A stretch of 44,847 nt of DNA from an uncultured Phycisphaerales bacterium (GTDB taxonomy: Bacteria > Planctomycetota > Phycisphaerae > Phycisphaerales > UBA1924): NCBI GenBank assembly GCA_937995595.1, contig CALKJW010000030.1, positions 1 to 44,847 on the forward strand, in the 5' to 3' direction. Numbering within the stretch: position 1 is the stretch's first letter; each line of letters begins with the position of its first letter. A program made the translations under genes and the position numbers. A model generated the notes under the pieces. That model was given only the letters and a program-made list of their open reading frames with translations, did no database searches and was not told the origin of the DNA. Below are positions 1 through 44,847 of this stretch, piece by piece.

Positions 1-464
1 GGGCCGACCTCGCGGCCGACATCCGCGCGTGGTTGGCCGACCGGCTGACGGGAGCGCAGCAGGCGGCACGAGATTCGGAGGACCCCATCCCGGCGGCGCT
101 CGCGAGCGACGAGCCGCTGTTCGACGTGCCCGACGGGCTGATCCGCATCTTCGACCGCGACCTGGTCTTCGCCGGGCTGGCCCGCGTCGAGAAACGCGAC
201 GGCAAGGAAATTGTCATCAAGACCGACGACCGCGGCCGCACCATCGACGTTCACGCCTTGCGGCACACCTTCGGGACGCATCTGTCGAAGGCGGGCGTGC
301 CCCTGCGGACGGCCCAGGCCGCGATGCGGCACAGCGACCCGAGCCTCACGGCCAACGTTTACACCGATCCGAAACTCCTCGATGTGGCCGGGGCGGTGGC
401 GAGCCTGCCGGACCTGCCGCTGGGCGGGGTTGGCGAGCGAACGGCAGCGGTGGCCGCTCGCTGA
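1..464 (+). CDS. Tyrosine recombinase/integrase, C-terminal part (5' end outside window)
   Basis: This reading frame is open to the left window edge, so the N-terminal and core-binding parts lie outside. The visible part carries the catalytic signature of phage-type tyrosine recombinases: HALRHTFGTHLSKAG (HxxR box), then MRHSDPSLTANVYTDP with the second conserved His and the nucleophilic Tyr. Such enzymes integrate and excise mobile elements by strand exchange at short att sites. It points toward tRNA-Gly about 1.1 kb away, as expected for an island integrase beside its target. It ends soon after LPDLPLGG. Longer tails occur in some planctomycete relatives (from memory), so the 3' end may be altered. 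Family assignment is firm; activity cannot be judged from the fragment. Confidence 0.88.
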   Translation, partial: ADLAADIRAWLADRLTGAQQAARDSEDPIPAALASDEPLFDVPDGLIRIFDRDLVFAGLARVEKRDGKEIVIKTDDRGRTIDVHALRHTFGTHLSKAGVPLRTAQAAMRHSDPSLTANVYTDPKLLDVAGAVASLPDLPLGGVGERTAAVAAR

Positions 465-483
465 TGAGCCCACACAGGATGCC

Positions 484-1233
484 CTATTTGGTCACGCTGG
501 CGTACTTGATCGGGTTCGCCGCGCCCCGCTTCCGAAACTCGTCCGGCACGCGCTTGCCCACGTACATCTTCTGGATCTGCTCAGGTGCCTCGCGGCCGAC
601 GAACCCGTAGCGGCCAGGTACATCCTGTCGTCCAGGAAAGTTGGCCGCAGTCGCTTCCAACCAATCGTCGGCGATGAACGCCCCCTTGATCACGCCCTGG
701 ACCGTGGCGAGGATCACCTCCGCCTTCTTCGCCTTCGATGGGCTGATCTTCCACGCGTACCGCGTCGCCTCGTAGAGAGACGATTCGGCCAAGGCGCTGC
801 GGTTGACGCTGATCAGCACGGCGTTGTGGCGGAACTTCGCAGGCTCCGCGACGTACTCGCGGATGATCTCCATCGCATGCATCGCGCCGAACTCGTTGCC
901 GCCAACGCCGCCCGCTTCGTTCGTGAGGCCGGGATACGCGTCCATGAGTGCGGACTCGACCTCGAAGGCCGTCGCCTCATCCATCCCGTGCCGGTGGATG
1001 ACATGTGCCACCTCGAATCCCGCCAGACGGATCTGCCGGATGCGCTTCAATTTGTTGTCGAGGTCGTCCCCGTCGATGCCCTGCTCGCCGCGGATGTGAG
1101 CGAAGACGCGGTTGCCCTTGCCCTTGCCGACGTAGAACGTCTCGCCGTTGCGCGGATCGATCAGGCGGTAGACGTACGTCTTGAGCCGCTCGATGACTTC
1201 GGGGGGAAACGCTTCGGCGTGCGGGTGGTCCAT
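484..1233 (-). CDS. GIY-YIG nuclease domain protein (LEM-3-like)
   Basis: A predicted 249-residue protein. Near its N-terminus it has the GIY-YIG core: YVY at about residue 20, YVG at 34-36, then [10 protein letters not shown] with the conserved Arg. A Glu-rich segment [12 protein letters not shown] and the motif TNEAGG follow, as in the LEM-3-like branch. These enzymes cut DNA in repair, restriction or homing. The gene lies between the integrase fragment and tRNA-Gly, on the opposite strand, so it is probably cargo of the integrated element. ATG at 1233 was chosen; ATG at 1242 is equally possible. The frame stays open to 1500, but that extension would overlap the tRNA terminator and a low-complexity repeat. 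No clear ribosome binding site is seen. The C-terminal half is unassigned. Confidence 0.8.
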
Positions 1234-1320
1234 AATGACCATGATTGTCCACGAAGCCGGACGGCGGCGTCGGGACGACTCGGTCCGACCGCCGATCGGC
1301 AGCCTCATCCCCGCCACACC

Positions 1321-1368
1321 TTGCACACCCGCTTGCACCTGCGCTTGCACACGCGCTTGCACAAGCGA
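1321..1368. repeat. Four 12-bp direct repeats (TTGCAC-N3-CGC type)
   Basis: Four consecutive 12-bp units begin with TTGCAC: TTGCACACCCGC, TTGCACCTGCGC, TTGCACACGCGC and TTGCACAAGCGA. They lie between the nuclease gene and tRNA-Gly. On the plus strand one frame reads a Leu-Ala-His/Pro/Gln repeat, and on the minus strand a Val-Gln-Ala repeat. They could be recombinase arm sites or the remnant of a coding tail; the sequence does not decide. Confidence 0.75.
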
Positions 1369-1470
1369 GCGTCCGCCCAGGTCATTCCCTGTCATCGTCC
1401 GGCCGTTGTCCCCGATCCCGCCGTCACCGCCCGCCTCGCCGGAACTCGCGGAATCTGCGGGGTTTGTCAA

Positions 1471-1507
1471 CGAAAAGCCGCCGGTGTCATCGTGTGACAT
1501 CGGCGGC
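1471..1507 (-). terminator. Intrinsic terminator of tRNA-Gly
   Basis: Just downstream of the tRNA on the minus strand, GCCGCC(G/A)(G/T)GTCA-type arms at 1477-1489 and 1495-1507 pair with about one mismatch around a short loop. TTTT follows. This also argues that the nuclease gene does not start upstream of about 1470. Confidence 0.75.
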
Positions 1508-1514
1508 AGACAAA

Positions 1515-1585
1515 GCGGGCGAGGAGGATCGAACTCCCGACATTCAGCTTGGGAAGCTGACGTTCTACCGCTGAACTACGCCCGC
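1515..1585 (-). tRNA. tRNA-Gly (anticodon CCC)
   Basis: The minus strand folds as a 71-nt tRNA: acceptor GCGGGCG pairs with CGCCCGC, the D arm is TAGTTCAGCGGTAGA, the anticodon stem TCAGC/GCTGA encloses loop TTCCCAA (anticodon CCC), and the T arm contains GTTCGATCC. No CCA is encoded. Its 3' end faces the integrase fragment, the usual geometry for element integration at a tRNA 3' end. Confidence 0.95.
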
Positions 1586-2147
1586 GGCACGCAGGGAGTA
1601 TATCCGGCGGCAAGCCGCGGCGGTGCGGCAGAGCCTTCGGCAGTGCATCGGGCAAAGGGGTGGGGCCAGACGCGCGTGCCCGTGCCGGCGCTGGCGTGAT
1701 GCGGTGTTCGAGCCGCGTCGGGCAGCGCAGCCGAAGGTGCGAGTCGCCCCGTTGCGCCGGAAGTCTGGTGCGGGGCACGGCAGGAATGCCCACTCGATGG
1801 GGTAACGGCGTTTGCCGAAGACGGCCGGTGGCTTTGGCGTTCGGGCCGCCGCGGCTTGTGCCCACGGACCCACCGCTCCATCGACCGAAGTTGCTGGATA
1901 CCGGTCGCCGCCGCCAAATGCAATCGGTGCAGGCTCGGTTCCGATCTCGCTGCGGTCGGAGCAACGCGGCGGGCAAGAGGATCAACTCACGGATCGACGC
2001 GCAAGCGAACCGACGAAGGGCCGTGCCCGGAACGATGACGACACCTCAAGCCGAGTAAGATAACCGCCGGACTGATGACTCGACGCGCGCACGCACGACC
2101 AAGGTTGAAGGAAACATCGCGCGGGCGCCGCAAGATCATCGTGTCGG
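1586..2147. other. Gene-poor interval between tRNA-Gly and the broken lectin gene
   Basis: No reading frame here has a recognisable domain, start signal or coding-like composition. All candidate frames are short and arginine-rich, as expected by chance in GC-rich DNA. Apart from the tRNA-Gly promoter at its left end I see no structured element. It may be decayed sequence, like the neighbouring broken gene. Confidence 0.5.
1597..1602 (-). promoter_or_regulatory. Probable -10 box for tRNA-Gly
   Basis: TATACT on the minus strand lies 11 nt upstream of the mature tRNA 5' end, so a transcript would begin a few bases before the tRNA. No good -35 box is visible 16-18 bp further up. Confidence 0.4.
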
Positions 2148-2735
2148 TCACGCGCGCCGCCGCCGCCGAACGTGCACCGCCGCGTACAGCGCCGTCGCGC
2201 ACAGCGTGCTGGGGGCGGGCACGACTTCCACAACACCAAAGAACTCCGCGCGCAGTTGAACGGTCTGTGCAAACGGCGACGGGTCGTCGATGATGTCGTT
2301 CCAGCGACCGGGAACACGCCCGAAGAGGGTTTCGTTGGGAGCCCACATGTGCGTGAACGTCTCGGGCATTCCTTGCAGGTTGTTGCTCGGCTCACCCGCA
2401 TTCCAGTTGGTAAAGGTGACCGCTTCGCCGCTCACCCACTGGAACACGCCCTCCGTCGCCAAGTCGTTGAACCCGATCCACAGGTTCCGGTTCACCCCGT
2501 CGAACAGCCCGAACGTTTCAAACACCCAGTCCTGTTCGGTCTGATCGTTGATCGTCACCAGGTTGCCGCCCAGCGTCACGGCGGCCGCCTGCGACGCCGT
2601 CCACGGCGCAGATGCCAGCAGGTAGTAACTGCGCCCGTTCTGCGGTTTCACGATCGGGCCCCCGATCACCTGCCCCTAGGCCGAAACGGCCATCGCAACC
2701 ACGCCCGCAACGCCTGCCGTCAAACGAATGCCCAT
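2148..2735 (-). pseudogene. C-type lectin-like secreted protein with PEP-CTERM-like tail, interrupted by an amber codon
   Basis: From ATG at 2735 (GGGAG upstream) the frame encodes a clear signal peptide, MGIRLTAGVAGVVAMAVSA. It then meets TAG at 2678-2676 where CAG (Gln) would be expected, at the cleavage region. The same frame continues with a C-type lectin-like domain: YYLLASAPWTASQAAAVTLG, WIGFNDLATEGVFQWVSGE, FTNWNAGEPSN and a WND motif. It ends in VPAPSTL, a short hydrophobic stretch and five Arg, which resembles a PEP-CTERM sorting signal. Restarting at GTG 2669 would remove the signal peptide. The simplest reading is a recent CAG-to-TAG nonsense mutation. Sequencing error or suppression cannot be excluded. 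Confidence 0.75.
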
Positions 2736-3221
2736 GTTCCAAACTCCCGGAAGTTCATCCGTCGTCGCACACAGAACCATGCCGTACCGGACGGTGGTCC
2801 GTCCAAGATTCCCGGCGCCGGGCGATCCACGCGCGGCGTCTTCTCGGCGTATGCCAGTGCGCAGCAGTATCCGCGTTCGGCAAGCGGCTCAGCGGTACTG
2901 GCGGGTTCTCGGCGGCACAATGCCGGCAAACTCTGCCCCGCTTGCACGATTATCGGCTCAGGTCGACGCAAGTTGCTTTGGGCAAGCCGGCCTTGAACCG
3001 GCCGCCGCGTTCCGTGCCGAGGTCCACGGAACGCGCATCGTCGGCCCGTCGTTGCACTCGGCGGTGCGCTTTCGCGCCGGCGTGCGTGCGACCGGCTTGC
3101 GCCGGCGCGGCGACCAGCACGGCAGAGCGGCCCCGACCTGATCGGCGATGTGCGGAAGGGCGGATGGCGGCCCAGCGCTGGAACCCGCGAGAACGCACGC
3201 ACGGAACAGGCGTTTCTCCAA
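2736..3221. other. Non-coding interval upstream of the lectin gene
   Basis: No supported gene lies here. At 3007-3034 a perfect 10-bp inverted repeat (GCGTTCCGTG / CACGGAACGC, 8-nt loop) could form a hairpin, but no T-tract follows. CGCCGGCG palindromes recur near 3085-3115. The interval should hold the promoter of the lectin gene, but no convincing box pair is visible. Confidence 0.45.
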
Positions 3222-3294
3222 TGGCCCCGGCAGGACTCGAACCTGCGACCAAGGGATTATGAGTCCCCAGCTCTAACCGCTGAGCTACGGGGCC
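3222..3294 (-). tRNA. tRNA-Ile2 (anticodon CAT, lysidine-type)
   Basis: The minus strand gives a 73-nt cloverleaf: acceptor GGCCCCG/CGGGGCC, D arm TAGCTCAGCGGTTAGAG, anticodon stem GGGGA/TCCCT with loop CTCATAA, T arm CAGGTTCGAGTCCTG and discriminator A. The CAT anticodon could mean Met. However, the GGCCCC start, the ACTCATAATC anticodon context and the CTTGGTCGC variable region closely match the bacterial tRNA-Ile that is modified to lysidine and reads AUA. A TAGACT -10-like box sits at 3306-3311 on the minus strand, 11 nt upstream. Confidence 0.92.
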
Positions 3295-3310
3295 GAGCCG
3301 CGGGGAGTCT

Positions 3311-3350
3311 AGCCCAAACAAAAACGGGGCGCACCGGCCGGTGCGCCCCC
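3311..3350 (-). terminator. Intrinsic terminator of glnN
   Basis: A perfect palindrome GGGGCGCACCGG/CCGGTGCGCCCC at 3326-3349 is followed on the minus strand by GTTTTTGTTTGG. It lies 56 bp after the glnN stop and directly before the tRNA-Ile promoter region. Confidence 0.88.
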
Positions 3351-3405
3351 TGGGCGTTGATGGTGGTTGTCGAGGCGGGCGTGCCGATCCGTGGGTCGGC
3401 GGCGC

Positions 3406-5634
<2,229 letters not shown>

Positions 5635-5941
5635 GGGGCCTTCCTCCGCGGGAGTTCGCCCTGGCTGGCCGCCGCCGCCGGTCGCGCCAGCGCTCCGTCG
5701 CACTCGCGGCCATTGGCTGTTCTGGAGCGGGCCAACAGGGATTGCCCCGCGATCTTTGAAGCGTGATTGTTGCGGGCTGCCGCCTGCGAGCAAGCGTCGG
5801 CACGCTTTGGCGTGCATTCCTCACGCACGGCAACTACATCGGCGAACCCGCGCCCATGCTTGGGCCGGGCACACGAACCTGCCGGCCGTCCCAGAAAGAC
5901 CGCCGCGGCGGGGCGGCAGGCATTTGTCCACAAACGCCTCT
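5635..5941. other. trpA-glnN intergenic region
   Basis: This region follows trpA and precedes glnN, both on the minus strand. Near trpA, at about 5890-5912, GC-rich arms (GCCGCC / GGCGG) followed by TCTTTCT on the minus strand could be a weak trpA terminator. At 5800-5815 an inverted repeat GCACGC-tttg-GCGTGC lies about 165 bp upstream of glnN; it might be an operator, but nothing else supports this. No protein gene is supported. Confidence 0.45.
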
Positions 5942-6751
5942 TTATGCCAAACCGGCCCCCAACTCGCGGCAGAAGGCCCCCGCGGCGGCCGCGGGGCTCT
6001 CGCCGGCCTTGGCCGCGGCACCCATCCGTTTGACCAAGGCGCTGCCGACAATCGCGGCGTCGGCTCCGCCATCGCGGACGACTTGGCGCACCTGTTCCGG
6101 GGTGCCGATGCCGAAGCCGCAGGCGAGTGGCAGGTCGGTGACTTGCCGCAGCATCCGGACACGCTCGGCGATTCGGCCTGTGACCACGTCGCCGCTCTCG
6201 CCCGTGATGCCGGCCCGGGTGAGGACGTAGACAAACCCTGTGCAGGCGCGGGCGATCTCCGCCGCGCGTTGCGGCGAGGTTGTCGGCGCGACCAGCAGGG
6301 TCGTCGTAAGCCCGGCGTTTGCCGCCGCGGCACGCCACGGGCCGCTCTCTTCGGCGGTCAGGTCGGGCAGGATCACGCCGTCGAAACCCGCATCCGCGAG
6401 TTGGCGGAAGCAGGCATCGGGTCCGAGGCGCCAGACGATCGAGACGCTCACCATCGCGACGATGCCGAGTGTGCAGCCCGCCGCGCGTGCCTGCCGGACT
6501 TCCGCCGCGACCGATGCGGGCGTGCAGCCGGAGGCGATCGCCTCGTGCATCGCCGCGGCGATGACGGGGCCATCGGCGATGGGGTCGGAGAAGGGGATGC
6601 CGATCTCGACGACGCTTGCACCGGCGCGCTGGAGTTCGGGCAGCGCGGCGGCGATGGTCCCGACGCTCGGATATCCGCCGCAGACAAACGGCATCAGAGC
6701 CTTGCGGCCGGCGGCGCGAAGATCGCGGAAGATGCTGTCAATGCGGGACAT
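5942..6751 (-). CDS. trpA: Tryptophan synthase alpha chain
   Basis: A predicted 269-residue TIM-barrel subunit that cleaves indole-3-glycerol phosphate to indole and glyceraldehyde 3-phosphate; TrpB uses the indole. VVEIGIPFSDPIADGP at about 47-62 holds the catalytic Glu49 and Asp60. YVLTRAGITG and ACGFGIGTPEQV form the phosphate and flexible loops. Start ATG 6751 gives the family-standard N-terminus (SIFRDLRAAGRKALMPFVCGGYP). No ribosome binding site is present. A TATCCT box lies 8 nt upstream, so the mRNA may be leaderless or nearly so. No other trp gene is within the window, so it is separated from trpB here. Confidence 0.96.
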   Translation of the reverse strand: MSRIDSIFRDLRAAGRKALMPFVCGGYPSVGTIAAALPELQRAGASVVEIGIPFSDPIADGPVIAAAMHEAIASGCTPASVAAEVRQARAAGCTLGIVAMVSVSIVWRLGPDACFRQLADAGFDGVILPDLTAEESGPWRAAAANAGLTTTLLVAPTTSPQRAAEIARACTGFVYVLTRAGITGESGDVVTGRIAERVRMLRQVTDLPLACGFGIGTPEQVRQVVRDGGADAAIVGSALVKRMGAAAKAGESPAAAAGAFCRELGAGLA

Positions 6752-6759
6752 GCGGCGGG

Positions 6760-6765
6760 AGGATA
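6760..6765 (-). promoter_or_regulatory. Possible -10 box placing trpA near-leaderless
   Basis: TATCCT on the minus strand ends 8 nt before the trpA ATG. No -35 match is evident. It belongs to a recurrent pattern in this window. Confidence 0.35.
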
Positions 6766-6844
6766 GGGGAGCCGGAGGCGGGACGAGTCCTTGGCTCACG
6801 CGACGCCCCGGCGACAACGCTTTCGCGGAATCGCAAGGGGCGCG

Positions 6845-6956
6845 GAGTGCGGAGTGCGGAGTGCAGAGTGCAGAGTGCGGAGTGCAGAGTGCAGAGTGCG
6901 GAGTGCAGAGTGCAGAGTGCAGAGTGCGGAGTGCGGAGTGCGGAGTGCGGAGTGCA
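6845..6956. repeat. Heptanucleotide tandem array 1: 16 x GAGTGC(G/A)
   Basis: Sixteen uninterrupted 7-bp units GAGTGCG or GAGTGCA run without any length variation; only the seventh base varies. The array lies in the region between the divergent trpA and asparaginase-like genes. It shows no dyad and no spacer structure. Similar heptad arrays give rise to spurious repetitive reading frames in other planctomycete and verrucomicrobial genomes (from memory). Confidence 0.95.
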
Positions 6957-6964
6957 GATGATCG

Positions 6965-6970
6965 TACAAT
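6965..6970 (+). promoter_or_regulatory. Possible -10 box between the two heptad arrays
   Basis: TACAAT lies in the short unique spacer between the arrays. If used for the downstream gene, its -35 region falls inside array 1, and the approximately 100-nt leader is made of array 2. Confidence 0.4.
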
Positions 6971-6983
6971 CGGCTCTCGCCTT

Positions 6984-7074
6984 CCGACCTCCGACCTCCG
7001 ACCTCCGACCTCCGACCTCCGACCTCCGACCTCCGACCTCCGACCTCCGACTTCCGCCTTCCGCATTCCGACTT
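6984..7074. repeat. Heptanucleotide tandem array 2: 13 x CCGACCT-type
   Basis: Nine perfect CCGACCT units are followed by four degenerate ones (CCGACTT, CCGCCTT, CCGCATT, CCGACTT). All stay in 7-bp register up to 3 nt before the downstream ATG. The period matches array 1, but the unit is unrelated. Confidence 0.95.
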
Positions 7075-7077
7075 CCC

Positions 7078-8034
7078 ATGCCCCCCCTCATCCTCTCCAC
7101 CTGGTCGTTTGGTCCGGTCGCCAACAACCCCGCGTGGGAGGCGATGTCGCGCGGCGGGAGCGCCCTCGACGCCGTCATCATCGGCGCGACCGCGGTCGAG
7201 AACGACCCGACGATCAACTCCGTCGGCATCGGCGGTCTGCCCGATGCGTCGGGGCGCGTCTCGCTCGACGGGTGTGTGATGGAGAACCCGGACCGCGCGG
7301 GCTCGGTCGCGTGTCTGCGGCGCTTCGCCAACCCGTGCGCCATCGCGCGGCGGGTGATGGAGAGAACGATCCACGTCATGCTCGTGGGCGAGGACGCCGA
7401 CCGCTTCGCCGAGCGCGAGGGCTTCGCGCCCATCGGCGAGAAGGGGCTGCTCACCGACTACGCCCGCGCGGAATGGGAGAAGTGGATCAACGACCCGCGC
7501 CACGTTGATCGGGAGAAGTACCGCGGCTGGATCCCGCCGCTGAACGTCGAGGAGAAGGCCCGCAGCGGCCCGAACCAGTCGCACGACACGGTGTGCGTGC
7601 TCGGGATCGACGGCGCGGGCAGGCTCGCGGGCGCGTGCTCGACGTCGGGCATGGCCTTCAAGGTGCCGGGCCGCGTCGGCGATTCGCCGATCATCGGGCA
7701 CGGGCTGTACGTCGATCAGGAGGCGGGCGCCGCCGCGGCGACGGGCAACGGCGAACTGGTCATGGGCACGTGCGGCTCGTTCCTCGCGGTGGAACTGATG
7801 CGCCTCGGCGCGACGCCGATCGAAGCGGTGAGCGAGGCGCTCACGCGGATCACGAAGCGCTTCAAGTTGGGACCGGACCATCAGGTGGCGATGATCGCGC
7901 TGGCGCGCCCCGCGAAGCCCGGCGAGCAGTGGGGGGGCTGGGCCTCCGCGGCGATCCGCCCCGGATACAGCCACACCATCACCGACGCCGCGGGCACGCG
8001 CGTCGAACCCGCGCAGCGCGTGCTGATGCCGTGA
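7078..8034 (+). CDS. N4-(beta-N-acetylglucosaminyl)-L-asparaginase / isoaspartyl peptidase-type Ntn-hydrolase
   Basis: A predicted 318-residue precursor of the aspartylglucosaminidase/type 2 asparaginase family, which self-cleaves to free a catalytic Thr. The site is QSHDTVCVLG, with cleavage expected between Asp170 and Thr171. GRLAGACSTSGMAFKVPGRVGDSPIIG and the GAAAATGNGE segment form the substrate pocket. The N-terminal half has the usual SALDAVIIGATAVENDP segment. Substrates could be glycosylasparagine or isoaspartyl peptides; the sequence does not settle which. No signal peptide is evident, so it is probably cytoplasmic. ATG 7078 follows directly on heptad array 2, and no ribosome binding site is present. 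Its neighbours give no functional link. Confidence 0.9.
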   Translation: MPPLILSTWSFGPVANNPAWEAMSRGGSALDAVIIGATAVENDPTINSVGIGGLPDASGRVSLDGCVMENPDRAGSVACLRRFANPCAIARRVMERTIHVMLVGEDADRFAEREGFAPIGEKGLLTDYARAEWEKWINDPRHVDREKYRGWIPPLNVEEKARSGPNQSHDTVCVLGIDGAGRLAGACSTSGMAFKVPGRVGDSPIIGHGLYVDQEAGAAAATGNGELVMGTCGSFLAVELMRLGATPIEAVSEALTRITKRFKLGPDHQVAMIALARPAKPGEQWGGWASAAIRPGYSHTITDAAGTRVEPAQRVLMP

Positions 8035-8127
8035 AGCGGTGAAACACGGCGGCGCACGGGGTCGCACGGAGAGAGTTCAGGGTTTGCGCGCGGTTCACGC
8101 GTGCGCGACGTCGCTCACCTGGGCGGG

Positions 8128-8595
8128 TCAAGAGCCGTGTTGTGAAGGCCGTGAGGGGACCGGGTCGGGGCGCCACGCCGCGGCGCACTCGGGGCAGATG
8201 GTCAGCCCGTCCTGCTGCGCGGGAACGCCGCGGAGGTTGTACGCGCACGCGGCGCACAGGCCCCTCGCGAGCCGCGATGCGCGCCACGCCCGCGTGTTGA
8301 CACGCTGGAAGTGCACGCCCAGCGGGAGCGCGATCGCCAGCATCGCGGCGATCATGATGAACCCGAAGAGCGACCCGAGCCACGGCCTGAGCCAGACCAT
8401 CGACGCCAGCAGCGCGCCGGTCGTCGCGGCCCACGCGAGCAGCAGCCGACGGTGCTCGTGCAGCAGCAGACGTTGATACTCGCGGCGGACCAGCGCGTCG
8501 TGCCGCGGCGATTCGTCGGTGAAGGTCACGACATGCCGCCGGCCGCGTTCGTCGCGGACCGCGGGCCGGAACGTGAGCCGGTCAACCCACGACAT
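8128..8595 (-). CDS. Membrane protein with C-terminal zinc ribbon
   Basis: A predicted 155-residue protein of unknown role. Two membrane segments lie at about 51-69 and 74-96. A cytoplasmic ribbon follows, with Cys114/Cys117 (CAACAYNLRG) and Cys134/Cys137 (ICPECAAAW). This paired-Cys signature recurs in many planctomycete membrane proteins. The start overlaps the stop of the methionine aminopeptidase gene by 14 bp, so the two are probably co-translated. A related ribbon protein lies on the other side of that gene. Function cannot be inferred beyond likely zinc binding. Confidence 0.75.
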   Translation of the reverse strand: MSWVDRLTFRPAVRDERGRRHVVTFTDESPRHDALVRREYQRLLLHEHRRLLLAWAATTGALLASMVWLRPWLGSLFGFIMIAAMLAIALPLGVHFQRVNTRAWRASRLARGLCAACAYNLRGVPAQQDGLTICPECAAAWRPDPVPSRPSQHGS

Positions 8596-9427
8596 CCGGA
8601 AGGTTCTCCATCCCCTCGCTCAGCACGCGCGGGCCCGACTCGGTGATCATCACGTCGTGCTCGTAGTGCACGGCGGTCGAGCCGTCGGCCGTGTACACGG
8701 GCCACTCCTTGGCGTGCTGCCTCACCTGCCCCGTGCCCAGCGCGATCATCGGCTCTGCCGCGAGCACCGTGCCCGGCGCGCAGCGAACCAGCGCGTCGGG
8801 CCATTCCCCGCTGTAGGTCGGCACCACGTTGGCCAGATACGGCGGCTCGTGCAGCCCCTTCTTGCGTTTGTCGTCCCAGCGCCCGTAGCCGTGCCCGCCC
8901 AGGCCGCGGATGAGATGGAACCCGCACTCGCCCTCGACGTAGCCCTGCACCGTCCGCGCCCAGGCGAGGTAGGTGTTGGCCGGGTGCAGTTCTTCCACGC
9001 CGCGGCGGAGCGACTCCTTGCCGCACTGCATCAGCCGCTTCACCTCGGCGCTGGGGTAGTCCTCGAAGACGTAGGTCCACGCCGCGTCGCCGACCCAGCC
9101 GCGGTGCACGACGCCGACGTCGATCTTCAGCACGTCGCCGGGGCGCATGGGCCGGGTGCACGATCCGGCGGTGCCGTGCACGACGCAGTCGTTCACGCTC
9201 AGGCAGGCGTGCGAGGGGAAGGGGGGCAGCCGCCCGACGCGATAGCCCAGAAAGCACGACCGGCAGCCGAGATCGGCCAGCATCCGCGCGACGAACGCGT
9301 CGATCTGCCCGAGCGTCTGCCCGGCCTTGAGAAACTCGACCAGCCGCTGGTGCGTCTGCACCACGCGCTGGGCCGCGGCAAAGGCGAGGTCGGCATCGAC
9401 TCCGGAAACGACAGGGGCGCGTGACAT
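8582..9427 (-). CDS. map: Methionine aminopeptidase, type I
   Basis: A predicted 281-residue metalloprotease that removes the initiator Met from nascent proteins. All metal ligands are visible: Asp103 (KIDVGVV), Asp114 (WVGDAAWT), His179 (GLGGHGYG), Glu225 (AEPMIALG) and Glu256 (HYEHDVMITE). His84 of the VVHG motif is also there. Start ATG 9427 was chosen over an upstream open extension because it gives the family-typical N-terminus. A TACCAT box lies 6 nt upstream and there is no ribosome binding site, suggesting a leaderless mRNA. It overlaps the downstream zinc-ribbon gene. Confidence 0.95.
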   Translation of the reverse strand: MSRAPVVSGVDADLAFAAAQRVVQTHQRLVEFLKAGQTLGQIDAFVARMLADLGCRSCFLGYRVGRLPPFPSHACLSVNDCVVHGTAGSCTRPMRPGDVLKIDVGVVHRGWVGDAAWTYVFEDYPSAEVKRLMQCGKESLRRGVEELHPANTYLAWARTVQGYVEGECGFHLIRGLGGHGYGRWDDKRKKGLHEPPYLANVVPTYSGEWPDALVRCAPGTVLAAEPMIALGTGQVRQHAKEWPVYTADGSTAVHYEHDVMITESGPRVLSEGMENLPDVVG

Positions 9428-9433
9428 CGGGCG

Positions 9434-9439
9434 ATGGTA
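9434..9439 (-). promoter_or_regulatory. -10 box for leaderless map transcript
   Basis: TACCAT on the minus strand is separated from the map ATG by 6 nt, so transcription would start at or next to the A of the start codon. Confidence 0.45.
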
Positions 9440-9533
9440 GGGACCACGGGGCGCGGTGCGCGACGCGTGCTCGCAGAGCCCGGGCACCCGTGCGGCGACC
9501 TGCGAACCATTGCGCATGCCTTCCCTTCGCGTC

Positions 9534-10088
9534 ATGGACGACCGCGACCGCCCCGCGCCGATCCCCGTCGCGCACGTGCGGGAACTGCCCGCGTGGTGGC
9601 GCAGGCGTTACGGCCCGTGGTCGTGGCGGCGCGCCCCGAAGATCGCGTGGGCGATCCTTCGCACGCCCGCGGTGGTGCTCGGCCTCGCCGCGGCGTGCCT
9701 GCTCGGCGTGCTGGCGCGGATGCTCGCCGAGGACACCGCGATGTTCCTGGGCCTGATCGTGTTCGGCCCGGTCGTGGTGCCGCTGCTCACGCTCGGGCTC
9801 TTTGCCGGGCGCGGCGTGCTCGGCCTGGGCCGCGGGCTGGGGCCGACGGTGCGCGACGCGATGCTCGACGCGGCCCGCTGCCCCTCGTGCGGCTACGACC
9901 TATCCGCCAGCGTCGCCGAGGCGGACCTGTGCCGCGTGTGCCCGGAGTGCGGCGCGGCGTGGATCCTGCCGCGGGACCGGCCCGACGCGACGGTGCACGT
10001 CGTTCGCGCAAAGACCGTGCGCCACCGAGCCCAATCGCCGCGCGACCCCGCGCAAGAACAAGGCCCCGGCACGGAGCCGGGGCCCTGA
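9534..10088 (+). CDS. Membrane protein with C-terminal zinc ribbon
   Basis: A predicted 184-residue protein with an N-terminal basic-aromatic segment (WWRRRYGPWSWRR), two hydrophobic segments at about 45-64 and 70-92, and a zinc ribbon with Cys116/Cys119 (RCPSCGYDL) and Cys136/Cys139 (VCPECGAAW). It is organised like the protein encoded downstream of map and is transcribed divergently from map. ATG 9516 is an alternative start. The last dozen codons overlap the terminator of the converging pseudopilin gene, so the C-terminal tail is probably unconstrained. No function is known. Confidence 0.7.
   Translation: MDDRDRPAPIPVAHVRELPAWWRRRYGPWSWRRAPKIAWAILRTPAVVLGLAAACLLGVLARMLAEDTAMFLGLIVFGPVVVPLLTLGLFAGRGVLGLGRGLGPTVRDAMLDAARCPSCGYDLSASVAEADLCRVCPECGAAWILPRDRPDATVHVVRAKTVRHRAQSPRDPAQEQGPGTEPGP
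10053..10084 (-). terminator. Terminator of the first pseudopilin gene
   Basis: Arms GGCCCCGGC and GCCGGGGCC (10062-10084, 5-nt loop) are followed on the minus strand by TTGTTCTTG. The hairpin lies 35 bp beyond the pseudopilin stop and inside the end of the converging gene. Confidence 0.7.
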
Positions 10089-10118
10089 GGATGGATGAGC
10101 GAACCGACGGTGAGCCGA

Positions 10119-11180
10119 TCAGCGGATCTCGCCGCCGCCGAAGTCGATGCCCTTGAGGCCGGCGCGCGTCCACCGGTAGTGGCCGGTGACGGTCTCCTGC
10201 AGGACGGCCGTGTTGCGGCAGGGCGGCTCCCAGGCCAGGTTCGGCGCGTAGAGGTAGGTCGTGGGGTTCGGGCTGGCCGGCGTCGCCGGGTTGAAGCCGC
10301 GGTTGGAGTCCTTGGTTTCGAGGATGCGCACCGAGCCGTCAAAGAAGAGCAGTTCGGCCTTGGCGTTGGAGTAGGCGTGATAGAGCGCGCGGTTCTTCCG
10401 CGAGTGGTAGTCGTTCATCTCGTACGCCATGACCTTCTGGCTGGGGAAGTTCACGTCGGAGAACTTGCGGTTGCCCAGCACCGTGGTCGCGGTGTCGCCC
10501 GGCACGTACCAGAGGTAGTGGTACTGCGCCTGATAGACCGTCGGGATCGTCACGCCGCCCACGGTCACGAACCGGTCCGGCGACCAGAACGAAGGCACGA
10601 AACTGTACGTCGCGCTGTACGGCCAGCGCTGGCCGGCGTTGCTGTTGTCGCCGGGGTACTCGCCGTCGACGAAGTTCCACCAGTTGGTGTTCCCCTCGTT
10701 CAACGCGGCGCGGATGGCCTTCTGCCACTTCTGACGGATGCGGTCCTCCGGGCAGGCCATCGTCGGCTCGGGCAGGCGCTGCTGCAGGTAGTCGTTGAGC
10801 ACCAGGTGCGAGTACAGCACGTGCGGGATCCAGCCCGTGATCTGCTGCAGATCGGGGCGGTCCGCGCGACGGCGCAGGATGTCGATCGCCTGGTTCGCCG
10901 CGGCCTGTGTCGCGTTGGTGGCCGGGCCGACCCAGTCGGTGTAGGCGATGTTCTTCTTCCACGTGAACGAGGCGCACCGATCGGTGAAGTCCGTCGCGTA
11001 GTTGTTCTGCGCGATGCCGAGTTGCTGCTGGTTGGCGCCGCAGATCACGCGCCTGGCCGCGCGACGCGCCTCGGACAACGCCGGCAACAGAATGGCCACC
11101 AAGAGCGCCACGATCGCGATCACGATCAGCAACTCGATCAAGGTGAAGCCGCCACGCCCGTAACGTGCTTTCCCGACCAT
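10119..11180 (-). CDS. Type II secretion/type IV pilus-like pseudopilin (N-terminal methylation motif)
   Basis: A predicted 353-residue protein. It begins with a short basic leader and [20 protein letters not shown], the prepilin peptidase cleavage and methylation motif, followed by a long hydrophobic helix. The remainder is an extracellular domain with a conserved block [15 protein letters not shown] and [17 protein letters not shown]. Planctomycetes carry large families of such proteins; most have no known substrate or role. ATG 11180 has GGGGAG about 9 nt upstream and gives a correct leader length. It is a close paralogue of the gene just upstream, each with its own terminator. Confidence 0.88.
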
Positions 11181-11330
11181 CGGTTTTCTCCCCGGCGATT
11201 GCCGCAGAACGCGGCCGCCGAATAGTCCCCCAAGAAACCCCGCCAAACTGAAACTACACCAAGAAATTGGTGCTGGCAAGAGGCAACGCGGCCTCTGTGG
11301 ATATTTTCGTGCAGCGCGATCGGGCGAGCC

Positions 11331-11366
11331 CAAAAACAAAGCACCCCGGCCGCGAAGCCGGGGTGC
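11331..11366 (-). terminator. Terminator of the second pseudopilin gene
   Basis: Arms GCACCCCGGC and GCCGGGGTGC (11341-11366) are followed on the minus strand by TTTGTTTTTGGG. It separates the two paralogues into independent transcripts. Confidence 0.85.
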
Positions 11367-11399
11367 GATTCCTTACGGATTGCGAACGGAACGTTCGGA

Positions 11400-12431
11400 T
11401 CAGCGGACCTCGCCGCCGCCGAAGTCCACGCCGCGAAGGCCGGCACGCGTCCAGCGGTAGTACCCGCGGACGGCTTCCTGCGCTGCGCCGCTGCGGGTTG
11501 GCGACTCCCAACCCGCCGGGGCATAGTTGAACGTCGTCGGGTTCGGGTTGTTCGGCACGGCGGGGTTGAAGCCCAGGTTGGTCTCGCCGGTCTTGCGCGT
11601 GGTGACCGCGGCGTCGAAGGTCAGCAGCGGCTGGCGGCTGTCGGCGTAGGCGTAGAACAGGTCGCGCCGCTTGTTGAAGTGCCGCATGTCCGAGTCGTAC
11701 AGAGCGACCTTCTGCGCGGGGAACGACACGTCGGAGAGCTTCCGCAGACCGAGAATCGTCGTCGTGCCCTGCGCCGGAACCTGGAACAGATAGTGCACGC
11801 CGCCCTGCGACACGGTCGGCTGGTTGCCGACGGTGCGGTCGGGCGACCACGCCGCGGGCACGAAACTGTACGACGAACTGTACGGCCAGCGCTTCTCGGC
11901 GTTGCTGCTGCCGGCCGGACGCTCGACGTCGGGCTGGAGCGCGAAGAAGTCGTCGGGGTTCACTGCGACCGAGTCCTGCCACTTCAGACGCAGCCGGTCC
12001 TCGGAGCAGGCGACCATCTTCTCGGGCAGACGCTGCGCGAGGTAGTCGTTCAGCACCAGGTGCGAATACAGCACGTGCGGGATCCAGCCTTGGATCTGCT
12101 GGATGTCCTCGCGGAACGCGCGGCGGCGGAGGATGTCCACCGCCTGGTTCGCGGCTGCGCCCGTCGCATCGGCGGCCGGGCCCACCCAATCGGCGTACTG
12201 GACGTTGGCCTTCCACGTGAACGACGGGATGCGGTCCTGGAAGTCCGACGAGTAGGTGTTGATCGCCACGCCGAACTGACGCATGTTCGACTCGCACTGC
12301 GTCTTGCGCGCCACCTTGCGGGCTTCCGCCAGCGCGGGCAGGAGGATGCCCACCAAGAGCGCGATGATCGCGATGACGATCAGCAACTCAATGAGCGTAA
12401 ATCCTTTGCGTGAAAGCACTTTCGAGATCAT
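11400..12431 (-). CDS. Type II secretion/type IV pilus-like pseudopilin, paralogue of the adjacent gene
   Basis: A predicted 343-residue protein with the leader MISKVLSRK and [20 protein letters not shown]. It shares [16 protein letters not shown], the [13 protein letters not shown] segment, [22 protein letters not shown] and a closing [16 protein letters not shown] with its neighbour, so the pair arose by tandem duplication. Start ATG 12431 is preceded by TGGAGC; ATG 12443 is also in frame. The extracellular domain has no recognised enzyme motif. A role in a pseudopilus or surface fibre is an inference from the N-terminus only. Confidence 0.88.
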
Positions 12432-12608
12432 CGTTTGCTCCATGCCACTGTGCGCTCTGCTCCGGTGAAGAACTCCCGAAGCCTGATACGTCCCAGAACG
12501 GTGACGATCGATCAACCAGTTTACCTACTGCTCACAAACGCGGCCACTCTTGCCCACATTTTCCATACGCAGGCTTCAATGGTCGGGATGCGTGCCGTTG
12601 TACGCCCG

Positions 12609-13718
12609 TCAGAGTCTTCCACCGGCCCGAACCACGGCCAACCGCGTCCGGGCCGCTGCCGCGGCCGCCCGAAGCCGCGGATCAGGCGCATCTGAACGCT
12701 CAATCTCTCGGTCGGCCTCGGACAGCAACGCGCCGAGATCGTCCACTTTGGCCGTGAGCAACCGGTCGATCAGCGTGCCGAGTTCGCGGGGTGCTCCCGC
12801 CCCCGATCCGGACGGCGCGGGCTCGGCATCTTTGTCGTTCGTGTGATCGCTCGGCGGTTCGGCCTTTGCCGGCGTGCCGCCCGATCGGCCATGCGGCCCC
12901 ACGGCCGGCGCGCTGGTCGCGGCCGGGCTCGCCGATGCGCCGGCGTGATCCTGGCTGTGCAACGAAGGCAGCACGAGCATGGCCGTGACGGCCAGCACCA
13001 CCGCGCCGATCCCGACGACGATGCCCGTGGTGGTGCGCCGCCGGGCACGCTGCCTCCGCTGTCGGAGCGCGATCAGGCTCTCCGCGTCCAGTTCCGCGCC
13101 GGCGCTGCCCGCAGCGTCTGCGATGGGCGCGCCGCCGCTGGCTTTGTGCGAGCCCGCGACTTCCGCGGCGTCGGCTTGACCCGGAAGCAGTCGGATCGGC
13201 GCCAGCCCGAGGTGCTCGCGGTCGTCGGGCGCTTCGAACGACGCCCCGCACGCGCCGCACTGCGTGTCGCCGGCCCTGGCCGGCGCGCGGCAGACGTGGC
13301 ACGCGCCCAGCAGGTGCGCCACGCCCGGCACGTTCCGCGCGTACGACCAGAACTGCCGCGTCGTCGGGCCCTTGATCACCGTGTCGGGCGCGATCCGGCC
13401 GCGACGCACCAGTTGCACGAGCGTTGCGAGCGAAAAGCCCGGCAGGAACGGGTTGTTCTCATCGCGGATGAACCACGGCCCCATCGCGTTCTGCGAGGCC
13501 TGTCGCGACAGCGGCTCGAACAGCCCGCGGCAGCGTTCGCACGACTTGACCCCCGCCGACACGTGCCCGCAATACGGGCAGAGCGTCGTCTGCGGCCTGG
13601 GTGCGGGCACGCCCGGCGACCCGCCGCGCTGCGGCCGATCCGGGCGTGAGTGTGCCGAGGCGTGATCCAAAGACGTGTTCCTTTGCCGGTTGACCGCGTG
13701 ACCCGCGCCGACTGTCAT
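12609..13718 (-). CDS. Membrane protein with two zinc ribbons and a GYF-like domain
   Basis: A predicted 369-residue protein. The order is: zinc ribbon (Cys47, Cys50, Cys60, Cys63), a GYF-like domain at about 80-138 (GPWFIRDENNPFLPGFSLATL ending in WSYARNVPGV), a second ribbon (Cys140, Cys143, Cys154, Cys157), an Ala-rich linker, a transmembrane helix at about 231-252, and an Ala/Arg-rich helical tail. GYF-like modules usually bind proline-rich peptides, so this looks like an adaptor, but no partner is evident. ATG 13718 lies only 5 bp from the ATG of the divergent gene. A TAGACT box is 10 nt upstream of it, within that gene. Confidence 0.75.
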   Translation of the reverse strand: MTVGAGHAVNRQRNTSLDHASAHSRPDRPQRGGSPGVPAPRPQTTLCPYCGHVSAGVKSCERCRGLFEPLSRQASQNAMGPWFIRDENNPFLPGFSLATLVQLVRRGRIAPDTVIKGPTTRQFWSYARNVPGVAHLLGACHVCRAPARAGDTQCGACGASFEAPDDREHLGLAPIRLLPGQADAAEVAGSHKASGGAPIADAAGSAGAELDAESLIALRQRRQRARRRTTTGIVVGIGAVVLAVTAMLVLPSLHSQDHAGASASPAATSAPAVGPHGRSGGTPAKAEPPSDHTNDKDAEPAPSGSGAGAPRELGTLIDRLLTAKVDDLGALLSEADREIERSDAPDPRLRAAAAAARTRLAVVRAGGRL

Positions 13719-13723
13719 TGACC

Positions 13724-14752
13724 ATGAGAGTCTACGAAGCCCCCGTGCGTCGCAGCGGTCGATACGCAGGCCCCGCGGCCGCGTGTTTCCTCGCCGCGGT
13801 GCTTGTCTCGGTGTTCATCCCCGCGTCGGTCCCGGGTGACTTGCTGGCCAGTCAGCCCGACCGCGCGGGGCAGGACCGGCCCGCCGCGGTGCTCGACAGC
13901 CGCGCCATCGGTTGGCCCGAGGTCGCGCCCCTGCTGGCCGAGGCCGCGGGGGCCGTGGTGCTGGAGGAAGTCCTGCTCTCCCGCGTGCTCGACGACGAGG
14001 CGAGGGCCCAAGGGGTGCGGGTGTCCGACGCGGACATCGCGGCCGAGCGTGCGATCCTGCTCGAGACGCTCGCCGATGCGGCGCAGGCGGCGCCCGACAA
14101 CGCCGAACGGCTGCTGGCTCAGGTGCGTGTGTCTCGCGGCCTGGGCGATCGGAGATTCGCCGACCTGCTCAAGCGCAACGCGCAGCTCCGGGCGCTGGTG
14201 CGGATGCGGAGCGGGCCCGGGGGCGTTTCCGTCACGCCCGAGGACGTCGAGCAGGCCATCGACCTCAAGCACGGCCCGCGCGTCCGCGCGCGGATGATCC
14301 TCGTGCGCGCCGAGGCGCAGGCCGCGCGGGCGCTGGAGCGCCTCGACGCGGGCGAACCGTTCGCCGAGGTGGCGATGGATCTCTCGGCCGATCCCTCGCG
14401 CCTGCGCGGCGGGCTGCTCGACCCCGTCAGCACGGCGGACCCGGCGTACCCGGTCGCGTTCCGCCGTGCGCTGGAGCAGACGCCCGTCGGCCGCCACAGC
14501 CGCGCCGTGATGGTCCCGTGGGACAACGCGCCCGGCTACGTCGTGGTGCGCGTGGAGGAACGGATCCCCGGCGACGGCGAGGACCGGGCCGCGGTCGCGC
14601 CGCGCGTCGAGCGCGAGGTGCGCATGGTGCGTGAGCGGGCCGCGATGGACCGGCTGGCGCGCGACCTGATCGACAACGCCGCCGGACGGCTGAGCGTGCT
14701 CGACGCGTCGCTGGAATGGTCGTGGCGCACGCGCCGGGCGGCCGTGCCCTGA
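13724..14752 (+). CDS. Periplasmic parvulin-type peptidyl-prolyl isomerase (PpiC/SurA-like)
   Basis: A predicted 342-residue secreted or membrane-anchored protein with a hydrophobic segment at about 15-33. A helical chaperone-like region follows (EEVLLSRVLDDEARAQGVRVSDADI), then a rotamase domain at about 190-285: RARMILVRAEAQA, GEPFAEVAMDLSADPSRLRGG, PVGRHSRAVMVPWDNAPGY and VVVRVEER. This order is that of SurA/PrsA-type foldases that help fold exported proteins. Not all parvulin catalytic residues can be confirmed, so it may act mainly as a chaperone. ATG 13724 was chosen; TTG 13718 is an alternative. It converges on fliS with a 5-bp gap. Confidence 0.75.
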   Translation: MRVYEAPVRRSGRYAGPAAACFLAAVLVSVFIPASVPGDLLASQPDRAGQDRPAAVLDSRAIGWPEVAPLLAEAAGAVVLEEVLLSRVLDDEARAQGVRVSDADIAAERAILLETLADAAQAAPDNAERLLAQVRVSRGLGDRRFADLLKRNAQLRALVRMRSGPGGVSVTPEDVEQAIDLKHGPRVRARMILVRAEAQAARALERLDAGEPFAEVAMDLSADPSRLRGGLLDPVSTADPAYPVAFRRALEQTPVGRHSRAVMVPWDNAPGYVVVRVEERIPGDGEDRAAVAPRVEREVRMVRERAAMDRLARDLIDNAAGRLSVLDASLEWSWRTRRAAVP

Positions 14753-14757
14753 GGCGG

Positions 14758-15213
14758 TCAGCCCTGCACGCACAGCGGCGCGTTGGGCCGCGAGGGTTCG
14801 GCGGGGGCGGCCGCGCCGGGCGATTGCCGCTCCTCGGCGGCCTTGCGCATCGCCAGCACCCACGTCTCGCGCTCGAACTCGAGCATCTCGAGCACCTTGT
14901 CGGCCTTGGCCAGGTCGCGTTCGAAGCCCGCCTCGACCAGGCGCGTGTACATGAACGTGTACAGGCCGGTCACGCGGCTGCACAACTCGGGCGCGATGTC
15001 GGGCCGGACCGAGTTCATCAGTTCCAGCAGGATGTTCCGGCACTTGGAAAAGCCGTCGTAGGACGCCTCGTGGTCCTTGCGCTCCAGCCCGTCGCGGCCC
15101 TGACGCAGGAACTTGATCGCCCCGTCGAGCAGCATCAGCCGCAACTCCTCGGGCGAGGCGGTCAGGACCTTGGTCCGGAGGTAGGCGTTGGCGGTGTTGG
15201 CGGTGGCGGTCAT
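14758..15213 (-). CDS. fliS: Flagellar export chaperone FliS
   Basis: A predicted 151-residue cytoplasmic four-helix protein that binds the C-terminus of flagellin and prevents premature polymerisation. NAYLRTKVLTASPEELRLML, the AIKFLRQG helix and the LYTFMYTRLVEA segment are typical of the family. It lies 55 bp downstream of fliD in the same direction, the classic fliD-fliS order. The C-terminal 25 residues are Pro/Ala-rich and variable. Confidence 0.93.
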   Translation of the reverse strand: MTATANTANAYLRTKVLTASPEELRLMLLDGAIKFLRQGRDGLERKDHEASYDGFSKCRNILLELMNSVRPDIAPELCSRVTGLYTFMYTRLVEAGFERDLAKADKVLEMLEFERETWVLAMRKAAEERQSPGAAAPAEPSRPNAPLCVQG

Positions 15214-15268
15214 GGCGGGGAGAGGTATCGGACCCCGGCGGGCCCGACTTCACGTCCGGTAACGGCGT

Positions 15269-18115
15269 TCATCGCCGGATCGAGGAGATCGCCGACGACA
15301 GCCCGCCGAGCGAGGCGGACTGGCGCTGCAGGTTCGCCAGAGTGGACTCAAGGTTGGCGAACTGCCGCGTCAGCGCGTCGCGCCGGCTGGCCAGCCGCTG
15401 GTCGATCTGCGCGATGCGGGTGTTCTGGAACCGGATCTGCCCGTCGATCGCCTGCCGCCGGCGCGCCAGCAGCCCGTCCGACGGCGAGAGGTACCGGTCG
15501 GCCAGTTGCACGACCAGTTCGGCCACGCCCAGGCGCGAGTACTCGGTCGCAGAGGTGTTGTTCACGAAGACGCCGGGCGAGACCTCGATGCGCTCGTCGC
15601 GCGGGGCCTGCTCGAATGCCGCGAACACCGCCGCGACGCCGTCGGGGTCCTGCTCCAGCGCGGTGCGGAGTTTGGCCGCGTCGAACTGCAGTTGTCCGCC
15701 CTGCGTCGTCGTGACGCCGATCTGGCTGAGCGCGACGAACCCGCCCTCGACCCCCCGGGCCCGTCCCTGCACGGTGGTGAACAGGGCGCGCCGGAGCTCG
15801 AGCGCGGCGCTGTCGCCCAGCAGCACGCCCTTGACCTGCGTCTCGCTGTTGTAGGCCGTCAGTTGCGCGATGCGCGAGGCGATGGCGTTGAACGCACTCA
15901 CAAAGTCGTTCACCGCCGACTCGATCGCCGCGGTGTCGCGCCCGATGGTCAGCGTCACGGGGTTGTCGCTGCGCCCGGTGACGTCCACGCTCACGCGGTC
16001 GATCACGCCGTCGAACGTGTTGGTGGTGCTGCTGAGCATCACCGCGCGCGCGGGGTCGTCGGAGCCGAAGAACACGCGCGCGTTGCGTGCCTCGGCGGTC
16101 GTCACCAGCCCCATGTCGGCGCCGGCCGAGTCGAACGTGAACGCCCCCGCCGCGCCCGTGTCGCGCGCCGTCAGGCGGAGCCGGAACGGCGCGGCCGACG
16201 AGCCGTCGTTGATGACCGACGCGAGCACGCCCATCCGGCCCGCGTTGATCCGCGTGACCAGCGTGTCCAGCGTGTCGGTCGCCGAGAGTTCGATCGTCCG
16301 CTCGTAGGTCCCGTTGACGAAGTTCTGCGCGCCCGAGCCAGCGGCCTCGCCCGCGATGTTCAGCGACCGCGCGACCGTCCCCGTCAGGTCCGCGATCCGG
16401 ATCCTGGACGAGCCGGCCGTCGATGGGTCGCGCGGCTCGATGATGATGCCGTCGCCGTTGTCGTTCACCCGCGCGCGGACGTCCAGACCCCGGCTGTTGA
16501 TCTCCTGGATCACGTCGCCGATGGTCCGCGAGTCGGCGTCGATGTCCACCTCGGCCCGCACGCCGCGCGTGTCGAAGATCTCGAAACGCCCCGTGCCCAC
16601 GCCGCGCCCTGCGTTGAGCGAACCAAGCAGCACCGACCGGTCCACGTAGCGGTGCTGCTGGCGCGCGCTGGTGATCGTGGCGCTCTGCACGCCGGCGGGC
16701 GCGGTCGCCACTCCCAGTTGCGTCGCCCCGTCGCCCTCGACGATCAGCGGTCCGGTGCCGCCGGTCGTGTCGGTCAGCACGATCGCCGTGCCGTTGGACG
16801 ACAGCGACGCGGTCACCTTGCCGCCGGTGGCGTCGGAGATCTGCCGCAGGATCTCGGCCACCGACGCGGTGGGCGTGATGCTGAAGGAGAACACGCTCGC
16901 GTCACGCGCCGTAATGCTGAACGCGCCCGACGTCAGCCCCTGCCCGCCACGCAGGTTCGACGCCAGCGTCGAGTTGATCGCCGCCAGCACCGGCGTGCCG
17001 CTGATGCTGTCGCCGCTGGTCGAGCCGACGATCCCCAGGTCGCTCGCGGCGGTGCTGTTGGAGTTGGCGGTGATGGAGAAGTTGTCGGCGCCGGTCGGCA
17101 CGGAGGAGTCCACCAGCCGGAACCCGCGCCCGTCGCCGGCGACCTCGAGGGTCACCTTGCCCTCGGTCTGCTCCGAGATGCGCTGGCGGAGTTGGCCGAT
17201 CGTGGAGACCGCGGAGGCGGTCAGTTGGCCCTCCGCGTTGTAGATGTTGCCGATGTCCACGTTGTACGTCGATCCGTCGCGCGTGCGGACCGTGAAGTCC
17301 GCCGTCGCGTTGCCGACCGCGTTGTTGAACCCCACGCCCAGCCCGTCGCGCAGCGACGCGAGCGTCATCGCGTCGCCCAGCGTCAGCACGCGCTGGCCGT
17401 TGAGCGTCCCGCCCGTCGCCGAGCCCTCGATACCCAGCGACGCGGCGGTGGTGTACCCCGGGGCGCTCTGCACCGACATCGTGCCCATGCCGCCGGAAGT
17501 GTCGGTGAGCACGAAGCGGTCGCCCTGCACCGACATGCGCACCCGCACGCCCTGCGCCGAGTTGAACGCGTCGAGCACCTCGTTCACCGTCGCCGCGCGC
17601 GAGAGGTCGATCGTCGCCGAGGCGCCGGTCGCGTCGGTCACGATCACGCGCCCGCGCGAGACGCCCTCCCCGCCGTTGAGCATCGACAGGTCGGTGTCGC
17701 GGTCCAGCCGGGCCAGCGCGCTCTCGATCGTCACCGAGGTCAGGCCCAGGCCCGTCGACGCGCGGTCCACAAAGCCGCGCGACAGCGCCTGCTGGCTCTG
17801 CACCACGCGGTCGACCAGGAACGAGAACGAGCCCAGCGGCGCGCCCGGCTGGGCTCGGGCCGTCAGCACGCCGGTGTCGGAACTCACCGCCGTCGCGGCC
17901 TGAAACACCCGCGCGGTGCGGAACTTGGCCGCGGCGGTCTTGAGCGTCGAGAGCCGGCTGTTGAGGTCCAGCAGGGCGGCCTGCTGGCTCTGGAGTTGCA
18001 GGATGCGCTGCTGGGCCGTCTGGCGCGGGCGCGCCTCGATGGCCAGCAGTTGGTTGATCAGCGAGCCGGTGTCCAGCCCGCTGACGAGTCCGATCCCGGA
18101 TGTGATGCCGCTCAT
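15269..18115 (-). CDS. fliD: Flagellar hook-associated protein 2 (filament cap), greatly enlarged
   Basis: A predicted 948-residue cap protein, about twice the length of the enterobacterial protein. The FliD N-terminal domain spans about 1-105 (GIGLVSGLDTGSLINQLLAIE) and the C-terminal domain about 690-930 (FVSAFNAIASRIAQLTAYNS, and a coiled-coil end). Between them are about five repeats of a flagellin-IN-like module, near 144-230, 253-362, 380-469, 496-587 and 605-670. Each has a GxGV..G...I.D..G start and a T(V/I)..(V/L)...IN core. They would extend the outer face of the cap. ATG 18115 overlaps the stop of a small upstream gene (ATGA), implying translational coupling. Confidence 0.93.
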   Translation of the reverse strand: MSGITSGIGLVSGLDTGSLINQLLAIEARPRQTAQQRILQLQSQQAALLDLNSRLSTLKTAAAKFRTARVFQAATAVSSDTGVLTARAQPGAPLGSFSFLVDRVVQSQQALSRGFVDRASTGLGLTSVTIESALARLDRDTDLSMLNGGEGVSRGRVIVTDATGASATIDLSRAATVNEVLDAFNSAQGVRVRMSVQGDRFVLTDTSGGMGTMSVQSAPGYTTAASLGIEGSATGGTLNGQRVLTLGDAMTLASLRDGLGVGFNNAVGNATADFTVRTRDGSTYNVDIGNIYNAEGQLTASAVSTIGQLRQRISEQTEGKVTLEVAGDGRGFRLVDSSVPTGADNFSITANSNSTAASDLGIVGSTSGDSISGTPVLAAINSTLASNLRGGQGLTSGAFSITARDASVFSFSITPTASVAEILRQISDATGGKVTASLSSNGTAIVLTDTTGGTGPLIVEGDGATQLGVATAPAGVQSATITSARQQHRYVDRSVLLGSLNAGRGVGTGRFEIFDTRGVRAEVDIDADSRTIGDVIQEINSRGLDVRARVNDNGDGIIIEPRDPSTAGSSRIRIADLTGTVARSLNIAGEAAGSGAQNFVNGTYERTIELSATDTLDTLVTRINAGRMGVLASVINDGSSAAPFRLRLTARDTGAAGAFTFDSAGADMGLVTTAEARNARVFFGSDDPARAVMLSSTTNTFDGVIDRVSVDVTGRSDNPVTLTIGRDTAAIESAVNDFVSAFNAIASRIAQLTAYNSETQVKGVLLGDSAALELRRALFTTVQGRARGVEGGFVALSQIGVTTTQGGQLQFDAAKLRTALEQDPDGVAAVFAAFEQAPRDERIEVSPGVFVNNTSATEYSRLGVAELVVQLADRYLSPSDGLLARRRQAIDGQIRFQNTRIAQIDQRLASRRDALTRQFANLESTLANLQRQSASLGGLSSAISSIRR

Positions 18116-18384
18116 GCCGCCTCCGACGCCTGTTCAGTCGCGACCTCGGGCGCAGGGGGCCGACACTGGCCGCCGCGGGCGCTGGCGCTGGCCAGCCGCT
18201 CCCAGTCGGGCACCAGAAGGCCCCTTCGCCGCAGCGAGAGCAGGTCCATCGCCCAGCACGCAAGCAGCCTGTGCGCCGGCTGCGGCGTGTGATCGACCGA
18301 CCCAAACTGGGCGTCACCAAAGGTCTGCACAGTCCCTCCGAGTCGGACGGCCCGCAAACCGCGGGCCATGCTCGGGAGATTCAT
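18112..18384 (-). CDS. Small hypothetical protein coupled to fliD
   Basis: A predicted 90-residue protein whose TGA overlaps the fliD ATG by 4 bp. It contains GGTVQTFGDAQFGSVDHTPQ followed by HRLLACWAMDLLSLRRRGLL and an Ala/Glu-rich tail. I do not recognise a family. The coupling, and its position as the first gene of the fliD-fliS transcript, suggest a flagellar or regulatory role, but this is inference. ATG 18384 was chosen; ATG 18369 is possible. It could be a chance frame, given the GC-rich sequence. Confidence 0.5.
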   Translation of the reverse strand: MNLPSMARGLRAVRLGGTVQTFGDAQFGSVDHTPQPAHRLLACWAMDLLSLRRRGLLVPDWERLASASARGGQCRPPAPEVATEQASEAA

Positions 18385-18495
18385 CGGACCTTGAGCGGGG
18401 AGGGGTGAAATGCGGGTCCCAATCGGCGCCAAGTGACCGTCCAGTGGCCCGTACAGTCGGCGTGGTAGGGGAGGGGCCGGACGGCATTCGGAAAT

Positions 18496-18508
18496 AAACC
18501 ACTGGTTT
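18496..18508. promoter_or_regulatory. Short palindrome in the fliD-side divergent region
   Basis: AAACCA-C-TGGTTT is a perfect dyad in an AT-rich patch between the flagellar block and the divergent membrane protein gene. It has the size of a dimeric repressor site, but no regulator can be named. Confidence 0.3.
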
Positions 18509-18644
18509 CGGGGGTGGTGGGGGCTTGCGGTTTTCGGGATGGTCCATCCGAACTTTGGCGCAATTGCACCGATAGAAGCGGACGATTCAGCGCCGGTGCG
18601 CAGGATCGACCGTGTGTTCAACCGGCCTGTGGCCGCTCGACCGT

Positions 18645-19247
18645 ATGGACCTCCAGAACCATCGCGTGTTTCAGTTGGTCGTCGGCGCGTTGTGCGCGCT
18701 GACCGGTCTGAGCGCCATCGTGCTCCTCGGCGCGTCGCTGGTTGCGACGCCGCGGGTGTGGTTCCTCGCCGGGTTTGAGTTGCTGGTGATCGTGGCGTCG
18801 GTGTTCGGCGTGCTGGTGGCGATGGGCCGGTTCCGCGACGGGCCGGCTTTGGCGCTGGCGTGCGTCGTGGGCGTCATCGGCGTCGGGTCGCTTCTGGCCT
18901 ACGTCGGACCGGGCAAGGCTTTTCTCGGCGACACGGCCCGGATCTACCTGATCGCCCGCGGGCTCGACGCGGCGACGCTGGGGCTGGCCGCGTGCCTGCT
19001 GGTGTGGGTCCGTCAGCCGCGGACGTCGCTGCGCTCGCTGCTGATCGCCGCGGCGTGGCTGGTGGCGCTGGCCGTCGTGGCGGTGGTGATGTTCAAGGTC
19101 CGCGGGGCGCTGGCGACGTCGTCGGGCGCGATCCGCTTCGCGTGCGCGGTGGTGTTCGGCGGCATGTTGATCGCCGCGCTCTCCGGCGCGGTGCACTACG
19201 CGGTGCGGTCGTTCCAGGCGGGCGTGCAACTCCCGCGGCGCACGTGA
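18645..19247 (+). CDS. Multi-pass membrane protein of unknown function
   Basis: A predicted 200-residue, very hydrophobic protein with about six membrane segments: LVVGALCALTGLSAIVLLGA, a segment around LLVIVASVFGVLVAM, ACVVGVIGVGSLLAYVG, AATLGLAACLLVWV, LLIAAAWLVALAVVAVVM and a final one near FGGMLIAALSG. There are no catalytic or transport motifs. ATG 18645 starts just before the first helix; a GTG at 18612 would add 11 residues. It converges on the trigger factor gene, and the shared interval holds a terminator. I do not recognise the family. Confidence 0.7.
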   Translation: MDLQNHRVFQLVVGALCALTGLSAIVLLGASLVATPRVWFLAGFELLVIVASVFGVLVAMGRFRDGPALALACVVGVIGVGSLLAYVGPGKAFLGDTARIYLIARGLDAATLGLAACLLVWVRQPRTSLRSLLIAAAWLVALAVVAVVMFKVRGALATSSGAIRFACAVVFGGMLIAALSGAVHYAVRSFQAGVQLPRRT

Positions 19248-19279
19248 AAACGCCCGGGCTGCGCGGGGCGCCCGGGCGT
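19247..19279 (-). terminator. Terminator of tig
   Basis: Perfect 10-bp arms ACGCCCGGGC and GCCCGGGCGT (19250-19279) are followed on the minus strand by TTTTC. The stem can also slow transcription arriving from the plus-strand gene. Confidence 0.7.
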
Positions 19280-19313
19280 GCGTGACCGATGGTCGCTCAA
19301 AGCTCGCCGGTGG

Positions 19314-20813
19314 TTACTCGGCCTTCTTCTTGCCGCGCGGCTTGGGCTTGGCCTCGGCCGCGTCCTCGCCGTCGTCGTCGTCCTTCTTGGCCTTGGGCTT
19401 GGACTTCTTGGCCGGCGCGGCGGACTCGCCGCCGTCGGCGTTCTGCCCGCCGAAGAGTCTGTTGAACTCCTCGACGCTGACGTCCTCGATTCTGGCCTTG
19501 GCGATGATCGCGTCGAGGGTCTTGTGCTCCCGGATCTGGTTCCAGACCATGCCGATCTGGTTGCGGGCGAAGAGGTCCTGCCGCAGTTTCTCGGGGCGCT
19601 CGCCGCGCATCGAGGCCATCTGCGCGATCCGGCCGTTGAGTTCGGCCTCGGTGATCTTGACGTCGAAGTGCTCCGCGGCCTTGTCGAGCGCGAAGAAGAG
19701 TTTGAGTTCGCGCACCGCGTTCTCGCGCGACGCGGCGCGCAGTTCGGCGATCTGCTCCTCGATCTTCTGCGGGTCCATGCCGCGGTAGGCCAGTTCGAGG
19801 CGGCGGCGCTCCAGCGACCGCGCGGCCTGCGCGGCCGTGACGCGCTCGGGCGTCTCCATCTCGACGTTGTCGACGAGCCACTTGGCGACCTGCCCGCGCA
19901 TCGCGGCCTGCTGGTCGATGGCGACGCGCTGGGCGATCCGCTCGCGGATGATCTCTCGCACCTTCGCCGGGCTCTCCAGCGAGTAGCGCTCGGCGACCTC
20001 CTGCTCGGTCGCGGGGATGATCTCGTCGGCGCGGTTGACGGTGAACGTGATCGTGAGCGCCTTGCCGCGGAGTTTCTCGTTCTCGTGGTTCTCCGGGCCG
20101 GTGGTCCTGACGGTGAAGGTGTCGCCGACCTTGACGCTGCCGATCTGGGGGCCCAGGTCGTCGACCAGCACGCCCAGGATCATGCCGCGACCGTTCTTGT
20201 CCTCGGTCGGGATCTGGATCACGGCGTCGCCGATGTCGTAGTGCTTCTCGCCGGACTCGTCGGTCATGACCGCGTGCCCGGTGAGGTAGTCGCCCTTGTC
20301 CGGCTTGGTCTTGGGCTCCAGCCGGCCCTCGTTGAGCAGCAGGCGGTCCAGTTCGCGCTTCACCAGATCGTCGGTGATCTCGAACGTCGGGCGCTTGACC
20401 GTGATGCCCTCGAACTTGGGCAGATCGAACTCGGGCAGCACCTCGATCTCGACCTCGAACGCCAGCGGCTTGCCGTCCTCGATCTCGACCTTGAGCAGGC
20501 TCTCGCTGAACGGCTCGCCGATGACGCGGAGTTTGTTCTCCTCGACGGCCTTGGAGTACGCCTGCGCGACCAGTTGGTTCTTGGCCTCGCGCCGCAGCGT
20601 CGAGCCGAAGCGCTTCTCGACCAGCCGGCGCGGGGCGCGGCCCTTGCGGAAGCCGGGCAGTTCCGTCTCGACCAGCAGCGTGTCCAGCGACGTGCCGAGG
20701 TGCTCGGTGACAGTCTCGGCGGGGATCTCGATCGACAGTTTCTTGCGGCTTGGACCGATGTCCGAAATCTCGACTTTGTTCGGGCGTTCGGTCGCGGGAG
20801 CGGTCTCGGCCAT
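19314..20813 (-). CDS. tig: Trigger factor (ribosome-associated chaperone and prolyl isomerase)
   Basis: A predicted 499-residue chaperone that binds ribosomal protein uL23 at the peptide exit. The ribosome-binding signature LPGFRKGRAP is at about 53-62. A PPIase-like domain follows around 160-250 (KGDYLTGHAV, GDAVIQIPTE, FTVRTTGPENHENEKLRGK), then the long helical C-terminal domain. It is longer than the roughly 430-residue norm because of an Ala/Lys/Asp-rich tail of about 40 residues. ATG 20813 has GGAG upstream. No clpP or clpX lies next to it, unlike the common tig-clp order. Confidence 0.94.
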   Translation of the reverse strand: MAETAPATERPNKVEISDIGPSRKKLSIEIPAETVTEHLGTSLDTLLVETELPGFRKGRAPRRLVEKRFGSTLRREAKNQLVAQAYSKAVEENKLRVIGEPFSESLLKVEIEDGKPLAFEVEIEVLPEFDLPKFEGITVKRPTFEITDDLVKRELDRLLLNEGRLEPKTKPDKGDYLTGHAVMTDESGEKHYDIGDAVIQIPTEDKNGRGMILGVLVDDLGPQIGSVKVGDTFTVRTTGPENHENEKLRGKALTITFTVNRADEIIPATEQEVAERYSLESPAKVREIIRERIAQRVAIDQQAAMRGQVAKWLVDNVEMETPERVTAAQAARSLERRRLELAYRGMDPQKIEEQIAELRAASRENAVRELKLFFALDKAAEHFDVKITEAELNGRIAQMASMRGERPEKLRQDLFARNQIGMVWNQIREHKTLDAIIAKARIEDVSVEEFNRLFGGQNADGGESAAPAKKSKPKAKKDDDDGEDAAEAKPKPRGKKKAE

Positions 20814-20951
20814 GATGCGTTCTCCGGGGTCCAGAGCGGCGTGCCGACGTCGGCGGGCCGCTCCCCACCCGAGGTGCGAGGGGCGGGATGGTAGGTCGCG
20901 TGCGGAGTTCGTCCCGATTCAGCCACTTTGGCCTCCCGGGCCACGTACCCG

Positions 20952-20960
20952 TGATAGTCT
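20952..20960 (+). promoter_or_regulatory. Extended -10 promoter for the GC-tailed secreted protein
   Basis: TGaTAGTCT is a TGn-extended -10 box. Transcription would begin near 20967, giving a leader of about 56 nt with a GGAGAG ribosome binding site before ATG 21023. There is no clear -35 box. Confidence 0.45.
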
Positions 20961-21022
20961 GAACAACAGTGAACAGGCCGCTTCTCGCCTCGACTCATCC
21001 GTCACCCGGCCGGGAGAGACTC

Positions 21023-22405
21023 ATGGCACGTCCGAATCGCGTCCCGCCCGCGTTCGGTGGGGGCGCCGCGCTGCTCGCCGCGTGCGCGGCTTGGGCGCAG
21101 GTCGAGTGTGGCTCGGCCGGTGGCGACCTCGTCTTCACCGAGTTTGCGAGCATCGCCAACTCCACCGCGTCGGCCGGCGTCGACGCCGCGGCGTTCGGCA
21201 TCAGGCACACGAACATCGGCAGCGCGCCGCTGCCGGCGGTGCTGACGTCGGCGATGCACCCGGTCCTGGCGCCGAACCTCTACCGGTTCACCGACTCGGG
21301 CGGCGTGTCGCGCATCGAGCAGGTCGGCATGGGCTGGTGCTTCCACTCGGGAATCCCGCTCAACACCGGCGGGTTCTGCGTCTGCCAGAGCGCCGGCGGC
21401 GTCGAGGACGTCATCGGCGTCGGCTGCACCGACACGCACACCGCCTCGCGCGCCGGCACGGCGGGCTCGCTCGGCCCGCGCTGGCAGGTCAACGCGTCTG
21501 CGGGTGTCTCCGTCTTCCCGTGGTCCACGCCCACGGGCACGAACGCAGGGCGCGTGCAGTTGGCCGTCGCCGACGTCGACCCCGCGGTGCATCCGGGCGC
21601 GCTCCTGTTTGCGGAGATGGTCGTGGCGCACCCGGACGACGCCGCCGCGGGAAACGCCGCGAACAACGCGGGCGTGCGGCGAGTCACGGCGAGCGTGTCC
21701 GCGGGCAACGCCAACATCCTGCTGAGCGGCTCGACGCAGCCCGGCGTCGCGGCCGTTCAACTCTGGAAGACGCTCGACAGCGGCGTGGTCGAAGCGATCG
21801 TCGACGTGCCCGGCGACGGGCGGTTCATCGTCGCCGCTCGCGTGGTGCGTCTGGGCGGCAACCAGTGGGACTACGAGTACGCGGTGTTCAACCAGAACTC
21901 GCACCGCTCGGCGCGGGCGTTCGCGCTGCCCCTTCCCGCGGACGCCGGCGGGGTGACGGCGGGCTTCCACGACGTCCACTATCACAGCGGCGACGGGCCC
22001 GGCGGCGCGACCATCGTCGGCACCGACTGGGCCTTTTCGCGGGACGGCAACGCCGCGACGTGGGCGACCGGCACCATCGACGTCAACGCCGCGGCCAACG
22101 CCCTGCGATGGGGCACGATGTACAACTTCCGCCTGCGCGGCGCGGTGTCGCCGGAAGACGGCGAGGTGGTGATCGACCTGTTCCGCCCGGGCGCGCCGGA
22201 CGCTGTCGCCGCGGCGTTGCCGGTTCCCGCGCGGCTCTCATGCCTTGCCGATCACGATGGGAGCGGCGTGGCGGAGGTCGCCGACATCTTTGCGTTCCTC
22301 GCCGACTGGTTCGCCGGCGCGCCGGCGGGCGACGCGCTCGGCGACGGCGGCAACGGCGTGCCGGACATCTTCGCCTTTCTCGCTGCGTGGTTTGCCGGCT
22401 GCTGA
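21023..22405 (+). CDS. Secreted protein with GC-type dockerin-like C-terminus
   Basis: A predicted 460-residue exported protein. The signal peptide ends near AWAQ (residue 26). The main domain of about 370 residues has no recognised catalytic motif. It contains FRFT-like beta-rich segments, YRFTDSGGVSRIEQVG, WDYEYAVFNQNSHRSA and SFS-like repeats. The C-terminus carries DHDGSGVAEVADIFAFLADW, then GDGGNGVPDIFAFLAAWFAGC, a paired calcium-loop/FAFL tail ending in Gly-Cys. In Phycisphaerae this tail marks a class of anchored extracellular proteins (family knowledge). The start follows GGGAGAG. Function of the main domain is unknown. Confidence 0.85.
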   Translation: MARPNRVPPAFGGGAALLAACAAWAQVECGSAGGDLVFTEFASIANSTASAGVDAAAFGIRHTNIGSAPLPAVLTSAMHPVLAPNLYRFTDSGGVSRIEQVGMGWCFHSGIPLNTGGFCVCQSAGGVEDVIGVGCTDTHTASRAGTAGSLGPRWQVNASAGVSVFPWSTPTGTNAGRVQLAVADVDPAVHPGALLFAEMVVAHPDDAAAGNAANNAGVRRVTASVSAGNANILLSGSTQPGVAAVQLWKTLDSGVVEAIVDVPGDGRFIVAARVVRLGGNQWDYEYAVFNQNSHRSARAFALPLPADAGGVTAGFHDVHYHSGDGPGGATIVGTDWAFSRDGNAATWATGTIDVNAAANALRWGTMYNFRLRGAVSPEDGEVVIDLFRPGAPDAVAAALPVPARLSCLADHDGSGVAEVADIFAFLADWFAGAPAGDALGDGGNGVPDIFAFLAAWFAGC

Positions 22406-22416
22406 TTCGGCCGGCG

Positions 22417-22445
22417 TTGCCGACCGGCCCCGTCGCGGCTAACGT
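22417..22445 (+). promoter_or_regulatory. Promoter of tRNA-Leu
   Basis: TTGCCG (22417-22422) and TAACGT (22440-22445) are spaced by 17 bp, with the mature tRNA starting 13 nt further on. Confidence 0.5.
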
Positions 22446-22457
22446 TGGGCCCGGCAC

Positions 22458-22541
22458 GCGGTCGTGGCGGAATTGGCAGACGCGCCAGATTCAGGTTCTG
22501 GTGGGGTAACACCCGTGGAGGTTCGACTCCTCTCGACCGCA
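22458..22541 (+). tRNA. tRNA-Leu (anticodon CAG)
   Basis: An 84-nt class II tRNA: acceptor GCGGTCG/CGACCGC, discriminator A, D arm TGGCGGAATTGGCAGACG, anticodon stem CCAGA/TCTGG with loop TTCAGGT (anticodon CAG), a long variable arm and T arm GGAGGTTCGACTCCTC. A hairpin terminator follows. Confidence 0.95.
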
Positions 22542-22571
22542 TTCGAGGACTCCTGTTCCGGCAGGCACCCA

Positions 22572-22605
22572 GCCCCCTCCGCCCGGAGGGGGCGTGTGTT
22601 TTTGG
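22572..22605 (+). terminator. Terminator of tRNA-Leu
   Basis: Arms GCCCCCTCC and GGAGGGGGC (22572-22593, 4-nt loop) are followed by GTGTGTTTTTGG. Confidence 0.85.
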
Positions 22606-22786
22606 GGTGTTTCCGGTCCCGGATCGCCGCGCGCCGATGGATGACGGAAGGCCCGCCGCCGCGCGTCCACACGGTTGTGACGTGCGGCGGGGCGGGCCGA
22701 CGCCTGTATCCATCGTCGCTGCGCGGCGGGGTTCGTCCGCGCCGAAGTTCGCCGCCGCGCACCGCGCACACCGACAAGGATCGTCC

Positions 22787-23794
22787 ATGACTCAACCCAC
22801 TCTCCCGCCACCGACTCAGGACGAACTCTCGCGGCTGGCCGAGCCGCTGCGCGCGCTCGAGCGGCGCGTGGGCGAGGTCGTGGTCGGTCAGGCGGCGATG
22901 GTCCGCGGGCTGATGGTCGGCATGCTGTGCAACGGGCACGTGCTGCTCGAGGGCGTGCCGGGGCTGGCCAAGACGCTCACCGTCTCGACGCTCGCGGCCG
23001 GTCTGGACTGCACGTTCCGTCGCATCCAGTTCACGCCCGACCTGCTGCCTGCGGACCTGATCGGCACGCAGGTCTACTCGCCGCGCGACGGCACGTTCTC
23101 GGCGCGCAAGGGGCCGGTGTTCGCCAACATCGTGCTGGCCGACGAGGTGAACCGCGCCCCGGCCAAGGTACAGAGCGCGCTGCTGGAGGCGATGCAGGAG
23201 CGGCAGGTGACCATCGGCGACGAGACCTACCCGCTGCCGGACCCGTTTCTGGTGCTGGCGACGCAGAACCCCATCGAGCAGGAGGGCACGTACCCGCTCC
23301 CCGAGGCGCAGGTGGACCGCTTCCTGCTGAAACTGAGGGTCACGTACCCCACGCGCGCCGAGGAGCGCGCCGTGCTGGACCGCATGGCCTTCACGCGTCC
23401 GCCCGCGCTCGACGCGCGGCACAAGGAGCCGGTGCTGCACCCGCGCGAACTGCTCGCGGCCCGCGCGCTGGTCGACCGTGTGCACATCGACGAGAAGGTG
23501 CGCGAGTACATCGTGGACCTGGTCCGCGCCACGCGCCCCGAAGCGCCGCGCCGCGCGGGGGGCCAGACGCTGGTGGACTTCGGCGCCTCGCCGCGCGCGA
23601 CGATCGCGCTGGCGCTGGCCTCGCGCGCCGTCGCGATGCTCGAGGGCCGGGCCTACGTCACGCCGCACGACGTCAAGTCGGTCGCGCCCGACGTGCTGCG
23701 GCACCGCGTCATCCCCAGTTACGAAGCCGAGGCGCGCGAACTGACCAGCGACGATCTGGTCTCGCAGATCCTGCAGCGCGTCGCCGCGCCATGA
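22787..23794 (+). CDS. MoxR-family AAA+ ATPase
   Basis: A predicted 335-residue ATPase. Walker A GVPGLAKT is at 56-63, Walker B LADEVNRAP at about 117-125, and the sensor ATQNPIEQEGTYPLPEAQ follows. MoxR proteins work with von Willebrand (VWA) proteins, usually as chaperones for metal insertion or complex assembly. This is the first gene of a seven-gene operon and is followed after 19 bp by the DUF58 gene, the usual pairing. AAGGA precedes ATG 22787. Confidence 0.93.
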   Translation: MTQPTLPPPTQDELSRLAEPLRALERRVGEVVVGQAAMVRGLMVGMLCNGHVLLEGVPGLAKTLTVSTLAAGLDCTFRRIQFTPDLLPADLIGTQVYSPRDGTFSARKGPVFANIVLADEVNRAPAKVQSALLEAMQERQVTIGDETYPLPDPFLVLATQNPIEQEGTYPLPEAQVDRFLLKLRVTYPTRAEERAVLDRMAFTRPPALDARHKEPVLHPRELLAARALVDRVHIDEKVREYIVDLVRATRPEAPRRAGGQTLVDFGASPRATIALALASRAVAMLEGRAYVTPHDVKSVAPDVLRHRVIPSYEAEARELTSDDLVSQILQRVAAP

Positions 23795-23813
23795 TGCGTA
23801 GAACGCACCGACC

Positions 23814-24800
23814 ATGACCCCCGCCGAACTGGCCAGACAGGTCCGCCTGCTCGAACTCAGCACGCGACGTCGCGTGACGGAGGTCTTCGCCGGCGAGTAC
23901 TCCTCGGCCTTCAAGGGCCGCGGGATGGAGTTCGCCGACGTGCGCGAGTACCAGCCCGGCGACGACGTGCGGTTCATCGACTGGAACGTGACGGCGCGCA
24001 CGGGCAGGCCGTTCATCAAGCGCTTCGTGGAGGAGCGCGAGCTGACGGTGATGCTCGCGGTCGACGTGTCGGGCTCGCTGGCCTTCGGCACGTCCGGCCC
24101 GGCCGACCACGCCGCGCACACCAGCCCGCACCGGCCCGACGAGCCCGCGTGGTCGGTGCTGGCCGAGGGCTCGAAGCGCGCGCTGGCGGCCAAGGTGTGC
24201 GCGCTGCTCGCGTTCGCCGCGGTCCGCGCCGGCGACCGCGTCGGCCTGTGCGCGTTCACCGATCGGGTCGAACTCTCGCTCCCGGCGCGCAAGGGCTCGC
24301 GCCACGCGCTCCGCGTCGTGCGCGAACTGCTCGCGCTCGAGCCGGTCGGTCGCGGCACGAACCCCGCCGCCGCGGCGGACCTGCTCCGCCGGACGCTGCA
24401 CCGCCGCTCGCTGGTGTTCTTCGTGTCGGACTTCCTCGCGCCCGGCGAATCGGGCGCGGCGTCGTTCGAGCGCGCCCTGCGCCGCATCGCCGGCGGCGGG
24501 ACCGCCGCGCGCGGGCACGACGTGGTCGCGGCCGTCGTCCGCGACCGGCGCGACGCCGAACTCGTCCGCGCGGGGCTGGTCCGCGTGCGCGACCCCGAGA
24601 CCGGGCGCGAGGCCGTGATCGACACGTCGAGCGGGCGCGTCCGCGAGGCGTACGCCGCGGCGTTTGCGCGGGCGGACGCCGCGCTGGACCGGGCCATAAC
24701 CGGCGCGGGCCTTCGCGCCTCGCGCGCCCGCGTGGACCTGTGGACGCACGACGAGCCGGTCCACGACCTGGTGGAACTGTTCCACAGGAGGGAGCGATGA
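23814..24800 (+). CDS. DUF58 (VWA-like) protein
   Basis: A predicted 328-residue protein with the DUF58 hallmark YQPGDDVRFIDWNVTAR at 46-62 and a VWA-type fold beginning LAVDVSGSL (Asp84, Ser86, Ser88 in a metal-ion-dependent adhesion site pattern). No membrane segment is seen. Members are encoded next to MoxR ATPases and are thought to be their direct partners. The stop overlaps the next start (ATGA), so translation is coupled. Confidence 0.92.
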   Translation: MTPAELARQVRLLELSTRRRVTEVFAGEYSSAFKGRGMEFADVREYQPGDDVRFIDWNVTARTGRPFIKRFVEERELTVMLAVDVSGSLAFGTSGPADHAAHTSPHRPDEPAWSVLAEGSKRALAAKVCALLAFAAVRAGDRVGLCAFTDRVELSLPARKGSRHALRVVRELLALEPVGRGTNPAAAADLLRRTLHRRSLVFFVSDFLAPGESGAASFERALRRIAGGGTAARGHDVVAAVVRDRRDAELVRAGLVRVRDPETGREAVIDTSSGRVREAYAAAFARADAALDRAITGAGLRASRARVDLWTHDEPVHDLVELFHRRER

Positions 24801-25912
24801 CGCGGACGCGTCGGCACGCCGTCGCGGGGTTGGCGCGTGCGGCCGCCGCGGCCGCGCTGTGCGCCGCGTGCTGGGCGTGCTCGCGCAACGACGAAGCCGC
24901 GCCGATGAACGAACGGGTGTTTGAACAGTCCCGTTCGGTGGCGTCCGACGTGCTGTCCGTGTCGGTGCACGTGTCATCGACGGGCATCACGGTCGCCGAC
25001 CGGCTCACGGTGCTGTTCGAGGCGCGCCGGGCCGACGGCGTTGCGCCGCAGTGGCCGGGCGAACTGCGCGACCTTGCCGAGGGCGCGCCGTTCGGCGTCG
25101 CCGAGCCGAACGCCGCATCGGGCGAGCTTCCGGCTCCCGCGCCGTGGACGGTCGTCGCGGTGCGGCGGCAGACAGTCGCGCCGGGGCACGAACTGCTGGC
25201 GCTGACGCTCGAGCCGTACCTCGCCGGCGACAAGTCCATCCCGGCGCTGCGCTTCGGCGATGGTCGCGGCTCGGTGCAGACCGAGCCCATCGCGGTGCAC
25301 GTCGCGTCCGTCGCCGAAGGCGAGACCGACGGGGGCGCGGTCGGCGCGGCGCGCGACCCGCTCGCGGCGATCGAGAACCTCGGCCCGATGCTCCCGCCGA
25401 CCGCGATCGACACGCCGCTGTGGCGTCGGCCGCTGGCGGTCGTCGTCGGCGTCGGCGCGGCCGCGCTGCTGGCGCTCGGGCTCGGCGGCGCGTGGGCCGT
25501 TCGCCGCGTGATGCACCGAAGCCCGACGCCGGACGCGGTCTTCCGCCGCACCATGCAGCAGATCCGCGAGCGCGCGGGCGCACCCGACGCGGACCCCGCG
25601 CTGGCCGTCGAGCAAACGCTGAGCGCGCTGCGCACGTACCTTGTCGCGCGGAGGCTCCTTGCGCCGGGCGCGACAGGCCCGGAACTCGCCGGCGCGCTGC
25701 GGAGCCTTGGGCGCGCGGGGCTGCTCGGCGGCGACGCCGCACATCTCGCCGACCTGCTGGGCACGATCGAGGCCGCGCGCTTCGGCCCCGGCGGCGCGCC
25801 GTCCGCGGAGTTGGCCGCGAGCATCATCGACCTGGCGTGTCGGGTCGCGACGGCGGATGATCGGTCGCGCACTTCCGCCGGCGCGGCGCGAGAAAGCGGG
25901 GGCGTGGCATGA
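24797..25912 (+). CDS. Membrane-anchored Bat-operon protein of unknown role (DUF4381/BatD-like layout)
   Basis: A predicted 371-residue protein. A Cys-rich N-terminal signal or anchor segment (LCAACWACS) may be lipidated. A beta-type extracytoplasmic domain spans about 45-185, a transmembrane helix about 214-235 (LAVVVGVGAAALLALGLGGAW), and a helical cytoplasmic domain follows (ALRTYLVARRLLAPGATGPEL...IEAARFGPGG). The layout resembles the DUF4381 proteins found between DUF58 and VWA genes, and also the C-terminal half of BatD. It overlaps both neighbours by ATGA. It probably contacts the VWA proteins; this is inferred from context. Confidence 0.75.
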   Translation: MTRTRRHAVAGLARAAAAAALCAACWACSRNDEAAPMNERVFEQSRSVASDVLSVSVHVSSTGITVADRLTVLFEARRADGVAPQWPGELRDLAEGAPFGVAEPNAASGELPAPAPWTVVAVRRQTVAPGHELLALTLEPYLAGDKSIPALRFGDGRGSVQTEPIAVHVASVAEGETDGGAVGAARDPLAAIENLGPMLPPTAIDTPLWRRPLAVVVGVGAAALLALGLGGAWAVRRVMHRSPTPDAVFRRTMQQIRERAGAPDADPALAVEQTLSALRTYLVARRLLAPGATGPELAGALRSLGRAGLLGGDAAHLADLLGTIEAARFGPGGAPSAELAASIIDLACRVATADDRSRTSAGAARESGGVA

Positions 25913-27024
25913 TCGCCGAGTGGTTCAGCACGCTCACGCGCGCGCACTGGGAGTCGCCGTGGGCCTTTGCGCTGCTGCCCGGGCTCGCGCTGGTCGCGCT
26001 GGTCCCGCTGGTCGTGCGCCGGCTGTCGCGCGGCGCGCCGGCGCCGGTGCTCTCGACGACCGAGGGGTGTGCCTCGCTCCCGCGGTCGCTGCGGCAGCGC
26101 GTGCTGTGGCTGCCCGCGGCGCTCTCGTGGTCGGGCGTCGCGCTGCTGTGCGTCGCGCTGGCGCGCCCGCAGATCGGCATCGGCCGCGTCGAGACCTCGT
26201 CGGACGCGGTCGCCATCCAACTTGTGGTCGACCGTTCGGGGTCGATGAACCAGTACATGGAACTCGACGGCGCGCTGGTCACGCGCATCGACGCCGTGAA
26301 GCGCGTGCTGCGCGACTTTCTCCTCGGCGACGGGCGCGACCTGCGCGGCCGTGTCAGCGACCTGGTCGGGCTGGTCGTGTTCGCACGCTTCGCCGAGACG
26401 GCCTGCCCGCTGGTGCGGGACGCGCGGACCGTGTCCAAGTTCGTGGATGCGGTGAACATCGCGCAGATGCGCTTCGAGGACGGCACCGCCATCGGCGACG
26501 GGCTTGCCCTGGCCGCGGCCCGGCTCAAGCGGGCCGAGGACGAACTGGCCAACCGGCGGGCGTCCTCGGCGCAGGGCGCGGGCGACCTGCGCATCAAGAG
26601 CAAGGTCGTCATCCTGCTGACCGACGGCGACAACAACGCGGGCGAAGCCGACCCGCTCGCGGCGGCGCAACTCGCGGCCGAGTGGGGCATCAAGGTGTAC
26701 ACCATCGGCGTCGGCGCGGGCGGGATGAGTTACCAGGTCGTCCGCACGCCGCTGGGCGAGCAGCGCGTCCCCGTGCAGAACAACATGGACGAGCGCGTGC
26801 TCAAGCAGATCGCCGAGATCACCGGAGGCCTGTACCACCGCGCCCAGGACGGCGAGGCCCTGCGCCGGGTCTACCGGGAGATCGACCGGCTTGAGAAGAG
26901 CACGATCCGCACCGTCGAGTACACCGACTGGCAGGAACGGTTCCACCTTCTGGCGCTGCCCGGAGCGGTCGCGCTGGCGCTGGGCGTGCTGCTGTCGTCG
27001 ACCGTGCTGCGCAGAAACCCATGA
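25909..27024 (+). CDS. batA: BatA-like membrane VWA protein
   Basis: A predicted 371-residue protein. Hydrophobic segments at about 20-36 and 66-84 precede a VWA domain (about 103-330), and one membrane helix closes the protein. The metal-ion-dependent adhesion site is complete: Asp108/Ser110/Ser112 (VDRSGSM), Thr193 (EDGTAIGDG) and Asp239 (LLTDGDNNAG). Bat proteins form a membrane complex linked to oxidative or envelope stress resistance. BatA is the first VWA protein of such operons, as here. The start overlaps the preceding stop by 4 bp. Confidence 0.9.
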   Translation: MIAEWFSTLTRAHWESPWAFALLPGLALVALVPLVVRRLSRGAPAPVLSTTEGCASLPRSLRQRVLWLPAALSWSGVALLCVALARPQIGIGRVETSSDAVAIQLVVDRSGSMNQYMELDGALVTRIDAVKRVLRDFLLGDGRDLRGRVSDLVGLVVFARFAETACPLVRDARTVSKFVDAVNIAQMRFEDGTAIGDGLALAAARLKRAEDELANRRASSAQGAGDLRIKSKVVILLTDGDNNAGEADPLAAAQLAAEWGIKVYTIGVGAGGMSYQVVRTPLGEQRVPVQNNMDERVLKQIAEITGGLYHRAQDGEALRRVYREIDRLEKSTIRTVEYTDWQERFHLLALPGAVALALGVLLSSTVLRRNP

Positions 27025-27037
27025 GCCGAGCGAACCC

Positions 27038-29281
27038 ATGACCTTCCTCGCCCCCCAGTTCCTGCACGCACTCTGGCTCGCGCCGCTGGTCGCGCTGCTG
27101 GTGGTCTGGGCGCTGGCGGCGCGTCGGCGCGCGGTGCGGCGCTTCTACGGATCGGCCGCGGGCCGGGCGTGGGCGCCGCTCCCGTCGCGCGGGCGTGCGG
27201 CCGTCGCGGCAACGCTGTGGGCGGCGTGCGCGGCATCGCTCGCGACGGCGCTGGCCCGGCCCGCGCACAGCCCCGAGCCGCGACAGGTGCAGCGCGTCGG
27301 CCGAGACGTCGTGTTCGCCGTCGACGTGTCGCGCTCGATGCTCGCCGAGGACGCTCGGCCGAACCGGCTGGAGCGCGCCAAGTTCATGGTGCGCGACGTG
27401 CTGGAGGCGTGCGAGGGCGACCGCGTCGGGCTGGTCGCCTTCGCGGGAACGGCGGTGGTGAAGTGCCCGATGACGACGGACTACGCCTTTGCGAGCATGG
27501 CGGTCGACGCGCTCGGGCCCGATTCGGTCGGTCGCGGCGGCACGGCGCTGGGCGACGCCGTCCGGGCCGCGCTGGAACTGCTCGGCGACGACGCGAGCCG
27601 GGCGTCGGCGGACATCTACCTGCTCACCGACGGCGAGGACCACGAATCAATGCCCGTGGAGGCCGCGCGCGAGGCGGCGCGGGCCGGCGTGCGGATCGTC
27701 GCCGTCGGCATCGGCTCGGAGTACGGCGCGCCGGTGCCCGCCGACACCGCGGCGGCGAACCAGCGCGGCGTGCAGGCCCCGCGCTTCATCGAGCACGGGG
27801 GCCAGCGCGTGCAGTCGCGCATGAACTCGGGCGTTCTGCGGCAGATGGCCGAGGCCACCCCCGGCGGGGTGTATCTCGAAGTCGGCGTCGGGCATCTCGA
27901 CCTCGACCGTGTGTACCGCCTGCTGCGCCGCGACGCCCAGAAGCGGCAGTTCGATTCGGCCGAGAGCGTGCGCTACGCCGAGGCGTTCCAGTACCCGCTT
28001 GGCGCGGCGGCCGTGCTCGCGCTGCTGGCGCTGGCCGCCGAGCGCGCGCGGTTCTCCCTGCGGGGTTGGAGAGCGCCGGGCCGCGCTCAGGCCGCCGCGG
28101 CGATGGTGGCGCTGGCCGCGCTGTGCGTTTGCCCGCCCGTCGTCCGCGCGCAGACGCTGACCGACCGTCTGGCCGAGAGCAACGCGGCGATGGCGGCGGG
28201 CAGACCGGGCGAGGCGCTGGCGCTGCTGGAGGCGGCGGCGCAGCGGTTCCCGGACTCGCCCGAGGTCGCGTACAACCGCGGGTGCGCGCAACTCGCGCTC
28301 GACCAGCGCGCTGAGGCCGAGGCGTCGTTCCGCGCGGCGGACGAACTCGCGTCGCTGCGACCGGGCGCGAGCCGGACCGCGGCCAGCGCTCGGTACAACC
28401 TCGGACTGATCGAAGCCCAGCGCGCCGCGCAGCAGGCGCAGACCGACCCGCAGGCCGCGATGGAGTCGCTCGCCAGGGCCGAGCGTTGGTTCCGCAACGC
28501 GCGCCCGGGACTCACGGGCGAGGCACGCGACGCCGCGGCACGGAACATCGAGCAGGTGCAGGGCGTGCGCGAGGCGATCCGCCGCGCCGTCGAAGAGCAG
28601 AAAAGGCAGGAGCAGCAACAGCAGCAATCGCAGTCGCAATCTCAGTCGGGCCAGGGCGGCCAGCAGGGCCAGCCGCGGCAGGGCGGCGACCAGCGGCAGC
28701 AACAGCCACAGCCGCCCACGCCCGAGCAGCAGGCGGCGCAGGACCTTGCCGACCTTGCCCGCCAGCAGGAGGCCGCGGCGAACGAGTCCGGTGCGGCGGC
28801 GCGGGACACGCAGGCCGACCCGGAGAGCCGCAAACAGAAGGCGGAGGAACTGGGCCGCAAGCAGGAGGAGATCTCGAAGCGCGCCGAGGCCGCCGACGAA
28901 CAACTCAAGAACGCGGCGGAGCGGCAGCAGGGCGAGAGCAGGGCGCAGCGCGCCCGCGAACAACTCGAACAGGCCCGCGAGGCCCAGCGGCGCGCCGAGG
29001 AGCAACTGCGCCAAGGCGACACCGCCGGCGCGGAGCGGTCGCAACGACAGGCGGCCGAACGTCTGCGCGACGCGGCCCGCGCCGCCGCGGGGATCGAAGA
29101 GCAGCCGCCCGAGCTGGCCGAGCAGGCTCAGTCGCAGGGTGCCGAGGGCCAGCCGCAGCGCGCGTTCGACGCGACGGCGGCGAGCATCCTCGACCGCGAA
29201 GCGCGCGAGCGCGAGGCGATCCGGCGGTTCCTCCGCTCTCAGCAGCGCGCCCGCCCGCCCGCCGTGGAGAAGGACTGGTGA
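27038..29281 (+). CDS. batB: BatB-BatC fusion: membrane VWA protein joined to TPR and Gln-rich coiled region
   Basis: A predicted 747-residue protein. Residues 1-335 are a BatB-like VWA protein with Asp96/Ser98/Ser100 (AVDVSRSM), Thr169 (GRGGTALGDA), Asp198 (LLTDGED) and a closing helix at about 319-334. A second hydrophobic segment at about 352-366 is followed by PPVVRAQ, like an internal signal sequence. TPR-like helices lie at about 375-490 (AYNRGCAQLALDQRAEAEAS; SARYNLGLIEAQRAAQQAQ). The tail to 747 is Gln/Arg-rich, with a QQQQ/QSQSQS stretch near 526-540 and coiled-coil helices. In Bacteroides BatB and BatC are separate; here they share one frame, with no stop or restart signal. The region is likely extracytoplasmic. 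Confidence 0.88.
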   Translation: MTFLAPQFLHALWLAPLVALLVVWALAARRRAVRRFYGSAAGRAWAPLPSRGRAAVAATLWAACAASLATALARPAHSPEPRQVQRVGRDVVFAVDVSRSMLAEDARPNRLERAKFMVRDVLEACEGDRVGLVAFAGTAVVKCPMTTDYAFASMAVDALGPDSVGRGGTALGDAVRAALELLGDDASRASADIYLLTDGEDHESMPVEAAREAARAGVRIVAVGIGSEYGAPVPADTAAANQRGVQAPRFIEHGGQRVQSRMNSGVLRQMAEATPGGVYLEVGVGHLDLDRVYRLLRRDAQKRQFDSAESVRYAEAFQYPLGAAAVLALLALAAERARFSLRGWRAPGRAQAAAAMVALAALCVCPPVVRAQTLTDRLAESNAAMAAGRPGEALALLEAAAQRFPDSPEVAYNRGCAQLALDQRAEAEASFRAADELASLRPGASRTAASARYNLGLIEAQRAAQQAQTDPQAAMESLARAERWFRNARPGLTGEARDAAARNIEQVQGVREAIRRAVEEQKRQEQQQQQSQSQSQSGQGGQQGQPRQGGDQRQQQPQPPTPEQQAAQDLADLARQQEAAANESGAAARDTQADPESRKQKAEELGRKQEEISKRAEAADEQLKNAAERQQGESRAQRAREQLEQAREAQRRAEEQLRQGDTAGAERSQRQAAERLRDAARAAAGIEEQPPELAEQAQSQGAEGQPQRAFDATAASILDREAREREAIRRFLRSQQRARPPAVEKDW

Positions 29282-31260
29282 CCGTGGAGACGCTTGGCCG
29301 CACATCCCTGGCCGGAAGGTTCGCGGCGGTCGCGCTCGCGGCGGCGGTCGCGCTCGCGGGTTTCGCGTCGGTCGCGCGGGCGCAGTCGCCGGTGCACGCC
29401 GCCGCGAGCGCGCCCGAGCAGGCGTTCCTCGGCGACGCGATCCCGTTCCAGATCACGGTGGAGAACGCGACGGACGCTTTGCCGCCCGATGTCTCCGCGC
29501 TGGAGCGCGACTTCGAGGTCGTGTACCACGGCCCGCAGACCAGCACGTCCAGCCGGACCATCGTGATCAACGGTCGCGTGCAGCAGAGCACCGAGCGGCG
29601 CGTCGTGCACGCCTACTCGCTCGCGCCGCGGCGCACGGGCGAGGTCGTGATTCCCGCGATCGCCGTCCGCGCCGACGGACGGGAGTTCCTCACCCAGCCG
29701 GTGCGCATCCGCGTGCTCGAGCCGTCGCGGGTCGAGGGGCTCACGGCGAGCCTGTCGCACGCGCGCGCGTACGTCGGCCAGCCGTTGCGACTGACCGTCA
29801 AGTGGGTCCTGCTCTCCGAGCCCGAGGACCCGGTGCTGACGCTGGGCCTGCCGGCCGACGCGATGGACGTCCACCCCCTGCCCGCGGGCGCGACCGCCGC
29901 GGAGCCATCGCCGCGCGTGGCCGAGATGGACTTTGCGCCCCACCGGGGCGCGCCGAAGCGCCCGATCCGCGGCAAGGTCCGCGCGGTGAACATCGACGGC
30001 GAGGTGCGGACGGAGTTTGAAGCGGAGTTTCTGGTTGTTCCGCGGCGCGCGGGTCGGGCGGCCATCGGCCCCGTGCGCTGCGACTTCAAGGCGGTCGTCG
30101 GGCGGAGGCCCCGGTCGCTGCTCGATTCGCCCTTTGAGCGCAACACGGTCACGCAGCGGCAGTACGCGCTGGCGCCGCTGGACGCGCTGGAGGTGCTCGA
30201 ACTGCCCACGCGCGGCCGGCCGGCGAACTTCAGCGGCCTGGTCGGTTCGTTCGTGCTCGACGCGTCGTGCTCGCCGCGCGAGGCGAGCGTCGGCGAGCCG
30301 CTGACGCTGAACCTGATGCTGCGCAGCCCGCTGCCGATCATCAACCCGCCGCCCGTGGACCTCGCACGGTCATCGGCCGGCGGCGCGCCGGGCGAGCAGG
30401 GCATCGCGTCGCTCTTCCGTGTGCCGCGCGACCCGGTCCTGCCGCAGGCGGTGGGGGAAATGGTGCTGTACTCGGCCCCGATCCGTGCGCGCAGCACGCG
30501 GGCGCAGGCCGTGCCGCCGATCGAGATCAGTTACTTCGACCCCGAGGACGCGCAGTACAAGGCCGCCAGATCGCCGCCGGTCTCGCTGAACATCCGGCCC
30601 GCCGCGGCGGTCGGGCTCGGCTCGCTCGAAGGACTCGAAGACGATGCGGACGATGCGGCGAGCGGCAACTCCGCGCCCGCGGGCCAGCGGCCGGACCTTC
30701 CCGAGCGTGTCAACGGCTGGTTCCCGCCGCTTTCGCCCGGCGCGGGCGGGTCGGCGGCGGCAGTCGAGCAGCGCGGCGACGGCGCAGCGTGGCTGATCGT
30801 TGCCGGGGTGTGCGCGGCGTCGCTGGTCGGCGCGGCGGTGTACTCGTGGCGCAGAGCGCGGCGCGAACGCGATCCTGCCCGGTATCGTCGGCGCGGCGCA
30901 GGTCGTCGAGCGCGGCGAGCACTGCGGGCGGCCCAGGCCGGCGAGCCGGAGCGCATCGCCGCGGCGATGCGCGGGCTGGTGGCCGATCTGTTCAACCTCG
31001 ACGCGTCGTCGCTGACCACGGGCGAGGCGGTCGGCGCGGTGCGGGGTCTGGACGCCGTGCTCGCGTCGCGTCTGGGCGCGCTCCTGGGCGCGTGCGACCG
31101 ACGCCTGTTCGGGCCCGATGGTCCGGGCGCGATGGCCGACCGGCTGCGCGAGGCCGACGAAATGGTGACCGAGATCTGTCGGGCTTCGGCGACGCGGCCC
31201 GGAGCCCGCGCGGGTCGCGCCGATGCACCCGCTCGCCGCGAGCAGGGGGCGCCCGCATGA
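29278..31260 (+). CDS. batD: BatD-like protein
   Basis: A predicted 660-residue protein with a signal peptide (cleavage near ARA-QS, residue 35) and a series of beta-sandwich regions typical of BatD ('oxygen tolerance'): AFLGDAIPFQITVENATDAL, VVHAYSLAPRRTGEVVIPAI, and PPPVDLARSS to the VPPIEISYFDPEDAQY segment. A transmembrane helix near 505-525 is followed by a cytoplasmic helical part (MRGLVADLFNLDASSLTTGE; CDRRLFGPDG). It starts with GTG overlapping the previous TGA (GTGA); GTG at 29284 is an alternative. It probably scaffolds the VWA proteins outside the membrane. Confidence 0.87.
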   Translation: MTVETLGRTSLAGRFAAVALAAAVALAGFASVARAQSPVHAAASAPEQAFLGDAIPFQITVENATDALPPDVSALERDFEVVYHGPQTSTSSRTIVINGRVQQSTERRVVHAYSLAPRRTGEVVIPAIAVRADGREFLTQPVRIRVLEPSRVEGLTASLSHARAYVGQPLRLTVKWVLLSEPEDPVLTLGLPADAMDVHPLPAGATAAEPSPRVAEMDFAPHRGAPKRPIRGKVRAVNIDGEVRTEFEAEFLVVPRRAGRAAIGPVRCDFKAVVGRRPRSLLDSPFERNTVTQRQYALAPLDALEVLELPTRGRPANFSGLVGSFVLDASCSPREASVGEPLTLNLMLRSPLPIINPPPVDLARSSAGGAPGEQGIASLFRVPRDPVLPQAVGEMVLYSAPIRARSTRAQAVPPIEISYFDPEDAQYKAARSPPVSLNIRPAAAVGLGSLEGLEDDADDAASGNSAPAGQRPDLPERVNGWFPPLSPGAGGSAAAVEQRGDGAAWLIVAGVCAASLVGAAVYSWRRARRERDPARYRRRGAGRRARRALRAAQAGEPERIAAAMRGLVADLFNLDASSLTTGEAVGAVRGLDAVLASRLGALLGACDRRLFGPDGPGAMADRLREADEMVTEICRASATRPGARAGRADAPARREQGAPA

Positions 31261-32120
31261 GCGTGAGCAATGCGACTCGAGCGCGCGTGTGGGCGTGGAC
31301 GCCGCTGGTCCTGTGGGCGGTGTGCGTGGTGGTCGCGGTTGTGTGGTCTCGCGGGTCGTTTGTCTTCGATGCGGGGGCGCGTGCCGCGGGCCACTACGAC
31401 GCGGGCACGCGCGCCGCGATGAGCGGCGACCTCGGGCGCGCGGTGCTGGAGTTGCGCCGTGCGCAGGCGCTGCACGCGCCGTGGTGGCGCGACGCCGATG
31501 CGCTGGGGGACCGGATCGAGGGCAACCTTCGCGAGGCGCGCCGGCGCGTCGCCGCGGCCGCGGTCGGCGCTGGAGAGGGCGTTGTCCCAGGCGCGGACCC
31601 CGCGACGGTCGAAGGCCGCGGGCAAGGCAGACCGCTGGGCGACGTCGCCCTCACGTACGTCCGCTCCGTTCCACTATCTGTGCGTATCGCGCTGACCGCG
31701 GCGACGGCGGGGCTGGCGTGCGCGCTCGGCGCTTCCCGGTTGCTGGCGCGTGGCGCGGCGGGCAGTCGAAGCGCTGCTCCTCCGCCGTGGTCGCCGTGGT
31801 TCGCGGCGTGTCTTGCCGCGGCGCTCGCGGGTTTCGCGGCGGTCGATGGCGTTGTCGATGCGCACCGCGCCGAGGCGGTGCTTGTGCGGGCGGTTCTGCC
31901 GCGACAGGGGCCGGACGACCTGACGTACGCGCCGGCGGCGGCGGTCGCGCTCCCGGCGGGCAGCGAGGCGCGGGTCGTCGCGCGGACAGCCGACGGCCTG
32001 TGGGTGCGGCTCGCGCCGCCGCGCCAGAGCGGGACGGGCGGAGCGGCGACGGGAGCGGTGGGGTTGGGCTGGGCGCCGGCCTGGGCCGTGGAGATGGTCG
32101 CCCCGGCGCGCGGCGAGTGA
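31257..32120 (+). CDS. BatE-like membrane protein with SH3-like end
   Basis: A predicted 287-residue protein. Membrane segments lie at about 13-30, 142-163 and 183-201. A TPR-like pair of helices follows the first (RAAMSGDLGRAVLELRRAQA), and the end is an SH3-like domain (VALPAGSEARVVARTADGLWVRLAPP). The TPR plus SH3 layout matches BatE proteins, which close Bat operons. It overlaps batD by ATGA and is the last gene; no clear terminator follows. The extra membrane segments differ from the simplest BatE form. Confidence 0.75.
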   Translation: MSVSNATRARVWAWTPLVLWAVCVVVAVVWSRGSFVFDAGARAAGHYDAGTRAAMSGDLGRAVLELRRAQALHAPWWRDADALGDRIEGNLREARRRVAAAAVGAGEGVVPGADPATVEGRGQGRPLGDVALTYVRSVPLSVRIALTAATAGLACALGASRLLARGAAGSRSAAPPPWSPWFAACLAAALAGFAAVDGVVDAHRAEAVLVRAVLPRQGPDDLTYAPAAAVALPAGSEARVVARTADGLWVRLAPPRQSGTGGAATGAVGLGWAPAWAVEMVAPARGE

Positions 32121-32144
32121 AGCGCGCAGGTGGTTATATGTATA

Positions 32145-32582
32145 TTATGTTGTAACGTGCACCAGCACCTCGCGCGTGTGCGGTACGCGCCGGTGCTCCC
32201 ACACGTAGATGCCCTGCCACGTGCCCAGGCCGAGCCGGCCCTCGATGATCGGGATCGACAGACTCGTCGCCGTGAGCGCGGCCCGGATGTGGCTCGGCAT
32301 GTCGTCGGGCCCCTCGTCGTTGTGCGTGAAGCGCGGGTCGCCCTCGGGCACGTGGCGCGACATCCACGCTTCGAGGTCCCGCCGCGCGGAAGGGTCGGCG
32401 TTTTCCTGGATGATCAGGCTCGCGGAGGTGTGGCGGATGAAGACCGTGCACAGGCCCTCGACGACCGGCCCGCTGCCGCCGTCGCCGTCGGTGCGGCGCG
32501 CGTTGCGCACGATGTTCGCGACGTCCTGCGTGATCTCGTGCAGTCCCTGACCGCGGGTGGTGATGGTGAGACGACCGACCAT
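32145..32582 (-). CDS. YjbQ family protein (UPF0047)
   Basis: A predicted 145-residue protein of the YjbQ/UPF0047 family. Conserved blocks are FIRHTSASLIIQENADP, HNDEGPDDMPSHIRAAL and LGLGTWQGIYVWEHR. The family shows weak thiamine-phosphate synthase activity in vitro, but its physiological role is unsettled. It lies 26 bp downstream of guaA in the same direction, and no terminator separates them, so they probably share a transcript. An insertion GDGGSGP near residue 35 is lineage-specific. The stop lies in an unusual AT-rich patch. Confidence 0.9.
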   Translation of the reverse strand: MVGRLTITTRGQGLHEITQDVANIVRNARRTDGDGGSGPVVEGLCTVFIRHTSASLIIQENADPSARRDLEAWMSRHVPEGDPRFTHNDEGPDDMPSHIRAALTATSLSIPIIEGRLGLGTWQGIYVWEHRRVPHTREVLVHVTT

Positions 32583-32608
32583 GGAGACCTGCGCCTGATC
32601 CGGAGCCC

Positions 32609-34330
32609 TCACTCCCACTCGATCGTCGCCGGCGGCTTGCTCGAGATGTCGTACACCACGCGGTTCACGCCGCGGACTTCGTTGATGATGCGGTTGCTGA
32701 TCCGCGCCAGCAGGTCGTACGGCAGGCGGGACCAGTCGGCGGTCATGAAGTCCTGCGTCTCGACGGCGCGGATGGCGACGCACGACTCGTAGGTGCGGCC
32801 GTCGCCCATCACGCCGACGCTCCTGACCGGCAGGAGTACGGCGAAGACCTGGCTGGTCTGGCGGTAGAGGTTGGCCGCGACGAGCTCCTCGAGCAGGATC
32901 TCGTCGCACTCGCGCAGCACGTCGAGTTTGTCGCGCGTCACCTCGCCGAGCACACGCACCGCGAGGCCGGGGCCGGGGAACGGGTGCCGCCACACGAGCT
33001 GCTCGGGCAGGCCGAGGACCTCGCCGAGTTTGCGGACCTCGTCCTTGAACAGGTCGCGCAGCGGTTCGAGCAGGTCGAAGGCCAGATCCTCGGGCAGCCC
33101 GCCGACGTTGTGGTGCAGTTTGATGTTGGCCGACTGCCCCGCGTGCCCGTGGCCCGATTCGATCACGTCGGGGTACAGCGTGCCCTGCGCCAGCAGCGGC
33201 AGCGCGGCCGTGTTCAGCGCGCCCGCAGCCTTCCCGCCCGCCTCGCCGACGAGCGCGAGTTCGGCCGCGGCGTCCTCGAACACGCGGATGAACCGCGCGC
33301 CGATGCGTTTGCGCTTCTCCTGCGGGTCGCTGACGCCGGCCAGGTCGGCGAGGAACGCGCGCTCCGCGTCGACGACCTTGAGCGGGATGTGGAACGAATC
33401 GCGGAAGGTGGTCTCGACCAGCCCCCGCTCGTTCCTGCGGAGCAGGCCGGTGTCGACAAACACGCAGTGCAGCTGGTCGCCGATGGCCCGGTGGATCAGC
33501 GCCGCGCACACGGCCGAATCGACCCCGCCCGAGAGGCCGCAGATCACGCGGCGCTGGCCGACCCTCTCGCGGATTCGCCGGGTCGCGGTCTCGAGGAAGT
33601 CCGCCATGCGCCACGTCCCCGCGCAGCGGCAGACCTCGTAGAGGAAGTTCCGCAGCATGTCGAAGCCGTGCGGCGTGTGCGTCACCTCCGGGTGGAACTG
33701 CACGCCGTAGAAGGTCCGTTTCGGATCGACGAGTTTTACCGCCGCGAGCGGGCACGTGTCGGTCGAGGCGAGCACCTCGAACTCCGGGCCGCCGCCCGCC
33801 GGCGCGCCGGGCTGCACCTGGTCGCCGTGCGACATCCACACCTGCGTGCGCTCGGGCAGCGCGTTGAAGAGTACGGCCCTGCTCTTCAGGCTCACGTGGG
33901 CGCGTCCGAACTCGCGGTGGTCCGCGCGCGCGATCGTCGCGCCCATGATCTGACACGCCAGTTGCATGCCGTAGCAGATGCCCAGCACCGGCACGCCCAT
34001 GTCCAGGATCGCCGGGTCGCAGCGCGGCGCGCCCGCCTCGTACACGCTCGAAGGCCCGCCCGACAGGATGACGCCCCTGGGCCGCAGCGCGGCCAACTCC
34101 GCGGCGGTCACGTCGGGCGAAACCAGGAGCGAGTACACGCCCGCCTCGCGCACGCGACGCGCGATCAACTGCGCCGTCTGCGAGCCGAAGTCGAGAATCG
34201 GCACGACCTCGCCGTGCGGCAGCGACGCCGGATCGGGCAGTCGTGAGCCGCCGCGCCCGGACTTGGCCGCGCGCGGTGCGCCGGTCGGTGTTGATGCGGT
34301 GGAGCCGGGAGACGAGATGGAAGCCGCCAT
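32609..34330 (-). CDS. guaA: GMP synthase (glutamine-hydrolysing)
   Basis: A predicted 573-residue enzyme that aminates XMP to GMP. The glutaminase domain has [10 protein letters not shown] with nucleophile Cys119 and HPEV with His213 and Glu215. The synthetase domain has the P-loop SGGVDS at 267-272 and the C-terminal dimerisation part ending PPATIEWE. About 40 extra, low-complexity residues precede the usual start ([10 protein letters not shown]). If translation really starts at 34330, as its TACACT box 5 nt upstream suggests, the mRNA is leaderless. It forms an operon with yjbQ. Confidence 0.96.
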
Positions 34331-34335
34331 GAACG

Positions 34336-34341
34336 AGTGTA
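34336..34341 (-). promoter_or_regulatory. -10 box for leaderless guaA transcript
   Basis: TACACT on the minus strand is 5 nt before ATG 34330, leaving no room for a 5' leader. No -35 consensus is evident. Confidence 0.45.
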
Positions 34342-34407
34342 GGGGACGCGGTCGGCGCGCGTGCGCGGCGGGCGACGCCGCGGCCGGTACGGCGCGCCGG
34401 TTTCAGG

Positions 34408-34413
34408 TATGAT
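34408..34413 (+). promoter_or_regulatory. -10 box for leaderless lipoprotein transcript
   Basis: TATGAT is separated from ATG 34420 by 6 nt (CCCCGC), so transcription would start at the start codon. Confidence 0.5.
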
Positions 34414-34419
34414 CCCCGC

Positions 34420-34758
34420 ATGCGATGGCCGGTGGTACTGCTGGTGGCGGCGTGTGCGGCGGGCGCGTCGTGCGCCGACCCCGACAAGGCGGTGGGCTTT
34501 GAGGACAAAGACCCCGCGGCCAGGCTTCGCGCCGTGCGCCAGGCCGCGCAGACCGAGGACCGGTCGGCCATCCGGCCGCTGATCACCCGGCTCGACAGCG
34601 ACGACCCCGCCGAGCGGCTGCTGGCGATCCGCACGCTGGAGCGGATGACCGGGGAGACGATGGGCTACGACCACGCCGCGCCGCGGCACGAACGCGACGC
34701 AGCGGTGCGCCGCTGGGTGGAGTGGTATCGGGCCGGGGTCGAGGGCCCGCCGGGCTGA
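34420..34758 (+). CDS. Small lipoprotein with HEAT-like helices
   Basis: A predicted 112-residue exported protein. The signal segment RWPVVLLVAACAAGASC suggests lipidation at Cys18 (GASC). The mature part is a short pair of HEAT-like helices (DPAARLRAVRQAAQTEDRSA; LITRLDSDDPAERLLAIRTL) and an end that includes RRWVEWYRAGV. Small HEAT-like lipoproteins are common in planctomycetes, but I know no function. It diverges from guaA with an 89-bp shared promoter region. A start at 34420 agrees with the leaderless -10 box. Confidence 0.72.
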   Translation: MRWPVVLLVAACAAGASCADPDKAVGFEDKDPAARLRAVRQAAQTEDRSAIRPLITRLDSDDPAERLLAIRTLERMTGETMGYDHAAPRHERDAAVRRWVEWYRAGVEGPPG

Positions 34759-34881
34759 CGGGTTTGTGCGGGGCGCGGTATGCTGAGCGCCGGGCGTCCG
34801 ATGCTCCGATGGCGTGCAGGGTGGTTGTGTCGGGGTCTCGTGGGGCCGCGGGGAGAAAGGGAACACGAGTCGGGCACAACC

Positions 34882-35421
34882 ATGGGCGACAATGTTCGAA
34901 ACCCCGGCTCGTGCGCGTCGGCCGTCGATCCACCGCAGATCCGCCTGCAGTTGATGAGCAACCCGCTGTACCTGAGCGGGGCGCGGGAACTGGTCTCGGC
35001 GGTCGCCAAGCGGCTGGGGTTCGCCGACGAGGCGTGCGGCAAGATCGCGCTGGCGGTCGACGAGGCGCTGTGCAACGTCATCCGGCACGGCTACGGGCGC
35101 GACCCGAACCGGCCCATCTGGGTCAGCATCTGGCCCGTGCACGAGTGCGGGTGCGGCGGGCCGGACGTCCACCCCGGCGCGCTGAAGATCGTCATCGAGG
35201 ACGAGGCGCGACAGGTGGACCCGTCGGTGATCCGCAGCCGCGATCTGGAGGAGATCCGGCCCGGCGGGCTGGGGGTGCACATCATCCGGGCGGTGATGGA
35301 CGAAGTGAAGTACGAGAAACGCGACAACGTCGGCATGCGGCTGACCATGATCAAGCGCCGACGCGAAGAAGCGGACAACGATCAGGCCGAGGGTGACCGC
35401 AAGGAGAGCGAAGGTGGCTGA
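34882..35421 (+). CDS. RsbW/SpoIIAB-like anti-sigma factor kinase (GHKL ATPase)
   Basis: A predicted 179-residue ATP-binding protein. The N box is LAVDEALCNVIRHGYGRD (Glu61, Asn65), and the lid is RPGGLGVHIIRAVMDEVKY. Such kinases phosphorylate a STAS partner on Ser and bind a sigma factor when the partner is modified. An insert at about 84-99 (WPVHECGCGGPDVHPG) brings His87, Cys89, Cys91 and His97 close together, which is atypical. The next gene, overlapping by 8 bp, encodes a STAS protein. ATG 34882 was chosen; an open extension upstream is not family-like. No sigma factor gene is nearby. Confidence 0.87.
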   Translation: MGDNVRNPGSCASAVDPPQIRLQLMSNPLYLSGARELVSAVAKRLGFADEACGKIALAVDEALCNVIRHGYGRDPNRPIWVSIWPVHECGCGGPDVHPGALKIVIEDEARQVDPSVIRSRDLEEIRPGGLGVHIIRAVMDEVKYEKRDNVGMRLTMIKRRREEADNDQAEGDRKESEGG

Positions 35422-35797
35422 CAACTCGACACGACCAGGCTTTGCGACCGGTGGGAGCGACTCGGCCTTCCGCGTCACGGTGAACAACACGGGTTCGGCG
35501 GTGGTGGTGCTGCCCAGCGGCGAGATCGACCTCAACGCCTCGCCGGTCCTGCGTCAGGAACTCAAGCGCGTGCAGACGGCCCGCCCCGAGCGGCTGATCG
35601 TCGATCTCTCCGGCGTGCCCTACATGGACTCGTCCGGGGTCGCGACGCTGGTCGAGGCGATGCAGATCGCGCGGAAGAACTCGACGCGCCTGGTGCTCTG
35701 CGGCATGCAGGACAAGGTCCGCTCGATCTTCGAGATCGCGCGTCTTGACACGGTCTTCACCATCGCGCCCGACAGCCAAGCCGCGATGACCGTCTGA
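35414..35797 (+). CDS. STAS-domain anti-sigma factor antagonist
   Basis: A predicted 127-residue STAS protein, probably the substrate of the kinase encoded just upstream. VDLSGVPYMDSSGVATLVEA at about 63-82 contains the phosphorylatable Ser pair 73/74. GEIDLNASPVLRQEL and LVLCGMQDKVRSIFEIARLD complete the fold. It starts with GTG at 35414, preceded by AAGGAG. It is followed after 7 bp by an MlaE-type permease, and MlaE partners (MlaB) are also STAS proteins. It may therefore control a transporter rather than, or as well as, a sigma factor. Confidence 0.88.
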   Translation: MADNSTRPGFATGGSDSAFRVTVNNTGSAVVVLPSGEIDLNASPVLRQELKRVQTARPERLIVDLSGVPYMDSSGVATLVEAMQIARKNSTRLVLCGMQDKVRSIFEIARLDTVFTIAPDSQAAMTV

Positions 35798-35804
35798 GCC
35801 GATC

Positions 35805-36635
35805 ATGTCCGAACAGACCCAGACGCGACCGATCCTCGCCACGGCGGACTTTCTGATCCGGCGGGCGCTGTCCGTGCTCGACCAGGTGGGCGCGGTGTGG
35901 TACCTGTTCACCGAGGCGGTGCGCTGGGTGGTGCTGTCGTTCGTTCGCAAGAAGGTCCGCATCGGCCGGCCCGCGATCGTGTCGCAGGTGGTGCGCATCG
36001 GCGTGCGGTCGGTCTTCATCATCTCGCTGGTCTCCGGCTGCGTCGGGTTCATCCTCGTGCTGCAGATGGCCCCGCCGCTGGACAACTTCGGCCAGAAGGA
36101 CCTGGTGGCGAACATCACCGGCGTGGCCGTGCTGCGCGAACTGGGCCCGCTGATCGCGGCGATCGTGCTGACCGGCTTTGCCGGCGCGGCGATCGCCGCC
36201 GAGATCGGCACGATGGTCGTCGGCGAGGAGATCGAGGCGCTGGAGGCGCACGCGCTGAACCCGATCCGCTTCCTCGTCGTGCCGCGCGTCATCGCCGCGG
36301 TCATCAGCATGACGCTGCTGGCGGTGCTGTCGGACGCGGTGGCGATCGCCGCGGGGTGGTTCGTCGGCGTGTTCGCGCTGGGCGTGCCGAGCGAGCGGTA
36401 CATCCAGAACACGCTCGACCAGGTGAAACTGGCGGACTTCCTGACCGGTATTGGCAAGGCGACGGTGTTCGGCCTGTTGATCGGCCTGATCGCCTGCACC
36501 AACGGCCTGCGCGTCACGGGCGGCGCGGCGGGCGTCGGCCACGCCACCACGGGCACCGTGGTGCAGTCGGTCGTCGCGATCGTGATCGCCGATCTGGCGT
36601 TCACCGCCATCTTCTACGCCGTCGGCTGGGTGTGA
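35805..36635 (+). CDS. mlaE: MlaE-family ABC transporter permease
   Basis: A predicted 276-residue integral membrane protein of the lipid-trafficking MlaE/YrbE family. Signatures include QMAPPLDNFGQKDLVA, ITGVAVLRELGPLIAAIVLT, GFAGAAIAAEIGTMVVGEEI and EALEAHALNPIRFLVVPRV. These permeases work with an ATPase (MlaF) and an MCE protein (MlaD) to move phospholipids. Neither gene follows here; the next one encodes a small Cys protein. It is 7 bp downstream of the STAS gene and probably co-transcribed with it and the kinase. Partner subunits must be encoded elsewhere. Confidence 0.92.
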   Translation: MSEQTQTRPILATADFLIRRALSVLDQVGAVWYLFTEAVRWVVLSFVRKKVRIGRPAIVSQVVRIGVRSVFIISLVSGCVGFILVLQMAPPLDNFGQKDLVANITGVAVLRELGPLIAAIVLTGFAGAAIAAEIGTMVVGEEIEALEAHALNPIRFLVVPRVIAAVISMTLLAVLSDAVAIAAGWFVGVFALGVPSERYIQNTLDQVKLADFLTGIGKATVFGLLIGLIACTNGLRVTGGAAGVGHATTGTVVQSVVAIVIADLAFTAIFYAVGWV

Positions 36636-36682
36636 CCGGCGTTGGTTGATCCCGTGCGGCCCGACCTGCCGATCCGAGTGGC

Positions 36683-36904
36683 ATGAACCCGCGTTCCCCA
36701 TCCGGGTCCGGCGCGCCGTCGCCTGCCACCGCCAGGCCGTTCCTCCGCGTGTGGTTCGCGTGCTCGAGGCGGTACGCCCGCGCGCCGATGAACGCCGACG
36801 GCCGCGGCTATCTTGCGCGCTGCCCGACCTGTGGGAAGACGGTCCGGTTCACCATCGGCCCCGGCGGGACCAGCAGCCGGTTCTTCGAGGTCTCCTGCCG
36901 CTGA
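36683..36904 (+). CDS. Small Cys-containing protein, possible zinc ribbon
   Basis: A predicted 73-residue protein. The conserved-looking part is VWFACSRRYARAPMNADGRG followed by CPTCGKTVRFTIG and FFEVSCR. Cys27, Cys47, Cys50 and Cys72 could bind one zinc. It resembles small unnamed planctomycete proteins I have seen, but has no named family. It lies 47 bp after mlaE. ATG 36683 was chosen; a start at ATG 36788 would leave only the last zinc pair. Confidence 0.65.
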   Translation: MNPRSPSGSGAPSPATARPFLRVWFACSRRYARAPMNADGRGYLARCPTCGKTVRFTIGPGGTSSRFFEVSCR

Positions 36905-36915
36905 GAGTCGGGCGA

Positions 36916-36921
36916 TACACT
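36916..36921 (+). promoter_or_regulatory. -10 box for a leaderless transcript of the next gene
   Basis: TACACT is separated from ATG 36928 by 6 nt, matching the spacing at guaA, map and the small lipoprotein. Confidence 0.45.
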
Positions 36922-36927
36922 GGCCCC

Positions 36928-37512
36928 ATGAGCCGAGTCGCCAACACCTACTCGCTGGGTTCGCCGACGCGCGTCTGCGCCGCCAGCGGGCGCGAACTGC
37001 GCAGCGGCGAGCCGTTCGTCGGCGCGCTGTGCCAGGACGTGCGGACCGAGGAGTTCTGCCGTCAGGACTACGCGCCCGAGTCGTGGGAGGCCGGGGCGCG
37101 CCCGGCGCCCCCGTTGGAACTCATCGGGTCGTGGCGCGGCGTCGTTCCCGACCCGAACGAGAAGCGCAGGCTGCTGCTCGACGAGGGGTCGCTGCTCGAC
37201 CTGTTCGAGCAGACCGGCGAGGACGCGCCGAGCGCCGACGAGGCCGCGTCGCGCCGCCGCGCCGTGCTGCGCTTCGTGCTGGCGCTGATCCTGGTGCGCA
37301 AGCGCCTGCTGGTGTGCGAACAGAGCCGCGGGGGGACGATGCTCGTGCGCCCGCGCGGCGTGCCGCGCCCGCCCGAGGGCCCGCCGCTGGTCGAGGTCGC
37401 CGATCCCGGCATGCGCGACGAGGACGTCGCGCTCGTGACCGAGCAACTCCGGTCGGTGCTGATCGACACCGGCGCGCCCGCCACGCCGCAGGGCGCGGGG
37501 GGTGTGTCGTGA
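36928..37512 (+). CDS. Conserved hypothetical protein with N-terminal Cys motif
   Basis: A predicted 194-residue soluble protein of unknown function. The N-terminal part reads RVCAASGRELRSGEPFVGAL, then FCRQDYAPESW, with Cys17, Cys35 and Cys44 as possible metal ligands. The middle part is helical (RRRAVLRFVLALILVRKRLL) and the end is acidic and Pro-rich. I recognise the general pattern from planctomycete genomes but no named domain. The stop overlaps the GTG of the following lipoprotein gene (GTGA), so the two are translationally coupled and probably act together. Confidence 0.75.
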   Translation: MSRVANTYSLGSPTRVCAASGRELRSGEPFVGALCQDVRTEEFCRQDYAPESWEAGARPAPPLELIGSWRGVVPDPNEKRRLLLDEGSLLDLFEQTGEDAPSADEAASRRRAVLRFVLALILVRKRLLVCEQSRGGTMLVRPRGVPRPPEGPPLVEVADPGMRDEDVALVTEQLRSVLIDTGAPATPQGAGGVS

Positions 37513-38381
37513 TCGCGCGCACCCTGACGATCGCCGCGGCGGTGTTCGCGGCGGCGGCCGCGCCGGGCTGTGCGAACAACTCCACGCGCGACGAGCGGGG
37601 CGGTGCGGTCGTGCGCGGGTCCGCGCCGTCGTACCGCGAGGCCGCCGCGGCGTACAACGAGCGCGTCGCGCCGCTCGGGCGCTTCCGCGCGCAGGTCACG
37701 GTGCAGTTCCGATACACCGACCGCGAGGGGCGTTCGCGCATCGAGCAGCCCGAGGGCACGGTGCAGATCGTGCGGCCCGACCACCTCGCGCTGAGTCTGG
37801 GCAAGATCGGGCAGGTCAAGTTCTGGCTCGGGTGCGACGGCTCGCGCTACTGGTGGCTGGACATGATGGACGAGCCGGTCGCGTACATCGGCCGGCACGA
37901 GCGGTTCGACAGCGCGGCGGCGCGGCGGCTGGGCCTGAGCCTGCCGCCGCGGAGCCTCATCCGCGTGCTGTGCCTGACGCCGATCGACCCCGACGCGCCG
38001 GGCGCGACGCAGTGGTCGCGCGACGGGCGCCGGCTCGGGATCAGCAGCCGGATCGGCGCGACCGGCGAGGTGCAGCGCGTGTGGGTCGAACCCGGCACCT
38101 ACCGCCCGCGCAAGGTCGAGTTGTTCGACGCCTCGGGAACGCCCGCCGTCGTCGCCGAACTGACCGGCGACGAGCGGGTGAGCGTCCCGCCCGGTTCGTT
38201 CCGCGGCGGCTCGCCGTGGATCCCCGAGTACGTGACGGTGTACGTTCAGGACACCGACGCGACGGTGCGCGTCAAACTCAGCGACGCGCGGAACGACGGG
38301 GTGAGCGACCGGGCGTTCGACCCCGACGCGCTCCTGTCGGCGTACGGCGTCGAGCGGGTCGAGGACCTCGACGCGCGATGA
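37509..38381 (+). CDS. Putative lipoprotein, LolA/LolB-like fold suspected
   Basis: A predicted 290-residue exported protein starting at GTG 37509. The N-terminal hydrophobic segment ends APGCANNS, suggesting lipidation at Cys. The mature part has alternating beta segments: FRAQVTVQFRYTDREGRS, IEQPEGTVQIVRPDHLALSL, KFWLGCDGSRYWWLDMM, and later ISSRIGATGEVQRVWVEPG. This resembles lipoprotein carriers of the LolA/LolB type by secondary-structure pattern only. It overlaps the preceding unknown gene by 4 bp. If the resemblance holds, the pair could serve envelope lipid or lipoprotein handling near mlaE. Confidence 0.7.
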   Translation: MIARTLTIAAAVFAAAAAPGCANNSTRDERGGAVVRGSAPSYREAAAAYNERVAPLGRFRAQVTVQFRYTDREGRSRIEQPEGTVQIVRPDHLALSLGKIGQVKFWLGCDGSRYWWLDMMDEPVAYIGRHERFDSAAARRLGLSLPPRSLIRVLCLTPIDPDAPGATQWSRDGRRLGISSRIGATGEVQRVWVEPGTYRPRKVELFDASGTPAVVAELTGDERVSVPPGSFRGGSPWIPEYVTVYVQDTDATVRVKLSDARNDGVSDRAFDPDALLSAYGVERVEDLDAR

Positions 38382-38436
38382 CGACCCGCGGCGTGCCTAA
38401 CCTTGGCCCCGCACCCAGAGCACACAGGAGTTCACG

Positions 38437-38907
38437 ATGGAAACGACGCTCATCATCCTCAAGCCCGACGCCGTGCAGCGCGGCCTGATGGGCCGGATCA
38501 TCTCGCGCTTCGAGGACAAGGGCCTGCAGATCGTCGGCTGCAAGTTGATGCAGATCAGCCAGCAGCTGGCCGCGACCCACTACGAGGCCCACCAATCCAA
38601 GCCCTTCTACCCCGGCCTGGTCAAGTTCATGACCAGTTCGCCGGTGCTGGTGATGGCCGTTCGCGGCAACGGCGCGATCACCATCGCACGCAACATGATG
38701 GGGGCGACGTTCGGCTCCAAGGCCAACCCCGGGACCATCCGCGGCGACTTCGGCGTGTCCAACAGTTTCAACCTCATCCACGGGTCCGATAGCCCCGAGG
38801 CCGCCGAGCGTGAACTTCGGCTGTTCTTCGGCCCGGGCGAAGTGCTGAACTGGAAGCGCGACGGCGACGGATGGATCTACGACATGAGCGGCGGCAAGGC
38901 GGAGTGA
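38437..38907 (+). CDS. ndk: Nucleoside diphosphate kinase
   Basis: A predicted 156-residue enzyme that transfers phosphate from ATP to other nucleoside diphosphates. METTLIILKPDAVQRGLMGR is the standard start, and the phosphorylated His is His115 in NLIHGSDSPEAAERE. AGGAG lies 9 nt before ATG 38437. A bidirectional terminator follows. Confidence 0.97.
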   Translation: METTLIILKPDAVQRGLMGRIISRFEDKGLQIVGCKLMQISQQLAATHYEAHQSKPFYPGLVKFMTSSPVLVMAVRGNGAITIARNMMGATFGSKANPGTIRGDFGVSNSFNLIHGSDSPEAAERELRLFFGPGEVLNWKRDGDGWIYDMSGGKAE

Positions 38908-38964
38908 CGCTGGCCACGGCCGACTCGTGGGCCGCAACGGACCTTCCCGGAACCAAAAGCAACC

Positions 38965-38998
38965 AAGCCCAAGGCCGAGCGCCTTGGGCTTTTGCGTT
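38965..38998. terminator. Bidirectional terminator between ndk and csrA
   Basis: Perfect 11-bp arms AAGCCCAAGGC and GCCTTGGGCTT (38965-38991) are followed by TTGCGTTGG on the plus strand. On the minus strand a T-rich stretch (GGTTGCTTTTGG) follows, so it can end both converging transcripts. Confidence 0.85.
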
Positions 38999-39070
38999 GG
39001 TGGTTCGTTGCAGGTGATCGGCGTCGGCCGGCGTGGCCCACCGATGCCCGGCGGCATTGCGCCGCGGCCT

Positions 39071-39295
39071 TCAGCGGGGAGACGCGACGCCGTTCTTGAT
39101 GGCGCCGATCACCTGCGGTTGGTCTTCGATGATCTGGTTCGCGACCTCTCGGCGGTGCACGTCCACGTGCCGCGGAAAGTCGAAGGCGATCCGAACGCGG
39201 TCGCCCTTGATCGAGGCGATTCGCACAATCCCAATGGGACTGCTCGGGTTCCCGATGACGACCTCTTCCCCCTCCCGACGCGTGATGACCAGCAT
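39071..39295 (-). CDS. csrA: Carbon storage regulator CsrA
   Basis: A predicted 74-residue RNA-binding translational regulator. MLVITRREGEEVVIG at the start and ASIKGDRVRIAFDFPRHVDV are the family core. HRREV supplies the conserved basic residue of the RNA surface. CsrA binds GGA motifs near ribosome binding sites and, in many bacteria, controls flagellin synthesis, which fits a genome with fliD and fliS. Its own leader contains two GGA motifs around the ribosome binding site, so it may be autoregulated. Start ATG 39295 has GGAGG upstream. Confidence 0.95.
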   Translation of the reverse strand: MLVITRREGEEVVIGNPSSPIGIVRIASIKGDRVRIAFDFPRHVDVHRREVANQIIEDQPQVIGAIKNGVASPR

Positions 39296-39348
39296 TCCGG
39301 ACCTCCAGTCCCCGATGCCTCGACGAGTCGGCCGGGTCGAGCGGCCCC

Positions 39349-39375
39349 ACTATACCATGCCGCGAGCACCGTCAA
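39349..39375 (-). promoter_or_regulatory. csrA promoter
   Basis: On the minus strand TTGACG (39370-39375) and TATAGT (39349-39354) are spaced by 15 bp, with a TGn extension directly before the -10. A start near 39342 gives a leader of about 47 nt. The leader holds GGGGACTGGAGG just before the ATG. Confidence 0.6.
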
Positions 39376-39376
39376 A

Positions 39377-39405
39377 GCAAAAAATCGCGGAACGCCGGGT
39401 GTTCC
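39377..39405 (-). terminator. Terminator of the NifU-like gene
   Basis: Arms GGAAC and GTTCC (39389-39405, 7-nt loop) are followed on the minus strand by GCGATTTTTTGC. The stem is short but the T-tract is strong. Confidence 0.6.
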
Positions 39406-39507
39406 ACTGGTTTACAACAGGTTGCCAAGGCTGCGCAGCCGGTTTGGCCGGGCGCAGGTTGACGGTCCGATAGCAGGTTCAGCATATTCCCCAGAACAGG
39501 TGTATTC

Positions 39508-39783
39508 TCAGTCCACGGCTTCCACGCCCCGGACCTGCGGCACGTGTTCTCGGAGGTTCCGTTCGATCCCCATCTGCAGCGTGACGGTCGCCGAGGGGCA
39601 GCCGACGCACGCGCCGTGCAGGCGGATCTGCACGACCTGCCCGGGGGTCAGCCCCACCAACTCCACGTCGCCGCCGTCGGCCTGCACAGCCGGACGGATC
39701 AGGTTGATCACCTTGGCGATGCGTTCGAGGAGCGCGTCGTGATCGGTCGGCGACGGGTTGTTCGCGGCGGGAGAGGAAGTCAC
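39508..39783 (-). CDS. NifU-like iron-sulfur scaffold (C-terminal NifU domain)
   Basis: A predicted 91-residue protein made only of the NifU C-terminal domain. IRPAVQADGGDVELVGLTPG and GACVGCPSATVTLQMGIERN contain the CxxC that holds a transient iron-sulfur cluster. Such proteins deliver clusters to target enzymes. GTG 39783 was chosen because the upstream extension is Arg-rich and not family-like. A TAGGAT box 7 nt upstream suggests a leaderless or nearly leaderless mRNA. No isc or suf gene is nearby. Confidence 0.9.
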   Translation of the reverse strand: MTSSPAANNPSPTDHDALLERIAKVINLIRPAVQADGGDVELVGLTPGQVVQIRLHGACVGCPSATVTLQMGIERNLREHVPQVRGVEAVD

Positions 39784-39790
39784 GCGGCCA

Positions 39791-39796
39791 ATCCTA
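39791..39796 (-). promoter_or_regulatory. -10 box for the NifU-like gene
   Basis: TAGGAT on the minus strand ends 7 nt before GTG 39783, in line with the leaderless pattern. Confidence 0.35.
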
Positions 39797-39840
39797 TGCC
39801 CGAGGCCGAGCGCGGACCGTCGGCGGTCGGCGCGGCACCA

Positions 39841-39878
39841 AATGGAAAGGGGCCCCTGCCGCGAACGACAGGCGCCCC
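39841..39878 (-). terminator. Terminator of the large dockerin-like protein gene
   Basis: Arms GGGGCGCCTG and CAGGGGCCCC pair with one mismatch around a 10-nt loop (39849-39878), and TTTCCATTT follows on the minus strand. Confidence 0.65.
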
Positions 39879-39933
39879 GAAGCACAGATAGAGACGCGAG
39901 GACGAACCGGGCGCGGGCCCCGGGTGGACAGTC

Positions 39934-42900
39934 TCAGCAGCCGCCGAACCAGGTGTTGAGGAAGGCGAAGATGGCCGGCACGCCGGGCGTGCCGCCGAAG
40001 TTCACCGCGTCGGGCTCGTTGGCGAACCACGCGGTGAGGAAGGCGAAGATGTCGCTCACGTCGCGGACGCAGTCGCCGTTCCAGTCCGCCGGGCAGATGG
40101 TGCGGGCGATGATGAGCACGTCGGCGTTGGTCACGACGCCGTCGCCGTCCACGTCGCCCATGGCCCAGCCGCCGGGCATGCCGAGGTTGCCCGCGGCGAT
40201 GGCGCGGTCGGTGCAGTCGGCGACGCCGTCGAGGTTCACGTCGCCGTAGGTCGTGCCGAGGATGACGATGACCAGTTCGTCAACGTCCGCCTGGTTGACC
40301 TTCAGGTCGCCGTTCATGTCGGCCGAGAGGTCGAACAGCACGGCCTCTTCAAGGTCCGACCAGTTGGCTTCGCCGCCGGAGATGCCGGGCTGCTTGAAGT
40401 TCAGGTAGACGTAGTCGATGTCGTTGGCGTCGACGATGCCGTCGAAGCCGATCGGATGCGCGCCGCGCGCGACGCGGAACTTCTCCAGCGGCGTGGGCGC
40501 GGTCGGGTTGCGGCCCGAGCCCACCACGTCGCCGCGGGCGTCGCCCGCCGCGTACGGCTTGCCGGTGGCCAGCGTCGTCGGCAGCAGGGGGAGCGTGCCG
40601 CCCGCGGCGGTGTAGGCGTTGTCGAGGTCGATGCAACCCTGCCTGCGGTTGAGCGTGCCGTTGTAGGAGAAATCGCCCGTCGCGTTGTTGTAGGTGAACG
40701 TGTAGCCGTAGAGCGCAAAGCCGTCGGCGAAGTTGCGCAGGTCCTCGCGGTCGAACGAGCCGTTGGCGTCAAAGTCGCCCTGGATCTCGATGCAGAAGTC
40801 CGCCGCGTTGACGGTCTGCCCGGCGCGCGCGGCCTCCTGCGCGAGGTAACTGCCGGGGATCGCGCCCGGCGCGGTCCACGCCTGACCCTCGGCGCGCTTG
40901 CGGTAGGCCTTGACCATCTCGGGGATGTCCGCGGCGTTGCGGTGTCCGTCGCCGTTGAAGTCGCCCGCGGTCAGGTTGCGGATCGGCAGGTTGGTGCGGC
41001 GGGTGAGCGTGGCGCCGCCCTCGGTGCGGTAGCTGCCGTCCACCGACGCCTGCGGGTTGACCGACTGGTCGCTGTAGGTCGACGCGGCGACGCGGTCGGG
41101 CACCTTGCCCGCGCGGCTGTTGGAGGGGTTCACCGGCGCGACCGAGTTGCCGAACGCGGCGTACGCCGGGTTGCTGTAGACGTTGATGCCCGGCGTCGCG
41201 GTGAACGCGGCGAGATTGGGGTTGTAGTTCGGGTTCGGGTCGAGGATCAGCGGGTCGGCGACGCGCTGGATGCGCGGCATCGCGTCGATGAGTACGAACG
41301 CGGTGGCGAGCAGTTCGCCGGGGGTGAACAGCGTCTGGTCCGAGCCGGGCGAGCCCTCGAACGCGCGGAGCGAGCGGGCGATGTTGTTCAGGTACGCCGC
41401 GGCGTGGACGTTCCGCATCGGCGGGTTGAGCAGCGCGGGGCGCGTCTCGGCCGCGTCGCGGATCCCGTTCTGGTTGATGTCGTTGAAGTCCTCGCCGAGG
41501 TCGTACACGCCGTTGTTGTTGGCGTCGAAGTAGGGCTCCATCCAGCCCAGCCCGCCCTTCTCCGGCGGAGCGCTGAAGGGGTCGCCGAACGAGGCGAGCA
41601 CGGCCGGGCCGCCGATCACCCAACTGTTGGCGTCGTACTGCAGGATGTTGTCGATCGTCGGCCGGGCGTAGACCGTGCCGTTGAACGGCGCGACGTCGTT
41701 GCGGACCGCGGCGATCTCCATGAGACCCGACGACAGCCACGTGCTGGCGGAGGAATCGAGGCCGCGCTCCGGACCGACGTAGCCGATCGCGACGCGGCAG
41801 TTCCATGTGCAGGGCTCGACGTTGGCGTTGGAGTTCTTGTTCGAGGGCAGGTAGAGCGCGCCGGCCTGCTCATTGGCCGTGGCGTTGTTGCGCGGGCCGA
41901 GGTTGTCGCCCACGCCCCACGACGGGTCGCGGCCCATCGAGTTGTCCCACGCGTTGCGCGTGCCCGAGCCCGAGTCGCGCGTCACCGCGACGAGGTTCTC
42001 GCCGCTCCTGCGACGGCCCGCGCCGAACAGGTGCTGCAGGTCCGACATGTCGATCTTCTGGATGTTCGTCCCGTAGTTCACGACCGGCGCCACCGGGGCG
42101 AAGGCGATCGAGGTGTCGAAGATGGTGTTGCTGTCCGCGGCGGGGTTGTAGACGCCCGGCAGCGCGGCCGAGAGGTTCGCGCCCGCGGTCAACTGGGCGA
42201 GTTTCTGGCCGCCGAGCGTGTTGCCCTGCGGGCCGGTGGTCGTCGTCGTGCCGTCGCGGTTGATCGCCAGTCGCGGGTTGTTGCCGTAGCCCGGCTCCAG
42301 CGGGTTGCGCGTCAGCGCGGGGGTGCCGGCCTGCGTGGTGGCGTAGGTCGCCGGCACGTCGATCGGCGCGATATCGACCGTCAGGCCGCCCTGGCTGGTG
42401 ATGGCCGACGATCCGCCGTTGGCGAGGTTGGTCGAGGGCGTGTTGGGCAGGGTGAACAGCGCGAGGAAACTCCCGTCGCGCGTGTTCATGACCGGAGCGT
42501 TCATGGGGTTGCCGGAGTTGGCGATCAGGCCGTAGGAGCCCGGGAACTCGGGGCTGTTGTCGTCGTTGGCCGCGCCGTTCTGCAGGAAGCGGTAGCGGTT
42601 GAAGTAGGCGCGGCTGCGGGCGCTGGTGCGCAGGCTGATCAGCGAATCGGGGTTGCTGCCCGGCACGGCGGTGTACGTGCGGCCGAAGTTGATCAGTTCC
42701 TGGAAGCCGTTGGTCGAGCCGACGTTGCTGTACATCACGGCCCAGTGCACGTTGCGCCCGGTGCCGGGCTCGGCGGGCCAGACGCCCTCCAGATCGGTGT
42801 CGGGGAGCAGGAAGGGGGCCAACTGGTCGTTGCGGCGCGGGTCGCCGGGTGGGTACGGGATCGAGCGGGCCAGACGGTCGCCGTCGACGTCGATGTAGTC

Positions 42901-43056
42901 GATCGTGCCGCCGCGCTTGTTGAAGAAGTTCTCCAGCAGCGTCGCGCCGGAGATGTTGATGACCTTGGGCTGCTCCGGCTGCGCGGCGGCGACGCCGCAC
43001 ACGCCGGCGACGCCGCCGCCCGCGAGAATCATGGCCAGACTGCGCTTGACAAACAT
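39934..43056 (-). CDS. Large secreted protein: phosphate-binding-protein-like part plus dockerin-type repeats and GC-type C-terminus
   Basis: A predicted 1040-residue exported protein with a signal peptide ending near VAAAQ (residue 26). The first half starts VINISGATLLENFF and contains AVTRDSGSGTRNAWD, which resemble the substrate-binding motifs of PstS-type phosphate-binding proteins. After about 500 residues come calcium-loop repeats: DANNNGVYDLGEDFNDINQN, GDFNGDGHRNAADI, GDFDANGSFDREDL, ADMNGDLKVNQADV, GDVNLDGVAD and GDVDGDGVVTNADV. The end is DVSDIFAFLTAWF and PAIFAFLNTWFGGC, the same paired tail as the smaller secreted protein. AGGAGGAA precedes ATG 43056. It follows a pseudopilin gene by 104 bp in the same direction. 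The binding assignment is inferred from motifs only. Confidence 0.8.
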   Translation of the reverse strand: MFVKRSLAMILAGGGVAGVCGVAAAQPEQPKVINISGATLLENFFNKRGGTIDYIDVDGDRLARSIPYPPGDPRRNDQLAPFLLPDTDLEGVWPAEPGTGRNVHWAVMYSNVGSTNGFQELINFGRTYTAVPGSNPDSLISLRTSARSRAYFNRYRFLQNGAANDDNSPEFPGSYGLIANSGNPMNAPVMNTRDGSFLALFTLPNTPSTNLANGGSSAITSQGGLTVDIAPIDVPATYATTQAGTPALTRNPLEPGYGNNPRLAINRDGTTTTTGPQGNTLGGQKLAQLTAGANLSAALPGVYNPAADSNTIFDTSIAFAPVAPVVNYGTNIQKIDMSDLQHLFGAGRRRSGENLVAVTRDSGSGTRNAWDNSMGRDPSWGVGDNLGPRNNATANEQAGALYLPSNKNSNANVEPCTWNCRVAIGYVGPERGLDSSASTWLSSGLMEIAAVRNDVAPFNGTVYARPTIDNILQYDANSWVIGGPAVLASFGDPFSAPPEKGGLGWMEPYFDANNNGVYDLGEDFNDINQNGIRDAAETRPALLNPPMRNVHAAAYLNNIARSLRAFEGSPGSDQTLFTPGELLATAFVLIDAMPRIQRVADPLILDPNPNYNPNLAAFTATPGINVYSNPAYAAFGNSVAPVNPSNSRAGKVPDRVAASTYSDQSVNPQASVDGSYRTEGGATLTRRTNLPIRNLTAGDFNGDGHRNAADIPEMVKAYRKRAEGQAWTAPGAIPGSYLAQEAARAGQTVNAADFCIEIQGDFDANGSFDREDLRNFADGFALYGYTFTYNNATGDFSYNGTLNRRQGCIDLDNAYTAAGGTLPLLPTTLATGKPYAAGDARGDVVGSGRNPTAPTPLEKFRVARGAHPIGFDGIVDANDIDYVYLNFKQPGISGGEANWSDLEEAVLFDLSADMNGDLKVNQADVDELVIVILGTTYGDVNLDGVADCTDRAIAAGNLGMPGGWAMGDVDGDGVVTNADVLIIARTICPADWNGDCVRDVSDIFAFLTAWFANEPDAVNFGGTPGVPAIFAFLNTWFGGC

Positions 43057-43160
43057 GGGTTCCTCCTGGGATGCCGATCCGAATGGGCCGAGCGACAGCC
43101 GCGCGCCACGCGGCGCGGGGCATGGGTGCGAATCACCGATGGGGGGAGCGAGCGCCGCGG

Positions 43161-44150
43161 TCAGAACGCGGTCGTGCTCACCTTGTTGTTGCCCGAGAGG
43201 CTGTAGACGCGGTTGCCCCAGAGTTGCTTCTGGACGGACTCAAGGACGGTCAGGATCTCGACGTGACCGTCCACGAAGGTGAAGTTGGCCGACCCGCCGA
43301 TGCGACGGTCCTTCGACGCGTGCGTGCGGCCGACGCTGTTGAGTTCGGACACCTGGCTCACGATCATGCCCGGCCCCAACTGGGTCCTGGGCAGGATCTC
43401 GCCGATGTTGGGGTAGAAGAACCGCGGCTCCGTGCCGAGGTTCGGCTCGTTGTACACGTCTCGGCCCGCCGTGCCGCCGTAGAACGGCATGACCGGGCGG
43501 TGGCTGAGGCTGCGACGGTCGTCGAAGACCGGCGACCAGTCGCCCAGTTGCAGGAACTCCGTCGCCAGGATCGTCTTGCCGGGGAAGTTGATGTTGCCCG
43601 CGGGCACGAGTTGGTTCCGCCGGCCCGAGCCGACATTGAACTTGTTGCGGGGGAAGATCGCGGCGTTGCCCGTGTACGCCAGGCGGCGCACCTGCATGTC
43701 CTTCACGGTGCCGGTGCCGGTCTGCCCGAAGTTGTCGGTCTGGTTGTCCTCCCAGTCCTCCGGGTTGGGTCCGGGGTTCGTCGCCGGCGCGCCGCCGCGC
43801 GGCGCCGAGGGGCACGTGAAGCCCTTCTCGGGGATCTTGTCGTCGGTCGACATGATTGACCACGACCAGTGCAGGTAGCGCTTGCCGGCGGCGTCGAACC
43901 CCTGGTTCGCGGCCCACTCGAGGCTGTCGGGGTTCTCGGAGTACACGTACGACGGCGGGTTGAAGTCCTTGAACGACGCGTTGTACGCCGCGACGCCGAG
44001 CCCGACCTGCCGCGCGTTGGACGCGCAGACCGTCTGGCGCGACGCCTCGCGGGCCTTGCCCAGCGCGGGCAGCAGCAGGCCCACCAAAAGCGCGATGATG
44101 GCGATGACGACGAGCAGTTCGATGAGCGTGAACCCACGTGGGGACTTCAT
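43161..44150 (-). CDS. Pseudopilin-like protein with N-terminal methylation motif
   Basis: A predicted 329-residue protein with leader MKSPR and [20 protein letters not shown]. The extracellular part has a Cys pair near its start and ends with [14 protein letters not shown], the DGHV box typical of planctomycete proteins of this class. It differs clearly from the pair at 10119-12431. ATG 44150 follows AGGAGG and gives a correct leader. It lies upstream of the large dockerin-like protein gene in the same direction, and there is no terminator in the 104-bp gap, so the two may be co-transcribed. Confidence 0.88.
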
Positions 44151-44780
44151 GCCGCGGCCTCCTGTGCGACTCTGCGGCACGGTCCTCGCGCCGCTCGATC
44201 GCGCACAATACTAATGACGGCCGCGCACTTGTCGAGACCGATTCGGTTCAGACTTATGTAAGTAAATGCAAAGTACCGTGCACCGATTGTTATAATATTA
44301 CGTCTTTGCTTTGTTCAGACCTTGCGTTTTCTGAACGGTGCGCGGGCCGGGCCGCGACGATCGACCGCCCGGTTCCGGCGTGATCGACGGATCGGTCTGG
44401 GCGTCCACCGCTCTGAATCGGCGTCGCGGCCGCGGCCAAGCGCAGTGCGCGGCAGGAAACGTATCACGCGCGATCGCGTATTCGGTTTTTGATTGGTGAT
44501 TGGCCCGGGAGGTTGGTGGGCCAAACCGGGTCAGGTTGTCCTTGCCCCTCGGGGGGCCGTTCCCTAGACTTGCCGTCAGCAGGCCGAGTTCGACGGCCGG
44601 GCGTCGGGGTCCGTGGAGGTCACGGACGGGGCGCCAACTGCGTACAGACCGCGTGCCGGGCCCGCCCTGGGCGGAACCGTCACGACAAACGGAAGCGCCC
44701 TTGGGCGGCGCGTCGGGCGTGGTTTCGGCCGCGCCGGTCGAACCCTCGCCCCGCCGGTGACGCTGAAAGGACCGTGCCTC
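44151..44780. other. Divergent region between the pseudopilin gene and rpsB
   Basis: This 630-bp region holds no supported protein gene. An AT-rich island at about 44246-44336 stands out: it has TATAAT at 44291-44296, GTTCAGAC at 44246-44253 and again at 44313-44320, and an inverted repeat GTTCAGA/TCTGAAC at 44313-44336. Between about 44340 and 44530 I see nothing. The rest is the rpsB promoter and leader. Confidence 0.5.
44542..44570 (+). promoter_or_regulatory. Probable rpsB promoter
   Basis: TTGCCC (44542-44547) and TAGACT (44565-44570) are spaced by 17 bp. A start near 44577 gives a leader of about 200 nt, long enough for regulation. The leader includes a hairpin GTCCGTG/CACGGAC at 44609-44627. 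Confidence 0.45.
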
Positions 44781-44847
44781 ATGTCGACGTCGCTCGTCCA
44801 GGACCTCATCGAAGCGGGGATCCACTTCGGCCAGCGTGCCAGCAACT
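44781..44847 (+). CDS. rpsB: Ribosomal protein uS2 (S2), start only
   Basis: Only 22 residues are inside the window: MSTSLVQDLIEAGIHFGQRA followed by SN. The segment LIEAGIHFGQRASN is the nearly invariant start of bacterial S2, a small-subunit ribosomal protein. AAAGGA lies upstream of ATG 44781. The gene runs off the right edge. tsf, its usual downstream partner, would lie beyond. Confidence 0.93.
   Translation, partial: MSTSLVQDLIEAGIHFGQRASN

Follow-up and report, generated by a model that had tools for sequence, protein, structure and literature searches.

That seven-base repeats are over-abundant in bacteria has long been observed without an explanation, and polymerase slippage is usually held responsible. 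Copies of another type of repeat, the REP and REPIN sequences, flank or adjoin the gene of a Y1 transposase (RAYT). In the accessible parts of the literature, heptads are cited as the commonest or as an over-represented class of long simple repeats (PMC4679880, PMC4692102), and the best comparison for the locus analysed here is provided by the GGGAATC or (GGGANTN)n heptad arrays of Xanthomonas and the GGGGA(C/T)T arrays of Nostoc (Rehm et al. 2015, PMC4692102). Two further systems are relevant, again as far as the accessible text of the sources goes. In Haemophilus influenzae, the 5′-UTR of the hmw1A P2 transcripts contains (ATCTTTC)n, and more copies lead to lower expression (PMC8262952). REP and REPIN elements are GTAG- or CGTC-tagged palindromes of 20-40 bp (PMC3733652).

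The window, i.e. the whole stretch of 44,847 nt from an uncultured Phycisphaerales bacterium that was analysed, carries two heptad arrays which occupy most of the spacer between trpA (-) and a divergent Asparaginase_2 gene (+) (Table 1). A match to trpA was present in 56 of the 61 genomes of a family sample, and the product of the right gene is presumably N4-(beta-N-acetylglucosaminyl)-L-asparaginase-like. The initial annotation, which had described two heptad arrays in strict 7-bp register within one intergenic region, was confirmed by listing of the units, by TRF (period 7 for both arrays; 16.3 copies for array 1 and 10.6 copies for array 2) and by Markov shuffles. The period-7 scores of the arrays were 83 and 69, and when the window was shuffled 200 times by a first-order Markov model, no period-7 array with a score of at least 18 was obtained, the best one reaching 13.

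Table 1. Features of the twin-array spacer and its two flanking genes (window coordinates).
Feature	Position	Strand	Description
trpA, tryptophan synthase alpha chain, left divergent gene	5942..6751	-	Pfam PF00290, E 5.6e-66
Non-repetitive trpA-side part of the spacer	6752..6843		92 bp, by sequence
Array 1	6844..6955	+	16 consecutive heptads GGAGTGC/AGAGTGC; G-rich strand +
Near-palindromic core GATCGTACAATC	6960..6971		TACAAT on +, TACGAT on -; putative shared -10 region of a divergent promoter
Array 2	6979..7076	-	14 heptads, 9 of them GGAGGTC; G-rich strand -
Asparaginase_2 family gene, right divergent gene	7078..8034	+	Pfam PF01112, E 4.6e-58

Array 1 is composed of nine GGAGTGC and seven AGAGTGC units with the first-base order G G G A A G A A G A A A G G G G, and thus contains AAG-type three-unit blocks. 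Read on the minus strand from 7076 to 6979, the units of array 2 are GGAAGTC, GGAATGC, GGAAGGC and GGAAGTC, followed by the GGAGGTC units and a final GGAAGGC. Four variant units therefore lie at the gene-side end and one at the distal end, so that the earlier description of all variants as gene-proximal does not hold, and the reported gap of 27 bp between the arrays applies if array 2 is counted from 6983, whereas it is 23 bp with the distal variant unit included. On the other side, a degenerate heptad start may be present at 6837, inside the trpA-side part of the spacer. A single base separates the 5′-end of array 2 from the asparaginase start codon. The G-rich strands of both arrays run inward, from the gene side to the central core; the distances of their 5′- and 3′-ends to the ORF edge are 7 and 231 bp for array 2 (TRF-like edges) and 90 and 122 bp for array 1. 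The two words, which had been called unrelated, are so on the same strand (best rotation 3/7), but on opposite strands 5/7 positions are common to both. This likeness alone proves nothing, since 6,057 of 20,000 random heptads of the same base composition did as well or better.

An assembly artefact is unlikely as an explanation of the arrays as a whole, because they lie inside the contig and because (GGAGTGC)x4 is also found in records whose titles name a complete genome or chromosome (L142, L146); the exact unit numbers are uncertain in this draft assembly. The search for known RNA families returned five matches with E-values up to 1, all of them to miRNA or UTR families and far below gathering scores.

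The pattern GGARNNC contains a stop codon in 0 of its 32 words on either strand, in all six frames. Long ORFs cross the arrays at 5942-7066 (-), 6240-7508 (+), 6616-8034 (+), 6738-7454 (-) and 6796-8067 (-), and the first of these is the trpA ORF, which gains a TPHSALRTLHSALC-like N-terminal extension through the stop-free array. Arrays of this kind can create false N-terminal protein extensions, which is a warning for annotators. Elsewhere in the window, a 1040-aa ORF at 39934-43056 (-) gave no Pfam match at E 0.001.

The window core is likely a divergent promoter, as judged from its sequence. A sigma-70 scan of 6700-7150 detected no canonical promoter, and no -35 consensus was found beside the cores. 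Spacer motifs were counted with two core-bearing spacers included and with the window spacer left out, since trpA lies below the score cut of the home-made gene caller. Under these conditions, TANNAT reached counts of 38 in 74 divergent spacers (shuffle mean 12.1, maximum 17), 55 in 259 tandem spacers (mean 23.7, maximum 37) and 0 in 42 convergent spacers (mean 1.5). GATCGTA was counted five times in divergent spacers (shuffle mean 0.85), ten times in tandem spacers (mean 1.48) and not at all in convergent spacers. The motif CGTANNAT, which is nearer to the core than TANNAT, did not exceed the shuffle maxima in the same counts (7, maximum 7; 8, maximum 10).

With one to two changes, the core GATCGTACAATC also adjoins the arrays at C25, C28:45.2k and C34/C23 of this genome. 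The C15 array runs into CGATCGTACAGA, which partly matches the window core, and at C27:11.5k and C28:52.5k the core was recognised by eye with short C-rich heptads downstream. According to a hand count, the distance between the GGA of the final full unit and CGTA amounts to 14 bp at the window locus, C15, C34/C23 and C28 and 15 bp at C25. In the flanking sequences examined, no such core was seen at C13 and C28:71.7k, which carry long or medium arrays. Allowing up to one mismatch, eight core matches were obtained in 964 kb; this is not above chance, as five Markov-2 shuffles gave between 1 and 9. Six of the eight adjoin heptads, two of the six probably representing one locus. The count of the core is not unusual; only its position beside heptads is.

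The genome was searched for both heptads and for their pairing, as the initial annotation had proposed. (GAGTGCR)x3 occurs at six places (33 overlapping matches) and CCGACYT x3 at the window locus only (8 overlapping matches). Facing pairs recur at C25, with GGGAAGT and GGAGTGC, and at the contig ends C34/C23, with GGAAGGC and GGGAAGT. The ends of C34 and C23 (L161, L157), in the same reading direction, overlap by 158 bp with 95.6% identity. This overlap lies within a twin array, at which the assembly was probably interrupted, so that C34 and C23 are probably contiguous there. On the basis of this overlap they were counted as one locus.

Orthologous spacers were compared with the congener G001. 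At C25, the same two divergent genes are present in G001, and the spacer has 82 bp compared to 184 bp in this genome. The core is kept there as CGATCGTAGAAT and is flanked by 3+3 degenerate heptads, the lag-7 score of 9 being reached by none of 1000 shuffles. The divergent genes at C28:45.2k are likewise the same in both genomes (spacer of 183 bp in G001 vs 193 bp here), and the core is kept, but the arm on the same side consists of about 14 GGGTGTC-type units in G001 and of GGAAGGC x18 here. The core has thus been kept while the heptad word was replaced and the arms grew, in two spacers and in comparison with one congener. For the window locus itself, trpA and the asparaginase gene are on different contigs in G001 with other upstream sequence (1.5 kb seen on each side), and the more distant G006, which belongs to a different genus, still has the asparaginase gene and trpA in divergent orientation, separated by about 48 bp that contain no array.

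Beyond these genomes, (GGAGTGC)x4 was found in at least 115 stretches of public genome contigs, which according to the record titles derive from Planctomycetota, Verrucomicrobiota, Acidobacteria, Chloroflexi, Proteobacteria, Streptomyces and others. Among 61 close genomes, GGARNNC x4 was present in 10, so that most relatives are without such arrays, and relatives with several arrays use words of their own (e.g. GGAAACC/GGAAAGC in G011, GGAGAAC in G013 and GGAACTC in G010). GGARNNC was considered as a special consensus and rejected: it occurred four times in tandem in 28 of the 296 genomes of a class sample, and the pattern written backwards in 31 of them (6 in both). Judged from the backwards pattern, other G-rich heptad words are as frequent, and the exact consensus is not special. 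It is the wording of this genome and of some others.

Several public loci showed peculiarities of their own. In one Blastocatellia MAG, the flanks of two heptad arrays (L055:2178 onward and L072 before 3932) are almost the same over about 50 bp at the 3′-end of the G-strand, and these arrays may, from their sequence, belong to a dispersed element. L131:7251-7374 contains three GGAGTGC-type arrays of four units each, all in the same direction; an almost identical 20-base spacer, GACTGCC(C/T)GGACAACCGTGC, comes after the first and after the second, an arrangement that resembles a higher-order repeat. The period changes within one stretch at L109:21-164, where an octamer array (GGAGTGCT)n and a heptamer array (GGAGTGC)n are immediately adjacent. 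The Verrucomicrobiota record L058 ends at 7593-7695 in (CCCTAAA/CCCCAAA)n, which we take to resemble a plant-type telomere repeat, with contamination or a chimera as possible sources.

The period was surveyed over a range of 2-24. Among the intergenic arrays with a score of at least 12 in unselected sequence of five relatives (400 kb), period 7 was the commonest (13/25), followed by period 8 (5/25); within called genes, nine of the 18 arrays had period 3 and three had period 7. In 700 kb of unselected sequence from the own genome, period 7 accounted for 5 of 12 intergenic arrays and, at a score of at least 20, for 1 of 2, the latter number being too small for a ranking of periods. Two intergenic arrays of period 7 thus need no special coincidence, and the premise of the initial annotation, that the same period twice is unexpected, finds no support. 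That the two arrays belong together is supported by the recurrence of facing pairs, in this genome and in other bacteria, and by the core that they have in common with other array loci.

Strand polarity and pairing were determined for arrays of at least three GGA[AG]NNC units in all 115 public loci of many phyla (some array scans used 80 of these) and in the stretches from this genome and its relatives, with genes called by the home-made caller, which penalises overlap with arrays. Of the 84 arrays whose nearest gene edge lay within 60 bp, 70 had the G-rich strand directed away from it (32 of 37 at starts and 38 of 47 at stops), this edge being a stop codon in 47 of the 84. Within 250 bp, 15 array pairs were convergent, none was divergent and five were on the same strand, in a count that leaves out convergent pairs with a second arm other than GGARNNC, such as C25 and C34/C23. 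Many arrays in the public loci, in this genome and in the relatives are single. When the 5′-end lying nearer to the gene was taken as the measure, this genome gave 7 of 9 arrays, instead of 8 of 10, after correction of the list, in which two arrays (window array 1 and L065) had been entered doubly, and one of four groups, the other relatives, showed no polarity (6/11). In unselected sequence with no word preset, a hand count found the 5′-end nearer to the gene in 8 of 9 period-7 arrays with a purine fraction of at least 0.60 and both flanking genes called; arrays with weaker skew, which have no clear strand, were left out. The polarity accords with that described for Xanthomonas (PMC4692102).

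The explanation that is favoured here, and that we hold to be slightly more probable than its negation, is that slippage-expanded heptad leaders lie on either side of a divergent promoter core. A short near-palindromic promoter core would be located at the centre of the divergent spacer, and both of its flanks, toward the start codons, would have been built into heptads by slippage and by exchange of multi-unit blocks, with short periodic stretches beside the core as the presumed seeds. The AAG-type blocks of array 1 and the short periodic precursors seen in G001 are consistent with multi-unit slippage. The arrays would be transcribed as leaders, and because the purine- and G-rich strand runs from the gene side to the core, the RNA of each leader would be rich in C and would lack Shine-Dalgarno-like GGAG. 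The number of units would vary between cells, and a likely consequence is that leader length and expression would change; absent any expression advantage, the arrays would merely be tolerated in the spacer. Tuning of expression by copy number is plausible by analogy, and a reasonable expectation, since the 5′-UTR heptads of hmw1A lower expression as they lengthen.

Independent slippage alone explains neither the strand polarity nor the presence of one word at six places. The promoter-leader account in turn does not cover the whole class, because elsewhere the ends of genes carry arrays no less often than the starts. As further candidates, Rho-dependent termination and R-loops were rejected, since presumably neither accounts for the same polarity at starts and stops. 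A more far-reaching version of the favoured explanation, which is put forward tentatively and with more doubt than belief, regards core and heptads as one evolving leader module of this genus, in which interchangeable words would be grown, lost and replaced around a bidirectional promoter core at constant polarity and period, so that the 7-bp periodicity, with purines toward the core, would be selected or generated independently of sequence.

A dispersed mobile-type element, in which a core with inverted arms would be copied between spacers, e.g. by a Y1 (RAYT-like) transposase in the manner of a REPIN, is unlikely, even though the core and arms recur at several loci and heptad words are common to non-orthologous places within the genus; the C25 GGGAAGT array, for example, matches the stretch C1:466591-466682 of G001 with 98% over 92 bp. 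Both core loci that were tested occupy orthologous positions in G001. Strong Y1_Tnp matches (E<=1e-20) were present in 18 of 28 array genomes vs 88 of 268 others (Fisher p 0.0016; p 0.007 on permutation within family and size bin), but this cut-off was post hoc and one of three (p 0.020 at 1e-3 and 0.026 at 1e-15), ten of the 28 array genomes have no strong match, and the permutation gave p 0.056 once genomes with the reverse-read pattern were added. For the transposase family PF00665, taken as a control, a count by eye gave matches in 19 of 28 array genomes vs 158 of 268 others. In the five relatives, arrays were found near 7 of 16 Y1 loci vs 10 of 40 background tiles (p 0.21), and none at the other four of the 20 Y1 loci, which include two in this genome (0/2). 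The Y1/RAYT transposase is an unlikely generator of the arrays, the genome-level association resting on a post hoc cut-off and proximity being not significant.

The initial annotation had also considered a protein reading 7-bp steps. A word-specific reader is disfavoured, because the orthologous congener spacer keeps the core while its long arm consists of a different heptad. A nucleoid or regulatory factor that recognises a purine step instead of a word would agree with the constancy of period and polarity while the word varies, and the paired heptad and octad repeats of Geobacter metallireducens are annotated as putative sites of a global regulator in the accessible text of the source (PMC2700814). 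Yet the word differs between genomes as well as at the orthologous spacer, and most relatives are without such arrays, so that a binding array of this kind is improbable. Equally improbable is a selected structure, with the inverted arms as hairpin or cruciform or the G-rich strands as quadruplexes. The 236-nt strand folds better than 200 of 200 shuffles (z -3.37), and oligonucleotides of the Xanthomonas repeat form quadruplexes in vitro according to the accessible part of that study (PMC4692102). Inverted purine/pyrimidine arrays, however, fold well by construction, the arms match at only 5/7 positions per unit, units with GG instead of GGG would form weak two-tetrad quadruplexes at most, and many arrays are single. 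Just as little probability is given to neutral slippage alone, acting at two places in the same spacer without a role of the core or a rule of position: period 7 is the commonest nearby intergenic period and heptads are cited as common long simple repeats in the accessible sources (PMC4679880, PMC4692102), but the polarity, the excess of convergent over divergent pairs and the common core beside the arrays stand against it.

Compared with known systems, the favoured promoter-leader arrangement shares different features with each of them; all comparisons refer to the accessible text of the sources. The heptads of hmw1A/hmw2A also lie downstream of a promoter, which is a predicted one here, and their sense strand is pyrimidine-rich, but they are single-sided, located between two promoters of an adhesin locus, and their effect on expression has been demonstrated (PMC8262952). 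Geobacter metallireducens has tandem 7-8-bp units, several classes of which occur as opposite-strand pairs at variable distance; the words are different (such as MTYCTGA and GTTGCTYN) and that text describes no promoter core (PMC2700814). The TAACTGA repeats of Beggiatoaceae are intergenic heptads just upstream of start codons and patchy across phyla, but they use one fixed word, mostly in short forward sets that are hardly paired, with one inverted repeat (PMC4679880). Pseudo-symmetrical bidirectional promoters likewise place a near-palindromic core between divergent genes, whereas heptad arrays are not mentioned in the accessible parts of the two reports (PMC12825309, PMC10268837). In comparison with REP/REPIN, the arms here are heptad tandems and, by eye, the 12-bp core has no GTAG or CGTC tags.

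The arrays of Rehm et al. are closest in layout. They are 7-nt G-rich units, mostly intergenic and variable in length and sequence between relatives, and in Xanthomonas they form convergent pairs (70 and 75 cases) with the 5′-end of the G-strand nearer to the neighbouring ORF (28 vs 160 nt on average) (PMC4692102). The window arrays were found to be tandem 7-nt G-rich units with the 5′-end nearer to the ORF edge and in a convergent pair. In contrast to the GGG of the described type, the units here have GG only, which makes quadruplex formation doubtful, and the G-rich heptad arrays were therefore not filed as a quadruplex repeat. Moreover, the present spacer is divergent, a position under-represented in the accessible data of Rehm et al. 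(PMC4692102), and the promoter-like core common to both arms is a feature of the present spacer when set against that text. Searches of the open literature, which covers few subscription papers, found no description of a kept core with word replacement. G-rich heptad arrays are a real but little-studied class of bacterial repeat. The kept core with a replaced word constitutes a natural experiment, in which period and polarity persist and sequence does not, and makes it testable what sets the period and the strand, be it the mechanics of slippage, a function of the leader or selection against leaders that resemble Shine-Dalgarno sequences. The layout of the locus matches that of the GGGAATC arrays of Xanthomonas, and the replacement of the word around a kept core is the new part.
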